Part shown: positions 1 to 64,000 of the stretch, piece after piece
Position numbering within the stretch: the first letter of the stretch is position 1
Layout of the letters: every line of letters starts with the position of its first letter
Assembly (NCBI RefSeq): GCF_003261635.1
Contig: NZ_QFXK01000004.1
Location: forward strand, 124,001-188,000
Length of the DNA: 64,000 bases
Reading direction: 5' to 3'
From: Kribbella monticola
GTDB lineage: Bacteria > Actinomycetota > Actinomycetes > Propionibacteriales > Kribbellaceae
Notes under the pieces: model-generated
Told to the model about the DNA's origin: nothing
The model's input: only the letters and a program-made list of their open reading frames with translations
Databases searched by the model: none
Made by a program: the position numbers and the translations under genes

Positions 1-944
1 CTGGCGGCGACCAACGCCGCATCCACATCGGACGCGCGATGCCCGAGCATCACCGCCACCTTGTCGAGGTCGCTGCGCTGCTCAGCACTCACCTCGCCGG
101 AGCCGTCACCCCATAGTGCCGATGCCAGCCCGGCCACGTAGTACCCATGAAGCTCGTCGACCTGTGGTCGGGTGAGGCCCAGCTCGGTCGCGACGTGGAC
201 CAGCTGATCGGCGTCGGCCTGGGTGATCTCGCGATCGGCTAGCACGGTGTCGAGGACGGCCAGGTAGGAGTTGGCTTGGGGTGGATCGGGTACGCGCGGC
301 AATTGGTCGACCAGTCGGCTCATCCAGCCGTGGCGTCCGCCTGCATGGACAGGACGGATCCTGGGGGTGAAGGAGGCGGCCGGGATTGTTGGCCAAGGCA
401 ACCTTCGCACTTCCTCATACGCCCACTGCCACGGCGGTGGGCTGGGAAACGCTTGCAGATAGCGCTCGAAGAGCAGCGCCGTCGCCCGGGTGTCGGCCAG
501 CGCCGAATGCCAACCCTCCAAGGGAATCCCGGCCGCTGCGCAACAGGCGCCGAGCGTCCGTTTCGCGCCGGGATACAGATAGCCGGCCAAGGCCATCGTG
601 CACATCGCCCGCTCGGTGATCAGCGGCACGGCATAACCGGCCCGCGCGAACTCGGCCCGCAGGAAGCCCAGATCGAACTCCACGTTGTGACCCACCACCA
701 TCCGCCCGGCGAGCAGCCCTGCCAGGTGCGCGGCGACATCCCGGAACTCGGGCGCCGCGAGCACGTCAGCGGTGAGAATGCCGTGGATGTGTTGTGGACC
801 GAGATCGCGCTGTGGATTCAGCAAAGTGACCCACTCGTGCTCCGGCCGGCCCCGCGCATCGAGCAGGACGACGGCGATCTCGATCACCCGATGCCGGTGT
901 CCTGGCAGCAGGCCGGTGGTCTCGGTGTCGATGACGGCATACAT
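1..944 (-). CDS. DnaQ-family 3'-5' exonuclease, 3' end outside window
   Basis: The minus-strand frame opens at an ATG (944-942) preceded by GGAGGAGG and stays open to the window edge, giving at least 314 residues. The N-terminus has the DEDD exonuclease motif I (AVIDTETTGL), then motif II around HNVEFDLGFL and motif III with a late WHSALADTRAT (HxxxxxD, the DEDDh type). These are the metal-binding acidic residues of the DNA polymerase III epsilon fold. A further domain of about 150 residues follows, resembling the extension of actinobacterial stand-alone exonucleases. The role is probably 3'-5' proofreading or repair-type DNA degradation in the cytoplasm. The C-terminus is missing, so a BRCT or other terminal domain cannot be excluded. 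The fold call is firm; the biological role is inferred. Confidence 0.88.
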   Translation of the reverse strand, partial: MYAVIDTETTGLLPGHRHRVIEIAVVLLDARGRPEHEWVTLLNPQRDLGPQHIHGILTADVLAAPEFRDVAAHLAGLLAGRMVVGHNVEFDLGFLRAEFARAGYAVPLITERAMCTMALAGYLYPGAKRTLGACCAAAGIPLEGWHSALADTRATALLFERYLQAFPSPPPWQWAYEEVRRLPWPTIPAASFTPRIRPVHAGGRHGWMSRLVDQLPRVPDPPQANSYLAVLDTVLADREITQADADQLVHVATELGLTRPQVDELHGYYVAGLASALWGDGSGEVSAEQRSDLDKVAVMLGHRASDVDAALVAA

Positions 945-1086
945 CCCCAGCGCCTCCTCCAACGCGAGCCCAGCAGACGAGAACAGCCGGAATCCCAACC
1001 CGGCAAGCCGATCCGGACCGTCCGATCCGGCTTACTCCAAGCCAACCAGACCCCACCGACAGTTTCCGCTCGCGCGTCCCGGGAGT

Positions 1087-1722
1087 TCAGGCCGGCGGTA
1101 CGTCGACGGCGATCTCCTCCCCGAGCTTCGCCCCACCCGCCAGATCGAGGTCGTCACCACTCCAGAACCGCCCCGGGTCGTACCAGTTGAGCCGTCGCCC
1201 ATCGGCGAGCAACCCCATCTCCTCGTACGTCATGGCGACTACCTCGGCGCAGTACGCGGTCTCCAGTTCCAGCTCGCGCTCTCCGCGCCGGAACTTCGGG
1301 ATCCTCCCCCGCACCCAGCGCGACGCGAGTCGAGCCGTGGAGGGGAACGGCGTCCCGTCGAGCCGCGCGACAGTACGCAGTACGGCGTCTTCCATCTCGC
1401 GGGTGACGGTGTGGTCGAGCTGGCGCAGCCACGCGTGCTGCCCGTAGCGGTTCGCCCACGTGACCACAGCGTCGCGGAGATCGTGGAGCTGTACGCCGCG
1501 CTGGTGGTTGCCGGTCCACATGTCTGGCAGCGAACGGCCGAGCTCGGCGTGCCACATCAACGGCGGCATGTCCTCCAGCACGATCGCCATGCCCACGTGG
1601 TTGACCGGGCTGTTGGTGGTCAGCTGGATCGCCCGGTCCGCCGCACTGTCACCCCGGAAAAGCCAAATGTCACCTGTTCGTGTCAGTTCCGTAGCATCAT
1701 CCAGTGAAATCCGCGTCTCCAC
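1087..1722 (-). CDS. NlpC/P60-like (YiiX/permuted papain fold) protein
   Basis: A 211-residue protein without a signal peptide. It has an N-terminal GDIWLFRG stretch, a conserved histidine in NHVGMAIV and a cysteine in the late motif AYCAEVVAMTY. This order, His before Cys, is that of circularly permuted NlpC/P60 (YiiX/YebB-like) cysteine hydrolases that act on amide or acyl bonds. There is no transmembrane segment, so it is probably cytoplasmic. It is divergent from the small membrane protein at 1735, with start codons only 12 bases apart, so the promoters must overlap the coding starts. Substrate unknown; the family assignment rests on motif order. Confidence 0.7.
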   Translation of the reverse strand: METRISLDDATELTRTGDIWLFRGDSAADRAIQLTTNSPVNHVGMAIVLEDMPPLMWHAELGRSLPDMWTGNHQRGVQLHDLRDAVVTWANRYGQHAWLRQLDHTVTREMEDAVLRTVARLDGTPFPSTARLASRWVRGRIPKFRRGERELELETAYCAEVVAMTYEEMGLLADGRRLNWYDPGRFWSGDDLDLAGGAKLGEEIAVDVPPA

Positions 1723-1734
1723 GTCGCTAGATTA

Positions 1735-1896
1735 ATGCGCATGAAGGCATGGAAGGTCGTAGGACTGGCGGGGATTGTCGGCGTCGCGGCAACCGGAGTG
1801 GTGATCGCTAGGGGCGAGCGCAAGCGTCGCGCCTACACCCCCGAGGAAGTCCGGGACCGGCTCAAGACCCGCGTCAAAGAAGCAGCCAACGCTTGA
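1735..1896 (+). CDS. Small single-span membrane protein (53 aa)
   Basis: ATG at 1735 (a second in-frame ATG lies at 1741) leads to a 53-residue protein. A short basic N-terminus is followed by a hydrophobic segment of about 17 residues (residues 7-23, VVGLAGIVGVAATGVVI) and a charged cytoplasmic tail containing AYTPEEVRDRLKTR. The layout is that of the small conserved tail-charged membrane proteins common in actinobacteria. No enzymatic motif is present. It is divergent from the NlpC/P60-like gene. Function unknown. Confidence 0.6.
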   Translation: MRMKAWKVVGLAGIVGVAATGVVIARGERKRRAYTPEEVRDRLKTRVKEAANA

Positions 1897-1930
1897 TCCA
1901 GCCCGGCGCCCCCCAAGGGCGCCGGAGATC

Positions 1931-2033
1931 AACCCGTACTGCGAAGTCGCCGCCCAGCCTGTACTGCGAGGCGGTCGGCCGAGCCCGTCTGCGACGCCGC
2001 TGGTCGAGCCTCTACTGCGAAGCGGTCGGCAAA
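1931..2033. repeat. Four imperfect 25-27-bp direct repeats
   Basis: Four adjacent units begin at 1931, 1956, 1982 and 2007. Each has the core CCxGTACTGCGAxG followed by a GTCG/GGTCGGC end; unit 3 lacks the TA of the core. The array fills most of the gap between a small membrane gene and the convergent phosphoesterase gene. No hairpin dominates. Purpose unknown. Confidence 0.6.
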
Positions 2034-2058
2034 TGCACTCTGGACCGTTCACGTCGAC

Positions 2059-2550
2059 TCAAAGGTTGTGCAGGGCAACCTTCTCCAGTCGGCCGGCGGT
2101 GATTTCGGCCGTTTGGAAAGTGCAGAACGGCTGCCGTCGTCGATCCGTCGGCGACCCTGGATTGAGCAGCCGCAACCCCTTCGGCGTCGTGGTGTCCCAC
2201 GGAATGTGACTGTGCCCGAACACCAGGAGATCCACTCCCGGGAACGCGCTCTCACACCGTTCTTCGCGACCACGACTGGCGCCCGTCTCGTGCACCACGG
2301 CCACTTCCAGCCCGTCGAGCGACGCCCGGGCGACCTCGGGCAACCTGGCTCGTAGTACAGGCCCGTCGTTGTTGCCCCAGCAGCCGATCAACCTCCGCGA
2401 CCGCGACTCGAGTTCGTCGAGCAGTTCGACGCTCACCCAGTCGCCCGCGTGAATCACCACATCGGCCTCGTCGATCGCGTCCCAGACGGGATCCGGCAGT
2501 CGCTTCGCGCGAACGGGCAGATGCGTGTCCGAGATCAGTACCAAACGCAT
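2059..2550 (-). CDS. YfcE/MJ0936-type metallophosphoesterase
   Basis: A 163-residue calcineurin-like phosphoesterase. The metal-ligand motifs are in the expected order: DTH (SDTHLP, residues 8-10), GDW (HAGDW), GNND (WGNNDGP), H in VVHETG, and GHSHIP near residue 115. Length and motif set match the compact YfcE/MJ0936 phosphodiesterases, which hydrolyse phosphodiester bonds using two metal ions. It is soluble and cytoplasmic. It sits 62 bases upstream of, and in the same direction as, the minus-strand epimerase-like gene's end, but separate transcription is likely because the gap holds no overlap. Natural substrate not known. Confidence 0.88.
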   Translation of the reverse strand: MRLVLISDTHLPVRAKRLPDPVWDAIDEADVVIHAGDWVSVELLDELESRSRRLIGCWGNNDGPVLRARLPEVARASLDGLEVAVVHETGASRGREERCESAFPGVDLLVFGHSHIPWDTTTPKGLRLLNPGSPTDRRRQPFCTFQTAEITAGRLEKVALHNL

Positions 2551-2612
2551 GCGGCTACTCTCCCACGGTCTGTCTCAGGCGTGGGAGGCGTACGTAGTAC
2601 GGGTGTTCAGTG

Positions 2613-3602
2613 TCAGTTCGGTAGTGACTTGATCAGCTCTCTCTCGCGCTCGGGACTGAGGCCCGCCTTGCGTTCGCGATCGAGGCCGAGTTCGCGCTCC
2701 CAGGCGAGCGTGTCGCGCAACAACTCCGCCCGCGGCCGATGGGTCAGGCCCGCAGCCAGCGCCGCCTGACCGCTGCGGCTCGACCAGCCTTCGTACCCCG
2801 GCTCGGTCAGCCACATCGCGAGCGAGTCGGGGCCCATGTACTGCCCGACCTCCTGCGCCTCCAGCCACTCCTGCGGCGCGAGCACGACCGGTCCCGTGTG
2901 CCCGCCGACCTCCCGCACCAACGCGATCCACTCCCCGAACGGCACCATCGGCCCGACGGCGTCGAACGTCCCGCTGCGACCGCTCTCCGCACAGTCCAGC
3001 AACCAGGAAGCGAGATCCCGTACGTCGATGATCGAGGTCGCCAGGTCGGGAGTGTCGGGCACCAGCAGGGGCTCCTCGGGCGCGCGCGCTGCCCGGGCGA
3101 CCCAGGCGCCACCCCGGTCGCTGGCATCCCCCGGCCCGCCGATCAGCCCGGCTCGTGCGATCACCAGCCGATCCCCGACGGCATCGATCGAGGCGAGCTC
3201 ACAGGCCACCTTCGCCTCGCCGTACAGCTCGCGGTCGGCGACGTCTTGATCCGTGGCGGCCCGCAGCGGCGCCGACTCGTCCGCGCCCGGCGTATCGAAC
3301 TTCTCGTAGGCGTTGCCCGACGAGATGTAGGTCCAGTGTTTCGCCTTGTCGGCAAAGGCATCCAGCGCACTTCTCACGAACCCTGGTTGCCAGGACACTT
3401 CGAACACCGCGTCCCAGTCCTGGTCCGGGACCGCGGCGTACGCATCCGGGCGGCTGCGGTCGGCCGTGATCAAGGTCGCACCCGCTGCCACCGCGCCGCT
3501 CTCACCGCGGGCGAGGCAGGTGACGGCATGGCCGCGAGCCAGGGCCTGGGTCGCGAGCTCGCGCCCCACGAAGGCTGTCCCACCGAGAATCAGAATGTCC
3601 AC
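2613..3602 (-). CDS. NAD(P)-dependent epimerase/dehydratase-like protein
   Basis: An atypical short-chain dehydrogenase with a Rossmann motif right at the N-terminus (ILILGGTAFVG) and a later SSGNAYEKF region in place of the strict YxxxK serine-tyrosine-lysine core. I chose the GTG at 3602 because the longer frame (ATG at 3665) adds 21 residues before the beta-strand that family members begin with; no convincing ribosome site distinguishes the two. The C-terminus (WERELGLDRERKAGL) resembles actinobacterial NAD-dependent epimerases that modify sugars or act as reductases. The product is about 329 residues, cytoplasmic. Substrate unknown. Confidence 0.8.
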   Translation of the reverse strand: MDILILGGTAFVGRELATQALARGHAVTCLARGESGAVAAGATLITADRSRPDAYAAVPDQDWDAVFEVSWQPGFVRSALDAFADKAKHWTYISSGNAYEKFDTPGADESAPLRAATDQDVADRELYGEAKVACELASIDAVGDRLVIARAGLIGGPGDASDRGGAWVARAARAPEEPLLVPDTPDLATSIIDVRDLASWLLDCAESGRSGTFDAVGPMVPFGEWIALVREVGGHTGPVVLAPQEWLEAQEVGQYMGPDSLAMWLTEPGYEGWSSRSGQAALAAGLTHRPRAELLRDTLAWERELGLDRERKAGLSPERERELIKSLPN

Positions 3603-3773
3603 CAGGACAGCCAAGCAGGCGCCGGGGACAAAACCCATCACCTCTGCGGACAGCAGAACGGACACGCTTCGTGGCTCGCCGCCAGCGTGGTGTCATCCCT
3701 GGTCGTCACCCCTTGCGACAGAGGCGGGAGAGGCGCACTGTCAGTTGTAGAAGGCAAGCAACCAGGGGGCGAC

Positions 3774-4079
3774 ATGACCGGCTTTGTTCAGATCATCGAG
3801 TACCGGACTTCGAAACCGGACGAGGTGCAAGCGCTCAGCGAGGACTACCGCAAGGCGCGTGAGGCCGAGGACGACGGCAGCCCCGCACCCGCCCGCGTGA
3901 TGGCCTGCGCCGACCGCGACAATCCGGGGCGCTACTTCACGATCGTGGAGTTCGAGTCGGCCGAAGCCGCGATGGCGAACTCGTCGCGGACCGACACCGG
4001 CGAGTTCGCCGCGAAGATGATGGAGCTCTGCGACGGGCCGCCGACGTTCTACAACCTCGATCTGCATCAGGTGATGTAG
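3774..4079 (+). CDS. Small ferredoxin-like-fold (ABM-like) protein
   Basis: ATG at 3774, preceded by AGGGGG at 3764-3769, opens a 101-residue protein. The pattern FVQIIEYRTSKPDEV near the start and RYFTIVEFESAEAAM in the middle is typical of dimeric alpha-beta barrel (antibiotic biosynthesis monooxygenase-like) proteins, which often act as small oxygenases or stress proteins. No catalytic residue can be named. It is divergent from the epimerase-like gene and ends at a strong hairpin. Function inferred from fold pattern only. Confidence 0.7.
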   Translation: MTGFVQIIEYRTSKPDEVQALSEDYRKAREAEDDGSPAPARVMACADRDNPGRYFTIVEFESAEAAMANSSRTDTGEFAAKMMELCDGPPTFYNLDLHQVM

Positions 4080-4086
4080 AGGTTTC

Positions 4087-4129
4087 GAGCGGACCGCTAC
4101 CGGAGGGAGGAGAAGGTAGCGGCCCGCTC
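4087..4129. terminator. Hairpin terminator between convergent genes
   Basis: Two 15-base arms (4087-4101 and 4115-4129) pair with a single A-C mismatch around a 13-base loop. It lies 8 bases after the stop of the plus-strand gene and before the stop of the minus-strand gene ending at 4182, so it can serve both. No U-tract follows, as is usual at this GC content. Confidence 0.75.
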
Positions 4130-4181
4130 GGCGTCGGACCGGATCCGCGGCGCCGGACCCGGTCGTGGTCCTGTGTCGGTA

Positions 4182-5015
4182 CTACGTGGTCCGCAGCCCC
4201 GCGCGGCCCGTACTACGCCCTCTTCCGAGCCCCGTCTGTGCCTTCGGCCCGGGATCGGACAGGAAATCGGCGCGGGCCTTGAAGAGGCGCTCGGACTTGA
4301 ACCCGGACTTGATCCCGGAGCCACGCGCGCGCTCCGGATCGAACTCGGATTCTGGCCCGCGCTCCGGATCGAACTCGGAGTCGGGATCCGACTTGAGCTC
4401 GGGCCGGCGCTCCGGATCGAGGTCGGGCTTGCCTGTCGCGCCGAGCTTGGGCTTGGGCTCGCGCTCAGGTCCGAACTCGGGCTCGGGACCCGGCTCGAGC
4501 AAGGGCCGGCGCTCCGGATCGAGGTCGGGCTTGCCTATCGCGCCGAGGTTGGGCGCGCGCTCCGGTTCGAACTCGGGCTCGGCATCCGGCTCGAGCAGGG
4601 GCCGGCGTTCCGGATCGAGCTCGGGCTTGCCTGTCGCGCCGAGCTTGGGTTCGAACTCGGGCTTGCCTGTCGCGCCGGGCTCGGGATCCGGTTCGAACTC
4701 GGGCTCGGGTGGGGGTTCGGGGGCTGGGTGGAGATTGGGCCAGGGGCGGGGTGGTAGGTCGGAGCGGGGTTTCAGGTTGAGCGCGGGGTCCGGGCCGGGA
4801 TCGGGGTCGAGCCACTCGACCTCGGTGGCGCCTTGATGGCCGTGGATCGCGATCACCGACTCGATGGCGTCCCAGACGGTCGTGGTCGGGTAGTCGCCGT
4901 ACCAGCGGAGCGCGACCGCCCCGTCGGTGAACTGGACGCCCTCGGCGACCGGCCCGGTACCGCTGACCCCGGAGACGTCGTGATGGCGGATCAGCCGGAA
5001 ACGACGAGAACTCAT
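4182..5015 (-). CDS. Hypothetical protein with acidic proline-rich tandem repeats
   Basis: A 277-residue protein whose ATG (5015-5013) overlaps the stop of the upstream gene as ATGA, so translation is probably coupled. Residues 1-75 form an ordered-looking domain (GVQFTDGAVALRWYGDY, then VEWLDPDPGPDP). From about residue 76 the sequence is repeats built on KPxLDPERRPLLEP followed by PEFEPERxP and LGATG; three clear copies and partial ones give a highly charged, disordered tail. At DNA level the repeats are near-identical, so copy number may vary between strains. No enzyme motif. Family not recognised. Confidence 0.65.
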   Translation of the reverse strand: MSSRRFRLIRHHDVSGVSGTGPVAEGVQFTDGAVALRWYGDYPTTTVWDAIESVIAIHGHQGATEVEWLDPDPGPDPALNLKPRSDLPPRPWPNLHPAPEPPPEPEFEPDPEPGATGKPEFEPKLGATGKPELDPERRPLLEPDAEPEFEPERAPNLGAIGKPDLDPERRPLLEPGPEPEFGPEREPKPKLGATGKPDLDPERRPELKSDPDSEFDPERGPESEFDPERARGSGIKSGFKSERLFKARADFLSDPGPKAQTGLGRGRSTGRAGLRTT

Positions 5016-5269
5016 TTCGGCGCGACCTCCCACAACCGCTCCCCCGGCAGCTTGCGCCCCGGTGACGACTCGCTCGGCAGGATCGGCTCGCTCGTCACGC
5101 GCAACCCGGCGAACCGGCGCGACATGGCGGCTGCATAGCGGTCTGCCAGCTCGGCCTCCGCCTGGTAGTCCGCGACGACGTGGTCCCCGAACCACACTCG
5201 TACGCGGCGTCGTTGGGGTGCCGTCCCGCCTATCGGAACGGGGTCGGTACTGGCATCGTCGCCGGACAT
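5012..5269 (-). CDS. Hypothetical protein, coupled to the repeat protein
   Basis: An 85-residue reading from ATG 5269, chosen because AGGG lies eight bases upstream; the frame stays open upstream to a GTG at 5413 (133 residues) but the extra part is acidic low complexity. The conserved-looking core is RRRVRVWFGDHVVADYQAEAELADRYAAAM. The stop at 5012 overlaps the start of the next gene by four bases. The pair looks like one transcription unit. Function unknown; start uncertain. Confidence 0.5.
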   Translation of the reverse strand: MSGDDASTDPVPIGGTAPQRRRVRVWFGDHVVADYQAEAELADRYAAAMSRRFAGLRVTSEPILPSESSPGRKLPGERLWEVAPK

Positions 5270-5744
5270 CAGTGCACCCTGCGCCCGGTCGGCCTGATCG
5301 GCGTCTTGCGGCCGCCTGTCGGTGTTCCCATCAGCGGCATCGAGGACCATCGGTTCACTTCGATCACTTCCACTTCCCTGTGGGGATGGGTTCACTTCAG
5401 AGACGACCGCCACCCACAGTCATGACGCAGATCCAGAACTTTTTCTTTTCCGTACGCCGATCGCCCGCTCCTCCAACGCCCGCTCGCCCTGCGCGGTAGC
5501 TCGGCTCAGGCCGGCGACCCGGGTGGATGGGACGGTGGGCGCGTGGAGCGGGAACCGGTGGGCGCGGATCGGGCAAAGGGTGGTGTGAACCCGATTCGAG
5601 CTCTGGCGTCCGTGCCCGACCTACCCACTGATGCCCCACCCGAACCCACGGCCGTCGACGTACCAGGCGAGCACGCGGACTCCGACGTACCAGCTGAACG
5701 CGCGGATGCCGACGTACCGGGTGAACGCGTGGATGCCGACGTAG
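5270..5744. other. Gap upstream of sigma-factor remnant; no confident gene
   Basis: No confident gene lies here apart from the possible N-terminal extension of the preceding gene and a small plus-strand reading frame with 9-residue repeats (5543-5761). The stretch should hold promoters for the divergent neighbours; none is clear enough to mark. Confidence 0.4.
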
Positions 5745-5761
5745 GTGTCTGCGGTTGCTGA
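5543..5761 (+). CDS. Possible small repeat peptide (72 aa)
   Basis: A GTG-started frame of 72 residues that overlaps the start of the sigma-factor remnant by 17 bases. It contains three copies of a 9-residue unit DVPxExxDx, from codon-aligned 27-bp repeats. The period being a multiple of three favours coding, but there is no good ribosome site and no recognised family. It could equally be an upstream leader or chance frame. Confidence 0.25.
   Translation: MEREPVGADRAKGGVNPIRALASVPDLPTDAPPEPTAVDVPGEHADSDVPAERADADVPGERVDADVGVCGC
5657..5737 (+). repeat. 27-bp tandem repeat, three copies plus a partial
   Basis: Units start at 5657, 5684 and 5711, each opening GACGTACC and closing GCGxGGAxxCC, followed by a partial GACGTAGG at 5738. 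It lies immediately before the GTG of the sigma-factor remnant. Confidence 0.75.
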
Positions 5762-6489
5762 TGCGGTGTTGATCGCGGGGTCTCGGGCTTCGCCGGAGTT
5801 GTTTGCGGTGGTGTTCGATCGGCATGCGGTCGCGATTCATCGGTACGTCGCGCGTCGGCTCGGCAGCAGCGAGGCCGACGATCTGCTCGGGCAGACGTTC
5901 TTGCTGGCGTTCGAGCGCAGGCATCGGTCCGACAAGACGCGGTCGGACGCATTGCCGTCGTTGTACGGGATCGCGACCAACCTGATTCACCGGCGTAGAC
6001 GTGACGAAGTACGGCAGTACCGCGCCTACGCCCGTACGCCGGCCGCTGGCGACCAGGACGGCTTCGCCAACGAGGTGGCGGACCGACTGGACACAGTACG
6101 AGCCAATCGCGTGCTGTCCGAGGTACTGGCCGGTCTGCGGTCCGCTGAGCGTGACGTGCTGCTCCTGTACGCCTGGGAAGAGCTCAGCTATCCAGAGATC
6201 GCCCAAGCGCTCGACATCCCACTGGGGACCGTACGGTCCCGCCGACCTCCGCGCCGCGCTCTACCGCGCGGCCCGGCTGATCCCCGGCGTCCACCTGGTC
6301 GACGGCATCGTCAACCTCGACGGTGCCCAGGGCCGCGCCGTAACCCGCACCGCCAACGGCCAACGCATCGACCTCATCATCAACCCCACCACCGGCCACT
6401 TCATCGGCGAACGCCACCTATCCACCCAAACCACCCCTACGCAACCAAAGGCGCCACAACCTACTGGTCCGCCGTCACCACCCACCTAA
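5745..6489 (+). pseudogene. ECF sigma factor joined out of frame to an anti-sigma-like gene tail
   Basis: From GTG 5745 the frame encodes a normal ECF sigma factor: region 2 (FDRHAVAIHRYVARRL, DDLLGQTFLLAFERR) and most of region 4 (RDVLLLYAWEELSYPEIAQALDI, GTVRSR). At about 6240, exactly where a LHRARxxL helix should follow, that frame turns into Arg/Pro-rich nonsense running to 6521. In the +1 frame a sensible sequence starts: ADLRAALYRAARLIPGV and INPTTGHFIGER, ending at 6489. That second part is the usual C-terminus of CU044_5270-family proteins, which are encoded just downstream of such sigma genes in actinobacteria. The simplest reading is one internal deletion joining two neighbouring genes and destroying both. 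Whether the truncated sigma product retains activity is unknown. Confidence 0.75.
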
Positions 6490-6546
6490 CCACCACACCC
6501 CACCCAAGCCGTAACCGATAGCTCAGCGTTGAAAGACGGCTGGGCT

Positions 6547-7011
6547 TCAGATCACCCAGGGCTTCCACTGCTCCTGGTCGTCGGCGTCCGGGGTTGTCTC
6601 TGGAGCGAGGTCGTGCGTTCCAGCTCCGGGCAGATAGGCCGCGATCAAGAACTCCAGGTTGTGCAGCAGCATTGCCGGAGCGTCCGGCCGCGCCTCGATC
6701 AGCTTGTCAAACACGAGGCGCGACTGGCGATGCAGCACTTCCTCGCCACGACTTCGCATACCGATGTCGATCCCGTAGGCATCCGTCGCCTGGACCTCGT
6801 CGGGCCCGGCGTCCGGCGATACGTACCCGTTCCGCTGAATCACCACGCTGTACCAGTCGTCGTCATTGGCCAGACGGCCGCGCAAGCCGACCTTGTCCTC
6901 ACCATCCGGCTGATCGGGGTAACGCTCGATCCCCAGCACCCGCTCCAACCAATCGGCAACTTGTCCAGGCGTCTCATCCAAGCCCAGAAAAATGCTGTCG
7001 CTGGTGGACAT
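6547..7011 (-). CDS. Putative immunity protein, second paralog
   Basis: A 154-residue acidic protein. ATG 7011 is preferred over the GTG three bases earlier because AAGGAG is then five bases away. It aligns end to end with the neighbour at 7074: N-terminal DSIFLGLDETPGQVADWL versus DNIFLATGDPVADVARWL, central RNGYVSPD versus PNGYVNAD, and the shared end KPWVI/QPWVI. The tandem placement directly after a toxin gene is the classic position of duplicated immunity genes. Separated from its paralog by 62 bases. I infer that it binds the toxin's nuclease domain, or that of a lost relative. Confidence 0.65.
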   Translation of the reverse strand: MSTSDSIFLGLDETPGQVADWLERVLGIERYPDQPDGEDKVGLRGRLANDDDWYSVVIQRNGYVSPDAGPDEVQATDAYGIDIGMRSRGEEVLHRQSRLVFDKLIEARPDAPAMLLHNLEFLIAAYLPGAGTHDLAPETTPDADDQEQWKPWVI

Positions 7012-7073
7012 CACTGCTCCTTCAGGTAGGTGACAAGTCGCCCATCACCAAGATCAATAAACCTGGAGGAGGC

Positions 7074-7544
7074 TCAGCTGATGACCCAGGGTTGCCATTT
7101 TTCGAGGTCTGGTTCGTCGAGGGATGGTGCTGGGTCGAAGTAGTGGGTTCCTTTGCCGGGTAGGTGGGCGGCCGTCAAGGTACTGAGGTTGTGACTCAGC
7201 AGGATCGGCGTGTCGGGGCGCGTCTCGACCAGCTCGTCAAAGACCAGACGCGCCTCCATCGTCTGGAGCTCCTCGTCCGTCTGCTCTGCGTACCAGACGT
7301 CGATGTCGATCGGGTAGCGGTCGATCGCCTGGGCCTCCTCGTCAGGGTCGGCGTTCACGTAACCATTGGGCCGGACAGTCAGCACCACCGACCCGTCGGC
7401 GCTCCGGGCAGGACCTCGCAGGCGTATCAACCGGTTGTCAGGCTCCTCCTCGACCGGCGTCATTTGCAGCGTCTCCGCCAACCATCGCGCCACGTCCGCC
7501 ACCGGGTCACCGGTAGCAAGAAAGATGTTGTCGTCGTCGGACAT
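7074..7544 (-). CDS. Putative immunity protein, first paralog
   Basis: A 156-residue acidic protein starting one base inside the toxin stop codon (TGATG), with GAAGGAGA as ribosome site inside the toxin end. Such tight coupling ensures that immunity is made with the toxin. The sequence has no enzyme motif; conserved blocks shared with the next gene include RLVFDELVETRPDTP and the C-terminal WQPWVI. Strong acidity fits binding to a basic nuclease domain. Family name not recognised; the role rests on position, charge and duplication. Confidence 0.7.
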   Translation of the reverse strand: MSDDDNIFLATGDPVADVARWLAETLQMTPVEEEPDNRLIRLRGPARSADGSVVLTVRPNGYVNADPDEEAQAIDRYPIDIDVWYAEQTDEELQTMEARLVFDELVETRPDTPILLSHNLSTLTAAHLPGKGTHYFDPAPSLDEPDLEKWQPWVIS

Positions 7545-8833
7545 CAGTTCTCCTTCGTCAACGTGACCAGACGGCCGTCACCGAGGATGACATGTGCCGC
7601 AGCCGAGATGAACGCGCCTGGCTCACCGCAAACCATCCGGAATGCGCGCTGTGCCATGTCCTCGGCCAACCCGACCTTCCGGCCGTCGATGAGCACCTCT
7701 CCCGAGGCCCCGGCCTGGCCACTGCCCTTCCGCATGTTCCGCTTCACCGCCGACAGGGTTGCAACATCGAGTGTCTTGAATTCCATGATCCTGCCGGGGT
7801 CGCTCTCATTCTTGCGAACCATGGCATCCGGGTTCTTCTGGTGCTTCCTGCTGTGGTCTTCGATCCTCGCGTCGATTCGCCAGCCCTCTTTCACCAGCCG
7901 CGACGCGATCTCGATCTCCTTCGGTTTGAAAGTGTTCTGTGGATTGTGAACACCGGGGGCGAAATCGACTCCTAGAGCTCCACGTTGCGTCGCCGGGTCG
8001 AAGTTGGGGAGATCGACGTCGATGGCTGCGAATTCGATCGTGTCTGGTGTTGTGGGAGTTGCGGAGGCCGGCGTTGGGAGTTCGATGTTGATGACTGGTG
8101 GTGGGGGTTGGGTGGGGAGGTCGGGGTAGGTGAAGGTGGCGGTTACGTGGGTGGGGGTGATGGTGATGGTGGCGGTTTGCCAGGTGTGGTTGGCGTTGGC
8201 GGACATTGAGTGGAGGAGGTCGGTGGCGGATTCGTTGAGGTCTACGGCGATTTCGTAGGTGAGGTCCTCGGGAGGGTCCTGGTCCTCGACGACGATTGCG
8301 CGGCCGTCGGGGGTGACCATGAGTTCCACCTCGAGTTCTTCGAAGTCTTCGTGGTCTTCTTCGTCTTTTTGTTGTTTCTTGCGGAGTTTCTCGAGTGCTT
8401 TGCGGGCGACCTTGATGAGGGGTGGCTCGGGGGCTTCGGGTGCATCCGAGGCCGGTTTGAAAGGGGCGGAGAGGCGTTTGGTGCGGCCGAAGAGGTCGCG
8501 TTCGGCGACATCCCCGGTTCCGCCGGTCGTCCTGTCGCGGTCCGCGGAGCTCGCATCGGGGCGTGTGCCGGAACCGCCGCCCACAAGACGTTGAGCCCAA
8601 GCCTTGGCTTTCGGGGGCGCCATCGACAAGTAGTGGGCGGCTTCCTCGCAAGCTCGGGCGGCCGCGTCGAGTTGTTGGGCAGCCACGGTCGCCCGGCCTT
8701 GCGAAGCGGCGATGGCGAGCGCGGCGTTCTCCCGGCAGCGTTCCGCCGTACGGTGCAGGTGGAGGACCACCTGCGGTACCTCGTCGAGGCACTCGACCAG
8801 ACCTTGGGCGACTCGCTGCAGGTCGGACGGCAT
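7544..8833 (-). CDS. Polymorphic toxin with CdiA-CT-like nuclease C-terminus
   Basis: A 429-residue modular protein. Residues 1-85 are helical (CRENAALAIAASQGR region), resembling the N-terminal modules of actinobacterial secreted toxins. Residues 90-180 are disordered with an Asp/Glu/Lys-rich stretch (KKQQKDEEDHEDFEELE). A beta-rich part with PTTP linkers follows. From about residue 300 the sequence (EIEIASRLVKEGWRIDAR, then PDAMVRK, MEFKT, GSGQAG) matches the PD-(D/E)xK-like layout of CdiA C-terminal tRNase domains: acidic residue, E-x-K, then a basic helix and glutamine. It follows a WXG100-like gene by seven bases and is followed by two immunity-like genes. The target is probably tRNA or other nucleic acid (inference). 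Confidence 0.72.
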   Translation of the reverse strand: MPSDLQRVAQGLVECLDEVPQVVLHLHRTAERCRENAALAIAASQGRATVAAQQLDAAARACEEAAHYLSMAPPKAKAWAQRLVGGGSGTRPDASSADRDRTTGGTGDVAERDLFGRTKRLSAPFKPASDAPEAPEPPLIKVARKALEKLRKKQQKDEEDHEDFEELEVELMVTPDGRAIVVEDQDPPEDLTYEIAVDLNESATDLLHSMSANANHTWQTATITITPTHVTATFTYPDLPTQPPPPVINIELPTPASATPTTPDTIEFAAIDVDLPNFDPATQRGALGVDFAPGVHNPQNTFKPKEIEIASRLVKEGWRIDARIEDHSRKHQKNPDAMVRKNESDPGRIMEFKTLDVATLSAVKRNMRKGSGQAGASGEVLIDGRKVGLAEDMAQRAFRMVCGEPGAFISAAAHVILGDGRLVTLTKEN

Positions 8834-8840
8834 CGAGGGC

Positions 8841-9101
8841 TCAGATCTGGTCGGCGTAGCTCTTGCAGCCGGCGGACGCGATCTCCAGTGCCTCGGCGGC
8901 TTGTTCGACAGCTTTGCCGGCCGCGTCGAGAATCTCTGCGATGTCGCGGTCCACGCCGGTCGCCGTACCGGCGATCAGACTCTCCACCTGGGCGCTGTGC
9001 TGGGTGAACCGGAGCTTGAACCCGGCCAGGCCACCAGCAGCTTGCTTGGCCTCCATGGAGACCTGCTGCAGCTGTTCCTTGAGCCGCTGTACGTCGGACA
9101 C
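8841..9101 (-). CDS. WXG100-like small helical protein
   Basis: An 86-residue protein from GTG 9101, with GAAGAAGAGG upstream. It is almost wholly helical (MSDVQRLKEQLQQVSMEAKQ at the N-terminus) and, in place of the WxG turn, has AGFKLRF in the middle, followed by a second helix (GKAVEQAAEALEIAS). Length and helix-turn-helix layout match ESAT-6/WXG100-like partners of type VII-style secretion. It lies between the membrane protein and the toxin with gaps of 16 and 7 bases. The role as a secretion partner or chaperone of the toxin is inferred. Confidence 0.6.
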   Translation of the reverse strand: MSDVQRLKEQLQQVSMEAKQAAGGLAGFKLRFTQHSAQVESLIAGTATGVDRDIAEILDAAGKAVEQAAEALEIASAGCKSYADQI

Positions 9102-9117
9102 TGACTGCCTCTTCTTC

Positions 9118-9798
9118 CTAGGGATTGCGCTTCTTCGGCAACACGATCGCCGTTCCGGAGATGATCACCGGTACGGCGATCGCGATCCACCACGGCAGTC
9201 CGGCCGCCATCGCGACGACGACCAGCACGGCACCGCCCCAGCCCCACCAGCGCGCGCCGGGCAGGCGCGGCAGGCCTAGTACGCGGGATGCGGCCAGCAT
9301 GGTGACGGCCTCGATCGCTGCGCCTTCCAGTCCGGCCAGGAAGGATCCGGAGATCACCCAGATCAGTACGAAGCCGACGACGACCAGTGCGGCGCTGATA
9401 GTACGGCGCTTGCGGCGCTCCTGCTCTGCCCGGGCCTTCGCGCGCACCTCCTCCAGCTTGTCCACTGTGTCCGCCAGCTGCTTGGTGAGCTTCGCCGCGG
9501 CCGCCTCGATGTCGGTGAGTCCCCTGATCGCAGGCATCGGCACGGTCGTCCTCTTGCCGTCCGCAGGCAACCCAGCGCGCTGCAGCGAAGCAGCGGCCTT
9601 CTCTGCAAGTGCGTTGAGTCGCAGCTCGAGCTTCCGCCCGCGCTCGGCCATCGCGTCGGCCTCGGCCATCGCTGTGGCCTCTGCCTTGGACCTGTTCGCA
9701 GTCAGCCTGTCCTGCGCCTGCTGCGCGTCAGCACGCGCTCCAGCGACCTGTCGCACCGCACGGGCGTACTCGGACCACACCTGCTCTTCGGTCTTCAT
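9118..9798 (-). CDS. Membrane protein with N-terminal coiled coil
   Basis: A 226-residue protein whose ATG (9798-9796) overlaps the stop of the ATPase gene as ATGA. Residues 1-130 are Ala/Glu/Lys/Arg-rich heptads (QVAGARADAQQAQDRL, AAAKLTKQLADTVDKLEEV), a clear coiled coil. A basic ERRKRR motif precedes hydrophobic spans around residues 137-155, 160-175 and 185-215, ending in a basic KKRNP tail. This gives a cytoplasmic coiled coil anchored by two to four spans. Coupled to the ATPase and followed by the WXG100-like gene, it is a plausible membrane platform for toxin export. No known Ecc component is evident. Confidence 0.7.
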   Translation of the reverse strand: MKTEEQVWSEYARAVRQVAGARADAQQAQDRLTANRSKAEATAMAEADAMAERGRKLELRLNALAEKAAASLQRAGLPADGKRTTVPMPAIRGLTDIEAAAAKLTKQLADTVDKLEEVRAKARAEQERRKRRTISAALVVVGFVLIWVISGSFLAGLEGAAIEAVTMLAASRVLGLPRLPGARWWGWGGAVLVVVAMAAGLPWWIAIAVPVIISGTAIVLPKKRNP

Positions 9799-12551
9799 CG
9801 GCGCACCAGCTCTACATAGCGGTCGACCTCGTCCACGCGCAGCGGCGCGAACGGTACGACGACCTGCGCCTCCGGGTGCAGCCCGTCCCACAACAGCCCG
9901 CGGTGCGGCTCCGACGCCCACCGCACGAGCGGCCCACACACTGCGCGTACGCCGTCCTGCGGATGCCGCAGGAACAAGTGGGTCGCAACATTGGCCCGCC
10001 CGTACCCCAGTTGCTCGGTGCAGACATGCAGACGGTTCCACCAGCCGAACGTCACCAGCCCCTGGGTCGGCCCGTCCCGCACGATGTCCTGCAACGCGTT
10101 CGCCGGACTCTCGAAGTACCCGTCGGCGTGGGTCTGCATCTTCGGTACGCCGTGGAAGCCGAACCCGAGCAGGTAGGTCTCCCCACCGATCTGCCCGTCG
10201 CGCACAGCGTTCCGCAGCGAGAACAACCGCGGGGCGATGTCCTCGTGCTTGTCGACGGTCTCGACCTCCGACCCGAGCTGTCGCAGCGCCTGAACCAACG
10301 CACCCTTGCCCTCGGCAACAGCCGGGGACGAGTCGGTCCCGTCGACGAAGATGAACCGCGGCGGTACTACGGCTGCCGCGGCCGCGGACACCGCCAGCCC
10401 CGACAACACCCCGAGCGCATCGGCCGGGCCGTCACCCAGCACCAGTACGCCGGCGCCCGGCTCAGGCCGCACCTCGACGGCCACCGGAGCTTCGGTCACC
10501 GCGATCGGCAACCCCGTCCAGGGCCGGCCGAGTTCGGGCTTCACCGAGGCGGCGGTGTCGGCCAACCGGGCCGGCTCCGCGAGATGGAAGACGCGCGGCG
10601 GATGCGTAGTACCGGATCTGAGCCACAGTTCGCGGCGCAGGTCGTCGAGCACGGCCTTGTCGGCGAAGCTGACCAGCACGTGCTGGTTGTCGTCTGGCGA
10701 GCCGAAGTTCGCGTTCAGCACGGCCTCGCCGCGGAACTGCAGTTCGGCCGCCGCCGTGTTCCCCGTCCGCAGGATCGCCTGCGAGTCGGCCGGAGTGGTC
10801 TTCAAGGCAATCCGGTACGGCACCTGCCCGAAGATCGAGTCGCGTCGCGTCGACAACCGCTTGACCCCCTCGATCGTCTGGGTCGCGAGCACCACGTGTA
10901 CGCCGTACGCGCGGCCGAGGCGAACCAGTCGCTCGAGCAGTCGCGCGGCCTCGTCGGCCAGTTCGTCGTCGTCTTCGAGCAGCACCTGGAACTCGTCCAG
11001 TACGGCGAGGATGCGCGGCGGGCGATCCGGTCCCGCAGGCAATTCGGCGATGTCCGCGACGTTGCCGTGCGACTTGAAGATCTCGCTGCGTCGGGCGAGC
11101 TCGTCGGAGAGGTGCCGCAGTACGGCCAGCCCGAACGCCCGGTCGCTGTGGATGCCGAGCACGCGCACGTGCGGAAGCCAGTGCTCCCGCTCACCGGCCG
11201 GCCCGAGGGCGGAGAACTCCACGCCGTGCTTGAAGTCGAGCAGGTACATCTCCAGATCCACCGGCGCATAACGCGCGGCGAGACCGTGGATCAGCACGAG
11301 CAACAGATTCGACTTGCCCTGTCCGACCGCTCCCCCGACCAGTACGTGTGGCAATGCCGGGTTACCGCTGCGCAACCGCACGAGGGCCGGGGTGCGGTCG
11401 TCGTACCCGATGACGGTACTGAGCTCGTCGCTGACCGGCTGCCACCAGGTCGAGCGATCCGGCAGCGTCCGGTTGAACTCGATCGTCGGCAGCACCGCGA
11501 TCTCAGCCAGTTCCGCGATCACGTCACAGATGCCTGCGGCAACATTCGCGTCGAACGGTGGATCGAGCTTGGCCGGAACGTTCTGCAGCTGCGAGATCTC
11601 GACCCGGTTGCCGGTGATGGCCACCGGGTCGAGCAGGTCGAGCAGTTGCCGCGGATCGACCTCGTGCTCGCCCGTCGACGCAGGGTCGTGATGGACCAGG
11701 AAGCAGATGCCCCGATCCGCCCCGGTGGCCGCCAATCGGACCAGATCGCGCTGCGCCAGGGAATCGATGCCGGAGGGGTAGTCGAAAAGGACGATCAGCC
11801 GGTACGGATCGGTGACCCGACCGGTCTCGCGGATCAGTTCCTCGAACCGTTTGTGCCCCAGCTGCGCCTGCCTGCTGGCCCGCAGCGACGACACGTCGAC
11901 GAGTCCGGACAGCACGGTATGCAGCTGCTCCGCGGTATGTGTTGCCCGCGGCACCAATTGCGGGTACTTCGTGGTCAGGTGCCCGAGCAGCCCCATCATC
12001 CCGGTCAGTCGCGGATCGAACGCGTCGATCCGCAGCCGGAACGGTTCGGCCGCCGCGATCAGCCGCAGCGCCACACTCTGCAGGAGCTGCCGGGCGGCCT
12101 CGTTGCGGTCGGCCGTCACCTTCCAGCCGTTCGTCCGCAGCAGCGGCGCGACCACCGGCGTACCGGCTTCGAGTTGACCTATCCGCACGTACGACGGTGT
12201 GCCCGCGCCGACCAGTTGCCTCGACCTCCAGCGGGCGTCGTTGGGCGGGATCGAGGCCAGCCCTGGCGCCAGGCGGTCCGCCAGCAGGCGAGCCGCCGGC
12301 TCGGCCGTCGCCAGTGCTTCCGCGGTCGCGGCCTCTACCAGGCCACGCGATTCGCGCCGCGCCAGCACGGTCTGCTCCTGCAACTGCCGGTGCAGCCGCA
12401 CGGCACGCTGGTGCTCCCCATGGGTAAGCCGACGCGCGGTCTCGAGGAGCTCCCCGAGCGCGAACTGCAGTCCCCGGACCCGTGCCTCCAGAACTTCCGG
12501 AGAAACCGGTCCGGGCATGCTTTCCCCGTCAGGCTTCTCCGTCACGAGCAC
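9795..12551 (-). CDS. FtsK/SpoIIIE-type ATPase of the toxin cassette
   Basis: A 918-residue protein without transmembrane segments. Residues 1-350 form an N-terminal region with a long helical start. The FtsK-type ATPase domain has Walker A GGAVGQGKSN (Lys413) and Walker B ILAVLDEF (Asp519-Glu520), followed by VVLATQTIEGVKR, the usual sensor strand. After about residue 690 comes a second P-loop-like domain in which the Walker A position reads VLGDGPADALG, without Lys-Thr, so it is probably degenerate, as in the later domains of EccC. It is the first gene of the cassette. I infer that it powers export of the WXG100-like protein and toxin. An alternative role in DNA translocation is less likely given the neighbours. 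Confidence 0.85.
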   Translation of the reverse strand: MLVTEKPDGESMPGPVSPEVLEARVRGLQFALGELLETARRLTHGEHQRAVRLHRQLQEQTVLARRESRGLVEAATAEALATAEPAARLLADRLAPGLASIPPNDARWRSRQLVGAGTPSYVRIGQLEAGTPVVAPLLRTNGWKVTADRNEAARQLLQSVALRLIAAAEPFRLRIDAFDPRLTGMMGLLGHLTTKYPQLVPRATHTAEQLHTVLSGLVDVSSLRASRQAQLGHKRFEELIRETGRVTDPYRLIVLFDYPSGIDSLAQRDLVRLAATGADRGICFLVHHDPASTGEHEVDPRQLLDLLDPVAITGNRVEISQLQNVPAKLDPPFDANVAAGICDVIAELAEIAVLPTIEFNRTLPDRSTWWQPVSDELSTVIGYDDRTPALVRLRSGNPALPHVLVGGAVGQGKSNLLLVLIHGLAARYAPVDLEMYLLDFKHGVEFSALGPAGEREHWLPHVRVLGIHSDRAFGLAVLRHLSDELARRSEIFKSHGNVADIAELPAGPDRPPRILAVLDEFQVLLEDDDELADEAARLLERLVRLGRAYGVHVVLATQTIEGVKRLSTRRDSIFGQVPYRIALKTTPADSQAILRTGNTAAAELQFRGEAVLNANFGSPDDNQHVLVSFADKAVLDDLRRELWLRSGTTHPPRVFHLAEPARLADTAASVKPELGRPWTGLPIAVTEAPVAVEVRPEPGAGVLVLGDGPADALGVLSGLAVSAAAAAVVPPRFIFVDGTDSSPAVAEGKGALVQALRQLGSEVETVDKHEDIAPRLFSLRNAVRDGQIGGETYLLGFGFHGVPKMQTHADGYFESPANALQDIVRDGPTQGLVTFGWWNRLHVCTEQLGYGRANVATHLFLRHPQDGVRAVCGPLVRWASEPHRGLLWDGLHPEAQVVVPFAPLRVDEVDRYVELVRR

Positions 12552-12668
12552 CGTCCTTCCACCACTGCGACGCGACCTCTCCCGCTGCCTGCGTAAACCA
12601 TGTCACACCATCAGCCCCGTGTGTCACTTCCGTCATCACAAGTCTCACCTGCCGACTAGTTGTCAGGG

Positions 12669-13067
12669 CTAGTTGGTCGGGGCCACGATCTCGAGTTCGT
12701 AGCCGTCCTCGTTATGCAGGAATGCGGCGTAATGCTGCGGGCCGCCGGCGTACGGATGGCGGTCGGCGAACATCAGCGTCCAGCCGTGCGCGGTCGCTTC
12801 GCCGACGATCGCATCGACCTCGGCCCGGCTCGCGGCGTTGAGAGCCAGATGGTTCATCCCCGGCCGCAGCCGGTCGTGATCCGGGGCCGACATCGCGGGG
12901 CTCTGCTCGGCGACCAGATAGCTGCCGTCGGGCGCGATCCAGGTGTACCCGCCGGGCCAGCTGTCACCGTCCTTCCAGCCCAGCCGGTTGAGCACCCAGC
13001 CCCAACTGGTCAGCGTTCGGGAGAGGTCCGGGACCCAGATCTCGACGTGGTGCACCGCGGCGGCCAT
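12669..13067 (-). CDS. VOC-superfamily (glyoxalase/bleomycin-resistance) protein
   Basis: A 132-residue protein with the paired beta-alpha-beta-beta-beta layout of the vicinal oxygen chelate family: HHVEIWVPDLSRTL at the start, MNHLALNA in the middle and DGYELEIVAP at the end. His and Glu residues at the usual metal positions are present (H7, H73, E127 approximately). It may be a small dioxygenase, glyoxalase or resistance protein. It is upstream of the ATPase cassette in the same direction, 117 bases away, but no functional link is evident. Confidence 0.85.
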   Translation of the reverse strand: MAAAVHHVEIWVPDLSRTLTSWGWVLNRLGWKDGDSWPGGYTWIAPDGSYLVAEQSPAMSAPDHDRLRPGMNHLALNAASRAEVDAIVGEATAHGWTLMFADRHPYAGGPQHYAAFLHNEDGYELEIVAPTN

Positions 13068-13074
13068 CGGAGCA

Positions 13075-13272
13075 TTATCTGTGCTCGTCGAAACGGTTGG
13101 ACACCGCTACCGCGGCCAGGCCCACGACCACCAGCCAGACCACCGCCGCGGCCAGCCAGGGCCACCAGTCCGAACCCGCGGCCACGGCGGCGACCGCCTT
13201 GCCGAACAGGCCACCCGCAGGGGCGAAGACCAGCACCACCAGAACGCGGGCGACAACGGTCTCCTTGGTCAT
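13075..13272 (-). CDS. Small two-span membrane protein (65 aa)
   Basis: ATG 13272 opens a 65-residue protein with two hydrophobic stretches (about residues 8-31 and 37-57) joined by GSDWWPWL, and a short charged tail. The longer upstream frame to 13779 is antisense to the nuclease gene and is not credible. It ends eight bases before the VOC gene start, so the two may be co-transcribed. Function unknown. Confidence 0.5.
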   Translation of the reverse strand: MTKETVVARVLVVLVFAPAGGLFGKAVAAVAAGSDWWPWLAAAVVWLVVVGLAAVAVSNRFDEHR

Positions 13273-13419
13273 TTCTTCATTGTCCGAGCCCTCGGCCGCC
13301 ACCGCAGCGACACGGGCGCGCCCTCGTTTCCTGCCCCTGTGGACGGCCCGGCACATTTTGTCCGCGGGGTGGTCTAGCGTCTGGGGTGCATGAACGGCGA
13401 GTGGCAGAAGGGAGGCACG

Positions 13420-16400
13420 GTGAGCGCGACCCGGATCGAGACCACGGCGTACGGCGCGGCCGCGCTGGAAAAACTGCGCGCCGTCGTGGCAGGCCTGAAG
13501 GCCGACGATCCGATGAAGCCCGTCACCTTGCTGTTGCCCAACAACCTGGCAGGCGTAGCCGCACGCCGATTCCTGGCCGCCACCGGGATCGCCGGGCTCT
13601 ATCTCGCCACCCTCCCCCGCCTCGCCGAGCAACTCGCCGCGGGCCTGCTCGCGCCGCGACGTCCGGCGACCCGCCCGATCGTGGCCGCGACCTGGCGTAC
13701 CGCGCTGTCGAAGGCTCCCGGCGTTTTCGCGGACGTTGCCGATCACCCGGCCACGATCCAAGCGCTTGCTGCAGCACATCGCGAACTGCGCGACCTGAGC
13801 GATCCTGCTCTCGACAAAGTGGCCTCGGCCTCACTTCTCGGGCCCGACCTGATTCGCCTGCATCGCCATGTCACCGGCGAGTTGGAGCCGGATTGGTACG
13901 ACGAGACCGACCTGCTGAAGACCGCTGCCGCCAAGGTCATCGAGAGTCCCGCGACCGTCGCGGAGCTGGGCGCCCTGGTGCTCTACCTGCCGCAGGAGCT
14001 GACGCAGGCAGAGGCCGGCTTCGTCGAGGCGCTCGGCAACGCCGCGGCGGATCTGACGGTGATCGTCGGCCTGACCGACGTGAAGCGCGCCGACCGCGCG
14101 GTACGGCGATCACTCGACCGCATCGGCATCGACCTGCCGACGTCCATCGCCAAGAACTACCCGGTCGCGACCGAGGTGCTCAACGCATCCGATACCGACG
14201 ACGAGGTCCGCTGCGTGGTGCGAGATGTCGTCAAGACGCTTGCCCACACGCCGGCGCACCGGATCGCCGTGCTCTACTCGGCCGCCACTCCGTATGCGCG
14301 ACTCCTGCACGAGCATCTCGCGGCCGCGAAGATCGAGGTGAACGGTCCGGGCACCCGGCCGGTCCACGAGCGGGCGCTCGCGCGGACGTTGTTGGAAGTG
14401 CTGGCGCTGGTCGACCACGACCTGCCGCGTGCCGACCTGTTCCGCGCACTGGCGAACGCGCCGACGAAGGACTTCACCGGCGAGCGGATTCCGGTGCCGC
14501 AGTGGGAGCGGCTGTCCCGGGCGGCCGCTGTGGTCCGTGGTGACGACTGGGACGAGCGGCTCGCCAGGTATGCGGAGTCGGAACGGCGTACGGCTGACCA
14601 AGAGGCGGCTGCCGAGGACGCCCGGCCTGCCGCAGTACGGCGTGCGCAGGCGAGCGCTGAGACGGCGGAGCGGCTGCACCAGTTCGCCTCGGAGCTGCGG
14701 CGGCGCCTGCAGGCGACGGCGTTGCTGGAGACCTGGTCGGAGTTGGCCGCGGCGGTGCTCAAACTGTTCCAGGATCTTTTGGGGGACACCGACTCGCTGC
14801 CGATCGAAGAGCAGTATGCGGCCGTTGCGGTCGAGGGATCGCTGCGAGGGCTGTCGACGCTGGACGAGCTCGGGACGCCGGCCAGCCTGGCGGTGTTGCG
14901 AGACGTTCTCGATCTGGAGTTGCAGCAGTCGCTGCCTCGCGTGGGCACGTTCGGCATCGGCGTACTGGTGGCGCCGTTGTCCACGAGCATCGGACTCTCG
15001 GTCGACGTCGTTTTCGTGGTCGGGCTGTCGGAAGACCTTTATCCAGGGCGGGTTCACGAAGACGCGCTGCTTCCGCATCGGGTCCGGGAGGCGGCCGCGC
15101 CGGAGCTGGCGTCGTTCCGCGACCGGCTGGACGAGAAGCAGCGACATCTGCTGGCGGCGTTCTCGGCCGGTTCGCAGCGGGTGGTCGCGTCGTTCCCGCG
15201 CGGCGATCTCCGTCGATCCAGCCGCCGGCTACCGACGCGCTGGTTGCTCGGCACGTTGCGCGAGTTGACCGGCGATCACGCGCTGGCGGCGACGGAGTGG
15301 GACCGCGCCGAGTACGGCGACCGGCTGACCACCTCGGCGTCGTACGCCGGTTCGTTGACCACGGCAACCATGGCGGCCACCGAGCAGGACTGGCGGGTGC
15401 GGGCCTTGTCGGCCGGCCTTGCGCTGCCCGACCAGGTGATCGAGCGGGCCCGCGTGCTGCTGCGAGCGCGGTCAAGTGATGAGTTCACGCGCTTCGACGG
15501 GAACCTGTCGGGGGTCGCCGGCCTGCCCGACTACGCGTCGGAGGATCGCGTCGCGTCACCGACGTCGCTGGAGTCCTTTGCGACCTGTCCCCACGCGTAC
15601 TTCGTGGAGCGGTTGCTGCAGGTGGAGCCGCTCGAGGCGCCTGAGGATCTCTTGGTGATTTCGCCTTTGCAGGTGGGGAATCTGATCCACAACAGCCTTG
15701 ACGCCTTTGTGACCCGGCTGGCCGGATCGCTGCCCGGCTACGGCGAGGCTTGGACAGCGGAGCAGCGATCGCTGTTGCTCGCGATCGGCGCGGATCTCGC
15801 CGACCGGTTCGAAGCCGAGGGGCTGACCGGCCATCCCCGGTTGTGGCAGCGGGAGCGGCTGCGGATCCTGGGCGATCTGCTGGTGCTGCTGAGCGACGAC
15901 GAGCGCTGGCGGCTCGAGCACGACGCGTCGGTGGTCGCGAGCGAGCTGCGGTTCGGGTTCGACGGGGAGCCGCCGGTGGAGATCCCGATTCCGTCGGGTC
16001 GGGTGCTGTTGCGTGGCTCGGCCGACAAGGTCGATCTCGGCCGGGACGGCACGATCTACGTCACCGACGTGAAGACCGGCGGCTTCTCGCGGTACGAGGC
16101 GATCGAGTCGGATCCGGTCGCGGCGGGGACGAAGTTGCAGTTGCCGGTGTACGCGTATGCGGCGCGGATGCGGTTGGGTGACGAGTCGACGCCGGTCGAG
16201 GCGGCGTACTGGTTCGTCCGCAAGGGTGGTCGGCGGATTCCGGTGCCGCTGACCGACGAGGTCGAGGCCAGGTATGTGGACACGCTGGAGGTGATCGTGT
16301 CGTCGATCGCTTCTGGGCAATTCCCGGCGAAGGCTCCCGAAGTACCGGATTTCCTTTGGGTGCAGTGCCCGTACTGCAACCCGGACGGCATCGGGCACAG

Positions 16401-16515
16401 CGAGGTCAGGACGCGGTGGGAGCGCAAGCGGCACGATCCCGAGCTGGAGCGGCTGGTGCGGTTGATCGACCCCGGTGCGCTGCCTGCGTTCGAGGAGGTG
16501 GCCCTCGATGAGTGA
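13420..16515 (+). CDS. AddB-like subunit: inactive helicase fold with PD-(D/E)xK nuclease
   Basis: A 1031-residue protein from GTG 13420, chosen because AAGGGAGG ends four to five bases upstream; an ATG 30 bases earlier lacks a site. The N-terminal helicase fold has no Walker A Lys (LLLPNNLAGVAARRF stands there), as in AddB. The C-terminal nuclease has TDVKTGG (Asp883, Lys885) and an AddB-type cysteine arrangement: Cys723 in ATCPHAYF and CPYC (Cys983, Cys986), with the usual fourth cysteine missing. The stop overlaps the start of the AddA-like gene by eight bases. The two should form a heterodimer that resects double-strand breaks. The AdnAB or RecB-like label is an alternative. Confidence 0.85.
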   Translation: MSATRIETTAYGAAALEKLRAVVAGLKADDPMKPVTLLLPNNLAGVAARRFLAATGIAGLYLATLPRLAEQLAAGLLAPRRPATRPIVAATWRTALSKAPGVFADVADHPATIQALAAAHRELRDLSDPALDKVASASLLGPDLIRLHRHVTGELEPDWYDETDLLKTAAAKVIESPATVAELGALVLYLPQELTQAEAGFVEALGNAAADLTVIVGLTDVKRADRAVRRSLDRIGIDLPTSIAKNYPVATEVLNASDTDDEVRCVVRDVVKTLAHTPAHRIAVLYSAATPYARLLHEHLAAAKIEVNGPGTRPVHERALARTLLEVLALVDHDLPRADLFRALANAPTKDFTGERIPVPQWERLSRAAAVVRGDDWDERLARYAESERRTADQEAAAEDARPAAVRRAQASAETAERLHQFASELRRRLQATALLETWSELAAAVLKLFQDLLGDTDSLPIEEQYAAVAVEGSLRGLSTLDELGTPASLAVLRDVLDLELQQSLPRVGTFGIGVLVAPLSTSIGLSVDVVFVVGLSEDLYPGRVHEDALLPHRVREAAAPELASFRDRLDEKQRHLLAAFSAGSQRVVASFPRGDLRRSSRRLPTRWLLGTLRELTGDHALAATEWDRAEYGDRLTTSASYAGSLTTATMAATEQDWRVRALSAGLALPDQVIERARVLLRARSSDEFTRFDGNLSGVAGLPDYASEDRVASPTSLESFATCPHAYFVERLLQVEPLEAPEDLLVISPLQVGNLIHNSLDAFVTRLAGSLPGYGEAWTAEQRSLLLAIGADLADRFEAEGLTGHPRLWQRERLRILGDLLVLLSDDERWRLEHDASVVASELRFGFDGEPPVEIPIPSGRVLLRGSADKVDLGRDGTIYVTDVKTGGFSRYEAIESDPVAAGTKLQLPVYAYAARMRLGDESTPVEAAYWFVRKGGRRIPVPLTDEVEARYVDTLEVIVSSIASGQFPAKAPEVPDFLWVQCPYCNPDGIGHSEVRTRWERKRHDPELERLVRLIDPGALPAFEEVALDE

Positions 16516-19500
16516 GGAGCTGCTGGACGCGGAGGCACGCGAGCAGATCCGGTCGGATACCGGCGAGACGTTGTTCGTCGAGGCCGGCGCGGGGTCGGGG
16601 AAGACGCACGCGCTGGTGGACCGGGTGACCACCTTGGTACTGCGCGACGAGATCCCGCTGAGCTCGATCGCGGCCGTCACGTTCACCGAGAAGGCCGGCG
16701 CGGAGCTGCGCGACCGGTTGCGGGTGGAGTTCGAGAAGGCGCGGCGCGGGCCTGACCGCCGGCTGGCCGATGCGGCGCTCGATGACCTGGATTCGGCATC
16801 GATCGGGACGCTGCACTCGTTCGCTCAGCAGATTCTGCTCGCGCATCCGATCGAGGCCGGGCTACCGCCGCTGATCGACGTACTGGACGAGGTCGGTTCG
16901 TCGGTCGCGTTCGAGGAACGCTGGTCGGAACTGCAGCAGCAGTTGCTCGACGACGACACCATCGCGGAACCGTTGCTGCTGGCGATGGCCGTCGGGGTCG
17001 AGCTGAAGCACCTGCGATCGCTGGCGCGGCTGTTCGGCAACGACTGGGACCTGATCGGCGACCGGGTGCTGGTGGATCCACCCGAGCTGGTGTCGATGCC
17101 GGACCTGGAGGGGCTGGTCGCTGCGACCGCCCGGATCGGAGCGGTCGCGGAGCACTGCATGGCCGACGACGACCGGCTGCTGCCGAAGGTGCACGAGATT
17201 CGCGAGCTCGGGCTGATGCTGGGGACCGCGACCGACCAGGAGACGCAACTGGCGGTCCTGCACAAACTTCGCGGGCTGAAGGTCGGGCGGATCGGTCGCA
17301 AGGAGAACTGGCCCGACATCACCAAGGTGCGGGGGGACTGCGCCGAGGTGGTCGAGGTCGCCGGTTCGCTGGTCGAGCTGCTACTCGATGCTTGCCTACG
17401 GCACCTTTCGCACTGGGTCGCGGTGCGGGTGCTGGAGTCGGCCGAGTTGCGCCGGGCCGAGGGGCGGCTGGAGTTCCATGACCTGCTCGTGCTGGCCAGG
17501 GACCTGCTTCGGCGGGAGCCCTCGGTGCGGTCGGCGTTGCAGGAGCGGTACCAGCGGTTGCTGCTGGACGAGTTCCAGGACACCGATCCGATCCAGATCG
17601 AGCTCGCCGTGCGGATCGCCGGTGGAGCGGCCGCCGACGCGCCCGACTGGCGCGACGTGGAGGTGCCGCCCGGGCGGTTGTTCGTGGTCGGCGACCCGAA
17701 ACAGTCGATCTACCGCTTCCGGCGCGCCAACATCGCGACGTACCTGACCGCCCAGGACCTGCTCGGTGAGACGGTCGAGCTGACCACCAACTTCCGCACC
17801 GTCCCTCAGGTCCTCGACTGGGTCAACCACGTCTTCGCCACCCTCATCCAGCCACAGGAAAACGCCCAGCCCAGCTACCAATCCCTGAGCCCGCACCGCT
17901 CCCCCGCCCCCACCACCCGTCACCTCACGTCGACCTCCGCCCCACCGGAGCCGACGGCAGTCAGTGGCGATCAACTCTCCCTCCTCGATGAGGACGAGCC
18001 GGCCGAGGACGAGCCCGATCTCGCCACCGTCATTCCACTGCGTCGCGGTTTCGCCGTCTCCGTCCCGGCTCTCACCACCGACGGCGCGGCTCCCGCCGGC
18101 GACCTCGTCGCACCCGGCGACGCATCACCACCTGGCGGTCCCGCGGTCACCGTGCTCGGCGCTCAACCCCATGAGAATCTTCCCCGCGCCCAGGCGACGG
18201 CCCTGCGCGAATTCGAGGCAGCCGATGTCGCCGCCGTGGTGGAGCGCGCCTTGCGCGAAGGCTGGCAGGTCTACGACGAGAAGGCGGAGACCTGGCGCGC
18301 AGCCGGTGCCGGCGACATCGCAGTACTGGTTCCTGCCCGTACGTCGTTGCCGTTCCTCGAGGATGCGTTCGACCGGGCCGACATCCCGTACCGCGCCGAG
18401 GCCAGTTCGCTCGTCTACCAGACCGCCGAGGTCCGCGACCTGCTGGCCTGTGCTCGCGCGCTGGGTGATCCGAGCGACCAACTCGCGCTGGTGACCGCGC
18501 TGCGTTCCCCGTTGTTCGGTTGCGGCGACGACGACCTGTTCGTCTGGAAGAAGTCGGGCGGCTCGTTCACCCTCACCGCACCCGTTCCCGATTCGCTGCT
18601 GGCCCACCCGGTCGGCGAGGCGATGGAGTGGCTGCGCCGCACGTACTACGCTGCGCGCTGGCTGACGCCGAGCGAGGTGCTGGCGAAGATCGTCGCGGAT
18701 CGCCGCATGCTCGAGGTCGCCGCGACCGGCCCGCGGGCGCGCGACGCGTGGCGACGAGTGCGGTTCGTTGTCGATCAGGCGCGCGCGTGGTCCGAGGTCG
18801 AGCACGGTGGCCTCCGCTCGTACCTGGCGTGGGCCGCTCACCAAGGCGAGGAGGCCTCGCGGGTCGCCGAGGCCGTGCTGCCCGAGACCGACGCCGACGC
18901 CGTACGGGTGATGACGATCCATGCTGCGAAGGGGCTCGAGTTCCCGATCGTGATCCTCTCCGGGATGACGGCCGCGCCCAACCGTCAACGCGGCGTCCAG
19001 GTGTTGTGGCCGCCCGACGGCGGGTACGCGGTGAAGCTCAAGGCGTCGGTGCAGACCGAGGACTTCGATCTGGTCCAGCCGGTCGACGAGCAGATGGACG
19101 ACTTCGAGCGACGACGCCTGCTGTACGTCGCGGCGACCCGTGCGCGCGATCACCTGGTCGTGTCGCTGCACCGCTCCGGTAGCCGGCGCCACTCCAGCAA
19201 CGCCGAGTTGCTGACCAGCGCGGGCGCTGCGGAAGCACCTCACACGGCGTTCTTCGACGGCCCACCGGTCGAAGCGGCTCCGGACAGTGCACGCGCCTCG
19301 GCGGAGGTCGCTCCACCGGTCAACCGGCAGGAGTGGGAAGCGAAGATCGCCGACGCTCGGCAGGCGAGCCGGCGTCGGTCGGCTCAGAGCGCGTCGGGTC
19401 TGGAAGGCACCGGTCCGGACGTCGCCTTGCACGGCGTGGACCCGGGCAGCGCCAAGGCTGCCCGCGACATCGAGCTGCCGCCCTGGTCGAAGGGCCGCTA

Positions 19501-19951
19501 CGGCACGGCGATCGGCCGCGCGGTTCATGGCGTACTGCAAGTGGTCGATCTCGCGACCGGCGCCGGCCTCGACGACGCTGTCGCCGGGCAGTGCCTGGCC
19601 GAGGGAGTAGTCGAGTACGCCGAGGTCGTGACGGCTCTGGTGCGCTCAGCGCTCGCTTCGGACGTCGTACGCCGGGCCGCCGCGCGCGAGCACTGGCGCG
19701 AGTCGTACATCGGCACCCTGCAACCCGACGGCACCGTGCTGGAAGGTTTCGTCGACCTGATCTACCGCGAGGACGACGGCACCCTGATCATCGTCGACTA
19801 CAAAACCGACGCCGTACCAACTGCCGCGCTGGACGCCCGGGTCGCCTACTACGCCCCTCAACTGACGGCCTACACCGACATGCTGCCCAACAGCGGCCGG
19901 CCGGTCCTACTCTTCCTCGCCCCCACCACCGCCGTCGCCCACACCCTCTAA
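16508..19951 (+). CDS. AddA-like UvrD/Rep helicase with PD-(D/E)xK nuclease
   Basis: A 1147-residue SF1A helicase. Walker A is GAGSGKT (Lys32), motif Ia TFTEKAGAEL, motif II LLDEFQDTDPIQ, motif III VGDPKQSIYRFR, motif IV region LTTNFRT, motif V HAAKGLEFP and motif VI VAATRARDHL. A C-terminal RecB-type nuclease has EGFVDL and VDYKTD (about Asp1097, Lys1099), then QLTAY. A Pro/Asp/Glu-rich insertion of about 100 residues (roughly 455-555) holds QLSLL at 489-493, which resembles a sliding-clamp binding motif. It is translationally coupled to the AddB-like gene. Function: ATP-driven unwinding and strand degradation in recombination repair. Confidence 0.9.
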   Translation: MSEELLDAEAREQIRSDTGETLFVEAGAGSGKTHALVDRVTTLVLRDEIPLSSIAAVTFTEKAGAELRDRLRVEFEKARRGPDRRLADAALDDLDSASIGTLHSFAQQILLAHPIEAGLPPLIDVLDEVGSSVAFEERWSELQQQLLDDDTIAEPLLLAMAVGVELKHLRSLARLFGNDWDLIGDRVLVDPPELVSMPDLEGLVAATARIGAVAEHCMADDDRLLPKVHEIRELGLMLGTATDQETQLAVLHKLRGLKVGRIGRKENWPDITKVRGDCAEVVEVAGSLVELLLDACLRHLSHWVAVRVLESAELRRAEGRLEFHDLLVLARDLLRREPSVRSALQERYQRLLLDEFQDTDPIQIELAVRIAGGAAADAPDWRDVEVPPGRLFVVGDPKQSIYRFRRANIATYLTAQDLLGETVELTTNFRTVPQVLDWVNHVFATLIQPQENAQPSYQSLSPHRSPAPTTRHLTSTSAPPEPTAVSGDQLSLLDEDEPAEDEPDLATVIPLRRGFAVSVPALTTDGAAPAGDLVAPGDASPPGGPAVTVLGAQPHENLPRAQATALREFEAADVAAVVERALREGWQVYDEKAETWRAAGAGDIAVLVPARTSLPFLEDAFDRADIPYRAEASSLVYQTAEVRDLLACARALGDPSDQLALVTALRSPLFGCGDDDLFVWKKSGGSFTLTAPVPDSLLAHPVGEAMEWLRRTYYAARWLTPSEVLAKIVADRRMLEVAATGPRARDAWRRVRFVVDQARAWSEVEHGGLRSYLAWAAHQGEEASRVAEAVLPETDADAVRVMTIHAAKGLEFPIVILSGMTAAPNRQRGVQVLWPPDGGYAVKLKASVQTEDFDLVQPVDEQMDDFERRRLLYVAATRARDHLVVSLHRSGSRRHSSNAELLTSAGAAEAPHTAFFDGPPVEAAPDSARASAEVAPPVNRQEWEAKIADARQASRRRSAQSASGLEGTGPDVALHGVDPGSAKAARDIELPPWSKGRYGTAIGRAVHGVLQVVDLATGAGLDDAVAGQCLAEGVVEYAEVVTALVRSALASDVVRRAAAREHWRESYIGTLQPDGTVLEGFVDLIYREDDGTLIIVDYKTDAVPTAALDARVAYYAPQLTAYTDMLPNSGRPVLLFLAPTTAVAHTL

Positions 19952-20007
19952 AAGGGGCCTCAGGCAATCATTAATTGGCTTGCGGGGCGCGGTCACGAGG
20001 CGGAACA

Positions 20008-20030
20008 TTCCGGTATGATCACGACCGGAA
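20008..20030. promoter_or_regulatory. Inverted repeat upstream of LysE-type gene
   Basis: TTCCGGT (20008-20014) and ACCGGAA (20024-20030) are perfect 7-base arms with a 9-base spacer, in the 164-base gap before the exporter gene. It may be a regulator site or a weak hairpin. Confidence 0.4.
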
Positions 20031-20115
20031 CCGTTCTCCTGTTGACCTCTGCCGTCCGTACGGCGCGGGTTCAGCAGCAGGCCGGCCTGGTGCGGAGGTC
20101 TACTCACTCGCGATC

Positions 20116-20733
20116 GTGATCGCCGCCTTCATGGCGGGGCTGCTCGCGGGCTATGGCATCGCCATACCCGTCGGCGCTGTCGGGACCTACCTCGTCGCAC
20201 TCACCGCGCGTACCTCCCTGAAGAACGGCGCGTACGCCGCCCTCGGCGTAGCCACCGCCGACGGCCTCTACGCCCTCATCGCCACCCTCGGCGGCTCGGC
20301 CATCGCGCCCCTCATCACGCCCATCAGCAGCCCCCTGCGCCTGATCTCCGCCCTGGTGCTCCTCCTGCTGGCCCTCCGCTGCGCCGCCACCGCACTAGCG
20401 GCTCACCGCCGCCACCAGACCTCCAACCACGCTCCAGAAACCACCCCAGCCCGCGCCTACTTCACCCTTCTTGGCATGACCGTCCTCAACCCCACCACCG
20501 TCATCTACTTCACCGCCCTCGTGCTGGGCGGCCGCACCACTCCAACCCTCCTCGACCAGGTCGTCTTCGTCCTGGCCGCCTTCCTCGCCTCCACCAGCTG
20601 GCAACTCCTGCTGGCATCCGGCGGCGCGCTCCTGGGCCGAGCCCTCACCACCCCGCGAGCCCGGCTGACCACAGCTCTGCTCTCCTCCTCCCTCATCACC
20701 GCCCTGGCCATCCACCTCCTCACCAACCCCTGA
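20116..20733 (+). CDS. LysE/RhtB-family exporter
   Basis: A 205-residue membrane protein with six predicted spans, starting IAAFMAGLLAGYGIAIPVGAVG. The family-typical G-x-x-x-A/I-PVG element and the later LNPTTVIYF are present; LysE/RhtB proteins export amino acids or small amines. I chose GTG 20116 because the upstream 47 codons are not membrane-like; ATG 20131 is possible, and a GGAGG at 20094-20098 is too far for a normal start. Substrate unknown. Confidence 0.8.
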   Translation: MIAAFMAGLLAGYGIAIPVGAVGTYLVALTARTSLKNGAYAALGVATADGLYALIATLGGSAIAPLITPISSPLRLISALVLLLLALRCAATALAAHRRHQTSNHAPETTPARAYFTLLGMTVLNPTTVIYFTALVLGGRTTPTLLDQVVFVLAAFLASTSWQLLLASGGALLGRALTTPRARLTTALLSSSLITALAIHLLTNP

Positions 20734-20947
20734 CCCGGCACCCATGCCTGATATGTCAGCGATCGGGTGATTCGAGGTTCGTATGGGGTGGGTGGTTACG
20801 TGGGGTGGGTGAGCGGGCATGTCACCCTGTGGCGGGAGTCACTGGGTCGTCCCCTACGATGCACCGCATCCGGATGTTGCTCGGATTCGGAGTCGGATGG
20901 CCCAATCCGGCTGGCGGGTCTGCCACGAAGAGTGTGAGGGTGTGGCC

Positions 20948-21574
20948 ATGATTATCGGCAGTAGGAAGATCGTCGTGGACGAGGCAATCGCGCAGCTGCG
21001 GCTGTACGCCGAGACCAACGGTGCGGTGCTCAAGTACTACGACGGTCTCCCCGGCCCGACGACCATCGGCGGCTCCGACCCGGACCGGATCACGCTCGAG
21101 GATCTGGCCCGGACGATGGTGGCCGGCTCGGACCTGCGGGCACTCGACTTCCCCTGGCTACTCGAGGTCGAGGCGGAGAAGGAGTTCGCGGCGGTGCCGG
21201 TCGACGCGCGGCTCGAGGACGCGGCGCCCGGCAGCCCCCTGTTCGAGGCGGCGACCGCGCTGGATGAGAAGTTCTCCGGGCACCGTGGCTTCGGTCACGC
21301 GAAGAAGTCGAAGCTGCTGCACCTCAAGCGGCCATATCTCTTCCCGGTCAGCGACAGCTTCATCCGGATGACCTACAGCGACGCCTCGGCCGGCCCAGAC
21401 TTCCTCGCCGCCGTCCACCGCGACCTGGTCAACCCGGCGAACGTCCGCGACTTCAAGCTGCTCCAGGTCCGCCTGATCGCCGAGCCGGCCACCTCAGCGG
21501 CCCGCCTCCTGTCAGAGGCACCCACCCTGCGCCTGCTCGACATCCTCGCCTCACTCCTGGGCGAGGCGAAGTAA
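20948..21574 (+). CDS. DUF6308-like protein
   Basis: A 208-residue protein from ATG 20948, with GAGGG seven bases upstream. The sequence GHRGFGHAKKSKLLHLKRP followed by PVSDSFIRM resembles the DUF6308 family of actinobacteria, which seems to be a catalytically uncharacterised DNA-glycosylase-like fold. There is no signal peptide or membrane span. Gaps on both sides suggest its own promoter. Function not known; family from memory of motif pattern. Confidence 0.65.
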   Translation: MIIGSRKIVVDEAIAQLRLYAETNGAVLKYYDGLPGPTTIGGSDPDRITLEDLARTMVAGSDLRALDFPWLLEVEAEKEFAAVPVDARLEDAAPGSPLFEAATALDEKFSGHRGFGHAKKSKLLHLKRPYLFPVSDSFIRMTYSDASAGPDFLAAVHRDLVNPANVRDFKLLQVRLIAEPATSAARLLSEAPTLRLLDILASLLGEAK

Positions 21575-21614
21575 GTAGTCCTAGCCACTCGACGCCCTGA
21601 ACCGTCGCGGCCGC

Positions 21615-23174
21615 CTACAGGACGCCGAGGCGTGCGATAGGCTCCACCAGTTCGCGCTCCTCGTACGAGAGGTGCGACAGGAGCGTGTCGTCGAGGAGGT
21701 CCATGGCGGTCCGCAAGTCGGCCACGTCGCCGGATCCGTCGACCAGCGCAACCAGGGCCTTGTCGACGCCTTCCAGTACGTCGTGAATGACCAGGTGCTC
21801 CTCCTGGAGCCGGTCCACCACCGGAGCGAGCGCCGGATCAGCTCGGCGGAGCTGGGGAAACATGGAGGCGTCCTCGATCGAGTGATGCGTGGTCACCAGG
21901 CGGCAGTACGACTCGCAGTACACGCCGAGGGTCCAGTTGTTCTGCCGCATCGTCATCGTGTTGATGTGCGATCGCGCCGCACCGACGCCGAGCGAACCCG
22001 CCGCAACCTGCCCGACGAGGTCCCGCACCTGCTCGAGCTCGGCGCGCAGGTGATCGTGTACGTCGATCAGGTGCTGCCCGGACGCGAGCTGACGAGGCGA
22101 GTAGCTGCGACTCGGGTCCAGCGCGGGCCCGGTCGGCCGGTCCGACTCGTCCCAGGGGAGGGCAGCACTACGCCGTACGACGGGAGGCGGCGTCGGCACG
22201 ACGCTGAACGCACCAGACGTCCCCGCAGCAGACTCCACGACGACAGCTGGGCGCGCCTCGACGTCACCAGCGGGCACTTCGGCAGCTACAGCTCCTGAGC
22301 GCTCAGCCGCCACAGCCTCCCGTACTCCGGCGGCGACGTCGGCGAAGCGGCGGATGTCGTCCGGATCGTCCGACGCCAGCACGTACGTACTCATCCCCTC
22401 CGTGATGGTCAGCTCGGCCAACTGCTCGATCCACACCGCCTCCGGCCCCTGCAGGAACCCGCCACCGCGCCCAAACTGTCCGCCGACGTTGTACAGCCGC
22501 CGTACGTCGGAGGGCGAACGGCCGGCCTCCACAGCAGCCTCGTCGATGATCTTGTTCATCCCCGCGAGCGCTTCAGGCGGCGTGTAGCCGCTGCTCGGCA
22601 GCCAGCCATCGGCAAGGCGCCCCGTTACGGCCAGCATCCGCGGCTTGTACGCACCGAGCCAGATCTCCACGTCGTGCGCCGGTGCCGGCCCGCGCTTCGC
22701 CCCGGACATCTCGTAGTGCTTGCCGGCCAGCCGGATCCCACCGCCTTCCGGCGTCCACACCTCGCGAATGATCGCCAGCGCCTCCTCCAGCGCCTCGACG
22801 CTCTCCCCCGCCGTCAGCCGCGGCCCCGCATTGGCCGCGACCGCGTCCCGGAAACCACCGGCGCCAAGGCCGAGCTCGACCCGGCCACCGGTGATCAGGT
22901 CGAGCGTGGCGACGCTCCGAGCCAGTACTACGGGATGCCGGAGCGGGAGATTCGCCACGTTCGTCGCGACCTTGACGGACTGGGTGTGCGAGGCGATCAC
23001 CGACAGCAGTGTCCACGCGTCGAGCAACCGCGGCTGGTACGGATGGTCCTGCACGGTGACCAGGTCGAGCCCGACCTGCTCGGTCAGCTGCGCCAGTGCG
23101 ATCACCCGCTCCGGGGCCTGTACCGCCGGGGTCAGGAACGTGCCGAAGGCCAGCTCGTGCCCGTAGTCCGTCAT
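21615..23174 (-). CDS. LLM-class flavin-dependent oxidoreductase fused to hemerythrin domain
   Basis: A 519-residue fusion. Residues 1-300 are a luciferase-like monooxygenase (FGTFLTPA, VTVQDHPYQPRLLD, GRVELGLGAGGFRD, KPRMLAVTGRLADGW), a class that uses FMN or F420. A Pro/Ala-rich linker follows. Residues 365-519 are a hemerythrin-like four-helix domain with iron-type ligands in DVHDHLRAEL, THHSIEDASMF, EEHLVIHDVLE and LSHLSYEE. ATG 23174 was chosen with GGAG at the right distance; a longer frame starts at 23243. It is divergent from the MarR gene across a palindromic region. The fusion suggests oxygen- or redox-linked control of the flavoenzyme. Confidence 0.88.
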   Translation of the reverse strand: MTDYGHELAFGTFLTPAVQAPERVIALAQLTEQVGLDLVTVQDHPYQPRLLDAWTLLSVIASHTQSVKVATNVANLPLRHPVVLARSVATLDLITGGRVELGLGAGGFRDAVAANAGPRLTAGESVEALEEALAIIREVWTPEGGGIRLAGKHYEMSGAKRGPAPAHDVEIWLGAYKPRMLAVTGRLADGWLPSSGYTPPEALAGMNKIIDEAAVEAGRSPSDVRRLYNVGGQFGRGGGFLQGPEAVWIEQLAELTITEGMSTYVLASDDPDDIRRFADVAAGVREAVAAERSGAVAAEVPAGDVEARPAVVVESAAGTSGAFSVVPTPPPVVRRSAALPWDESDRPTGPALDPSRSYSPRQLASGQHLIDVHDHLRAELEQVRDLVGQVAAGSLGVGAARSHINTMTMRQNNWTLGVYCESYCRLVTTHHSIEDASMFPQLRRADPALAPVVDRLQEEHLVIHDVLEGVDKALVALVDGSGDVADLRTAMDLLDDTLLSHLSYEERELVEPIARLGVL

Positions 23175-23190
23175 TCGTTGCTCCAGATCC

Positions 23191-23240
23191 TTCGTGCCAC
23201 GTAATATTGCCCTGACGAACAAATTACTTCGTGCCACGAA
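23191..23240. promoter_or_regulatory. Paired palindromic operator between LLM-hemerythrin and marR-like genes
   Basis: TTCGTGCCACGAA at 23228-23240 is a perfect 13-base palindrome, and TTCGTGCCACGTA at 23191-23203 is a near copy 37 bases away. Between them GTAAT (23201-23205) and ATTAC (23223-23227) form another inverted pair. This is the expected place for the adjacent MarR protein to repress both genes. It also covers an alternative GTG start at 23231, which argues against that start. Confidence 0.72.
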
Positions 23241-23260
23241 CAATCACAAGCGGAGACAGC

Positions 23261-23692
23261 GTGAAGCAGACTCTCGGCGCGGCGAGCGGCCTGGTCCGGC
23301 TGACCTTCCTGGTGCAGAACCTGTACGCCGAGGTCGGCCGCGGCTGTGATCTCACGGTCGCGCAGGCCCAGATGCTGTGCGCGCTTACCGAGGAGTCCCT
23401 CGGCATGGCCGAGCTGTCCGGCGTACTGGGGCTCGAGCGCTCCAGCCTGACCGGGCTGGTCGACCGCGCCGAGCACCGCGGCCTCGTAGTACGGGAGGGT
23501 GATCCGCGGGATCGGCGGGTGGTCAAGGTGACGCTGACCGCGGCTGGTGCCGATGCGGTGCACAGGTTCCACCAGCAGTTGACCGAACGGCTGGAGCAGT
23601 TGCTGGAGGATCTGCCCGCGACCGAACGCGAGCGGTTCGCCCGCAGCCTCGGTCGCCTGGTCGCCGACGTACCGGCGGTCTTCACCGACTAG
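23261..23692 (+). CDS. MarR-family regulator
   Basis: A 143-residue winged-helix regulator. GTG 23261 has GCGGAG at a five-base gap and lies outside the palindrome. The DNA-binding part shows LTVAQAQMLCALTEE, then AELSGVLGLERSSLTGLVDRAE and the wing GDPRDRRVVKVTLTAAG, the family signature. It acts as a dimer that releases DNA upon binding ligand or oxidation. It probably controls itself and the divergent LLM-hemerythrin gene. Its end overlaps the end of the convergent SARP gene by 11 bases. Confidence 0.9.
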   Translation: MKQTLGAASGLVRLTFLVQNLYAEVGRGCDLTVAQAQMLCALTEESLGMAELSGVLGLERSSLTGLVDRAEHRGLVVREGDPRDRRVVKVTLTAAGADAVHRFHQQLTERLEQLLEDLPATERERFARSLGRLVADVPAVFTD

Positions 23693-26600
23693 GGAGCAGA
23701 GCGAACGCCCCTTCCAGCGACAACTCACCGCCGCGCGCATAAGCGGCCTCGAAGCCTTCCGCCCGCGCTCTGGCTCGTTCGATGTCCACAGCCTCCGCAG
23801 GAGTCACCACATAACCCTCAGCGGCTCGTACCTTGGCCGCGGCACCGAGCAGACAGGCCGCGACCTCAGGCTCGTCCACAAGCGCCGCGGCAAGCCCCTC
23901 CAGTGCCCAGCACATGCCACGCCCGGACTCGTAGTCCTGCGAGATCCGGAATGCCTCCGTATGCAGGTCGAGCGCCTTCGCATACGACCCACGCAGCTCG
24001 TACGTGTAACCGAGCTCCTCCAAAACGATCGACAGATAGAGGACCGGCTGGTCCTGCCGCCGCGCGGCGTCCACCAAGGCCTGCAAGCGCACCTCTGCTT
24101 CGTCCAGCTCACCAGTACGCCGAGCCGCGAACCCCAGCACGAGTTCGGTCAACGCCTGCGACGACCGGTGCCCCTGTTCGGTCGCCAACCGCAGCCCCCG
24201 TACGCCGTACTCGCGCGCCGCCTCGTAGTCACCCAGCCGGATCGCCGTCCACCCGAGCCAGCCGAGCTCACCAGCGACCTCCGGCCACGACCCGAGCTCC
24301 TCCGCCATCCGCAGGCCTTCCGTGTGGAGCCGCGCAGCCTTCTCGAGGTCGCCGACCAGCTCCGCGTGCGCACCTAGCCAGCCGGTTGCCTGCAGCAGGC
24401 CCCACCGATCGCCCAGCGACCGGAAGATCGCCGCACTTTCCATGGCGTCGCTCTCCAGCGCCTTCAGCTCGTCCCGAACGTGCGCATGCTTCGCGCGAGC
24501 CACCAGCACCGCAGCGACTCCCCACTGGTCGCCCTCGGCAGTGAACGTCTTCAGCGCGTGCTCGAGCAACTCCAGACACCGAACGAGGTCACCCACGTCG
24601 CTGGCAGTGAAGGCCAACCACCACTCCGCCCGCGCATCCGTGGAGACCAAGCGGTCCCGGACACCAGCGGCGTCCGGATCGCCCTGCAGATACATGAACC
24701 CGGCCAACCACGCTGTGACCGCAGGCGATTCAGGCAGAGCCTCCAGCGAGCGCCTGGCCTCGGCAAACCGACCGCGAAGGAACCAGTACCAAGCAAGCGA
24801 CTCCACCAGTCGCGTAGCCACCTGGTGGTCACCGTCGGCTATGGCACCGTCCAGCGCACTCCGCAGATTGGCCGACTCATCGTCCAACCGCTGCAGCCAC
24901 ACACGCTGCTCAGCGCCGTACAGCTGAGGCCGGGCCAGCTCTGCGAGCTCTGCGTAGTACTGCCGGTGCAGGAGTCGAGTCTGCTCGAGTTCGCCGGCCT
25001 CACGAAGCTTGTCGACGCAGTACGCCGCTACCGACTCCAGCAGCCGGTAACGACCACCTGCCTGTACTACGAGCGACCGGTCGACCAGTCGGATGAGTAC
25101 GTCGAGCGCGGCCGGCTCTGAGCAGACCCGCTCGGCCGCGTCCGCAGTACAGCCATCTACATGTACTGCGAGTCGCCGGAGCACCATCTGTTCTTCTGGA
25201 GACAGCAGGTCCCAGCTCCAGTCGATCATCGCCATCAGGGTCTGCTGGCGCGGTGCAGCACCGCGGTGCCCGGTCGCCAGCAAGCGAAAGCGGTCGTCGA
25301 GTCTTGCGACCAGACCGTCGACGCCCAGCGCGCGTACGCGGGTCGCGGCCAGTTCCAGCGCCAGCGGAATGCCGTCGAGCCGTCGACAGAGCACCGAGAC
25401 AGCAGGAGCGGACGCGGCATCGAGTACGAAGCTCCGATCCGCAGCAGCCGCACGGGCGACGAACAACTGCACGGCACTGAGCTCTGCGAGCCCCTCCAGA
25501 TCAGTAGCGACCTCCGGGACCTCCAGCGTCGGAACACTCCAGACCGCTTCTCCAGCAAGGCCCAGCGGTTCACGACTCGTCGCGAGCACTCGCAGCCCAG
25601 GTGCTGCGGCCAGTAGCTCGTCGACGAGCGCAGCGGCCTCCTCGATGACGTGCTCGCAGTTGTCGAGCACCAGCAACCGCTCCCCCAGCACAGCCGCCAA
25701 CCGCGCCACCACGGATTCCCCCGAGCCACCTGCATCCCGCAACTCCAGAGCAGCCTGTACTGCGTCGGTCAGCGACCCGGCGACGTCCAGTGCATCCGGT
25801 GCCACTGCAGCCAGCTCGACGAGCACCACGCCGTCCGGAAACCTGTCGACCACTCCAGCGGCCGCAGCCAGAGCCAGCCGAGTCTTACCGACCCCGCCGG
25901 GACCCGTGAGGGTCAACAGCCGGTCGCCGGACAACCGTGACCTGATCTCCTCTATCGCGTCGGCCCGTCCGATCAGTTCCGTCAACTGCGCCGGGAGATT
26001 CGTCCGGGCCGTCGACCGACGCGCCGGCCGAGTCAGCGGCAGGTCTTGCGCCAGAATCGACTGTTGCAGAGCCACTAGCTCAGGGCATGGGTCCAGGCCT
26101 AGTTCTTCGGCCAGCAGCCGGCGTACCTGTTCGTAGCTTTCCAGTGCCTCGCTCTGCCTACCCGCCCGGTACAGCGCCTTCATGTGCGTTGCCCGGAGTC
26201 GCTCCCGTAGCGGGTGTTGCGTCAGGAGGTCCGCCAACTCGCTGACGGCGTAGTCGCCAGATTCCAGCCGTGCCTCGAAGTAATCCTCCTGAGCGGTCAG
26301 CCGTTGCTCGTGCAGTCTGGCGACAGCCGTCTCCACGAACGCCTCGTCCGCGAAGTCGGCATAGGCAGGACCTCGCCAGAGCTTCAAGGCCTCCGCGAGG
26401 CGGCCATGCTCCAGACAGTCCGCGAACTGCAGCGCGTCATAACCGGCCCTGTCGATCTTCAGTGAGTAGCCGGCCGGTCCCGAGACCACCAGAGCACGGC
26501 TGCCGGGCTCGGCGTCCTCGAAGGCCCGGCGGAGCTGTGACACCTTCGCGGACAGCGTCCCGGCCGGGTTGCCAGGCAGGTCGTCGCCCCAGAGATCGTC

Positions 26601-26741
26601 GATCAACCGGTCAGCCGGTACCGGCCGCCCCTCGTGCACGAGGAGATCGGCCAGCAGAGCCCGCACCTTGAGTCCCGGTACCACGACGGCGACCCCGTCG
26701 TCGGTCCAGGCGGTCACCGGTCCGAGCACACCGAAACGCAT
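23682..26741 (-). CDS. SARP-type regulator with BTAD, NB-ARC-like and TPR regions
   Basis: A 1019-residue AfsR-like protein. Residues 1-90 are an OmpR-like winged helix (LIDDLWGDDLPGNPAGTL, VSQLRRAFED) and 95-240 the bacterial transcriptional activation domain (LRERLRATHMKALYRAGR). The NTPase domain has LTGPGGVGKTRLAL (Lys286), LLVLDNCEHV and ATSREPLGL, of the STAND/NB-ARC type. The rest, from about residue 580, is tetratricopeptide-like helical repeats. Such regulators activate secondary metabolism or stress genes, but the targets here are not visible. It is divergent from the FMN reductase gene, about 120 bases apart, which could be a target. Confidence 0.92.
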   Translation of the reverse strand: MRFGVLGPVTAWTDDGVAVVVPGLKVRALLADLLVHEGRPVPADRLIDDLWGDDLPGNPAGTLSAKVSQLRRAFEDAEPGSRALVVSGPAGYSLKIDRAGYDALQFADCLEHGRLAEALKLWRGPAYADFADEAFVETAVARLHEQRLTAQEDYFEARLESGDYAVSELADLLTQHPLRERLRATHMKALYRAGRQSEALESYEQVRRLLAEELGLDPCPELVALQQSILAQDLPLTRPARRSTARTNLPAQLTELIGRADAIEEIRSRLSGDRLLTLTGPGGVGKTRLALAAAAGVVDRFPDGVVLVELAAVAPDALDVAGSLTDAVQAALELRDAGGSGESVVARLAAVLGERLLVLDNCEHVIEEAAALVDELLAAAPGLRVLATSREPLGLAGEAVWSVPTLEVPEVATDLEGLAELSAVQLFVARAAAADRSFVLDAASAPAVSVLCRRLDGIPLALELAATRVRALGVDGLVARLDDRFRLLATGHRGAAPRQQTLMAMIDWSWDLLSPEEQMVLRRLAVHVDGCTADAAERVCSEPAALDVLIRLVDRSLVVQAGGRYRLLESVAAYCVDKLREAGELEQTRLLHRQYYAELAELARPQLYGAEQRVWLQRLDDESANLRSALDGAIADGDHQVATRLVESLAWYWFLRGRFAEARRSLEALPESPAVTAWLAGFMYLQGDPDAAGVRDRLVSTDARAEWWLAFTASDVGDLVRCLELLEHALKTFTAEGDQWGVAAVLVARAKHAHVRDELKALESDAMESAAIFRSLGDRWGLLQATGWLGAHAELVGDLEKAARLHTEGLRMAEELGSWPEVAGELGWLGWTAIRLGDYEAAREYGVRGLRLATEQGHRSSQALTELVLGFAARRTGELDEAEVRLQALVDAARRQDQPVLYLSIVLEELGYTYELRGSYAKALDLHTEAFRISQDYESGRGMCWALEGLAAALVDEPEVAACLLGAAAKVRAAEGYVVTPAEAVDIERARARAEGFEAAYARGGELSLEGAFALLPSR

Positions 26742-26864
26742 GGCCGCACCCTATCTTTCGGCCGCTCCACGGCCGACCGGAAAGAAACCGTAAACCCCGT
26801 CGGCCACAGTCAGGGACAACAGCAAGAAGAAAGTGGTGGAGGGCGGAGGAGGAGGGCGAAGCGG

Positions 26865-27440
26865 ATGAAGTTGCGGTTGGTCGTGATCGTTGGGAGTACT
26901 CGCAGTGGGCGGTTCGGACCGACTGTGGCTCGCTGGTTCGTGCAGCAGGCTGCCAAGCGGGCCGAGCTCGTCGTCGACGTCATCGACCTCGCTGCTGCCG
27001 ACCTGCCGCCCACGCTGACCGACACCGACGAGCCGACGCCTGCCACGGTCGCAGTACTGGCTCCGCGTCTTGCTGCTGCGGATGCGTTCGCTGTGGTGAC
27101 ACCGGAGTACAACTGCAGCTTTCCTGCGTCGCTGAAGACCGCGCTCGACTGGTACTACGACGAGTGGCACGCGAAGCCGGTGGCGATCGTTGCCTACGGC
27201 CGCGAAAGCGGTGGCCTGTACGCCGTCGCGCAGCTTCGGCAGGTGTTCGCCGAACTGCAGGCGGTCACCATCCGCAACACCGTCACCTTGCCCTGCTACT
27301 GGGAACAGTTCGCCGCCGACGGCAGCTGGCCTCGTAAAGGCACCGGCTACGACGCCGCCGCCAAGCTCTTGCTCGACCAGCTCGTCTGGTGGGGCCAGGC
27401 GCTGAGGGATGCGCGCACCAAGCATCCCTACCAACCCTAA
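26865..27440 (+). CDS. NADPH-dependent FMN reductase-like flavoprotein
   Basis: A 191-residue flavodoxin-fold protein from ATG 26865, preceded by GGAGGAGGG. The phosphate-binding turn is VGSTRSGRFGPTVARW, and VTPEYNCSFPASLKTALDW is the family's flavin loop. It reduces FMN, quinones or other acceptors with NAD(P)H. The next gene, a DHFR-like protein, starts 27 bases after its stop, so the two are probably co-transcribed. The SARP gene is divergent. Confidence 0.92.
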   Translation: MKLRLVVIVGSTRSGRFGPTVARWFVQQAAKRAELVVDVIDLAAADLPPTLTDTDEPTPATVAVLAPRLAAADAFAVVTPEYNCSFPASLKTALDWYYDEWHAKPVAIVAYGRESGGLYAVAQLRQVFAELQAVTIRNTVTLPCYWEQFAADGSWPRKGTGYDAAAKLLLDQLVWWGQALRDARTKHPYQP

Positions 27441-27467
27441 AACCCAACTCTGGAAAGGTTCTGCATC

Positions 27468-28004
27468 ATGAGGAAGTTGCTCGAGTCCACCTTCGTCACC
27501 CTGGACGGCGTCATCTCCGACCCGCATGTGTACAGCCCGCCGTACTGGGACGACGAGCACACTGCGTACTCCGTGTCTCTGATGGAAGGCGTCGACGCGC
27601 AAGTACTCGGCCGCCGTACGTACGAAGGCTTTGCCGAGGCGTGGTCGCAGCGCAGCGGTGACCCGTTCACCGACCACTTCAACGCGATGCCGAAGTACGT
27701 GGCGTCCCGGACGCTCACCGAGCTGACCTGGAACGCACAGCTGCTGGAAGGTGACGCGGTGGAGGCAGTACGCCGGCTCAAGGAGCAGGAGGGTGGGACG
27801 CTGATCAAGTACGGCACCGGCGAGTTCTCCAAGGCTCTGCTCGACGCGAAGCTGGTCGACGAGTACCACTTCTGGGTGTTCCCGGTGGTCGCCGGTAGTG
27901 GTGACCGCTTGTTCGACGGCCAGCCGTTGACCCACCTGGAGCTGCTCGGCTCGACCACGTTCAAGTCCGGCATCGTCGTGCACAAGCTGGCACCGAAAGC
28001 CTGA
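27468..28004 (+). CDS. Dihydrofolate reductase-family (RibD C-terminal-like) protein
   Basis: A 178-residue protein: RKLLESTFVTLDGVISDP at the start, LGRRTYEGFAEAW as the nucleotide-site block, GTLIKYGTGEFSKALLDAKLVDEY and PVVAGSGDRLF at the end. This is the DHFR/RibD-C fold that uses NADPH; actinobacterial members seldom reduce folate, and their substrates are mostly unknown. It lies in the FMN reductase unit and ends at a strong hairpin. Confidence 0.9.
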   Translation: MRKLLESTFVTLDGVISDPHVYSPPYWDDEHTAYSVSLMEGVDAQVLGRRTYEGFAEAWSQRSGDPFTDHFNAMPKYVASRTLTELTWNAQLLEGDAVEAVRRLKEQEGGTLIKYGTGEFSKALLDAKLVDEYHFWVFPVVAGSGDRLFDGQPLTHLELLGSTTFKSGIVVHKLAPKA

Positions 28005-28015
28005 GCCTGTAGCGG

Positions 28016-28047
28016 ACGTCCGGAGACCCTCGGGGTGCTCCGGACGT
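28016..28047 (+). terminator. Hairpin terminator after DHFR-like gene
   Basis: Perfect 10-base arms ACGTCCGGAG (28016-28025) and CTCCGGACGT (28038-28047) with a 12-base loop, followed by TTC. It begins 12 bases after the stop codon. Confidence 0.85.
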
Positions 28048-28200
28048 TTCGCATTCCGTACAGCGACGGCTTGTGGGGGTTCGGCCTGGGTACTGGGGGA
28101 TGTACGGGGACGAACGGCGTACCGGAAACGGTGGCCGGATCAGAGGTCCTCGCGATCCGCCCCAGATCGCAGGCCTGCCACACGTCGGACTGGAGGTCTG

Positions 28201-28776
28201 ATGGGAACCGTCATCACCATCATCGTCATCGTCGCGGTCGTGATCGTCGCCGCCGCGGCGTTCTACGCCTTCCAGCGGAGAAGGTCGGGCCAACTGCAGG
28301 AGCGGTTCGGGCCGGAGTACGACCGCACGCTGGAGCAGTCGGGTGACCGCCGGGCTGCGGAGCGCGACCTGCGCGAGCGTGAGCACCGGCGGGCCAAGCT
28401 CGACCTGAAGCCGCTGAGTGCCGAGTCGACAGCGCAGTACCGCGCTGAGTGGGACCAGCTGCAGGGCGGCTTCGTCGACGCACCAGGAGACTCGGTAGCC
28501 AAGGCCGATCGCCTTGTCCTGCGGATGATGCGCGAATCGGGTTACCCGGTCGACGACTTCGAACAGCGTGCCGACGACATCTCCGTCGATCACCCGGAGG
28601 TCGCGCAGAACTATCGGCAGGCTCACCGCATCGCGGTCGAACAGAGCCGCGGCCAGGCCGACACCGAAGATCTGCGCCAGGCCGTCACGGCGTACCGGCG
28701 ACTGGTCTCCGTACTGCTCGACCACGGGGACGAACGGCACACCACGGGATCGACGGACAGCAGGGAGCAAGCATGA
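28201..28776 (+). CDS. Membrane-anchored hypothetical protein
   Basis: A 191-residue protein after CTGGAGG. One N-terminal span (residues 4-23, VITIIVIVAVVIVAAAAFY) is followed by a basic, then helical cytoplasmic region. The C-terminal block AEWDQLQGGFVDAPGDSVAKAD, also found in the next gene, is shared and probably functional. The C-terminus ends TTGSTDSREQA. The next gene starts inside this stop (ATGA). Family seen in actinobacteria; function unknown. Confidence 0.75.
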   Translation: MGTVITIIVIVAVVIVAAAAFYAFQRRRSGQLQERFGPEYDRTLEQSGDRRAAERDLREREHRRAKLDLKPLSAESTAQYRAEWDQLQGGFVDAPGDSVAKADRLVLRMMRESGYPVDDFEQRADDISVDHPEVAQNYRQAHRIAVEQSRGQADTEDLRQAVTAYRRLVSVLLDHGDERHTTGSTDSREQA

Positions 28777-29606
28777 CCACGCCCGACAACGAACGCACAC
28801 CGACCTCGCAGGCAGTCGACGACGACCGTACTGCGTACTCCGGTGACGCGGACCGTACTTCCGACTACGCAGCCGAAGGGGACCGCGCTGCCTACGGCAA
28901 CGACGACCGCCTCGGCGACGCCAACTCCACCGAAACCCGCGACGACGCCTTCGACCGGTCGACCGACGACCGCGGCGACGCGCTGGGCGGCACTGCGCGG
29001 GACGACGCGCTGGGCAACGGCTCGCGCGACGATTCCCTGGGTGGCGACACATCCCGTGGCGACGCTCTGGACGCTACGCCGGGGAGCGGTGGTGGCGGTC
29101 TGGGTGGACCGGCTGACAACCGGGACGACGACTCGTACAACCGGCCGACCGCCGGCCCGGTGGACGACGCCCTCGACAGCGACCGCGGCCTGGACGACAG
29201 CAACGCTCAGCGTGGGCTGGACGACAGCACCGCCAACGAGCGTGGGCTGGACGACAGCAGTGGCAACGAGCGTGGGCTGGGCGACAGCGGCGGGCAGCGA
29301 GGAACAGGGCAGTCCGACAACGAGCCGGACGTGAGCCCTGAGGACCCGCTGGTACCTGACGATGTCGTCGTGGACTTCCGGGCCCGCTGGGACGTCATCC
29401 AGCAAGGCTTCGTCGACGATCCGCGCTCCGCGGTGACCGACGCGGACAAACTGGTCGGCGACGTGCTGCAGCGCTTGTCGAACACCTTCGACAAGCAGCA
29501 CCAGAGCCTCGAAGGCCAATGGGCCGACGGCGAACCGTCGACCGAGGACCTCCGCGGCGCGTTGCAGCGCTACCGCGCCTTCTTCGACCGCCTGCTGACC
29601 CTGTAG
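28773..29606 (+). CDS. Asp/Gly-rich protein sharing the neighbour's C-terminal domain
   Basis: A 277-residue soluble protein, translationally coupled to the membrane protein through ATGA. Residues 1-180 are disordered, with Asp, Arg, Gly and Ser-rich repeats such as NERGLDDSS and GDALGG. Residues 190-277 hold FRARWDVIQQGFVDDPRSA and ADKLVGDVLQRL, matching the block in the upstream gene. The two may form partners through this domain. The repeated DNA (ACGAGCGTGGGCTGGACGA units at 29210-29285) could change in length. Function unknown. Confidence 0.72.
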   Translation: MTTPDNERTPTSQAVDDDRTAYSGDADRTSDYAAEGDRAAYGNDDRLGDANSTETRDDAFDRSTDDRGDALGGTARDDALGNGSRDDSLGGDTSRGDALDATPGSGGGGLGGPADNRDDDSYNRPTAGPVDDALDSDRGLDDSNAQRGLDDSTANERGLDDSSGNERGLGDSGGQRGTGQSDNEPDVSPEDPLVPDDVVVDFRARWDVIQQGFVDDPRSAVTDADKLVGDVLQRLSNTFDKQHQSLEGQWADGEPSTEDLRGALQRYRAFFDRLLTL

Positions 29607-29626
29607 CCCTGTAGTCACCTCCGAAC

Positions 29627-29666
29627 CGGCCGCCGCAGCCCGCTCTCGAGCTCGCTGCGGCGGCCG
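29627..29666. terminator. Hairpin terminator between convergent genes
   Basis: Perfect 13-base arms CGGCCGCCGCAGC (29627-29639) and GCTGCGGCGGCCG (29654-29666) around a 14-base loop, 20 bases after the stop of the Asp/Gly-rich gene and before that of the FAD oxidase gene. Confidence 0.85.
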
Positions 29667-29708
29667 CTGTACGCCGTACCGGCACACGCGACACGACGTA
29701 CGCAGTAC

Positions 29709-31079
29709 CTAGGGAACGATGTTCTGGTTGAGGTGGAACAGGTTGTCCGGGTCGTACTTGCGCTTGACCTCGACGAGCCGGTCGTAGTTGCCCTTGTAGT
29801 TGTCGGCGACGCGTCCCTGATCGTCGTCCGCCATGAAGTTGACGTACCCGCCGGACTCCGAATGCGGCGCGACGGCGTCGTAGTAGTTCCGCACCCACTC
29901 GATCCCCGCGTCGTTCGTCGCCGGGTCGGGCCACATCCCGGCGATCACCGTCGCGAAGTTGGCGTCCCGGTAGGCGAAGGCCGTCGCGTCGGCCGCCACT
30001 CGATGGCACGCACCGTTGATCGGATAGATGTGCACGGTCGAGTTGACGGCCGGCAGCCCGGGCGCGTGTTCCAGATGCGCCTGGATCGCGTCGTCGGTCA
30101 ACTCGGTGACGAAGTTCGCCTTCCAGTAGTGCTGCAGCCCCGCCGGTACCAGCCCGTCGAACGCGGCGTTCAGCGCCGGGTACGGCATCGGGCCGACGTG
30201 CTCGGCGACAACCGGCGCGAACTCGCGAAACTGCGCGATCTGCTGCTCACCCTGGTCCGGGCTGCCGGCCCAGCAGCCGACGATCAGCGCGAACGGATCG
30301 CCGTGCCGGTCCTCGGGGATGAACGGCAGCGGCGGCGCGAGCTGGAACGCCGGGAAACCACCGAGTTGCTCCGGCGCGTCCTTGATCAGATCCCGGAATC
30401 CAGCCAGTACCGCGGCGGCGTCCGACATCTCGAACAGCATCGGTCCGCCGTAGATCGTGTCGACCGGCTCGAGCCGGAACTCCAGCGCCGTCACGACACC
30501 GAAGTTGCCGCCGCCACCACGCAGGGCCCAGAACAGATCGTCGTTCTCCTTCTCGCTGGCGATCAGGAACCGTCCGTCGGCCGTCACCACGTCCGCCGAG
30601 ATCAGGTTGTCGCAGGACAGACCCAGCCCGCGCGCGAGGTACCCGATCCCGCCGCCCAGCGTCAGCCCACCGACCCCGGTCGTCGAGATGATGCCACCGG
30701 TCGTCGCCAGCCCGAACGCGTGCGTGGCCGCGTTGAAGTCGCCCCAGGTCGCTCCCCCGCCGGCGCGAGCCGTTCTGGTGTAGGGATCGACGCGGACCTG
30801 CCGCATCCGGCTCAGATCGACGACCACGCCGTCGTCGACGGTCCCGAATCCGGGCACGCTGTGCGAACCACCGCGAACGGCCAGTTCCAATCCGTTGCCG
30901 GCGGCAAATTTCACCGCGGCCATCACGTCGCCGGCGTTCTCGCAGCTGACGACCACTCGCGGACGCTTGTCGTGCATCGCGTTGTAGACCTTGCGCGCCT
31001 CGTCGTACCCGTCGTCCCCGGCGGCGTACACCGATCCCCTGGTGCGCTCTCTCAAGTCCTCGATCGTGCCTTCGCCCAT
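29709..31079 (-). CDS. Berberine-bridge-type FAD-linked oxidoreductase
   Basis: A 456-residue protein from ATG 31079, preceded by TTGGAGGAG. The FAD (PCMH) domain covers about residues 40-210: VVSCENAGDVMAAVKF, AVRGGSHSVPGFG with the histidine that usually carries covalent FAD, and TGVGGLTLGGGIGYLAR. The substrate domain follows and the berberine-bridge end NYYDAVAP ... YDPDNLFHLNQNI closes it. No signal peptide is seen. It oxidises an organic substrate with oxygen; substrate unknown. It is divergent from the second DHFR-like gene over a 323-base region. Confidence 0.92.
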   Translation of the reverse strand: MGEGTIEDLRERTRGSVYAAGDDGYDEARKVYNAMHDKRPRVVVSCENAGDVMAAVKFAAGNGLELAVRGGSHSVPGFGTVDDGVVVDLSRMRQVRVDPYTRTARAGGGATWGDFNAATHAFGLATTGGIISTTGVGGLTLGGGIGYLARGLGLSCDNLISADVVTADGRFLIASEKENDDLFWALRGGGGNFGVVTALEFRLEPVDTIYGGPMLFEMSDAAAVLAGFRDLIKDAPEQLGGFPAFQLAPPLPFIPEDRHGDPFALIVGCWAGSPDQGEQQIAQFREFAPVVAEHVGPMPYPALNAAFDGLVPAGLQHYWKANFVTELTDDAIQAHLEHAPGLPAVNSTVHIYPINGACHRVAADATAFAYRDANFATVIAGMWPDPATNDAGIEWVRNYYDAVAPHSESGGYVNFMADDDQGRVADNYKGNYDRLVEVKRKYDPDNLFHLNQNIVP

Positions 31080-31402
31080 GACTCCTCCAAAGCCGAGCGG
31101 GCCTGCACCTCTCGACCGGCATGCGTCGCGGGCACGCCGACCAGACCGGCGAGCCACCGTCGGCAACGGCGCGGATCCCTCCCCAGAGAGCGCCAGTTCC
31201 CCCGACGGCCGCCAGACCTCCCCCTGACAACCTCGTTCCCCCCGACCTTCCCCCCGCTAAACGGTTTAGTCAATCCCTTCGTACTACGGGGTTCTCGACC
31301 CGTCCGCTGAAGAAAGTGCCGAGCTCGATGTCAAACAAGCGCGACCGGTTCCGACTCATCGGCGAGAGCGGCCGACAGGGCCCCGGAGATCAGGAGCGAC
31401 TC
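31080..31402. other. Divergent promoter region, no gene
   Basis: The gap between the FAD oxidase and DHFR-like genes. It contains the palindrome at 31257-31269 and one GTACTAC element at about 31280. An in-frame ATG at 31329 could extend the DHFR-like gene by 25 residues but has no ribosome site. A CCCCCC-rich stretch is next to the palindrome. Confidence 0.5.
31257..31269. promoter_or_regulatory. Palindromic operator candidate
   Basis: CTAAACGGTTTAG is a perfect 13-base inverted repeat with a central G, in an AT-richer patch of the divergent region. It resembles TetR or LacI sites; no such regulator gene adjoins it here. Confidence 0.5.
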
Positions 31403-31963
31403 ATGCGCAAGATCATGTACTACGTCCACCAGTCGGTCGACGGTTTCGTCGAGGGACCCAACGGGGAGTTCGACTGGGCCTCGCTCGGGCCGGAGCTGTC
31501 CGACTACTCGTTGAGCCTGGCCGAGCGCGCCGACCTGTTCCTGTACGGGCGGACCGTCTGGGAAATGATGTCCTCGTACTGGCCGAACGCGGAGTCGATC
31601 GGGACCGACGAGCACGGGCTCGCCTTCGCACCGATCTGGCGAGAGATGCCGAAGGTCGTGCTGTCGACCACCTTGGAAAGCGCCGACTGGAACACAGAGA
31701 TCATCCGCGACGCCGAGGCGCTCCGCGAGATCAAGGCCCGGCCCGGCAAGGACATCCTGCTCACCGGCAGCTCGACCGTCGCCGCGGCGCTGACCGACCT
31801 CGGCCTGCTCGACGAGTACCACCTGATCGTCCACCCGGTCGCCCTCGGCGGCGGCAAGCCGGCGTACCACCCGGTCAAGGAGCGCCTCGCGCTGAAGCTG
31901 GCCGAATCCCGGACGTTCGACAACCGCACCGTCCTGCTCCGTCACGACCTCGCCACCGCCTGA
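31403..31963 (+). CDS. Dihydrofolate reductase-family protein
   Basis: A 186-residue DHFR/RibD-C-like protein. ATG 31403 has AGGAG at seven bases, so it is favoured over ATG 31329. Blocks: MYYVHQSVDGFVEGPNGEFD, FLYGRTVWEMM, LLTGSSTVAAALTDLGLLDE and HPVALGGGKP. It is more distant from the DHFR-like gene at 27468 than a recent duplicate would be. NADPH-linked reduction of an unknown substrate is likely. It ends before a hairpin shared with the next, convergent gene. Confidence 0.9.
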   Translation: MRKIMYYVHQSVDGFVEGPNGEFDWASLGPELSDYSLSLAERADLFLYGRTVWEMMSSYWPNAESIGTDEHGLAFAPIWREMPKVVLSTTLESADWNTEIIRDAEALREIKARPGKDILLTGSSTVAAALTDLGLLDEYHLIVHPVALGGGKPAYHPVKERLALKLAESRTFDNRTVLLRHDLATA

Positions 31964-31998
31964 CGGCCCGCGCTCGGCTGTCGGCGGCTGGTCGATGA

Positions 31999-32028
31999 AC
32001 CGGGCTCGTCCCCTCAAGCGAGCCCGGT
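31999..32028. terminator. Hairpin terminator between convergent genes
   Basis: Perfect 10-base arms ACCGGGCTCG (31999-32008) and CGAGCCCGGT (32019-32028) around a 10-base loop, between the DHFR-like gene and the convergent membrane protein gene. Confidence 0.8.
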
Positions 32029-32042
32029 CCGGCGACTGGCCG

Positions 32043-32720
32043 TCAGACTTCGGTGTCGGGCCGTTGGACGATCGCCCAGCCCACGGCGGCGAACCCGACT
32101 GCCTGCAGTCCCCAGCCGACCAGGTCGATCGTGTGGTTGGGCACGATCACGGCGGCGAAGAAGTGGATCGGCTGCGAGGCGATCACCGCCACCGCCGCCC
32201 AGCGCGCGACCACTCGCGTCCGCCACAGCGCGATACCGAGCAGGATCGTCCCCACGACATGCCCGAGGACGAAGAACACCCCGGCCACCGCACCCGACGA
32301 ATGCAAGTGGTCAACCAGCCGCGTGATCGCGCCGGCGTCCAGGCCTGCCTTCGCACCCGCGAACATCAGCTGATCCTCGGCGATCAGCCAGCCCAGTGCG
32401 AGATAGCCCGGAACCAGAAGCAGCATCGCGACCAGGGTCAGGCGCGGCGCCCGCTGCCGGGTCACCCGGCTGACGGCGTACGCGGCGGGCACCAACGTCA
32501 GTACTGCGATGAAGCCGAGCCAGAGGACGAGCGACATTCGCCCGGTCGCTGCGATCACCTTGTTCGCCATGGCTGTCGAGTCGTCGACCGTGTAATACGG
32601 CAAGGCATACCGCAGTACTGCGACCGCGGCGGGGCCGATCGGGAGCAGGAGCGCGACGGCGTAGCTCGACACGCCGCGGCCGCCGACGCTGTTCGTAGTA
32701 CGAGCTGCTGTTGTTGTCAT
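32043..32720 (-). CDS. Multi-span membrane protein
   Basis: A 225-residue protein with about six hydrophobic segments (starting YAVALLLPIGPAAVAVL; later LSLVLWLGFIAVLTLV, LTLVAMLLLVPGYLALG). No transporter motif can be named. Its ATG overlaps the stop of the preceding small membrane gene by four bases. The two make a coupled unit divergent from the sensor kinase gene, which suggests a link with that system. Function unknown. Confidence 0.72.
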   Translation of the reverse strand: MTTTAARTTNSVGGRGVSSYAVALLLPIGPAAVAVLRYALPYYTVDDSTAMANKVIAATGRMSLVLWLGFIAVLTLVPAAYAVSRVTRQRAPRLTLVAMLLLVPGYLALGWLIAEDQLMFAGAKAGLDAGAITRLVDHLHSSGAVAGVFFVLGHVVGTILLGIALWRTRVVARWAAVAVIASQPIHFFAAVIVPNHTIDLVGWGLQAVGFAAVGWAIVQRPDTEV

Positions 32721-33070
32721 CGCGCACCTGCGAACTCGCGCGCCGGGACGAGAACCAGCGCGGTCCCGGCGACAGCAAGCACAACCGTCACGCCGGCGGC
32801 GACCAGCGCTGCAGCAGGTACGTCACCGACGAAGAACGCCGGGAGAGCGCTCGCTGCGGACAGCACCCGCAGCACGATCAGCGGTACTACGACCCGCCGC
32901 TCGCCACGCCAGGCGAGCACTACCATCACCAGGCTGATCAGCCCGAGAACAGCCCCGATCAGCGCGATCGACATCGGCGGGTGCTCGCCGTCGGTCAGCA
33001 ACGGACCGGCCAGATCGCCGACCGACAGCAGCCCGAACAAGATCAGACCGGCCCGAAAAGTACGAGACAT
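32717..33070 (-). CDS. Small four-span membrane protein
   Basis: A 117-residue protein from ATG 33070, preceded by AGGGGAGG. It has four hydrophobic stretches, including AGLILFGLLSVGDLAG, SIALIGAVLGLISLVMVV and ALVAAGVTVVLAVAG. The longer frame to 33166 is not hydrophobic and lacks a site. It is coupled to the larger membrane gene and divergent from the kinase. Function unknown. Confidence 0.7.
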   Translation of the reverse strand: MSRTFRAGLILFGLLSVGDLAGPLLTDGEHPPMSIALIGAVLGLISLVMVVLAWRGERRVVVPLIVLRVLSAASALPAFFVGDVPAAALVAAGVTVVLAVAGTALVLVPAREFAGAR

Positions 33071-33218
33071 CAGAACCTCCCCTGTGGAACCCGGTGCTGA
33101 CGCTCTCTGGAGCTGCCACCGGGGTCGCCCCGAAGCGGGCGTAACACCACCGTCGCCTCCCGGCACGCCCGGCGCCTGGGCAGCGGTTCACCGGGCAGCG
33201 GGAGCTTGCCCGGAACAT

Positions 33219-33236
33219 CCGGGAACGCGTTCCCGG
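33219..33236. promoter_or_regulatory. 18-bp perfect palindrome upstream of sensor kinase
   Basis: CCGGGAACGCGTTCCCGG is self-complementary over all 18 bases and ends 35 bases before the kinase ATG. It is a good candidate binding site for the response regulator encoded after the kinase, or for another dimeric factor. Confidence 0.6.
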
Positions 33237-33271
33237 GACGCCGGGAGCACTGGAGGAGCACACTGATTCCC

Positions 33272-35476
33272 ATGACGGAAGGCGAGGCCCAGTCGCCCCA
33301 CCAGACCAGCCGGCACCCGGCGGTCCGTCACCGCCTGACCTGGCGACCGTCAGCCCGCCGACGGGCGGCCCAGAGCGCAGCGGCCCAGCGGACCGCGATC
33401 CAGAGCTCCCCGGCCCAGGGCGGAGCGATCCAGAGCGTCCCGGCCCGGAGCACGGTTCAGCGGGCGGAGGCCCAGCAGCCGACGGTCCAGCGATGGCGGG
33501 TGTGGCGGTGGATCGGGTGGCGGTGGGTGGCCGTTGGGTTGGCGGCGTTCGGGGTGGCGGAGGTGATCGCTGGGATCGCGCTCTCTCGTGCCGCCGGCTG
33601 GTCGGTGCAGGAGGCGATCGACAGTTTCACCGTCACGAACGGTCTGATGGGGCTGAGCTTCGCGATCTGCGGCGCGCTGATCGCGTGGTACCGCCCGCAC
33701 AACCCGATCGGCTGGCTGTTCGTGGCCGACGGCATCGGTCACGCCACCACCGCCGTCGGAGCACCGCTCACCGAAGTACTGCACGACGCATCGGCCCCGA
33801 TCGGCCTGCAGCGCGTCCTCTCCACCGTGATCTCCTACTCCTGGCCGTGGTCGATCGCGCTCTTCCTGCCTCTGGCCCTCCTGCTCTTCCCCGATGGCAA
33901 GCTGGCCTCGCCGCGCTGGCGCATCGCCGCGATCGCCGTCGTCGTGACCGCCCCGCTGTTCGCGCTGGAGATGGGCGCCGGCCCCACACCCGCCTTCGAG
34001 GGCGGCGTCACGGGGTACCTGACCATCTCCTGGTACGACTCCCTGCAACCGTTGTGGACGGCAACCGAACTCCGCGGCCTCCTCGCCTACGCCCTCGCGA
34101 TCGCGAGTCTCGTCGTCCGCTTCCGCCGATCGGACGAGACCCGTCGCCGCCAGCTCCTCTGGCTGCTCCTGGCCGCGGTGATCGTGCTGATCTTCATGAC
34201 ACCGTGGGCCTTGGTCGCCGGTACGCCGATCCTCGTCCTGCTCGCCTTCCCGCTGGTCCCGATCGCCGTCGCCGTCGCGATCGTGCGGCACCAGCTGCTC
34301 GACATCCGCCTCGTCGTCTCGCGCGCATTGACCTGGGCGCTGCTGTCGATCGTTGCCATGGGCGCCTATGCCGCGCTGGTCGCGATGACGGACTCGTTCA
34401 TCTCCTCCCGGTTCGGCCGCTCGGCCGCGGTCACGGTGATCGTCGCTCTCCTGATCGCGCCGGTACTCCCGCAACTCCAACGCCTGGTCGACCGAGCGAT
34501 GTACGGCGACCGTCGCGATCCCGCCCGCGTCGCCTCCCGCGTGGGAGAACAACTGGCGACCAACCCGGCCGGAGGGATGCCGGGTGTGGTCGGCGCGGTC
34601 CGCTCCGCCTTGAGACTCCCGTACGTCGGAATCACCGTCGACGGAGTACTCCTCGCGTCGGCCGGAGCCGCGGCAAACGTCGTACCGGTTGACCTTTCGT
34701 ACGGCGGAACCACGGTCGGGTCGCTCCTCGTCGGGCTCCGCTCCGGCGAGTCGGCGTTGTCCCCGGCCGATCGGAACGTGCTCGCGTTGGTCGCCGTACC
34801 GCTGGCGGTCGCCGTTCACGCGACCAGGTTGTCGGCGGAGCTCCAGACTTCGCGCGAGAAGCTGGTTGCTGCCCGCGAGGAGGAGCGGCGCCGACTACGG
34901 CGAGACCTCCACGACGGACTCGGACCGACCTTGACCGGGGTCGCGTTCACCGCCGACGCCGCGGCCAATCTGGTGTCGATCGATGCCACGCGCGCCTCGG
35001 AGTTGCTGAGCGACCTGCGAAGAGACACGCGTACGGCGATCGGCGACGTACGCAGGCTGGTCGACGATCTGCGGCCGCCGGCGCTCGACGAACTCGGTTT
35101 GGTCGGGGCGTTGCGGCAACGGGCGGATCAACTGTCCTGGCGGGCGGACGGGGCAGCTGTCTCGGTTTCGGTGTCGGCCGAGGGATTGCCCGCGTTGCCG
35201 GCGGCGCTCGAGGTAGCGGCGTACCGGATCGCCACGGAGGCGCTCACCAACGTCGTCCGGCATTCGCGTGCGAGAGTCGCAGTACTGGCGTTGCGGTGCG
35301 GAACGGAACTGGAGATCGAGGTGACGGACGACGGACCGCCGAACGGAGCCTGGCAACCAGGCGTCGGCCTGCAAGCAATGCGTGAACGAGCCGCCGAACT
35401 AGGCGGCGCCTTCGAAGCCGGCCCCTCCCCCACCGGCGGCCGAGTCCACGCCACCTTCCCCCTGGCCACGCCATGA
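33272..35476 (+). CDS. NarL-type sensor histidine kinase
   Basis: A 734-residue membrane kinase from ATG 33272; GGAGGAG is rather far (13 bases). Residues 1-75 are a Gln/Ala-rich repetitive cytoplasmic head (AAQRTAIQSSPAQGGAIQS). About seven spans cover residues 85-370, then a GAF-like linker, and the dimerisation box EERRRLRRDLHDGLGPTLTG gives the phospho-histidine in DLHDGLGP. The HATPase part has ATEALTNVVRHSRA, VTDDGPPNG and GVGLQAMRERA. This is the HisKA_3 class that signals to LuxR-type regulators. The stop overlaps the regulator start (ATGA). Confidence 0.9.
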   Translation: MTEGEAQSPHQTSRHPAVRHRLTWRPSARRRAAQSAAAQRTAIQSSPAQGGAIQSVPARSTVQRAEAQQPTVQRWRVWRWIGWRWVAVGLAAFGVAEVIAGIALSRAAGWSVQEAIDSFTVTNGLMGLSFAICGALIAWYRPHNPIGWLFVADGIGHATTAVGAPLTEVLHDASAPIGLQRVLSTVISYSWPWSIALFLPLALLLFPDGKLASPRWRIAAIAVVVTAPLFALEMGAGPTPAFEGGVTGYLTISWYDSLQPLWTATELRGLLAYALAIASLVVRFRRSDETRRRQLLWLLLAAVIVLIFMTPWALVAGTPILVLLAFPLVPIAVAVAIVRHQLLDIRLVVSRALTWALLSIVAMGAYAALVAMTDSFISSRFGRSAAVTVIVALLIAPVLPQLQRLVDRAMYGDRRDPARVASRVGEQLATNPAGGMPGVVGAVRSALRLPYVGITVDGVLLASAGAAANVVPVDLSYGGTTVGSLLVGLRSGESALSPADRNVLALVAVPLAVAVHATRLSAELQTSREKLVAAREEERRRLRRDLHDGLGPTLTGVAFTADAAANLVSIDATRASELLSDLRRDTRTAIGDVRRLVDDLRPPALDELGLVGALRQRADQLSWRADGAAVSVSVSAEGLPALPAALEVAAYRIATEALTNVVRHSRARVAVLALRCGTELEIEVTDDGPPNGAWQPGVGLQAMRERAAELGGAFEAGPSPTGGRVHATFPLATP

Positions 35477-36111
35477 TTCGCGTTGTGCTGGCCGACGATC
35501 ATCCCGTCGTACGGGCGGGGCTGGCCGCGTTGCTCACTTCGCTACCCGGGATCGAGGTCGTCGGAGTGGCAGCGAATGGACGAGAAGCCGTGCGCGAAGT
35601 CGTCACCTCGCGCCCGGACGTCGCAGTACTCGATCTGCAGATGCCCGACCTCGACGGCTTCGCCGCCACCCGCGAGATCACCCGGTGTGCGCCGGATGTA
35701 GCCGTCTTGGTGCTCACCATGTTCGAGGACGACGACTCGGTCTTCGCCGCCATGCGCGCCGGAGCCCGCGGCTACCTGGTCAAAGGCGCCGAGCAGGAAG
35801 ACATCGCCCGCGCCATCCAGGCCGTCGCCGCCGGCGAAGCGATCTTCGGCCCCGGCGTCGCCCGCCGGATGCTGTCGTTCTTCTCCGCGCCCCCGCCCGC
35901 CCCGGACCCGTTCCCCGAACTCACCACCCGGGAACGCGAGATCCTCGATCTCCTGGCCGCCGGCCTGTCCAACGCCGCCATCGGCACCCACCTCAACCTG
36001 GCCGCCAAAACCGTCGCCAACAACGTCTCCACCATCTTCACCAAACTCGCCGTAGCCGACCGCGCCACCGCCATCATCCAAGCCCGCAACGCCGGCCTCG
36101 GGAACAGCTAG
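35473..36111 (+). CDS. NarL/FixJ-family response regulator
   Basis: A 212-residue receiver-HTH protein. The acidic pocket is ADDH with the phospho-acceptor Asp54 in AVLDLQMPDLDG, then LTMFEDDDS and the Lys of YLVKGA. The C-terminal LuxR-type HTH shows LTTREREILDLLAAGLSNAAIG and LAAKTVANNVS. Coupled to the kinase by ATGA, it is its partner. It may bind the palindrome at 33219. Its stop is two bases from the convergent WYL gene's stop, with no room for a separate hairpin. Confidence 0.93.
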   Translation: MIRVVLADDHPVVRAGLAALLTSLPGIEVVGVAANGREAVREVVTSRPDVAVLDLQMPDLDGFAATREITRCAPDVAVLVLTMFEDDDSVFAAMRAGARGYLVKGAEQEDIARAIQAVAAGEAIFGPGVARRMLSFFSAPPPAPDPFPELTTREREILDLLAAGLSNAAIGTHLNLAAKTVANNVSTIFTKLAVADRATAIIQARNAGLGNS

Positions 36112-36113
36112 CG

Positions 36114-37079
36114 TCACTCGATGGCGCGGAGATAGCGCTCTCCGATGATCTTGAGGTGTGCGACCAGGGCGGGTGGGGCGGTGACGTGGAAGTCGAGGCC
36201 GAGCATGCCGATGTAGACGGCGACGACTTCGAGGCTTTCGGCGCCGGTGATCAGGATGCAGGTGTTCTCGTCGACCGACTCCACGATGCCGACGGCTGCG
36301 TGGATGCGGGACAGCACCTCCTCGGCCGAGGCGAAGACGGTGATGGTCGCGTGCACCTTCCAGCCGGTGGTGGCGACATCTCGTAGTACGAAGTCTGTGT
36401 AGTCGTCCTCGGGCATCGGGCGCGGCTTGTACCGCCGGCCGGTCGCCATCCGGAGGTCCATCCAGTCCACCCGATACGTGTGCCACTCACCGGCTTCGTC
36501 CCGCGCCACCAGATACCAGTACCGCTGCCAACTCACCAGCCGATAGGGCTCGACCAGAATCGGAAACGAGGGAGCGCTCTGCGGTACGGCGTACTCGAAG
36601 CGCAGGTAGTGCTCATCGCGAATCGCCGCCGCGATCGTGCTCACCACGGCCGGATCCACCTCGGGATCCTGCACGTTGGACCCGGTGTTGTCCGGCCCCT
36701 TCGACAGCGTCGTGTGGATCGCGTTCACCTGCCGGCGAAGGCGATGCGGCAACACCTGCTCGAGCTTGGCCAACGCGCGAGAACTGCTCTCCGCCATCCC
36801 GCTCACCCCGGCGCCCGTCCGCAAGCCGACGGCGACGGCGACCGCCTCCTCGTCGTCCAGCAGCAGCGGCGGCAACTTGGCCCCGACGCCCAACTGGTAG
36901 TAGCCCGCCGGCCCGCGCGTCGCGTCGACGGGATAGCCGAGCTCGCGGAGTCGGTCGATGTCGTTGCGGATGGTCCGCGTACTGACGCCCAACCGCTCGG
37001 CCAACTCCGACCCCGGCCAGGCCGGCCGCGACTGCATCAGGGCCAGCAACGACAGCAGTCTCGACGAGGTTTCGCGCAT
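36114..37079 (-). CDS. YafY-type HTH-WYL regulator, first pair
   Basis: A 321-residue regulator. The N-terminal HTH_11 has ELAERLGVSTRTIRNDIDRLRELGYPV and a wing ATRGPAGYYQL. The middle [17 protein letters not shown] is the usual linker. The WYL domain carries RYWYLVARDEAGEWHTYRVD, a likely ligand pocket, and a C-terminal WCX part follows. It is divergent from an epoxide hydrolase gene over 60 bases that contain a 7-base-arm palindrome. A close paralog pair lies at 50749-52943. I infer ligand-dependent control of the hydrolase. Confidence 0.92.
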   Translation of the reverse strand: MRETSSRLLSLLALMQSRPAWPGSELAERLGVSTRTIRNDIDRLRELGYPVDATRGPAGYYQLGVGAKLPPLLLDDEEAVAVAVGLRTGAGVSGMAESSSRALAKLEQVLPHRLRRQVNAIHTTLSKGPDNTGSNVQDPEVDPAVVSTIAAAIRDEHYLRFEYAVPQSAPSFPILVEPYRLVSWQRYWYLVARDEAGEWHTYRVDWMDLRMATGRRYKPRPMPEDDYTDFVLRDVATTGWKVHATITVFASAEEVLSRIHAAVGIVESVDENTCILITGAESLEVVAVYIGMLGLDFHVTAPPALVAHLKIIGERYLRAIE

Positions 37080-37098
37080 GCAGAAAATAGTACTTTGA

Positions 37099-37119
37099 AT
37101 AGGAATCTATCGTTCCTAT
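37099..37119. promoter_or_regulatory. Operator candidate of first WYL pair
   Basis: ATAGGAA (37099-37105) and TTCCTAT (37113-37119) form perfect arms around TCTATCG, centred in the 60-base divergent region. The AT-rich setting also suits promoter -10 elements. Confidence 0.65.
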
Positions 37120-37139
37120 ACAGCTTCTACGGTAGAGCC

Positions 37140-38291
37140 ATGAACAACAACGGAAACTCCCCCGCAGACATCCGTCCCTTCACCGTCGACGTGGCCCAGG
37201 CGGACCTCGACGACCTGCTCGCCCGCCTCGCCAACACCCGCCTCCCGCAACCGGCGCCCGGTGACGACTGGGACCTCGGTACGCCGAACCACTACCTCGC
37301 CGAGATGGTCGACCACTGGCAGAACGGGTTCGACTGGCGCGAGCAGGAAGCCCGGATGAACGAGTTCCCGCACTACCTGACCGAGATCGACGGCCAGACC
37401 GTGCACTTCATCCACGTGCCGTCCGCCGAGGAGTCGGCGACTCCGCTGCTCCTGCTGCACACCTACCCGGGTTCGTTCGTCGACTTCCTCGACATGATCG
37501 GCCCGCTGACCGACCCGGTCGCCCACGGCGGTCAGGCTTCGGACGCGTTCTCCGTCGTGGTTCCGTCGATCCCCGGCTTCGGATTCAGTACTCCGCTCGT
37601 CGACCGCGGCTGGACGATGGCCCGCGTCGCCCGCACCTTCGACAAGCTGATGCGCAAGCTCGGCTACGACTCGTACGGCGCGCACGGCAGCGACGGCGGC
37701 GCGATGATCTCCCGCGAGCTCGGCCTGCTGAACCCTCCCGGATTCCTCGGCCTGCACGTCCTCCAGCTGTTCTCGTTCCCGTCGGGCGACCCGGCCGAGT
37801 TCGAGAAGTTCACCCCGGAGGACTACGCCGCGCTCGAACACCTCAAGTGGTTCCAGTCCGTCGGCGGCTACAACGCGATCAACTCGACCCGCCCGCAGAC
37901 CGTTGCCGTCGGCATCTCCGACTCCCCGGTCGGCCAACTCGCCTGGAACGAACTCTTCAACAGCTTCGGGAACGGCACCAGCCTGGTCACCCGCGACCAG
38001 ATCCTCACCGAGGTCACCCTCTACTGGTTCACCAACACCAGCGCCGCCGCCGGCCGTTACCACTACGAAGAAGCCCACGCCGAGCACGACACCGCTCCCA
38101 ACACCGCCCCCACCGGCGTCGCCGTCTTCGCCGACGACTTCAAGACGATCCGCCCATTGGCGGAACGCGACAACACCAACATCGTCCACTGGTCCACCTT
38201 CGAAAAGGGCGGCCACTTCGCCTCCCTCGAACGCCCCGAAGACGTCACCACCGACCTCCGCACCTTCTTCGGCAGCCTCCGCTCCAACTGA
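37140..38291 (+). CDS. Epoxide hydrolase-family alpha/beta hydrolase, first pair
   Basis: A 383-residue hydrolase. The N-terminal EHN domain (IRPFTVDVAQADLDDLLARL ... DWREQEARMN) precedes the core. Catalytic elements: oxyanion motif HTYPGSF (from His107), nucleophile Asp185 in GAHGSDGGA, lid residues YGxxxNS-like and final His359 in KGGHFASLE. Such enzymes open epoxides through an aspartyl ester. No signal peptide. It is divergent from a WYL regulator and ends at a hairpin. About 45-50 percent similar by eye to the hydrolase at 51771. Confidence 0.92.
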   Translation: MNNNGNSPADIRPFTVDVAQADLDDLLARLANTRLPQPAPGDDWDLGTPNHYLAEMVDHWQNGFDWREQEARMNEFPHYLTEIDGQTVHFIHVPSAEESATPLLLLHTYPGSFVDFLDMIGPLTDPVAHGGQASDAFSVVVPSIPGFGFSTPLVDRGWTMARVARTFDKLMRKLGYDSYGAHGSDGGAMISRELGLLNPPGFLGLHVLQLFSFPSGDPAEFEKFTPEDYAALEHLKWFQSVGGYNAINSTRPQTVAVGISDSPVGQLAWNELFNSFGNGTSLVTRDQILTEVTLYWFTNTSAAAGRYHYEEAHAEHDTAPNTAPTGVAVFADDFKTIRPLAERDNTNIVHWSTFEKGGHFASLERPEDVTTDLRTFFGSLRSN

Positions 38292-38300
38292 CGACACCCG

Positions 38301-38336
38301 AAGGCCGGCTCCCGCTCCCCGCGGCGAGCCGGCCTT
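38301..38336. terminator. Hairpin terminator after first epoxide hydrolase
   Basis: Perfect 11-base arms AAGGCCGGCTC (38301-38311) and GAGCCGGCCTT (38326-38336) with a 14-base loop. The A-start and T-end let it work for both the hydrolase and the convergent caspase-like gene. Confidence 0.87.
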
Positions 38337-38344
38337 GGTTCGTG

Positions 38345-41311
38345 CTATCGCGCCAAGCGGATGGTGCCGACGGGCTTGAGGGCGACGGCATCGATGATCA
38401 CGATGCCGTCCGAGAAGCCGGACAGGTAGATGCGCTGACCGTCGTTGCTGACCGCGAGCCTGATGGTCACACCGAAGTCATCGGTGAGCGAACCGACGAC
38501 GTCGTCGTTCTTCGTGTCGATGGCAGTGATTGTCGCCTTCTGCAGCGATGAGTCCGCGCCCAGCACGAAGAGACGGCTGTCATCGGCGGTCAGTACGGCC
38601 GAATTGGATCCGGCCGGGAGTGGCTTCGAACTCGGTCGCGGGTTGGCCACGGTTGTGTTGATCACCCGGTACGAACCTTCGCCGACGACGTACAGCTGAC
38701 CCGTCGAACTCATGCTGAGATCGCGCGGCTTGTCGTCGAGCTTGAACGGCGTACGGGCCGGGCGCATCGTGTTCGTGTCCAGCACAGACACCGATTGCGT
38801 TTCGTGGTCGGCGAGGAACAGGCGATCTCCCGAAGGACTGACGGCAAGATCCCAAGGACTTCCACTCGCGCTGATCGGTCCGCCCACCGTCGTCAGCTTG
38901 GTCGTGTCGACGACAGTGATCGTCTGCGCCTCGGGACTGAGGACGAACAATCGGTGGGTGGCTGCGTTGAGCGCGAGGCCGACCGGTTTCGGGGCCACGG
39001 GGATCGGCTTACCGATGATCCGCCAGTCGGCCACGTCGATCACTGTCACGGAGTTGGCAAGACCACTCGCCACATACAGCCGCTTGCCGTCCGGAGCCAG
39101 GACCAGTCCGGTCGGCTGCCCACCGACCGGCAACGCATCCCCTTCCTGCTCACGAGTCGTCGTACTGATCTTGAGTACCTTGCCGTTGGCGAAATCTGCC
39201 GCGTACAGATGGTCGTTGGTCAAGCTGACCGCCAGTCCGATCGGAACCGGCGCACTGGCAGCGTGAGGTCCGACGACCGACGCAGCTCCGCCGAGTACCG
39301 CGGGCAGAACAAGCATCGCCGCGATCGCCACCACGAGTCGCCTGCCCGGACGACTTCCTCCCGCGCCGTCAGCACCGGCTGCCGCCTCTTCATCAGCACC
39401 GAGCTGCCCGTCAGTGCGACCCTCTTCGTCAGCGTCGGCCTGCTCGCTGGGCCTCAGCCCGACGATCACCTGCACCGCGAGAAGCAGCCATGCCACGAAC
39501 AACGCGACCACAGCAGCCAGCGGCGGCAGGAATCCGTCAGGACGCCGGAACATCCCGAGCCACAAGGCGAATCCGCCCAGCACCCACCCGCCCAGGAACG
39601 CCCTCCGACGCCCGGCCGGCGACGTCATCGCCGCGAGCAGTGGCCCTACGATCGCCAGTTCTACCGCGAGGATGCCGACGACGATCGGGTACGACCACTT
39701 CCACTGAAACTCGATCGCCGAGCTCCCGCGGAACGCGAGCGGTGACTCGTAGTGGACATAAGCACGGATCACCAACTGCGCAGCGGCCGCGGCAACCCCC
39801 AGCCCGATGACCAGCCACGCCCACCGGCCGGCAATTCGCCGTACGCTCCAGCTCGCACGGCCACCGCGAAGCCGAAGTATCGCGAAGACACCGGCCGCGA
39901 TCCACGCCAGGTGTGCGATGACCGCAAGCGCCGCCACGAGAGGCGTTCCGGAAAGGTCGCCGCCGATGAACGGGCGCATCCAGTCGGTCAGCCAGCCCAC
40001 GATCAAGGCCCCGCCCAGCAAGCCCGTCGGCGCTAGACCCACCACGAAGGCGACAGCGTCGTCCGGACCGACGCGGCTCTGGATCAGCAAAGAGGCGACC
40101 ATCACGCCAGTGGCTGCCACGAGGTACCACGAGGCGCCGCCGGACCAACGATCGCCGGTGAGCCCGACGACAACGCCGGCGACCAGCGCTGCGGTCGCAA
40201 CCAGATTGAGCCCGCTGATCAGTCTGGACCCGGTCGGCACCGCGAGCCGTTCGAGCTGAGTCAGTCGACGCCGCATCGATGCGCGGACCGCTGAACCGAT
40301 CGAGATCGCCTCGGCTGCCGATGCCCGGGGCTGTCTGGGCGGAATCGAAGCGACCGGCATCGGCGCCGGCGCCGGTGAGCTCAGGATCGCTTGGGCCGCA
40401 TCGGACACCGCTCGGCTGTCGTCGTCGAGGAGTAGCTCCAAGTGGTGGCGCGCCGTACGGCGTACCAGCTCGTTGTTTGCCCAGAGCAACCGTCCGAGCG
40501 GCTCGACGGCAGCCAACCGCGCGGCGGGGAGCGGACTCGCCAGCGCATCGCCGAGGTGGCTCGGCAGGCTCCAGTTGACGTTCGCCGCGATGACCGTGCG
40601 GCCCTCGACCTGGTCCAGCTTCTTCGGCCGCTGGTTCGGCTGCTCGGCCGTGACCCGGTCGAAGACGTAGTTGTACAACTCGTCGACGGTGATGTCGCCG
40701 TCATGATCGAGATCCGCGGTGCCTTCGCGGAGACCCTGCACGAGATGGCGCGTGAAGACCGACTGGGCAGCCTCACCGTGAATCGTGCTGCCCTCGAAGG
40801 CGTACTGCGTCGAGTCGGATGCCGTCAGCACCGTACGCCCGCGGCCACCCAACGTTTCCAGCGTGTGCACCGCGGAGTCGGCTTTGGCGAACTGCTGAGT
40901 CGCGTAGGCACCGCTGTAGCAGCAGTCGAGGATGAGGATCTTCTGCCGGGACAGACTCTCCGTCATCGCCTCGTCCACCAACTGCGCGGACAGCGCCGTG
41001 AACCGCAACCGGTCCCGCTTGGTGTTGGACATCGCCAGGTGGAGCCGTCCGTTGTCGTCCTTCAGCCCGTGACCGGTGAAGTACAGCAAAGTGAGATCAT
41101 CTCGCCGGCTGTCCGCGTAGAACTCGGCGATCGCCTCGCCGACCTCGTGCGTGGGCGCGTTGACAAGCGTTCGTACTTCGAATCCCGCGATCTGCGGATC
41201 TTCCAGTACTGCGGCCAGCGCCTCCGCGTCCTGCGCGGGGGTGGTCAACCGCCGCAGCCCGGTGTCCGCGTACTCGTAGGTGGCGATCAGCAACGCCAGC
41301 CGACGACCCAT
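38345..41311 (-). CDS. Caspase-like protease with EF-hand, membrane spans and beta-propeller
   Basis: A 988-residue protein. Residues 1-235 are a caspase-fold protease: His81 in YFTGHGLKDD and Cys131 in ILDCCYSGA form the dyad. Within it, residues 200-211 (DLDHDGDITVDE) are a full EF-hand loop with Asp/Thr/Glu at ligand positions 1, 3, 5, 7, 9 and 12, so calcium control is likely. A Pro/Ala linker leads to six to eight membrane spans (about 350-625). An acidic loop and one more span follow, then a YVTN-type beta-propeller (about 685-988) with repeated blades such as VTVIDVADW and TITVVDTTKL. The start is four bases from the stop of the EACC1-like gene. Putative self-destructive effector. Confidence 0.88.
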   Translation of the reverse strand: MGRRLALLIATYEYADTGLRRLTTPAQDAEALAAVLEDPQIAGFEVRTLVNAPTHEVGEAIAEFYADSRRDDLTLLYFTGHGLKDDNGRLHLAMSNTKRDRLRFTALSAQLVDEAMTESLSRQKILILDCCYSGAYATQQFAKADSAVHTLETLGGRGRTVLTASDSTQYAFEGSTIHGEAAQSVFTRHLVQGLREGTADLDHDGDITVDELYNYVFDRVTAEQPNQRPKKLDQVEGRTVIAANVNWSLPSHLGDALASPLPAARLAAVEPLGRLLWANNELVRRTARHHLELLLDDDSRAVSDAAQAILSSPAPAPMPVASIPPRQPRASAAEAISIGSAVRASMRRRLTQLERLAVPTGSRLISGLNLVATAALVAGVVVGLTGDRWSGGASWYLVAATGVMVASLLIQSRVGPDDAVAFVVGLAPTGLLGGALIVGWLTDWMRPFIGGDLSGTPLVAALAVIAHLAWIAAGVFAILRLRGGRASWSVRRIAGRWAWLVIGLGVAAAAAQLVIRAYVHYESPLAFRGSSAIEFQWKWSYPIVVGILAVELAIVGPLLAAMTSPAGRRRAFLGGWVLGGFALWLGMFRRPDGFLPPLAAVVALFVAWLLLAVQVIVGLRPSEQADADEEGRTDGQLGADEEAAAGADGAGGSRPGRRLVVAIAAMLVLPAVLGGAASVVGPHAASAPVPIGLAVSLTNDHLYAADFANGKVLKISTTTREQEGDALPVGGQPTGLVLAPDGKRLYVASGLANSVTVIDVADWRIIGKPIPVAPKPVGLALNAATHRLFVLSPEAQTITVVDTTKLTTVGGPISASGSPWDLAVSPSGDRLFLADHETQSVSVLDTNTMRPARTPFKLDDKPRDLSMSSTGQLYVVGEGSYRVINTTVANPRPSSKPLPAGSNSAVLTADDSRLFVLGADSSLQKATITAIDTKNDDVVGSLTDDFGVTIRLAVSNDGQRIYLSGFSDGIVIIDAVALKPVGTIRLAR

Positions 41312-41314
41312 TGG

Positions 41315-41677
41315 CTAGCCGCCCGTGTGCTTGGCGAGAAAGGCCTCCAGCAGTCGCTCCCGCTCAGTGAACGAGGGCCGATCCAGCTCGATCGAGTCGG
41401 CTCCGATCGTGACCGTGATCCGCTGCGGATCCGCGCGCCGGCCGAGCCAGTCGCGGAGTACGAGGATCAGCGTCGGGATCATGCCGCCGGCACCCACCAG
41501 CGCTACCGCGACCGCCCCTACGACCGCACCATCACCCTTGGCCCCCTCTGGCATCGCTGCCTGGACGGCACGCGTCTCGAACTCGTGCTCCCCGAGCTCT
41601 TCACGCAGCCGCCGAACGGCCCGCTCCACCTCTTCGGGCTCGCCGCCCATCACCTGAATCTCAGCCCACTCCGCCAC
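41315..41677 (-). CDS. EACC1-like effector-associated component
   Basis: A 120-residue protein from GTG 41677, preceded by GGTGGGGG; the frame extends to 41740 without a better site. A ferredoxin-like start (AEIQVMGGEPEEVERAVRRLREEL) is followed by a Gly-rich hydrophobic stretch (GAVVGAVAVALVGAGGM) and DWLGRRADPQRITVTIGADS. This pattern matches the effector-associated constant component EACC1, which in published surveys of bacterial conflict systems sits beside caspase or trypsin-like effectors. It lies directly upstream of the caspase-like gene (3-base gap). It is thought to be a signal or membrane-linked adaptor. Confidence 0.75.
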   Translation of the reverse strand: MAEWAEIQVMGGEPEEVERAVRRLREELGEHEFETRAVQAAMPEGAKGDGAVVGAVAVALVGAGGMIPTLILVLRDWLGRRADPQRITVTIGADSIELDRPSFTERERLLEAFLAKHTGG

Positions 41678-41795
41678 AAATCCCCCACCGGTCAGCCAAC
41701 TCTCCGGCCATATCATCCCCGGCCGGTCGCCCACCCACAAGCACCTCTTGCTAACAGTGCGTAGCCGACCGCCCGGGAATTCTCGCAGGTCTGGA

Positions 41796-42743
41796 TCAGG
41801 CGGGTTTCAGGGCGAGGCCGTCGGGGGTGAGATACACCGGCATCGGGTCGCTGATGGCGCCGATGAAGCCGTCTGGGCCTTCGTTGTGGAAGGCAAGCAT
41901 CACCCAGGCGCCGTCGACGTCGCGCACCAGGCGTCCGACGTACAGGGAATCGTCGGTCAGCGGGGTCGCCTTGCTGATGTCGAAGTGGCCGGTCGCGCTG
42001 TCGGCGGTCAGAGACCAGACGCCTCCGCTGCCCGATGTCGTCTTCTTCGCGGCCGAGAGCTCGTTTCGCAGGCAGTTGAACAGCAGGACGATCTGTCCCT
42101 CGACTACCTCGACCTGGAACACCTCGAGATGCCCGAAGCCCGCGCCCGGCTCGCTCAACGGCGGTTGAACTTCCCAGTGCAGCAGGTCGCGCGATCGCGC
42201 ATGACCCACGACACCGCGATCGTCGACCGGCCCATGGTTCGCCCGGCCGGTGATCAACATGTGCCACCCGTCACCGCCGGGATCCTCGAAGACCCACGGA
42301 TCCCGCCAGGCCTCGTCGAACCACGCCGAGCCGTCATACTTCTCGTACCAGCGCGGATCCGCCGCCACGATCGGATTGCCCTCGTACTTCTCCCACGTGA
42401 AGAGATCACGAGACCTGGCCACCCCGATGCTCTGGATCAACACCCCGTCGCGCTCACTCGCACCGGTGTAGAACATGTGCCACGTACCGTCAGGCCCCTG
42501 TACTACGGACCCGGTCCAGGTCGCCGCGTCGTCAAAGGCCGGCCGATCCCCGTGGACAAGGGCATCCGCCACCCGCGTCCAACTCCGCAAGTCGTCCGAG
42601 ACGGCGTGCCCGATGGACGCCCGGCCGTGGCGCCGGCCCGGGTCGTGCAGGGCACGCGAGGCGTACAGGAAGAAGAGGTGGTACCGGTCGCCGTCGCGAG
42701 CGAACCAGAAGTCCCACACCCACGAGTCGGGCAGTTCGAGCAT
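41796..42743 (-). CDS. Five-bladed beta-propeller glycosidase (GH43/GH32/GH68-like)
   Basis: A 315-residue cytoplasmic protein starting SWVWDFWFARDGDRYHLFF, with the N-terminal Asp of clan GH-F/J nucleophiles. Later RDPWVFEDPGGDGWHML (the RDP motif) and GHLEVFQVEVVEG (the acid Glu) fit a glycosidase of the fructan/arabinan type. The ATG shares one base with the stop of the upstream permease. As the last gene of a sugar ABC operon it should cleave imported oligosaccharide. The substrate is not certain; fructan or arabinan-like sugar is suggested. Confidence 0.82.
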   Translation of the reverse strand: MLELPDSWVWDFWFARDGDRYHLFFLYASRALHDPGRRHGRASIGHAVSDDLRSWTRVADALVHGDRPAFDDAATWTGSVVQGPDGTWHMFYTGASERDGVLIQSIGVARSRDLFTWEKYEGNPIVAADPRWYEKYDGSAWFDEAWRDPWVFEDPGGDGWHMLITGRANHGPVDDRGVVGHARSRDLLHWEVQPPLSEPGAGFGHLEVFQVEVVEGQIVLLFNCLRNELSAAKKTTSGSGGVWSLTADSATGHFDISKATPLTDDSLYVGRLVRDVDGAWVMLAFHNEGPDGFIGAISDPMPVYLTPDGLALKPA

Positions 42744-43606
42744 CAGCCCTTCACCCCCGCCGAGGCGATGCTGCCGATGAAGGCGCGCTGGAACGCGACG
42801 AACAGGACGAGTACCGGCACGGTGATCATCGAGGCGTAGGCCATGATCTGCCCCCAGGAGACGTTGAGCTGGAAGAAGTACTGGATGCCGACCATCACCG
42901 GTCGTAGGTCCTCGCTCTGCACCACCATCAGCGGCCACAGGTAAGAGTTCCAGGCGGGCAGGAAGGTCAGGATGGCGACGGTCGCGATCGCGGGGCCGGA
43001 CAGCGGCATCACCACCCGGCGGTAGATGCCGAACCAGCCGGCGCCGTCCATCCGCGCGGCTTCGTCGAGCTCGACCGGAATGCTGCTGAAGTACTGGAAG
43101 AACAGGTAGATCGAGAACGCGTTGGCCACGAACGGCAGGATCTGCACGTGGTACGTGTCCAGCCATCCCGAGGTCAGGGTGAGGTGGAACCCGTGCACCT
43201 CCAACCAGGGCAGCTTGTTGACCCACCACACCAACGGCAGCGCGAAGGTCTCGAACGGCACGATCAACGTCGCGATGATGGCAGCCAGTACTACGCGCCG
43301 CCCGCGCCACCGCATCCGGGCCAGCGCGAACGCCGCCATACTGTTGATCAAGATGCCCAAGGCAACCGTCACCAGCGAGATGCCGACCGAGTTGAGCAGC
43401 AGCCGCTCAGCCGGCACCCGGTCGAAGACGCCGCGGTAGTTGTCCAGCGAGATGTCGCCGACCGGCAGGATCGCCTTGAGCGAGGTCAGATCGGCGAAGA
43501 TCTGCGCGTCCGGTTTGAACGACGAGATCAGCATGAACACGATCGGGAACGCGAAGAAGATCACCAGCACCGATCGCCCCAACTGCAGAGGCAGTACGCG
43601 TTTCAT
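42743..43606 (-). CDS. Carbohydrate ABC transporter permease (MalG-like)
   Basis: A 287-residue protein with six spans. The EAA loop ELDEAARMDGAGWFGIYRRVVMPLSGPA, which docks the ATPase, lies at about residue 195. The start overlaps the domain before it by only one base gap. It pairs with the MalF-like permease; the family is CUT1, whose ATPase (MsiK-like) is usually encoded elsewhere, as here. Confidence 0.93.
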   Translation of the reverse strand: MKRVLPLQLGRSVLVIFFAFPIVFMLISSFKPDAQIFADLTSLKAILPVGDISLDNYRGVFDRVPAERLLLNSVGISLVTVALGILINSMAAFALARMRWRGRRVVLAAIIATLIVPFETFALPLVWWVNKLPWLEVHGFHLTLTSGWLDTYHVQILPFVANAFSIYLFFQYFSSIPVELDEAARMDGAGWFGIYRRVVMPLSGPAIATVAILTFLPAWNSYLWPLMVVQSEDLRPVMVGIQYFFQLNVSWGQIMAYASMITVPVLVLFVAFQRAFIGSIASAGVKG

Positions 43607-43607
43607 G

Positions 43608-44549
43608 TCAGGCCTTCTCTCTGGTCAGGAAGCGCTGGACCCCCGAGACAGTCAGCACGAGGACGAAGAACACCAGCGAAACCGCCGCCGCATAGCCGGT
43701 GGACTGCTGTTCGTACCCAGCCCGGACCGCCATGAAGACCACCGTGGTCGTCCGGTCGAGCGGCCCGCCCTGGGTCATCACGCTGATTTGGGTGAACAGG
43801 CTCAGCGCCCCGATCGTGATGGTGATCAGAATGAAGGTCCGCGTCGCCCGCAGACTCGGCCAGGTGACGTGGGTGAACGTCTTCCACGCCGACGCGCCGT
43901 CGAGGGACGCGGCCTCGTACAGGTCGCGCGGGATGGTCTGCAGGCCCGCCAGCCAGATGATCATGTGGAACCCGACGGCCTGCCAGACCGACATGAACAT
44001 GATCGCCGGCATCGCCGTGGTCGGATTGTTCAGCCAGTCGGTCCCGTGCGAGTGCCCGAAGGTGACCGCCGAGATGATCTGGTTCAGCAACCCGTCCGGC
44101 TGGTAGATGAACCGCCACAGCAGGGAGATCACCACCATCGACGTGACCACGGGAGCGAAGTACACGGTCCGGAAGAAGTTCGTACCGCGGACTTTCGCGT
44201 TGGCCAGCAGCGCCAGGACCAGCGCGAGTCCAGCCTGGACGGGGACGACGACCACCGCGAAGTACGCCGTGTTGCGCAGCGATGCCCAGAAGAAGCTGTC
44301 GCCGAAGAGCCTGATGAAGTTGTCCGCGCCGACGAAGTGCGGCGGTCTCGGCGAGATCAACCGGGCGTTGGTGAAGGCCAGCCCGAAGGCGAGCGCAACG
44401 GGTACGAGGAAGAAGACGGCCAGCAGGATGACGGCAGGCGACGCCATCGCGGCGCCGATCAGCGTCTCGCGCGACCGGGCGTTCGCCGTACGGACCTGTC
44501 GTGGAATCGCTTGTTCGGCGACTCGTCGGGGAGCTGTGGTGGCGGACAT
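43608..44549 (-). CDS. Carbohydrate ABC transporter permease (MalF-like)
   Basis: A 313-residue CUT1 permease from ATG 44549, one base after the binding-protein stop. Six spans begin at MASPAVILLAVFFLVPV; the EAA loop is DLYEAASLDGASAWKTFTHVTWPSL. A longer frame to 44633 is antisense-like repetitive sequence and overlaps the binding-protein gene. It forms the heterodimeric channel with the MalG-like protein. Confidence 0.92.
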   Translation of the reverse strand: MSATTAPRRVAEQAIPRQVRTANARSRETLIGAAMASPAVILLAVFFLVPVALAFGLAFTNARLISPRPPHFVGADNFIRLFGDSFFWASLRNTAYFAVVVVPVQAGLALVLALLANAKVRGTNFFRTVYFAPVVTSMVVISLLWRFIYQPDGLLNQIISAVTFGHSHGTDWLNNPTTAMPAIMFMSVWQAVGFHMIIWLAGLQTIPRDLYEAASLDGASAWKTFTHVTWPSLRATRTFILITITIGALSLFTQISVMTQGGPLDRTTTVVFMAVRAGYEQQSTGYAAAVSLVFFVLVLTVSGVQRFLTREKA

Positions 44550-44550
44550 G

Positions 44551-45855
44551 TCAGTACGCGTAGTTGCCGTTGGACTTGATGTTGCTGTCGATGTCGGCGG
44601 CTGCCTTGTCGAGGATCTTCTGCGGGTCTCCACCGGCCAAGATGTCCGAGACGGCCTTCTGGAACGTCGAGGAGATGAACGGGTACGCCGGCGTGACCGG
44701 TCGCACCTCGGCGTACTTCTGCGACAGTTCGAGGAAGATCCGGTACTTGCCGCCCGGTGCGTACGCCGGTACCTGCGCCGCCGCGTCGGTGTTCGCCGGG
44801 ATCAGGCCGAGCGCCTTCGCGTAGTCGACGTAGTACTCCGGCTTGGCCGAGAACTTGAGGTATTCCAGTGCGCCGTCCTTGGCCGCGCACGCCGACGACA
44901 TGCCCCACTGCCAGGACGCGCCACCGATCTTCGGGCCCTTGCCGAAGTCCGGCGGCGGCAGGAAGACGACGTCGGCGCCGTACTTCTTGGTGACCGTGTC
45001 CGCGGCCCAACTGCCGTTCCACATGATCGCGCTCTTGCCGTTGACGAAGTCGACAGCCGAGTCCTTGCCGGACTTCTGCTGGGCATAGCCCTTGGTGATC
45101 ATGCTGCGGAACCAGGTCGCCCACTTGAGGGCGTCCGGCCCGTTGAGGACACCCTTCGCCGTCTGGTAGCCGTCGCGGTTCACCAGGTCACCGCCAAAGC
45201 TCTGCAACATCGGCGAGTAGGCGTACGGAATCCACTCGCCGGTCCCTGCCGTGCCGAGGTCGAGCGGGTACGTGTACTTCCCGCCCGCCTTGATCTTCCC
45301 CACCGCGGCGTCGAACTCCTCGCCCGTCCACGGCTTGTCGATCGTCGGGATCCTGATGCCGTACTGCGTCAGGACGGACTTGCGAGCGGTCAGGTTCATC
45401 GCGACGTCGTAGTGACCGAAGGAGTAGATCTTGTTGTCCACCTTGCCGAGCGTGCTCGGCAGCTGCTTGTCGAAGAATCCCCTGGGCACGTCGAGCGGCT
45501 GGAGGTAGCCGGCCCAGGCCCAGTTCGGCACGTTCGGGCCGTCGATGTCCATCACGCAGGGCAGCTTCTTCGCGGCCGCGGCTGCGGTGACCGCATCGTT
45601 GTAGGCGGCCTGCGGGAAGGACTGGAGCTTCACCTTGTACTTGCTCTGGCTTGCGTTGAACGCATCGACCACCTTCTTGTTGACCGCCAGCTCGACGGGG
45701 TTGCCGCCGTTGTGCGTCCAGAGTTCGAGGGTGGTCACACCGCCTTCGGTGGTCGAACCGCTGCTCGACGATCCTGACGAGCAAGCCTGCAGCCCGACGG
45801 CAGCGGCACAAACCAGGGCTACTGCGCCGATACTCCGCTTGGTGATTTGTTGCAT
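44551..45855 (-). CDS. Sugar-binding lipoprotein of ABC transporter
   Basis: A 434-residue extracellular solute-binding protein from ATG 45855 (AAGGGGAAAG upstream). The signal peptide ends with lipobox LQAC, followed by a Ser/Gly linker. LELWTHNGGNPVELAVNKKVVD is the typical first lobe; later FVNGKSAIMWNGSWAAD and the C-terminal DPQKILDKAAADID are family hallmarks. It is lipid-anchored outside the membrane and captures oligosaccharide for the two permeases. It follows lacI by 105 bases, so the operon promoter is probably there. Confidence 0.93.
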   Translation of the reverse strand: MQQITKRSIGAVALVCAAAVGLQACSSGSSSSGSTTEGGVTTLELWTHNGGNPVELAVNKKVVDAFNASQSKYKVKLQSFPQAAYNDAVTAAAAAKKLPCVMDIDGPNVPNWAWAGYLQPLDVPRGFFDKQLPSTLGKVDNKIYSFGHYDVAMNLTARKSVLTQYGIRIPTIDKPWTGEEFDAAVGKIKAGGKYTYPLDLGTAGTGEWIPYAYSPMLQSFGGDLVNRDGYQTAKGVLNGPDALKWATWFRSMITKGYAQQKSGKDSAVDFVNGKSAIMWNGSWAADTVTKKYGADVVFLPPPDFGKGPKIGGASWQWGMSSACAAKDGALEYLKFSAKPEYYVDYAKALGLIPANTDAAAQVPAYAPGGKYRIFLELSQKYAEVRPVTPAYPFISSTFQKAVSDILAGGDPQKILDKAAADIDSNIKSNGNYAY

Positions 45856-45960
45856 GGTCTTTCCCCTTCGTTTTCGGGCAGGCCGAAGCAAGGCATCGTC
45901 TGCCGGTACTGCGTGTCTGTGGCAGCGGTGGGCGTCGATGGCCCCGCTGTTAGGTGGTGA

Positions 45961-46986
45961 TCAGGCGGGTCGGTCTACCGACTTGCGGACCACCAGCGGA
46001 CAGTCCAGAGCCGCGTGCTCCGCACCATCGCTTTCTCGTCCCTCGATTCGTGCGATCAGGGCATCAACGGCCCAGGCGCCCATCTCGTAGTGAGGCAGCG
46101 CGACTGTGGTCAGCCCGGGTCGGAGTCCATCGGCGATGAGCTCCTGGTTGTCGAACCCCACCACCGAAAGATCCTGGGGTATGCGCAGACCGAGCTCGGC
46201 CGCGGCGTGATAGACACCCATGGCCATCCGGTCGTTGAAGCAGAAAACCGCCGTCGGCCTGTTAGTTGCTTTTAGCAACTGTTGTGCAGCCTGAAACCCA
46301 CCTTCGGTGTCCGACCTGCCGGCCACTACCAGCCGCGGGTCGAACGTCAGGCCGGCCGCCTGCAAAGCCTGCTGGTATCCCTTGAGCCGGCCGTGCGTGG
46401 CAGGGATGTCGTCGATGTTGTTGAGATAGCCGATCCTGGTATGCCCGTGGCGGATCAGCTCCTCGGTAGCCGTCCTTCCGCCGGCGACCTCGTCAGGCAC
46501 GACCGAAGGCACAGCGTGGTCCGAAGAACGCGCGTCGAGCAGGACGGTTGGTACGTCGCCCACCGCCTCCGGGATCTCGACCTCTTGGTGGTACATCGTC
46601 GCGTAGAGAAAGCCGTCGACCTGCCGCTGCCGAAGCGCCCGGATCTCGGCCGCCTCGAACTCGCTGTCCGAGCCGGTGTTGACCAGCATCAACAACCACC
46701 CGGCCTTCGACGCGGCCTCCTGAGCGCCAAGGATCATCCGCCCGGCGTACGGCGTCGTCGCGATCTCATCACTAACCAAGGCCAGCATCTGCGACCGCTG
46801 AAGCCGCAGATTCCGCGCCATACTGCTCGGCGCATAACCCAACTCAGCCGCAGACTCGCGAACCCGATCCCGCGTGCTCTCGGTGATCCGCTTCCCAGGC
46901 GTGTCGTTGAGGACATGCGACACCGTCGTTACCGACACCCCGGCGTGCGCCGCCACATCCTTGATCGACACCTTGGCCTGCGACAT
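45961..46986 (-). CDS. LacI-family regulator of sugar operon
   Basis: A 341-residue LacI protein from ATG 46986. The HTH is VSIKDVAAHAGVSVTTVSHVLND, with the hinge GYAPSSMARNLR. The sugar-binding part runs to the end (FCFNDRMAMGVYHAAAELG, SVVGFDNQEL). It lies just upstream of the ABC operon in the same direction and should repress it until the sugar or a derivative binds. Two copies of a 13-base element lie before the gene (46997 and 47064), good candidates for its own sites. Confidence 0.93.
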   Translation of the reverse strand: MSQAKVSIKDVAAHAGVSVTTVSHVLNDTPGKRITESTRDRVRESAAELGYAPSSMARNLRLQRSQMLALVSDEIATTPYAGRMILGAQEAASKAGWLLMLVNTGSDSEFEAAEIRALRQRQVDGFLYATMYHQEVEIPEAVGDVPTVLLDARSSDHAVPSVVPDEVAGGRTATEELIRHGHTRIGYLNNIDDIPATHGRLKGYQQALQAAGLTFDPRLVVAGRSDTEGGFQAAQQLLKATNRPTAVFCFNDRMAMGVYHAAAELGLRIPQDLSVVGFDNQELIADGLRPGLTTVALPHYEMGAWAVDALIARIEGRESDGAEHAALDCPLVVRKSVDRPA

Positions 46987-46996
46987 CTCTTTGCCC

Positions 46997-47076
46997 AATC
47001 GTTTTTCCAACTGTTGAGGACTACAGTCGCCGCCTCTCTGCGGGCTGTCAAGATGTCGTGCCAAATCGTTTTTCCA
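46997..47076. promoter_or_regulatory. Two LacI-type operator candidates
   Basis: AATCGTTTTTCCA occurs at 46997-47009 and again at 47064-47076, centre to centre 67 bases. The core AAATCGTTTT has the central CG and A/T flanks typical of LacI sites. They lie between lacI and the divergent exported-protein gene. Confidence 0.6.
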
Positions 47077-47144
47077 GATCTCTTGGCGCCTGGCCCTGCC
47101 GCAGCGGCTGTTCATGGTGTTTCCTCATGACGAGGGAGACAGCC

Positions 47145-47975
47145 ATGACACAGAACGGCCGCTCGGCAGGCTCGCGGCGCCCGGCGACGATCGTCGCTGC
47201 CGCCGTACTGATCACGGCGTTCTCCGCGGTACTGGCCGGACTCGCCGTCGTGTTTCTCAGAGGCCCGTCGACCTCCAGCCAGCCCGCGCTCCCGCTGCCG
47301 GCATCCAGTACTCCGGCCACCACGCCCACCTCGACACCCGGCGTCCCAGTATCGACTCCGCCCGCGTCTGTCTCGGCCACGCCTTTTCGATACCAGCCAC
47401 TGTGGCCCTTCACCTCGACAGCCGCAGCCGCCGCCTGGCAACGCACCTACCGCGAAGGCGGACAGCAGCCGTGGCACCTCGACGCGGAACAGACCGCCCT
47501 CTCCTTCACCACCGACTTCCTAGGCTTCACCGAGATCAACAAGGTCGTATCGAGCACGGTCCAGAAAAACGACGCCCGCATCGCCGTAGGACATGCCGAA
47601 GGCGTCGCCGCAGTACTCCACCTGACCCGCATCGGCCAGGGCTCCGACGCCCCCTGGGAAGTCGTCGGAACCATCGACACCACCCTCTCCCTCGACCACC
47701 CCCGCTACGGCGCCACCGTGACCTCCCCCATAACCGCAAGCGGCCTCATCACCGGCGTCGACGAATCCATCCGCCTAGAAGTCAGACAACCATCCACCCC
47801 CCACCCCCTCGGCGGATTCTGCTGCCTCCCCACCGGCGGCTCCGCCCACCCCTGGTCAACTCAAGTCACCTTCAAAGACGCCACCGACCCGGCCCTAACC
47901 CTCATCGCCTCCACCGGCGGCCACCTCCACTCCCCCGAACGCTTCGCCATCACCGCCATCCGCTCTAGCCGATAG
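47145..47975 (+). CDS. Membrane-anchored extracytoplasmic hypothetical protein
   Basis: A 276-residue protein from ATG 47145 (GAGGGAG upstream). One span (residues 16-38) is followed by a Ser/Thr/Pro/Ala linker and an outer domain with YREGGQQPWHLDAEQTAL and LGFTEINKV, and late CC in GGFCCLPTGG. No known enzyme family can be given; the linker resembles other actinobacterial secreted domains. Divergent from lacI, but a link to the sugar operon is not shown. Confidence 0.65.
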   Translation: MTQNGRSAGSRRPATIVAAAVLITAFSAVLAGLAVVFLRGPSTSSQPALPLPASSTPATTPTSTPGVPVSTPPASVSATPFRYQPLWPFTSTAAAAAWQRTYREGGQQPWHLDAEQTALSFTTDFLGFTEINKVVSSTVQKNDARIAVGHAEGVAAVLHLTRIGQGSDAPWEVVGTIDTTLSLDHPRYGATVTSPITASGLITGVDESIRLEVRQPSTPHPLGGFCCLPTGGSAHPWSTQVTFKDATDPALTLIASTGGHLHSPERFAITAIRSSR

Positions 47976-48065
47976 CCGTCACCCTTCGACAGGCCTGCCG
48001 CCGGAACGTCCCGGCCTCCACTAACGTCTGTTGCCTAAAGCATCCGTCAGCCACAGGAGGCTCGC

Positions 48066-48470
48066 ATGAGCAACGGTTCGGTGATCGCCGCAGTACTCGG
48101 CTACGACGACGTCGAGCAGATCAAAGCAGACCAAGAGAACGCAGCTTTCCGCCTCGCCTACCTCCTCGACCTACCGGCCCGCACACCGGAGTCCCTCATG
48201 GTCTTCGCCAAGATCCTGTACCTCGTCAGCGAAGAAGCCGTCGTACCGTCCGTCCGCAACATCCCAGACCTCGTCGACGAAACCGGCCGAATCGCCGGCA
48301 AGGCCGCACCTCTCGACGAGAACCTCCGCCTAGCAGCAGCCCGCGGCTTCGGCGTCGACAACGACCCCGATTCAGTAGCGGCCGTCTACAAGGTCTGCGA
48401 CCGAGCAGTCCGCTTCCTCTTCAAAGCCATCACCATCTCCCGCGGCGAAACCGACCAGCCTACTGCCTGA
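48066..48470 (+). CDS. Hypothetical protein (134 aa)
   Basis: ATG 48066 has CACAGGAGG at the ideal gap, so this is a well-made gene. It is helical and cytoplasmic, with NAAFRLAYLLDLPARTPESL and CDRAVRFLFKA. No domain recognised. The neighbours on both sides are in the same direction but spaced by 90 and 150 bases. Confidence 0.6.
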   Translation: MSNGSVIAAVLGYDDVEQIKADQENAAFRLAYLLDLPARTPESLMVFAKILYLVSEEAVVPSVRNIPDLVDETGRIAGKAAPLDENLRLAAARGFGVDNDPDSVAAVYKVCDRAVRFLFKAITISRGETDQPTA

Positions 48471-48620
48471 TCAGGCCGTCGCACGCTCAGTCACCTCCAA
48501 CCAGCATCAACACCTGTCACCCACCCCACAGCCGCCCGCGATTCCGCACCTGTGGATAACTCACGAACCAGCCACTCCCGGCGCTCTATCCTGATCAACG
48601 TCCGACCAGAAAGGGTTGCC

Positions 48621-48980
48621 ATGGACCACCCGGAAACAGAGCACCTACTCCCCAACGGAGACCGCGTCTGGGTCATCAAAACCTCCGAGGCAGCACGCCT
48701 CCTGCCCAATGTGCTGGAACTCTTCCGCTCCGGCAAGCCCGAACCAATGGTCTTCGGCGACGCCGGCCAGCCAGAAGCCGTCGTCATCCCGTGGCAGATG
48801 TGGCAGCGCCTCGAAGCCCTCGCTGCAGACGAAGACAGAGGCTTCGAACACCTCTATGAGACAGCGCGCGAACGCCTGGCCAACCCGCAGCCCTCCATCC
48901 CGATCGAGGAGGTGGCTGCGGAGCTCGGCTGGGATCTCGACGAGAAGATCGACGACTCCGATCTCGGGAAGCCACTGTGA
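48621..48980 (+). CDS. Phd/YefM-like antitoxin
   Basis: A 119-residue protein from ATG 48621 (AAAGGG upstream). The pattern KTSEAARLLPNVLELFRSG, then EAVVIPWQMWQRLEAL is the Phd/YefM antitoxin fold, which binds DNA as a dimer and a toxin through its tail. The acidic C-terminus (GWDLDEKIDDSD) suits toxin binding. The next gene starts inside this stop codon (GTGA overlap), as expected of a type II pair. Autoregulation is inferred. Confidence 0.68.
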   Translation: MDHPETEHLLPNGDRVWVIKTSEAARLLPNVLELFRSGKPEPMVFGDAGQPEAVVIPWQMWQRLEALAADEDRGFEHLYETARERLANPQPSIPIEEVAAELGWDLDEKIDDSDLGKPL

Positions 48981-49627
48981 CCAGTTACCGACTACTGGTG
49001 GCGCCCGAGGTCAGACGACAACTGGCCGAACTGGGCCGCGCCGCGCAAAGCCAACCCCGAGGATTGCGCGATCGTGAATACCGCGCGTTGCGACTCGGCT
49101 TGCAAGCGTTGGCCAACGGGCAGGAAGCAGCTTTCGGAGGCAAGCGCCTGGGCTTCTCGGCCAAACACCACGACCTCCGCGACTGCGCGGAGATCAAGCT
49201 GCCGGTCGTCCAGGAGACCCGGAAGAATCAGGATCTCGGCCGCTCACACCGCCTGATCTACCGGGAGTTCGAGCCCGAGGACGGCGGTCCGCCGTACCGT
49301 CAGGTGATCTCATTCGAGCATCGAGGCGACGACCGCCCTTTTGAAGTCGCCGGCCAACGTCTCGGCCGCGAAATAGGATCCAGACACCAGGCGCTCGATG
49401 CTGTCTCAAACCTGCGTCCTCAGTTCGGCCCCCGAGAATCAAGCGAAGCCGCACCGATCCGCCGGCCACTCCCACCGGACATCCGAGCGGCCCTCGCCGC
49501 CGCTTCCGACGTTGCCCCTGCTCGCGGAGCCGTCAACCCACCCGGCACGGCCACCTCCCCACGAGCCCCCACCGGTCGGCACTCCCCCACAAGACCCGAG
49601 CCCGACCGCCAGCACAACGACGGGTAG
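48977..49627 (+). CDS. Candidate toxin partner with extended C-terminus
   Basis: A 216-residue protein from GTG 48977. The N-terminal half (SYRLLVAPEVRRQLAELGRA) and SHRLIYREFEPEDG, a strand like that of RelE/ParE toxins, suggest that fold; the RelE-like core ends by residue 125. A disordered, proline and arginine-rich tail of 90 residues follows, unusual for such toxins. The four-base overlap with the antitoxin-like gene supports the pair. Toxic activity not proven; it might be a transcription-linked DUF protein. Confidence 0.55.
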   Translation: MTSYRLLVAPEVRRQLAELGRAAQSQPRGLRDREYRALRLGLQALANGQEAAFGGKRLGFSAKHHDLRDCAEIKLPVVQETRKNQDLGRSHRLIYREFEPEDGGPPYRQVISFEHRGDDRPFEVAGQRLGREIGSRHQALDAVSNLRPQFGPRESSEAAPIRRPLPPDIRAALAAASDVAPARGAVNPPGTATSPRAPTGRHSPTRPEPDRQHNDG

Positions 49628-49640
49628 GCAGGATTCCGTA

Positions 49641-50216
49641 CTACGAACGCTCGCCGCCACCGCGTGCTGGTCCACAGACCATCAACTGCTGCGCAGCTTC
49701 AACGATCTGTGCCCAGGGCAACGGACGTCGATCTCCCTCGGAGCGGGGCTCGTGAAGGGCCCAGATGTCATTGCCGTACAGGAGTTGGACACCGGTACTC
49801 CGCAGTACCTCAAGGTGCGCTCGGCACGCAGGATGACGCGCGTGCGCAGCGTTCACTCGCGGGAACACGAGCATGGGAATCGTGTTGACGCTTTCGCAGA
49901 GGGCAGACAGCGCCTGGTTGTCGCCGATGCCGAGTGCCAGCTTGGCAACCGTGTTCGCCGACGCCGGCCCAACGACGTACGCATCAGCCCTCGGATGCGA
50001 CCGCTCCTCACCAGGAAGCCGCGGCTCCGACCGCACCGGGAGCCCGGTCACCGCCTCGAGCTTGCCGATCTCACCAATGTCTTCCAACCATCGAGCAGCC
50101 GGCGTCACAGCGACCGTATGCCCCAAAGCGACGAGCGGTTCAACCAAGCCGGAGCGCAAGTGCTCGACGCCGCCCGCCCCACTCGCAACGACGCCGACCA
50201 CCTTGCACTCACTCAC
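49641..50216 (-). CDS. HFCD-type flavoprotein
   Basis: A 191-residue protein with the flavoprotein start VVGVVASGAGGVEHL, conserved GPASANTVAKLALGIGDN (the PASANT motif) and PMLVFPRVN. This is the homo-oligomeric FMN cysteine decarboxylase family, whose members (such as CoaC or EpiD) oxidatively decarboxylate cysteinyl groups. The PASANT box is intact. It is downstream of the MmcQ/YjbR-like gene by 26 bases. Its natural substrate is not visible; the genomic pathway coaBC is normally elsewhere. Confidence 0.85.
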   Translation of the reverse strand: MSECKVVGVVASGAGGVEHLRSGLVEPLVALGHTVAVTPAARWLEDIGEIGKLEAVTGLPVRSEPRLPGEERSHPRADAYVVGPASANTVAKLALGIGDNQALSALCESVNTIPMLVFPRVNAAHARHPACRAHLEVLRSTGVQLLYGNDIWALHEPRSEGDRRPLPWAQIVEAAQQLMVCGPARGGGERS

Positions 50217-50242
50217 CCGCGTGCTCCCAGTCTTCGTACGGA

Positions 50243-50671
50243 TCAGCCGGTTTGCTCGACCAAGCTCTCCCGGAGTCGCCGGGCCAGTCCCTTCGGCGCC
50301 ATGATGCAGTAGCTCTCGGCAAGCAGTTCGGCTACCTCATCCCAGTCGGTCTCGTCCTCGTCGAGCACGATCCCCACGACATCGTGGCCCCACTGTGCTT
50401 TGAAGAACGGGTGCCCCACAGTGGTCAGCGCGGCAAGCTCAGGCCCCGCCGCACGAAACGTCATCACGGTCACCGGTCCGTCATCGCCGACCGCCTCGGC
50501 GTACGACGCCGGAACCCCCGACACGATCGTCAGCACGTGCGCAAACGTCCTCTTCCGGATCCGCCACCGCGTCCCCACCCACGCATCCTCTTCATACGCA
50601 TCCGGGAACCCTTCGCAGATCTCCCCCAACCGCTCCACGATCCCCACCGGCGCGTCCCTGGTCTCAGCCAC
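50243..50671 (-). CDS. MmcQ/YjbR-family protein
   Basis: A 142-residue protein from GTG 50671 with GAGGAGG five bases upstream; the longer start (50689) swallows this site. WRIRKRTFAHVLTI near the middle and GHPFFKAQWGHDVVGIVL fit the MmcQ/YjbR (CyaY-like) fold, a DNA-binding-like or unknown small domain. It appears co-transcribed with the flavoprotein gene. Confidence 0.78.
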   Translation of the reverse strand: MAETRDAPVGIVERLGEICEGFPDAYEEDAWVGTRWRIRKRTFAHVLTIVSGVPASYAEAVGDDGPVTVMTFRAAGPELAALTTVGHPFFKAQWGHDVVGIVLDEDETDWDEVAELLAESYCIMAPKGLARRLRESLVEQTG

Positions 50672-50748
50672 CCTGACCTCCTCACCCACCCGACGCTAAC
50701 GCCACCCTCCGACAGTTTCCGCAGCCGCGCCAAGTCTCGCCCAGGCAG

Positions 50749-51708
50749 TCAGTCAACCGACGCCGCCGCCCGGTGGAAGCGATCCCCCAGCATCCGAAGG
50801 GCATTCGCCAACTCGGGAGCATCCAGTACTACGAAGTCGACGCCCAGCATCCCGATCCAGAGCGCGAGCTGCTGCGGATCGTCCGAGCCGACCGTGATGA
50901 GACAGGTGTCGTCGTCGATCGGCTCAGGCGTGATCGGCACCGGCATCCTGGCGATCACGTACTCCGCCGACGCGTGCACCCGAATCCACGCGGAGTAGCG
51001 CCAAACCGCCGTACCGACTCTCGACCGCACATAGTCAGCCACATCCTCGAACGGCAACTCCCTCGGCGCGAACCGCGGCCCCGTCGGCGTACGAGGTTTC
51101 ATCCGATCCACCCGAAACGTCCGCCAGTCGTCGCGATCGTTGTCCCAGGCAACCAGGTACCATCGCCGTCCCCAGGTGACCAGCCGATGCGGTTCCGTAG
51201 TACGGACGCTCTCCTCACTCGCGCGACTCGAGTAGCCGAACCGCAGTCGCTCGTGCGCGCGAATCGCAGCCGCAACCGCAGTCAACACCTCGCCGTCGAC
51301 GGTTGGCCCGGAGCCCGGTACTGCGACAACGGCGGACTGCATCGCGTTCACCCGGTGTCGCAGTCGTGAGGGCAGCACCTGCTCGAGCTTCACGAGCGCC
51401 CCGACCGAGGCTTCCTCGATGCCCGCAACGCTCCCGCCGGCCGCAGTACGGAGTCCAACCGCAACAGCCACCGCCTCGTCGTCATCGAGCAACAACGGCG
51501 GCAGCGCAGCGCCCGCACCTAGCCGATAACCGCCGGCGACGCCCGGCTGAGCGTGGACCGGATACCCGAGTGTCCGCAGCCGCTCGATGTCGGTCCGGAG
51601 CGTCCTGGTCGAGATCCCGAGTCGCTCGGCGAGCTCAGGCCCGGCCCAGTCGCGCTGCTTCTGGAGGAGCGAGAGGAGTCTCAGGAGTCGCGCGGAGGTT
51701 TCCAGCAT
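50749..51708 (-). CDS. YafY-type HTH-WYL regulator, second pair
   Basis: A 319-residue paralog of the regulator at 36114. The [30 protein letters not shown], the linker [17 protein letters not shown] and the WYL strand [21 protein letters not shown] match it closely. The gene order, divergence and partner hydrolase are the same too, so the unit was duplicated as a whole. The operator-like palindrome in the promoter (51730-51748) has a different sequence, suggesting regulator and site changed together. Confidence 0.92.
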
Positions 51709-51729
51709 TTCTCGATCTTCTCAGCAATC

Positions 51730-51748
51730 GCGGAAGGAAGTCTTCCGC
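51730..51748. promoter_or_regulatory. Operator candidate of second WYL pair
   Basis: GCGGAAG (51730-51736) and CTTCCGC (51742-51748) form perfect arms around GAAGT in the short divergent region. Confidence 0.65.
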
Positions 51749-51770
51749 AATAGTTTCTAGCGTTGGAGCC

Positions 51771-52943
51771 ATGAACACTTCAGCGATTCGCCCCTTCCGC
51801 ATCGAGATCCCGCAGACCGACCTGGACGACCTCCGGTCCCGGCTGGCCCACACCCGCTGGCCGGAGCCGGCGCCGACGGAGGCGGCCGACTTCAGCCGCG
51901 GCGTACCGCTGTCCTATCTCCGCGAGCTGGCCCAATATTGGGGCAACGATTTCGACTGGCGCGCCCAAGAGGCCCGGCTCAACTCGTACCCTCAGTTCCT
52001 CACCGAGATCGACGGCCAGACGATCCACTTCCTCCACGTACCCTCCCCCGTACCTTCCGCGACGCCGCTGCTCATGACCCATGGCTACCCCGGATCGTTC
52101 GTGGAGTTCCTCGAACTGATCAACCCGCTCACCAACCCGGTCGCCCACGGCGGCTCAACAGCCGACGCCTTCCACCTCGTCATCCCTTCCATCACAGGCT
52201 TCGGCTTCTCGACACCGGTCTCGTCTCCCGGCTGGGAGGTCGCCCGTACTACGGAAGCCTTCGCCGTCCTCATGGACCGCCTCGGCTACACCCGCTATGG
52301 CGCCCACGGCGGCGACGTCGGCGCCGGCATCACCGGCCGACTCGCCGCGTTGTATCCCGACCGCGTCATCGGCACCCTCGTCAACAGCGACCGAGGCTCA
52401 CTCGGCCTGGCCGGCGAACAGTTCCCCATCCCCGACCACCTCACCGAGGACGAACTCGCCGTCGTCAACGCCGAACGCGAGTCCTGGAAGGCCGAACGCG
52501 GCTACCTGGACCTCCAGTCCCACCGCCCCGAAACCATCGCCGCAGCCCTCACCGCCTCCCCCGTCGCCCAACTGGCCTGGATCACCGACAAGTTCCAAAC
52601 CTGGACCAACCCCGCCGCCCTCACCCCCGACCAGGCAGTCCCCCGCGACCAACTCCTGACCAACATCACCCTCTACTGGTTCACCCGCACAGGCGCCACC
52701 TCCGCCCGCTTCCTCTGGGAAGCAGCCCACTCCGGCCTCTCCTGGCTAGCCCCCTCCACCGTCCCCGCAGGCTGGTCCATCTTCAACACCACCCCAGTCC
52801 TCCGCCGCTTCATGGACCCCACCCACCAATCCCCCTTCTGGTCCGACCACAAGGAAGGCGGCCACTTCGCCGCCATGGAAGCCCCAGCCTTGTTGGTCGA
52901 CGACCTCCGCACGTTCTTCAAAACCCTGCAGCCTGGCGCCTGA
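51771..52943 (+). CDS. Epoxide hydrolase-family alpha/beta hydrolase, second pair
   Basis: A 390-residue hydrolase of the EHN family. The N-terminal [20 protein letters not shown] precedes the core; the oxyanion motif is HGYPGSF (His104), nucleophile Asp182 in [10 protein letters not shown] and catalytic His365 in [10 protein letters not shown]. Compared with the paralog at 37140 the cap differs most (residues 200-300), so a changed substrate is likely. The ATG lies 22 bases after the palindrome; TTGGAG serves as ribosome site. A hairpin follows. Confidence 0.92.
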
Positions 52944-52955
52944 ACCCGTCATCGC

Positions 52956-52993
52956 CACCTCAGCCCGACCGCAGCGCCGGTCGGACTGAGGTG
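52956..52993 (+). terminator. Hairpin terminator after second epoxide hydrolase
   Basis: Arms of 16 bases (52956-52971 and 52978-52993) pair with one mismatch around CAGCGC; a TTC follows. Confidence 0.82.
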
Positions 52994-53069
52994 CTTCAGA
53001 CACGCTCAGGGTGTGAGGTCCAGAGATTGTCGGGGCAATCTGGCAGGCTCTCCGCGAGGTGGTGACTGG

Positions 53070-56000
53070 ATGAAGCCTGGAATCTATGACGCGCTCGTAA
53101 CCAACGGTCTGGTTGACGTTCTTGATCAGACAGACGGACTCACGTCTCTGGTAGAAGATATTGACGATGCGGACCAGCCTGAGGTGCTTGCGCGCCACGT
53201 TCGGGACGCCGTACTGCGAACGCTCGGTGCAACCCGCGACCAAGGAGAACGGGTAGCGCTTGTCAATGATTTGCTCAGCCGTCTGCCAGCAGAGAACGAC
53301 CTCCTGCCTGACGCGAAACCACAGCAGCTACTCGCGCTCTATCCTCCGGCTGGGCCTGGTGTTCATCGGCCAGGCGGTCTCCGTCCAAGCACTCCGCTAT
53401 CGGACGCGGCCCTCCTGACAAATGCTCACGGCGAACCGGCACTCGGCTCCGAACTACGCGCCGAGATCGACACCTCCGATGAAGTCGACCTGCTCTGCGC
53501 TTTCGTCAAGTGGTACGGACTGCGGCTCCTCGAGCCCGAATTGTCGCGCCTGCGACAACGTGACGCTCCGCTCCGGGTGATCACCACGACCTACCTCGGA
53601 GCCACTGATCGCCACGCGCTCGACCGCCTTGTGACTGACTTCGGCGCCGAGGTGAAGATCCAGTACGACGTACTCCGCACGCGCCTGCACGCAAAGGCCT
53701 GGCTCTTTCGCCGCAACACGGGCTTCGATACTGCGTACGTCGGATCGTCCAACCTCTCGCGGGCAGCGCTTCTTGATGGGGTCGAGTGGAATGTTCGGCT
53801 CTCTCGGATCGCAACGCCGAGCCTTCTCAAGAAGTTCGCCGCGACGTTCGATACGTACTGGAATGATTCGACCTTCGAGACCTACAACCCGGAGCACGAC
53901 CGCGACCGCCTTGACGACGCTCTAGCCGAGGCCGGCAACCGCAAAACGACCGACCGCGTGACGATCTCACTCGCCGGCCTAGAGGTACGACCGCGGCCTT
54001 ACCAAGCCGAGATGCTCGAGACAATCGCTGTCGAGCGCGAAGTCCACGACCGCCATCGGAATCTCGTGGTGGCGGCAACAGGAACCGGCAAGACCGTCAT
54101 TGCTGCGCTCGACTATCGGCGCCTCCGAGACGCCGCGATGGCCCGCGGAGAGCAAGCACCATCTCTCCTCTTCATCGCTCATCGCCGCGAGATCCTGCAG
54201 CAGTCGCTGCGCACCTATCGCGAGGTACTCAACGATGCAAACTTTGGCGAGGAGTACTTCTCAGGCGCGCGGCCAGAGCGGTGGAACCATGTCTTCGCCT
54301 CTGTACAGGCCTTGACGAATTACGACATCACCACCATGCCTGCAGAGTCCTTCGACATCCTGGTCGTCGATGAGTTCCATCACGCCGCAGCTCGGACCTA
54401 TCGAAAGCTGCTTGGTCACCTTCAACCCCGAGAACTCCTGGGACTGACGGCTACACCGGAACGTACCGACGGTTTCGATCTACAGTCCTATTTTGGTGGA
54501 AGGACCGCAGTCGAGCTTCGTCTCTGGGATGCCCTCTCGGATGATCTCCTGTGCCCATTCCATTACTTCGGCATCGCGGACGGCACAAGCCTCGCCGATG
54601 TGCAGTGGAAGCGGGGAAGATATGACGAGGTACAGCTAGAAGGCTTGTACACCGGTAACGCCAGGCGTGCCGCCATCGTCTTACGCGAACTCAGGGACAA
54701 GCTCACTGATGTACGCAAGATGCGCGCACTCGGTTTCTGCGTATCAGTCGCCCACGCCGAGTACATGGCCAAGGTCTTCAACGACGCGGGCATCCCCGCT
54801 CTCGCGGTCTCCGGTCGGTCGCTAACTGTCGAGCGCGATCAGGCTCTTCGCGATCTGAAGGATCGTCGAGTAAACGCCCTCTTCGCGGCTGACTTGTTCA
54901 ACGAAGGCCTCGACCTACCCGAAGTCGACACCGTCCTCTTCCTACGCCCCACCGAGAGCCCAACTGTTTTCCTCCAGCAACTTGGTCGCGGACTACGCCA
55001 AGCGACAGGAAAGCCCGTCCTCACGGCACTCGATTTCGTAGGCCATCAACGCAAGGAGTTTCGCTTCGACAAGCGTTTCAGAGCCCTCACCGGCCAAACG
55101 CGCAAGGGACTCCAACGGCAGGTGGAGAAGGGGTTCCCGCTTCTTCCGTCGGGCTGTCAGATCGTTTTGGACAAAGTCACGCAAGCAGCCGTGCTACAGA
55201 ATCTGCGCGACCAACTGACCGGGAGCAAGCGCGAGATCGTTGCGGAGTTGCGTGCCCATCCACACCAGAACCTGCCGACGTTCCTGCATGAGTCCGGTAT
55301 CGAGCTCAGTGATGTTCTGCGGGACAAGCGCAGCTGGACCAGCCTTCGCCGAGAGGCCGGCATACCGACTCCAAGCGGCGGAGATCACGAAGCCGCCTTG
55401 CTTCGACGAGTACGTGCCCTCGCCCATGTCGACGATCCCATCCGCATGCAGGCTTATCGAGCCCTTCTAGCGGACAAGGCGCCGTCCTATGAAGATTTGG
55501 ACGCTGACCAACAACTGCACGCGCAAATGCTGTTCTTCTCACTCTGGCCAAATGGTGGCGGCTTCGACTCGTTCGGAGCGGGGCTTGCCGCGCTCAGAGC
55601 TGAACACGCCCTCCGTGATGAACTGCTCCAGGTCATCGACATCACGATGGATCGCGCCCGCCATCGGACGCTTCAACTGACCGGAAAGCTCGCCAGCGTG
55701 CCTCTTCGCATTCATGCAAGCTACCAGCGCGAGGAGATCCTGACCGCACTTCGCTACGCAGACTTGGAACGCCATCGACCGAGCACCTTCCAACAGGGCG
55801 TCGTGTACTCACCGGAGATCGATACCGATGCGTTCCTAGTGACACTTCAGAAGTCTGAGGCGGACTACTCGCCAACCACCATGTATCGCGACTACGCAAT
55901 CAGCCCGACCCTGTTCCATTGGGAGACACAGAGCGCCACCTCAGTGACCTCCAAGACAGGCCAGCGCTACATTGACCACCGCCAACGCGGATCCAACATC

Positions 56001-56171
56001 TTGATCTTCGCTCGGGCTCACCTCGAAACTGAGATGGGCACCTCGCCATATGTCTTCCTCGGTCCAGCCGCCTACGTCAACCACACCGGCGATCGGCCGA
56101 TTGCTATCACCTGGCGCTTGCAAGTCCCGATGCCCACCGATCTTTTCCAGGTCGCGTCAGTCGTCGCATGA
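53070..56171 (+). CDS. PLD-nuclease/SF2 helicase/DUF3427 protein
   Basis: A 1033-residue protein, visibly lower in G+C than its neighbours. Residues 120-290 are a PLD-like nuclease (LHAKAWLF with His207/Lys209, then GSSNLS). The helicase part has PYQAEMLE, AATGTGKT (Lys341), VVDEFHHA (DExH), LTATPER and the late QLGRGLRQA. The C-terminal 350 residues fit DUF3427. ATG 53070 is preceded by GAGG/GTGG elements. A TTA leucine codon occurs at residue 538, rare in such genomes. Proteins of this layout are common in defence islands; the function as antiviral restriction is inferred. Confidence 0.88.
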   Translation: MKPGIYDALVTNGLVDVLDQTDGLTSLVEDIDDADQPEVLARHVRDAVLRTLGATRDQGERVALVNDLLSRLPAENDLLPDAKPQQLLALYPPAGPGVHRPGGLRPSTPLSDAALLTNAHGEPALGSELRAEIDTSDEVDLLCAFVKWYGLRLLEPELSRLRQRDAPLRVITTTYLGATDRHALDRLVTDFGAEVKIQYDVLRTRLHAKAWLFRRNTGFDTAYVGSSNLSRAALLDGVEWNVRLSRIATPSLLKKFAATFDTYWNDSTFETYNPEHDRDRLDDALAEAGNRKTTDRVTISLAGLEVRPRPYQAEMLETIAVEREVHDRHRNLVVAATGTGKTVIAALDYRRLRDAAMARGEQAPSLLFIAHRREILQQSLRTYREVLNDANFGEEYFSGARPERWNHVFASVQALTNYDITTMPAESFDILVVDEFHHAAARTYRKLLGHLQPRELLGLTATPERTDGFDLQSYFGGRTAVELRLWDALSDDLLCPFHYFGIADGTSLADVQWKRGRYDEVQLEGLYTGNARRAAIVLRELRDKLTDVRKMRALGFCVSVAHAEYMAKVFNDAGIPALAVSGRSLTVERDQALRDLKDRRVNALFAADLFNEGLDLPEVDTVLFLRPTESPTVFLQQLGRGLRQATGKPVLTALDFVGHQRKEFRFDKRFRALTGQTRKGLQRQVEKGFPLLPSGCQIVLDKVTQAAVLQNLRDQLTGSKREIVAELRAHPHQNLPTFLHESGIELSDVLRDKRSWTSLRREAGIPTPSGGDHEAALLRRVRALAHVDDPIRMQAYRALLADKAPSYEDLDADQQLHAQMLFFSLWPNGGGFDSFGAGLAALRAEHALRDELLQVIDITMDRARHRTLQLTGKLASVPLRIHASYQREEILTALRYADLERHRPSTFQQGVVYSPEIDTDAFLVTLQKSEADYSPTTMYRDYAISPTLFHWETQSATSVTSKTGQRYIDHRQRGSNILIFARAHLETEMGTSPYVFLGPAAYVNHTGDRPIAITWRLQVPMPTDLFQVASVVA

Positions 56172-56249
56172 CAGCCAGCTAGATCGACTGCTGGTTCGAT
56201 CACGCAATTCGAGTGGTCGCCGGCCGAGCAGGCAGATCCTCAGTCGTCT

Positions 56250-56991
56250 TCATCGCCGACGAGCTGATGCGATGACCTCGTCGATTGATTCGGCGACGAT
56301 GGTGGGGGCTTCGGTTGGGATGTTGTGGCCGCTCTGGCGGGCGACCTTAAGGCTGGCGCCTAGGTCGGCTGCCAGTGATTGCTGGTGGTGCTGCCATCGG
56401 TCGTCGAGTTCGGCGAGCGTAAAGGGTTGCCAGGGCGTGAGGTCTGTGAGGTCGAGCCAGTGGCGGACTCGGCTGGTGATGACGACACTCGGTCGGTCGA
56501 GGGTGCGTCTGCTGCGCCTGATCTTGTCCGCGCTGGCAACCACGTCGTATGACAAGTGATCCTCCCGGCCGCCGTCGGCTACAAAGAGGACCGGTTCGTC
56601 GGTTCAGGTGGATGTCACTTGTATCGACAAGAACCAAGCCGGCGACATTCTCTGGCCATCGGTCGGCGAAGAGTAGGGCGACCAGGCCACCGAGCGAGTG
56701 GCCGACCAGGACAAACGGTCCCGCGAGGTCCGCGGTCGCGAGTAGCCGGCCCAATTCCTCTGAGGCAGCGCTCAGTGGGGGCGTCCCTGAGTCGGCCGGG
56801 GTCTCGCTGTCGCCAATTCCTGCGCGGTCGTAGATCAGGAGCGTTGTCGGGGACTTCAGCGCGGCGATGACTGCGTCCCAGGAGCCTCTGCCGGCGCCCG
56901 CACCGGAGATGAAGACGACCGTCGGGGTTCCCTCCCCCGCGATCTCAGCTGCGAGCGTGTACCCGCCGACATCGAACATTGTGGTCGCCAT
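56250..56991 (-). pseudogene. Alpha/beta hydrolase, frameshifted copy
   Basis: The gene starts (ATG 56991) like its neighbour at 57796, with MATTMFDVGGYTLAAEI, then GHSLGGLVALLFA (nucleophile Ser) and VLVDTSDIHL. At about 56590-56610 eight bases present in the neighbour are missing; the frame then breaks into Arg/Pro nonsense, while the other frame continues with EDHLSYDVVASADKI and SGHNIP to a stop at 56250. The catalytic His would be cut off from the Ser. One deletion explains it. It is a decaying tandem duplicate. Confidence 0.85.
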
Positions 56992-57046
56992 GGCGACGAG
57001 CCTAGGGCGACGACACGTAGTACGGCGTCAGGACCTCGGCTAGGCC

Positions 57047-57796
57047 TCAGTGGTTGCGGGTGGCGGTGATGAGGGTGTCGATTGCTTCGGCTACGACGGT
57101 TGGGTCGTCCTTGTGGACGTAGTGACCGCCGGCGCGGGCGATCTTGTGGGTGGCGGCTAGGTCGGTTGCGAGGGTGCGTTGGTGGCGTTGCCAGCGGTCG
57201 TCCAGTTCGGCGAGGGTGAAGGGTTGCCAGGGGTCGGGGTCCTCGATTTCGAGCCAGCCGCCGGGGCGGCTGGCGATGACGACGGTTGGTACGCCGAGGG
57301 CGCGTCTGCTGCGGGCGACTTCGTCGACGGTGGCGACCACGTCGTACGAGAGGTGGTCCTCCCTGTCTCCGTCGTCAATGACGACGTACGGGTTGTCGAG
57401 CTCGAGATCCAGGTGGATGTCGGTGGCGTCGACCAGGACGAGGCCGGCGAGATTCTCCGGCCATTGCGCGGCGTAGATCAGGCCGATCAGGCCTCCAATT
57501 GAGTGGCCGACAAGGATGAATGGGCCGGGAATGTCAACTGCGACGAGCAGGCGGCGCAGCTCGTCCGCGGCGGCGCCAAGTGGGCGCGATCCTCCAGTTT
57601 GCGGTATCTCGCTATCGCCGATCCCGGCGCGGGCGTAGGTCATCAGAGTTGTCGACGAATGCAAGGCGGAGATCGTTGCTTCCCAGGGTTCTCCCGCGTC
57701 GCCGCTGCCGGAGATGAAGACGACCGTAGGCGAGCCCTCCCCCGAGATCTCGGCTGCAAGCTTGTAGCCGCCGACGTCGAATTTGGTGGTCGCCAT
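57047..57796 (-). CDS. Alpha/beta hydrolase, intact copy
   Basis: A 249-residue hydrolase from ATG 57796; a frame to 57907 is longer but starts with unlikely sequence. FISGSGDAGEPWEA is the oxyanion region, GHSIGGLIGLIYA carries the nucleophile Ser, and GGHYVHKDDP the catalytic His. The acid is likely the Asp in VVIASRPGGW to LEIEDPDPW. It belongs to the broad esterase/haloperoxidase-like class; substrate unknown. The degenerate copy lies just downstream in the same direction, 55 bases away. Confidence 0.9.
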   Translation of the reverse strand: MATTKFDVGGYKLAAEISGEGSPTVVFISGSGDAGEPWEATISALHSSTTLMTYARAGIGDSEIPQTGGSRPLGAAADELRRLLVAVDIPGPFILVGHSIGGLIGLIYAAQWPENLAGLVLVDATDIHLDLELDNPYVVIDDGDREDHLSYDVVATVDEVARSRRALGVPTVVIASRPGGWLEIEDPDPWQPFTLAELDDRWQRHQRTLATDLAATHKIARAGGHYVHKDDPTVVAEAIDTLITATRNH

Positions 57797-57936
57797 GGCT
57801 AGGAGCCTAGGACCTGGACGGGTCGGCGAACCGCGGCACGGCGTACGGGCTGTGCGCGGACTCAGAACGGTGAGTGATTGAACTGAGTGGATTCTTCTGT
57901 TGGACATCTCAGCTGGGGAGGGGGAGGTTGGGATGT

Positions 57937-58908
57937 ATGGAATTCACTCATCTTGGGCGGACTGGGCTTACTGTTAGTCGGATTTGTTTGGGGACGATGA
58001 ACTTTGGGCCGCATACGAGCGAGGACGACTCGCACGCGATCATGGATGCGGCGCTTGAGAAGGGGATCAACTTCTTCGACACGGCCAATGTGTATGGGCG
58101 GAGTGTGGGGAAGGGTGCGACGGAGGAGATCGTCGGGCGGTGGTTCGCGAAGGACCCTAAGAACCGTGAGAAGACGGTGCTTGCCACCAAGCTGTACGGC
58201 GACATGGACGAGTGGCCGAACGAGGGCAAGCTCTCCGCGCTCAACATTCGTCGCGCGCTCGACGCGAGTCTGAAGCGGCTGCAGACGGACTACATCGACC
58301 TGTACCAGTTCCACCACATCGACCGCGCGACGCCGTGGGAGGAGATCTGGCAGGCGATGGAGGTCGCCGTACAGCAGGGCAAGATCCTGTACGCCGGCAG
58401 CAGCAACTTCGCCGGCTGGCACATCGCTCAGGCGCAGGCGGCTGCCGAGAAGCGGAACTTCACCGGCCTCGTCAGCGAGCAGTCGATCTACAACCTGATC
58501 GTGCGCGACGTGGAGCGCGAGGTGCTGCCTGCTGCGCAGGAGTACGGGCTCGGCGTCATCCCCTGGTCGCCGCTGCAAGGCGGTCTCCTGGGTGGCGTGA
58601 TCCGCAAGGAGAACGAGGGCGTACGCCGTACCGAGGGTCGCGCCAAGGAAGCTCTGGAGAAGCTGCGCCCCCAGATCGAGCAGTACGAGGCGCTGGCCGA
58701 CGAGCTCGGACACGAGCCTGGCGACGTGGCGCTCGCTTGGCTCCTGCACCAGCCCGCCGTCACCGGCCCGATCGTCGGCCCGCGGACTATGGAGCAGCTC
58801 GAGTCCGCAGTACGCGCTGTCGACGTCAAGCTAGACGACAAGACCCTCACCCAACTCGACGAGATCTTCCCGGGCTACAAGGCCGCCCCCGAGGACTACG
58901 CCTGGTGA
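57937..58908 (+). CDS. Aldo/keto reductase
   Basis: A 323-residue protein from ATG 57937 (GGGAGGGGGAGG upstream). Catalytic tetrad: Asp in FFDTANVYGRS, Tyr of that motif, Lys in LATKLYGD and His in YQFHHIDRATP. NADPH-binding GGSSNFAG-like and IPWSPLQGG and the late GPRTMEQLESAV complete it. Single-domain TIM barrel, cytoplasmic. It reduces aldehydes or ketones with NADPH; substrate unknown. Ends at the strong hairpin shared with the LysR gene. Confidence 0.94.
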   Translation: MEFTHLGRTGLTVSRICLGTMNFGPHTSEDDSHAIMDAALEKGINFFDTANVYGRSVGKGATEEIVGRWFAKDPKNREKTVLATKLYGDMDEWPNEGKLSALNIRRALDASLKRLQTDYIDLYQFHHIDRATPWEEIWQAMEVAVQQGKILYAGSSNFAGWHIAQAQAAAEKRNFTGLVSEQSIYNLIVRDVEREVLPAAQEYGLGVIPWSPLQGGLLGGVIRKENEGVRRTEGRAKEALEKLRPQIEQYEALADELGHEPGDVALAWLLHQPAVTGPIVGPRTMEQLESAVRAVDVKLDDKTLTQLDEIFPGYKAAPEDYAW

Positions 58909-58931
58909 GACCGCTGCGCTGAGTTCCGCAC

Positions 58932-58967
58932 ATCGCCCGTACGCCGAACGCTCGGCGTACGGGCGAT
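58932..58967. terminator. Strong hairpin terminator between convergent genes
   Basis: Perfect 16-base arms (58932-58947 and 58952-58967) with an ACGC loop. It starts 24 bases after the aldo/keto reductase stop and lies before that of the LysR gene. One of the longest perfect stems in the window. Confidence 0.92.
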
Positions 58968-58981
58968 TCGTGCGAGGGGTG

Positions 58982-59863
58982 TCAGGTGAGCGTTGTGGGG
59001 AGCATGCCGATGAGGGCGTCGGCGGCTAGGGAGGCTGCGGAGCCGGTGGGGATGGCGACTGAGACCTGCCAGGGGTCGGCGGAGTTGGGGGCCAGGGGGA
59101 CGGTGATGTGGTCGCCTCGTTTGGCTGCGATGCGTTCTGGGACCAGGGCTACGCCGAGGTTGTGGCTGACCAGTGCCAGGAGGGTGTGGACGTCGTTGAC
59201 CTCGATGGTGATCGGGTGGGCGACGCCGGCGCGAGCGAAGGCGTGGTCGGAGATGGCTCGGGCGCCCCAAGTGGGGTCGAAGTCCACGAACGACTCCCCT
59301 GCCAGGTCTGGGAGTGAGACCGAGGACGCGTTGGCCAGGCGGTGTTCGGCGGAGCAGACCATGACCATGGATTCGGTGGAGACCGGACGGAGGTCGAGGC
59401 CTGGGATGGGGTGGCCGGCTGTCGCAACGAAGGCGACGTCGAGGCGGCCGGAGGCTAGTTCGTCGAGCATGGGGGTGGAGCCGCCCTGGCGTACTTCGAT
59501 CTCGACGCCTGGGTAGGCCGAGCGGAACTTGGCGAGGAGGGCTGGTACGTCGACTACGCCGAGGCACTGTTCCAGGCCTACTGAGAGGTGCCCGCGAAGG
59601 AGGCCCTGTACTGCGGCGACAGCGTCCTTTGCTGCTTCGGCGGCCGCTAGGGTGCGGCGGCCTTCACAGAGGAGAGCCCGGCCGGCCTCGGTGAGTTCGA
59701 CGCTGCGGGTGTTGCGGACGAAGAGCGAGGTGTGGAGTTCGCGTTCGAGGGCGCGGATCGACGCGGACAGGCCGGACTGCGAGATCGACATCGCCTCGGC
59801 CGCCCGGGTGAAGTGCTTCTGCTCGGCGACGGCGACGAAGTGTTCGAGATGCCTCAGCTCCAT
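58982..59863 (-). CDS. LysR-family regulator
   Basis: A 293-residue regulator: the HTH is HFTRAAEAMSISQSGLSASIRALERELHTSLF, followed by a linker helix and an effector domain (GLEQCLGVVDVPALLAKF). It acts as a tetramer, activating or repressing with a small co-inducer. The aldo/keto reductase is convergent, so it is not the classic divergent target; the gene could still regulate it. Confidence 0.94.
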   Translation of the reverse strand: MELRHLEHFVAVAEQKHFTRAAEAMSISQSGLSASIRALERELHTSLFVRNTRSVELTEAGRALLCEGRRTLAAAEAAKDAVAAVQGLLRGHLSVGLEQCLGVVDVPALLAKFRSAYPGVEIEVRQGGSTPMLDELASGRLDVAFVATAGHPIPGLDLRPVSTESMVMVCSAEHRLANASSVSLPDLAGESFVDFDPTWGARAISDHAFARAGVAHPITIEVNDVHTLLALVSHNLGVALVPERIAAKRGDHITVPLAPNSADPWQVSVAIPTGSAASLAADALIGMLPTTLT

Positions 59864-60007
59864 AACTCAGAAGTATAGGTGGTCAGTCAGCTGGGACTCT
59901 TCGGTCTTGGATGTCACTGACAGCGATCAACCGGCACCTGGCTACGCGTTGTCCACAGCTTCAGGAAGGCCCGTTCGCAGCGGCCGAAGGCTCATATCTT
60001 CTCCGGC

Positions 60008-60919
60008 ATGAAGGATTCCGTGGCGGAGAAGATCCGCGCTCTTGCAGACCAGTACATCCAGGGCGACGTGCGCACAGATTGGCCGGACGAGGAGCTGGCA
60101 GAGCTACTTGACGCCGCCCAGACACATTTGACCGAGAACAGGCCGGATCAGGCGATCTGCATCTGGAAGCAACTTGTCCGCGCAGGCGGGGAGGAAGGTG
60201 ATTGGGGACATCTCGAGTACGCCGACTATCTGCTGAGGCTGGGCCAGGAAGAGGAAGCGGTCACCGAACTCGCGGCCCTGATGGCGGGGAGGCGGGTGGC
60301 CGGACTTCCGTGGCTTCTGGCGGCCGAGTTGCTCGAGGATCGCGGCATGCTGGAAGAGGCACTCTTCTGGTATTCGGCGGGGGCTGGATGCCAGCCTGCC
60401 GGACTCGCTGCAGCTGTTCAGTTGAGGCAGCTGAGAGAGGGGCGACGCAGGCTCAGGTGGGCCCTCGAGATCCCACTCGATGACGACGATCTGCTGGCCG
60501 AAATGAGCCGCGGCGAGCTGGACGACAAGGTGTTCGACCTCCTCGATCTGCTGGCTTATCCGCAGGTGAGGGACGGACGGCTGCAGTTCTGGGACCGCGC
60601 AGAGGTCGAAGAGGGGTTGCGCGGCGCCGATCCGCCCATCCCGAGAGAGACCGCGAACGCCTACTACTGGTACGTCGAGCTTGTCCTGCGAGCCTGCAGC
60701 GGTGGTCGCCCCACCGTGGTGCCCCGCCGCCCGAACACGCTGATGCCAGTACTGGCGGTTGCCCTCGCAGCGAGGTCAAGGCGCGAGATCCCGTCCATGA
60801 CAGGTCGGCATGGCGATGAAGGTGCGGTCGAGTGGCCGCCTGGGCGGAATCAGGCATGTTGGTGTGGGTCAGGGACCAAGTACAAGAGGTGCTGCGGCGC
60901 ATATCTTGGCGTGGCCTGA
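60008..60919 (+). CDS. SEC-C motif protein with TPR-like helices
   Basis: A 303-residue protein from ATG 60008. Helical repeats (AAQTHLTENRPDQAICIWK, YADYLLRLGQEEEAVTEL) are followed by a less ordered part and end with CWCGSGTKYKRCCG, the zinc-binding SEC-C knuckle also found at the end of SecA. Such proteins bind zinc and may act with chaperones or nucleic acids. No enzyme motif. Confidence 0.86.
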   Translation: MKDSVAEKIRALADQYIQGDVRTDWPDEELAELLDAAQTHLTENRPDQAICIWKQLVRAGGEEGDWGHLEYADYLLRLGQEEEAVTELAALMAGRRVAGLPWLLAAELLEDRGMLEEALFWYSAGAGCQPAGLAAAVQLRQLREGRRRLRWALEIPLDDDDLLAEMSRGELDDKVFDLLDLLAYPQVRDGRLQFWDRAEVEEGLRGADPPIPRETANAYYWYVELVLRACSGGRPTVVPRRPNTLMPVLAVALAARSRREIPSMTGRHGDEGAVEWPPGRNQACWCGSGTKYKRCCGAYLGVA

Positions 60920-60978
60920 CATGAACCCGAGAGCAAGGGATGCACGAGCGGGTGACCTGGGATCGGTAGGGTGGGGCT

Positions 60979-61386
60979 ATGGCTGATGAGTTTCGGGTTG
61001 AGGTTGAGCTGAACGATGGCGAGCACGGGTTGTCGTTCTGGGAGCGGTTGCGGGCGCTTGATCTTGACGACGATGCTCGCAAGCGGCTGGGTGGCAACGT
61101 GACGGTGACTCGGGACGGGTCGCGGTTGATGATCTACGCGAACTCCGAGGACGACGCGCTCGAAGCCGAGAGTGCTGTGCGCGAGGTTGTTTCAGCGGAT
61201 CACTTGAGCGCGGACTACACGTTGACGCGCTGGAGCCACGCGAAGCAGGAGTGGGTTGACCCGAGCACGGCGCCGGACGAGGCGGATGCGGCCGAGCCGA
61301 GCTACGAAGGCGTCGAGACACCGGACCCGCGGTACGTCGTACTGCAGGCCTACAAGCCGGAGTTCCTGCGCGACCTCGGTCTCTGA
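60979..61386 (+). CDS. Hypothetical protein (135 aa)
   Basis: A protein beginning MADEFRVEVELNDGEHGLSFWERLRALDLDDDARKRLGG, with a beta-strand pair after it and a C-terminal YVVLQAYKPEFLRDLGL. An acidic soluble fold, probably ferredoxin-like. No function can be given. Starts 59 bases after the SEC-C gene; co-transcription is possible. Confidence 0.6.
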   Translation: MADEFRVEVELNDGEHGLSFWERLRALDLDDDARKRLGGNVTVTRDGSRLMIYANSEDDALEAESAVREVVSADHLSADYTLTRWSHAKQEWVDPSTAPDEADAAEPSYEGVETPDPRYVVLQAYKPEFLRDLGL

Positions 61387-61827
61387 TCGGTCGATACGAC
61401 GAGGCCGGCCGGTTGGTCAGCTATCGCGACGCCTACCCCTCGGCGCCCTCGTCGTCCTGAACGCGGTGAGGACGATCACGCTGACGCCCGGGTTGGCCGG
61501 TGCAGGCGGCGGCCTCGGGAATCGTCGCGCACGCTCGGATAGTCGGAGCGCCGTAGTACTGCGGAACCGCTACGTCGCGAGACCGACTTGCGCGACGTTC
61601 GTTGACGTCGCTTGTTTCGGGTTGGCGCATTCGTCCCGGGTTGACGCGTTCGTCCCGGGTTGACGCATTCGTCCCGGGTTGACGCATTCGTCCCGGGTTG
61701 ACGCATTCGTGCCGGGTTGGCGCATTGGTCCCGGTGTGGGATTTATTCGGGCGTTGCAGTCGTTGGCATCTTCACGAGGACGCCTGCGGTGTAGGCGATG
61801 AGTCGACGATCGGGTGGAGGTCGGGCT
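61387..61827. other. Gap with tandem repeats, no gene
   Basis: Long intergenic stretch. It holds the six-copy 19-bp array at 61619-61732. Minus-strand frames through it are repeats read in succession, not genes. The methyltransferase start and its promoter must lie in the last part. Confidence 0.6.
61619..61732. repeat. Six tandem copies of a 19-bp unit
   Basis: Units of GGGTTGACGCATTCGTCCC begin at 61619, 61638, 61657, 61676, 61695 and 61714. Copies 3 and 4 are exact; copies 1, 2 and 5 have one change and copy 6 two. No spacers, so it is not CRISPR. The 19-base period and non-coding position fit a variable-number repeat or protein-binding array. Confidence 0.9.
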
Positions 61828-62538
61828 GTGGGCGAGGCGAGGTACGACGGCGTGGCTTCGGAGTATGACGCGTGGGTCGGCGCGGGGTCGATGCTTGCCG
61901 ACGGCACCTTCGAGGAGCTGGTCGGCGAGGTCGAGGGTCAGAAGGTCTGTGCTGTTGCGTGCGGGCAGGGGCGAGAGGCTCGGTATCTGGCGTCCCGCGG
62001 GGCGGCGGTGACTGGGGTCGAGCTGTCCGAGGAGCTTGTCGCGCTCGCGAAGCAGTACGAGGACGCGGATCAGCTCGGGATCTCTTATTTGCAAGGCGAT
62101 GCGCACACTCTGGAAGGGCTCGACAGCGAGTCGTTCGACGGTGTCGTTTGCTATATGGCATTGATGGATATTCCGGATCTCGATCGGGCCGTGCAATCCG
62201 CTGCCCGAGTACTACGGCCGGGCGGCTGGTTCGTCTTCGTGATCACGCATCCGTGCTTCAAGGCGCCGGCTACCGGCGATCTGGTGGACCATACGAACCA
62301 GAGTGTGCGGCGAACCGTCGGGCGGTACTTCGAAGAGGGCTACTGGGATGGCCCGGGTCTCCACAACGATGCGTTGCCCGTCGGCGCTTATCACCGGACA
62401 TTGAGCACGTACGTCGCCGCTCTCACCCGCGCAGGGCTGGTGATCGACGAATTGCGTGAGCCGCAGCAATTCGACCGGCAGCCGGTTTGGCAAGAGGTCC
62501 CTCAACTCCTCTACGTCCGCTGCCATCGGGGCAACTAA
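61828..62538 (+). CDS. Class I SAM-dependent methyltransferase
   Basis: A 236-residue protein. I chose GTG 61828 with GGAGG nine bases upstream; ATG 61798 is an in-frame alternative. Motif I reads VCAVACGQGREARYLASRG, and motif IV VVCYMALMDIPDLD. VLRPGGWFVFVITHPCF is the post-I strand. It transfers methyl from SAM to an unknown small molecule. No membrane or signal sequence. Confidence 0.92.
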   Translation: MGEARYDGVASEYDAWVGAGSMLADGTFEELVGEVEGQKVCAVACGQGREARYLASRGAAVTGVELSEELVALAKQYEDADQLGISYLQGDAHTLEGLDSESFDGVVCYMALMDIPDLDRAVQSAARVLRPGGWFVFVITHPCFKAPATGDLVDHTNQSVRRTVGRYFEEGYWDGPGLHNDALPVGAYHRTLSTYVAALTRAGLVIDELREPQQFDRQPVWQEVPQLLYVRCHRGN

Positions 62539-62575
62539 GCCGACCTGTGAACCCGGTGGGAGGCAGGCTGATCAC

Positions 62576-63100
62576 GTGGACGAGTTGAGACTGCGGCCGG
62601 TGCAGGAAAAGGATCTGGAGTACTTCGCGCAGTTTGCGGTGGAGCGCGACGAGGTGGGAATCAGCTGGCAGGGATTCCGGGATGCGCTCGCGCCGACCAG
62701 GAGATTCCATCAGGACGGGTATCTGGGGCCGGAGACCAGCCGCCTGATTGTGGAGAGCGGGGGTGAGACGGCTGGGTTCGTGAGTTGGTTCAGCGGGTCG
62801 TTCGACGACAAGACGAAGTACTGGGAGATCGGGGCCGCATTGCGGCCGCAGTACCGGGGGCATGGGATCGGGTGGCGGGCGCAGGCGATGTTGACCGACT
62901 ATCTGTTCGAGCACACGCCGGTGGAGCGGATTCAGGCGGCGACCCAGCCCGAGAACGTGGCTGAGCAGAAGTCCTTGCTGAAGGCAGGTTTCCAGTTCGA
63001 AGGCGTGATCCGGGCGTGCGAGTTCCGCGCGGGTCAGTATCGCGATGCGTATCTCTACAGCCGGCTTCGTAGCGATCCTGCTGTCGCCGTCGATGGATGA
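62576..63100 (+). CDS. GNAT-family N-acetyltransferase
   Basis: A 174-residue protein from GTG 62576 (GGGAGG upstream, a little far). The RimJ/RimL-like pattern LRLRPVQEKDLEYFAQF, then YWEIGAALRPQYRGHGIGWRAQAM (acetyl-CoA site QYRGHGIG) and NVAEQKSLLKAGFQFEGV is clear. It transfers acetyl groups to amines; substrate unknown. Confidence 0.88.
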   Translation: MDELRLRPVQEKDLEYFAQFAVERDEVGISWQGFRDALAPTRRFHQDGYLGPETSRLIVESGGETAGFVSWFSGSFDDKTKYWEIGAALRPQYRGHGIGWRAQAMLTDYLFEHTPVERIQAATQPENVAEQKSLLKAGFQFEGVIRACEFRAGQYRDAYLYSRLRSDPAVAVDG

Positions 63101-63249
63101 CCGATCACAACGGTTCGGTGACAGGTAGCGAATTTCCCGCTGCTGAGCACCCCACGGGGTAATAGCCTCGGCGGTCGCGGCGTACGGCGGGTCTTCGGCT
63201 CGACACGCTGCGCTTCTGCGACTCTGGGGATTGAAGGAGAGGGGAATCC

Positions 63250-64000
63250 GTGTCTCGTCGACGTGGTCTCGTGGCTGGAACCGTCTTGCTGGCTGCTGCC
63301 CTGACCGGGTGCAGCGATGTGGCAGCCGACTCCGGTACGCCGTCGTCGCCCAGTACGACGGCGACAACGAGCAGCACGCCGCCGCCCAGCGCGACACCGA
63401 CGGCGCCGACCGCGACCCCAACGATGACCCCGACCACGACCCCTACGACGACGCCGAGCACGACCGCGACGCCGCCGAGCGCGAAGCCGACCCCGACTCC
63501 GACAACCAAGCCGACGGCGGGGAAGCCGACCAAACCGCCGAAGCCTCCGGTCAAGCCGGCATCGCAGGCCCTGCTGGTCGAACGCAAGCTAGACTCCTGG
63601 GGCTACCCGGTCGGCGACGTCGACGGCGACATCACCAAGCGCGCCCGGCAAGCGCTCTGCGCGTACCGCGAGACTGCCGGCCTCCCGATCAGCCGCGGCC
63701 CGCTCACCGCGGGAGACATCAAGTCGGTGCTCTCGGCAACCGCCAAGCCGGTGCCGACGAAATCGACCGGCATCTACGTCAACAAGACCTGCCAGGTGCT
63801 TTACCAGGTCGTCAAGAACACCTACCGCCGGATCGTCTGGGTCTCCACCGGCGGACCGGGGTACGAGACTCCGAACCGCACCGGCAAGGTCTGGCGCAAG
63901 TGGGCCGGCCCGCACGAGAGCAGCCTGTACGACGACGCGTACATGTATGACTCGATCTACTTCCTCAAGGACCGCCCCGGCATCGCGCTGCACGGATCGC
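63250..64000 (+). CDS. Lipoprotein with L,D-transpeptidase-like domain, 3' end outside window
   Basis: A partial gene of at least 250 residues from GTG 63250 (AAGGAGAGGGG upstream). The signal peptide ends with lipobox LTGC. A long Thr/Pro/Ser/Ala linker (about residues 25-105) is followed by a peptidoglycan-binding-like helical part (LLVERKLDSWGYPVGDVDGD) and a YkuD-type domain start (GIYVNKTCQVLYQVV, RIVWVSTGG), with HG at the edge as the first YkuD motif. The enzyme would cross-link peptidoglycan outside the membrane. The catalytic Cys is beyond the edge. Confidence 0.8.
   Translation, partial: MSRRRGLVAGTVLLAAALTGCSDVAADSGTPSSPSTTATTSSTPPPSATPTAPTATPTMTPTTTPTTTPSTTATPPSAKPTPTPTTKPTAGKPTKPPKPPVKPASQALLVERKLDSWGYPVGDVDGDITKRARQALCAYRETAGLPISRGPLTAGDIKSVLSATAKPVPTKSTGIYVNKTCQVLYQVVKNTYRRIVWVSTGGPGYETPNRTGKVWRKWAGPHESSLYDDAYMYDSIYFLKDRPGIALHGS

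Follow-up and report, generated by a model that had tools for sequence, protein, structure and literature searches.

In Salmonella, young pseudogenes have been shown to be deleted rapidly (Kuo and Ochman, 2010; PMC2916853), and some C-terminal extensions of ECF sigma factors are thought to have originated as fused anti-sigma factors (PMC8999054). A literature search on ECF sigma factor pseudogenes in Kribbella returned nothing specific, and no paper naming CU044_5270 was found. The locus described here lies in a stretch of 64,000 nucleotides (the window; C79:124001-188000) from the 8.03 Mb genome of the soil actinobacterium Kribbella monticola (G000), which is assembled in 90 contigs. It carries parts of an ECF sigma factor gene and of a CU044_5270-family gene and, with a probability of about 95%, represents a degraded pair of these two genes fused by a deletion. 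The features of the locus, in window coordinates, are as follows:

5551 to 5576, forward strand: promoter-like block GGGAACCG-N12-CGGGCA (GGGAACC...CGGGCA), retained in the remnant and recognised by alignment upstream of the sigma gene
5585 to 5761, forward strand: N-terminal linker with the GTG at which the sigma gene probably began, from alignment to the starts of relatives and direct reading
5656 to 5743, forward strand: 27-bp tandem repeat of 3.3 copies within the N-terminal linker (Tandem Repeats Finder)
5745 to 6239, forward strand: ECF sigma core remnant with region 2 and a truncated region 4 (Pfam and NCBIfam matches)
6240 to 6243, forward strand: deletion joint with ~0.86 kb missing and a 3-nt overlap GCC (6241-6243), from comparison with 14 intact loci
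6241 to 6489, forward strand: CU044_5270-family C-terminal remnant in the next frame, with its stop at 6487-6489 (NF038083 match and relatives' profile)

The ORF at 5745-6521 (+) is 258 codons long, and a Pfam/NCBIfam profile search matched its N-terminal part to sigma-70 region 2 (28.8 bits) and to region 4 (PF08281 positions 4-46 of 54, 42.7 bits). The sigma family matches stop at residues 162-175, which is the break, and region 4 can no longer be recognised past residue 166, within GTVRSR (~6240), so that the earlier description of a sigma frame that is normal up to GTVRSR and then broken holds. Region 2 is present in this ORF, PF08281 is partial and the last ~21 residues of the homologues are absent, which is not the structure of an intact ECF sigma factor. 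The overlapping forward frame, which reads GCC at 6241, matches positions 223-284 of 284 of NF038083 (CU044_5270_fam) with 43.8 bits (E=2.7e-11, window ~6232-6411), below the curated cut-off of 100 bits along the 284 positions that defines intact membership. A profile built from 14 Kribbella relatives places window 6238-6453 at its positions 262-333 of 361 with 85 bits (E 7e-28, three-frame search), and the next frame does open with a CU044_5270-type C-terminus, as had been proposed from the sequence alone. The fusion of two genes at these coordinates is confirmed far beyond chance.

The intact arrangement was sought by a DNA search of 38 Kribbella genomes (37 besides the own genome) and a scan of GTDB genomes. 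A sigma gene followed by a complete CU044_5270-type gene is found in 14 of the 37 other Kribbella genomes, with the sigma stop overlapping the partner start by 4-8 bp in every one of these pairs, and all 14 have an additional 808-885 bp between the points equivalent to window positions 6239 and 6241. In K. catacumbae (G007) and in G030 the pair is intact between the same neighbours as the remnant, in addition to 12 further intact pairs in the genus. Measured against these two same-site loci, the missing length is 862 bp (G007) and 865 bp (G030), and the lost piece corresponds to ~21 C-terminal amino acids of the sigma factor and ~264 N-terminal amino acids of the partner, including an apparent membrane helix. 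On NF038083 the intact partner of G007 reaches 124.3 bits, above the cut-off, and its full protein matched only the remnant when searched against the K. monticola genome; the missing piece has therefore not been relocated elsewhere, and a translocation of the missing part was rejected. A second, more distant CU044_5270-family gene, also above the cut-off, lies in this genome at C67:133292-134278 beside another sigma gene. The comparison with the intact locus that the sequence-only reading had called for has thus given intact pairs in 14 congeners, two of them at the same site, and a missing length of ~0.86 kb.

An assembly or sequencing error, by which both genes would be intact in the organism and skipped or broken by the assembly, might be entertained for a draft genome of 90 contigs, but the ~0.86 kb would then be missing inside a contig and not at a contig end, and no other part of the genome holds the missing partner segment. 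The missing length cannot come from a base error alone, and independent remnants at the same site in neighbouring species as well as the excess substitutions in the remnant (both described below) also speak against such an error, which is very unlikely as the whole explanation.

At the joint, the sigma side reads TCC CGC CT in most relatives and the partner side GCC GA in several, and the window reads TCC CGC CGA CCT, in which the three bases GCC (6241-6243) are common to both sides. The genome encodes two Ku homologues, and the 3-nt overlap would fit illegitimate end-joining. In the proposed course of events, the starting point would be an intact pair in which the sigma stop overlaps the start of a partner with one apparent membrane helix, a presumed regulator of the sigma factor. 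One deletion would have taken the last ~21 sigma codons together with the first ~264 partner codons, cutting off the second half of the DNA-recognition helix of the sigma factor, and illegitimate end-joining in the presence of Ku proteins may have made the joint, leaving the remaining parts of both genes out of frame with each other. Two further frame breaks would probably have arisen before or after the main deletion, and the predicted product is a partnerless sigma factor whose region 4.2 is broken and whose Arg/Pro-rich tail is meaningless, from which a loss of function would be expected. The single deletion by which the break was first explained accordingly stands for the ~0.86 kb across both genes, but does not account for two more frame lesions that are likely.

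The first of these additional lesions concerns the start of the sigma gene. The conserved ATG/GTG start of the relatives aligns with GTG 5585 of the window and not with 5745, which is just the earliest start codon available downstream of a stop in the sigma core frame. Translation from GTG 5585 would stop at TGA 5759-5761 and is not in the frame of the sigma core; in the relatives a single open frame runs from the start through the core, and a frame break between GTG 5585 and the sigma core is a probable second lesion. Similarly, the extreme C-terminus of the partner is found in a different frame (6.3 bits vs. -5.4 in the partner's own frame, a profile score equalled in 15 of 2000 shuffles), which suggests that the partner tail from ~6440 is probably frame-shifted again as a third lesion. 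The two extra frame breaks are likely, although less certain than the main deletion, and argue against a functional fusion as well as against a single base error.

Upstream, the promoter-like block, with the start codon closely after it, was aligned in the 14 relatives and is conserved in most of them. The exact GGGAACCG-N12-CGGGCA pattern has one occurrence each in the K. monticola genome, G007 and G030, which suggests that the promoter may be self-regulated and that few other targets exist. An ORF that stays open for 258 codons behind a retained promoter-like block might encode a functional fused protein, either a sigma factor that has gained an extension at its C-terminus, of which true examples exist among ECF sigma factors (PMC8999054), or a product that reaches the partner tail via programmed frameshifting. 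However, the sigma-frame tail past residue 175 matches no Pfam or NCBIfam family, hence has no recognisable C-terminal domain such as a regulatory extension would carry, the recognition helix is cut, the constraint on the gene looks relaxed and the partner tail has probably been shifted out of frame once more. Homologues sharing the fused frame, which the sequence-only reading had set against decay, were found neither among 80 GTDB loci nor among the 14 congeners. A functional fusion is very unlikely, and a functional extension was rejected with no domain in frame and no fused homologue. It is a far-fetched idea that the retained promoter, possibly self-regulated, might still drive the fused ORF and give a truncated sigma factor that acts as a decoy, binding RNA polymerase but recognising no promoters.

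The degraded pair also differs from its relatives in the tempo of its evolution. At alignment columns that are otherwise invariant, the sigma remnant carries 9 private amino acid changes, compared with 0-4 in any one relative, and in each of the two unrooted trees (sigma and partner) the remnant has the longest end branch (0.59 vs. a median of 0.09), a pattern of relaxed constraint in a remnant that evolves fast. In a codon-position comparison between pairs, third codon positions still account for the largest number of differences in the sigma remnant, and since the sigma core is in addition still open for 165 codons, the decay would be recent or partial. In a rooted tree with distant outgroups the remnant is basal to all other Kribbella copies; because it is a long branch, the tree was repeated with the outgroups left out, and long-branch attraction is likely to lie behind the basal placement. 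Grouping of the remnant with G007 and G030 alone was rejected (p 0.027), and a position within the wider clade of G007, G030, G027 and G028 was not (p 0.20).

The basal placement and the rejection of the narrow grouping would fit a replacement of the pair by a divergent copy via recombination before it decayed, in which case it would not be strictly orthologous to the pair of G007 and G030. The remnant nevertheless lies at the same site between the same neighbours, its sigma identity to G007 (73%; 68% to G030) is similar to that of the adjacent gene at 5012-5413 (68%), and the fast evolution of a decaying gene yields the same placement in the tree. Such a replacement is unlikely, although less so than an assembly error or a functional fusion, and strict orthology to the G007/G030 pair rests mainly on synteny. 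In both cases, what is present today is a remnant fused by deletion.

The flanking genes are collinear with those of G007, G030, G017, G037 and others. On one side lies an ATPase (9795-12551, -) with an FtsK/SpoIIIE domain, which resembles EccC of type VII secretion without reaching the curated cut-offs of EccCa, EccCb or EssC; it is present in all 38 Kribbella genomes, with an identity of 99% in G037 and 96% in G017. Profile searches gave no convincing family match for the neighbouring proteins other than this ATPase and an epimerase. The genes at 6547-7014 and 7074-7544 (-) encode two paralogous proteins of ~155 amino acids, of which relatives have zero to three copies, and adjoin a gene (7544-8833) for a product of 429 amino acids, whose N-terminus is conserved and whose C-terminal half is variable between genomes. 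The genes at 6547-8833 look like a swapping effector/immunity-type cassette. Upstream of the sigma remnant, the minus-strand ORF 4182-5195 contains tandem repeats (4354-4649; 96/48/24-bp periods) that encode a Pro/Glu-rich repeat (..DPERRPLLEPGPEPEFGPE..), and the identity of its protein to the nearest relative, G037, drops to 60-64% with the repeat part included.

Because the two ~155-residue paralogues vary between genomes, as does the C-terminal half of the 429-residue product, the site belongs to a variable cluster beside the EccC-like ATPase. It is not the ordinary chromosome region that had been assumed at first, and the pair is lost or shortened in G017, G035 and G037. In G017, the promoter-like block and start codon are joined directly to sigma residues 51-94 (44 amino acids), followed by a stop, and in G035 a degraded promoter-like block precedes the sigma fragment, which gives way to unrelated sequence and then a stop. 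These two remnants are located as follows:

~6490 to 6680 of the reverse complement, locus L101 of G017: third sigma remnant, promoter-like block with residues 51-94
9131 to 9330, locus L111 of G035: sigma remnant, residues 6-30 (25 amino acids) of the N-terminal core

No trace of the pair was detected at the site in the closest relative, G037, or at the other syntenic sites tested, and in G027, G028, G006, G015 and G020 an intact pair lies elsewhere and the equivalent site is empty. Since the breakpoints differ among the window, G017 and G035, the losses look independent, and the site is a loss hotspot for the sigma/partner pair. Across relatives, this one chromosomal site holds the pair intact, fused into a remnant, reduced to short fragments or not at all.

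The call of a decay event is borne out by the deletion-fused pair with its excess substitutions, by the intact congeners and by the remnants in relatives. The pseudogene is real and of a known kind, an ordinary gene decay caught part-way, and the 258-aa ORF should not be labelled a working sigma factor in annotation. It gives a well-resolved snapshot of the loss of an accessory sigma factor and its partner and a small example of repeated loss, of low general interest and without changing general understanding. Compared with the intact ECF sigma and CU044_5270 pair of K. catacumbae and G030, the remnant shares the gene order, the chromosomal site and the promoter-like block, but has lost ~0.86 kb spanning the two genes, and its reading frame is broken. 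As in the bacterial pseudogenes that are removed by deletion (PMC2916853), disrupted genes are seen en route to removal, with G037 lacking any trace of the pair, whereas the main lesion here fuses two adjacent genes. In the ECF sigma factors with a C-terminal extension (PMC8999054), a single ORF likewise continues past the sigma factor into additional C-terminal sequence, but in K. monticola this sequence is read out of frame, without a recognisable domain, and region 4.2 is cut short.
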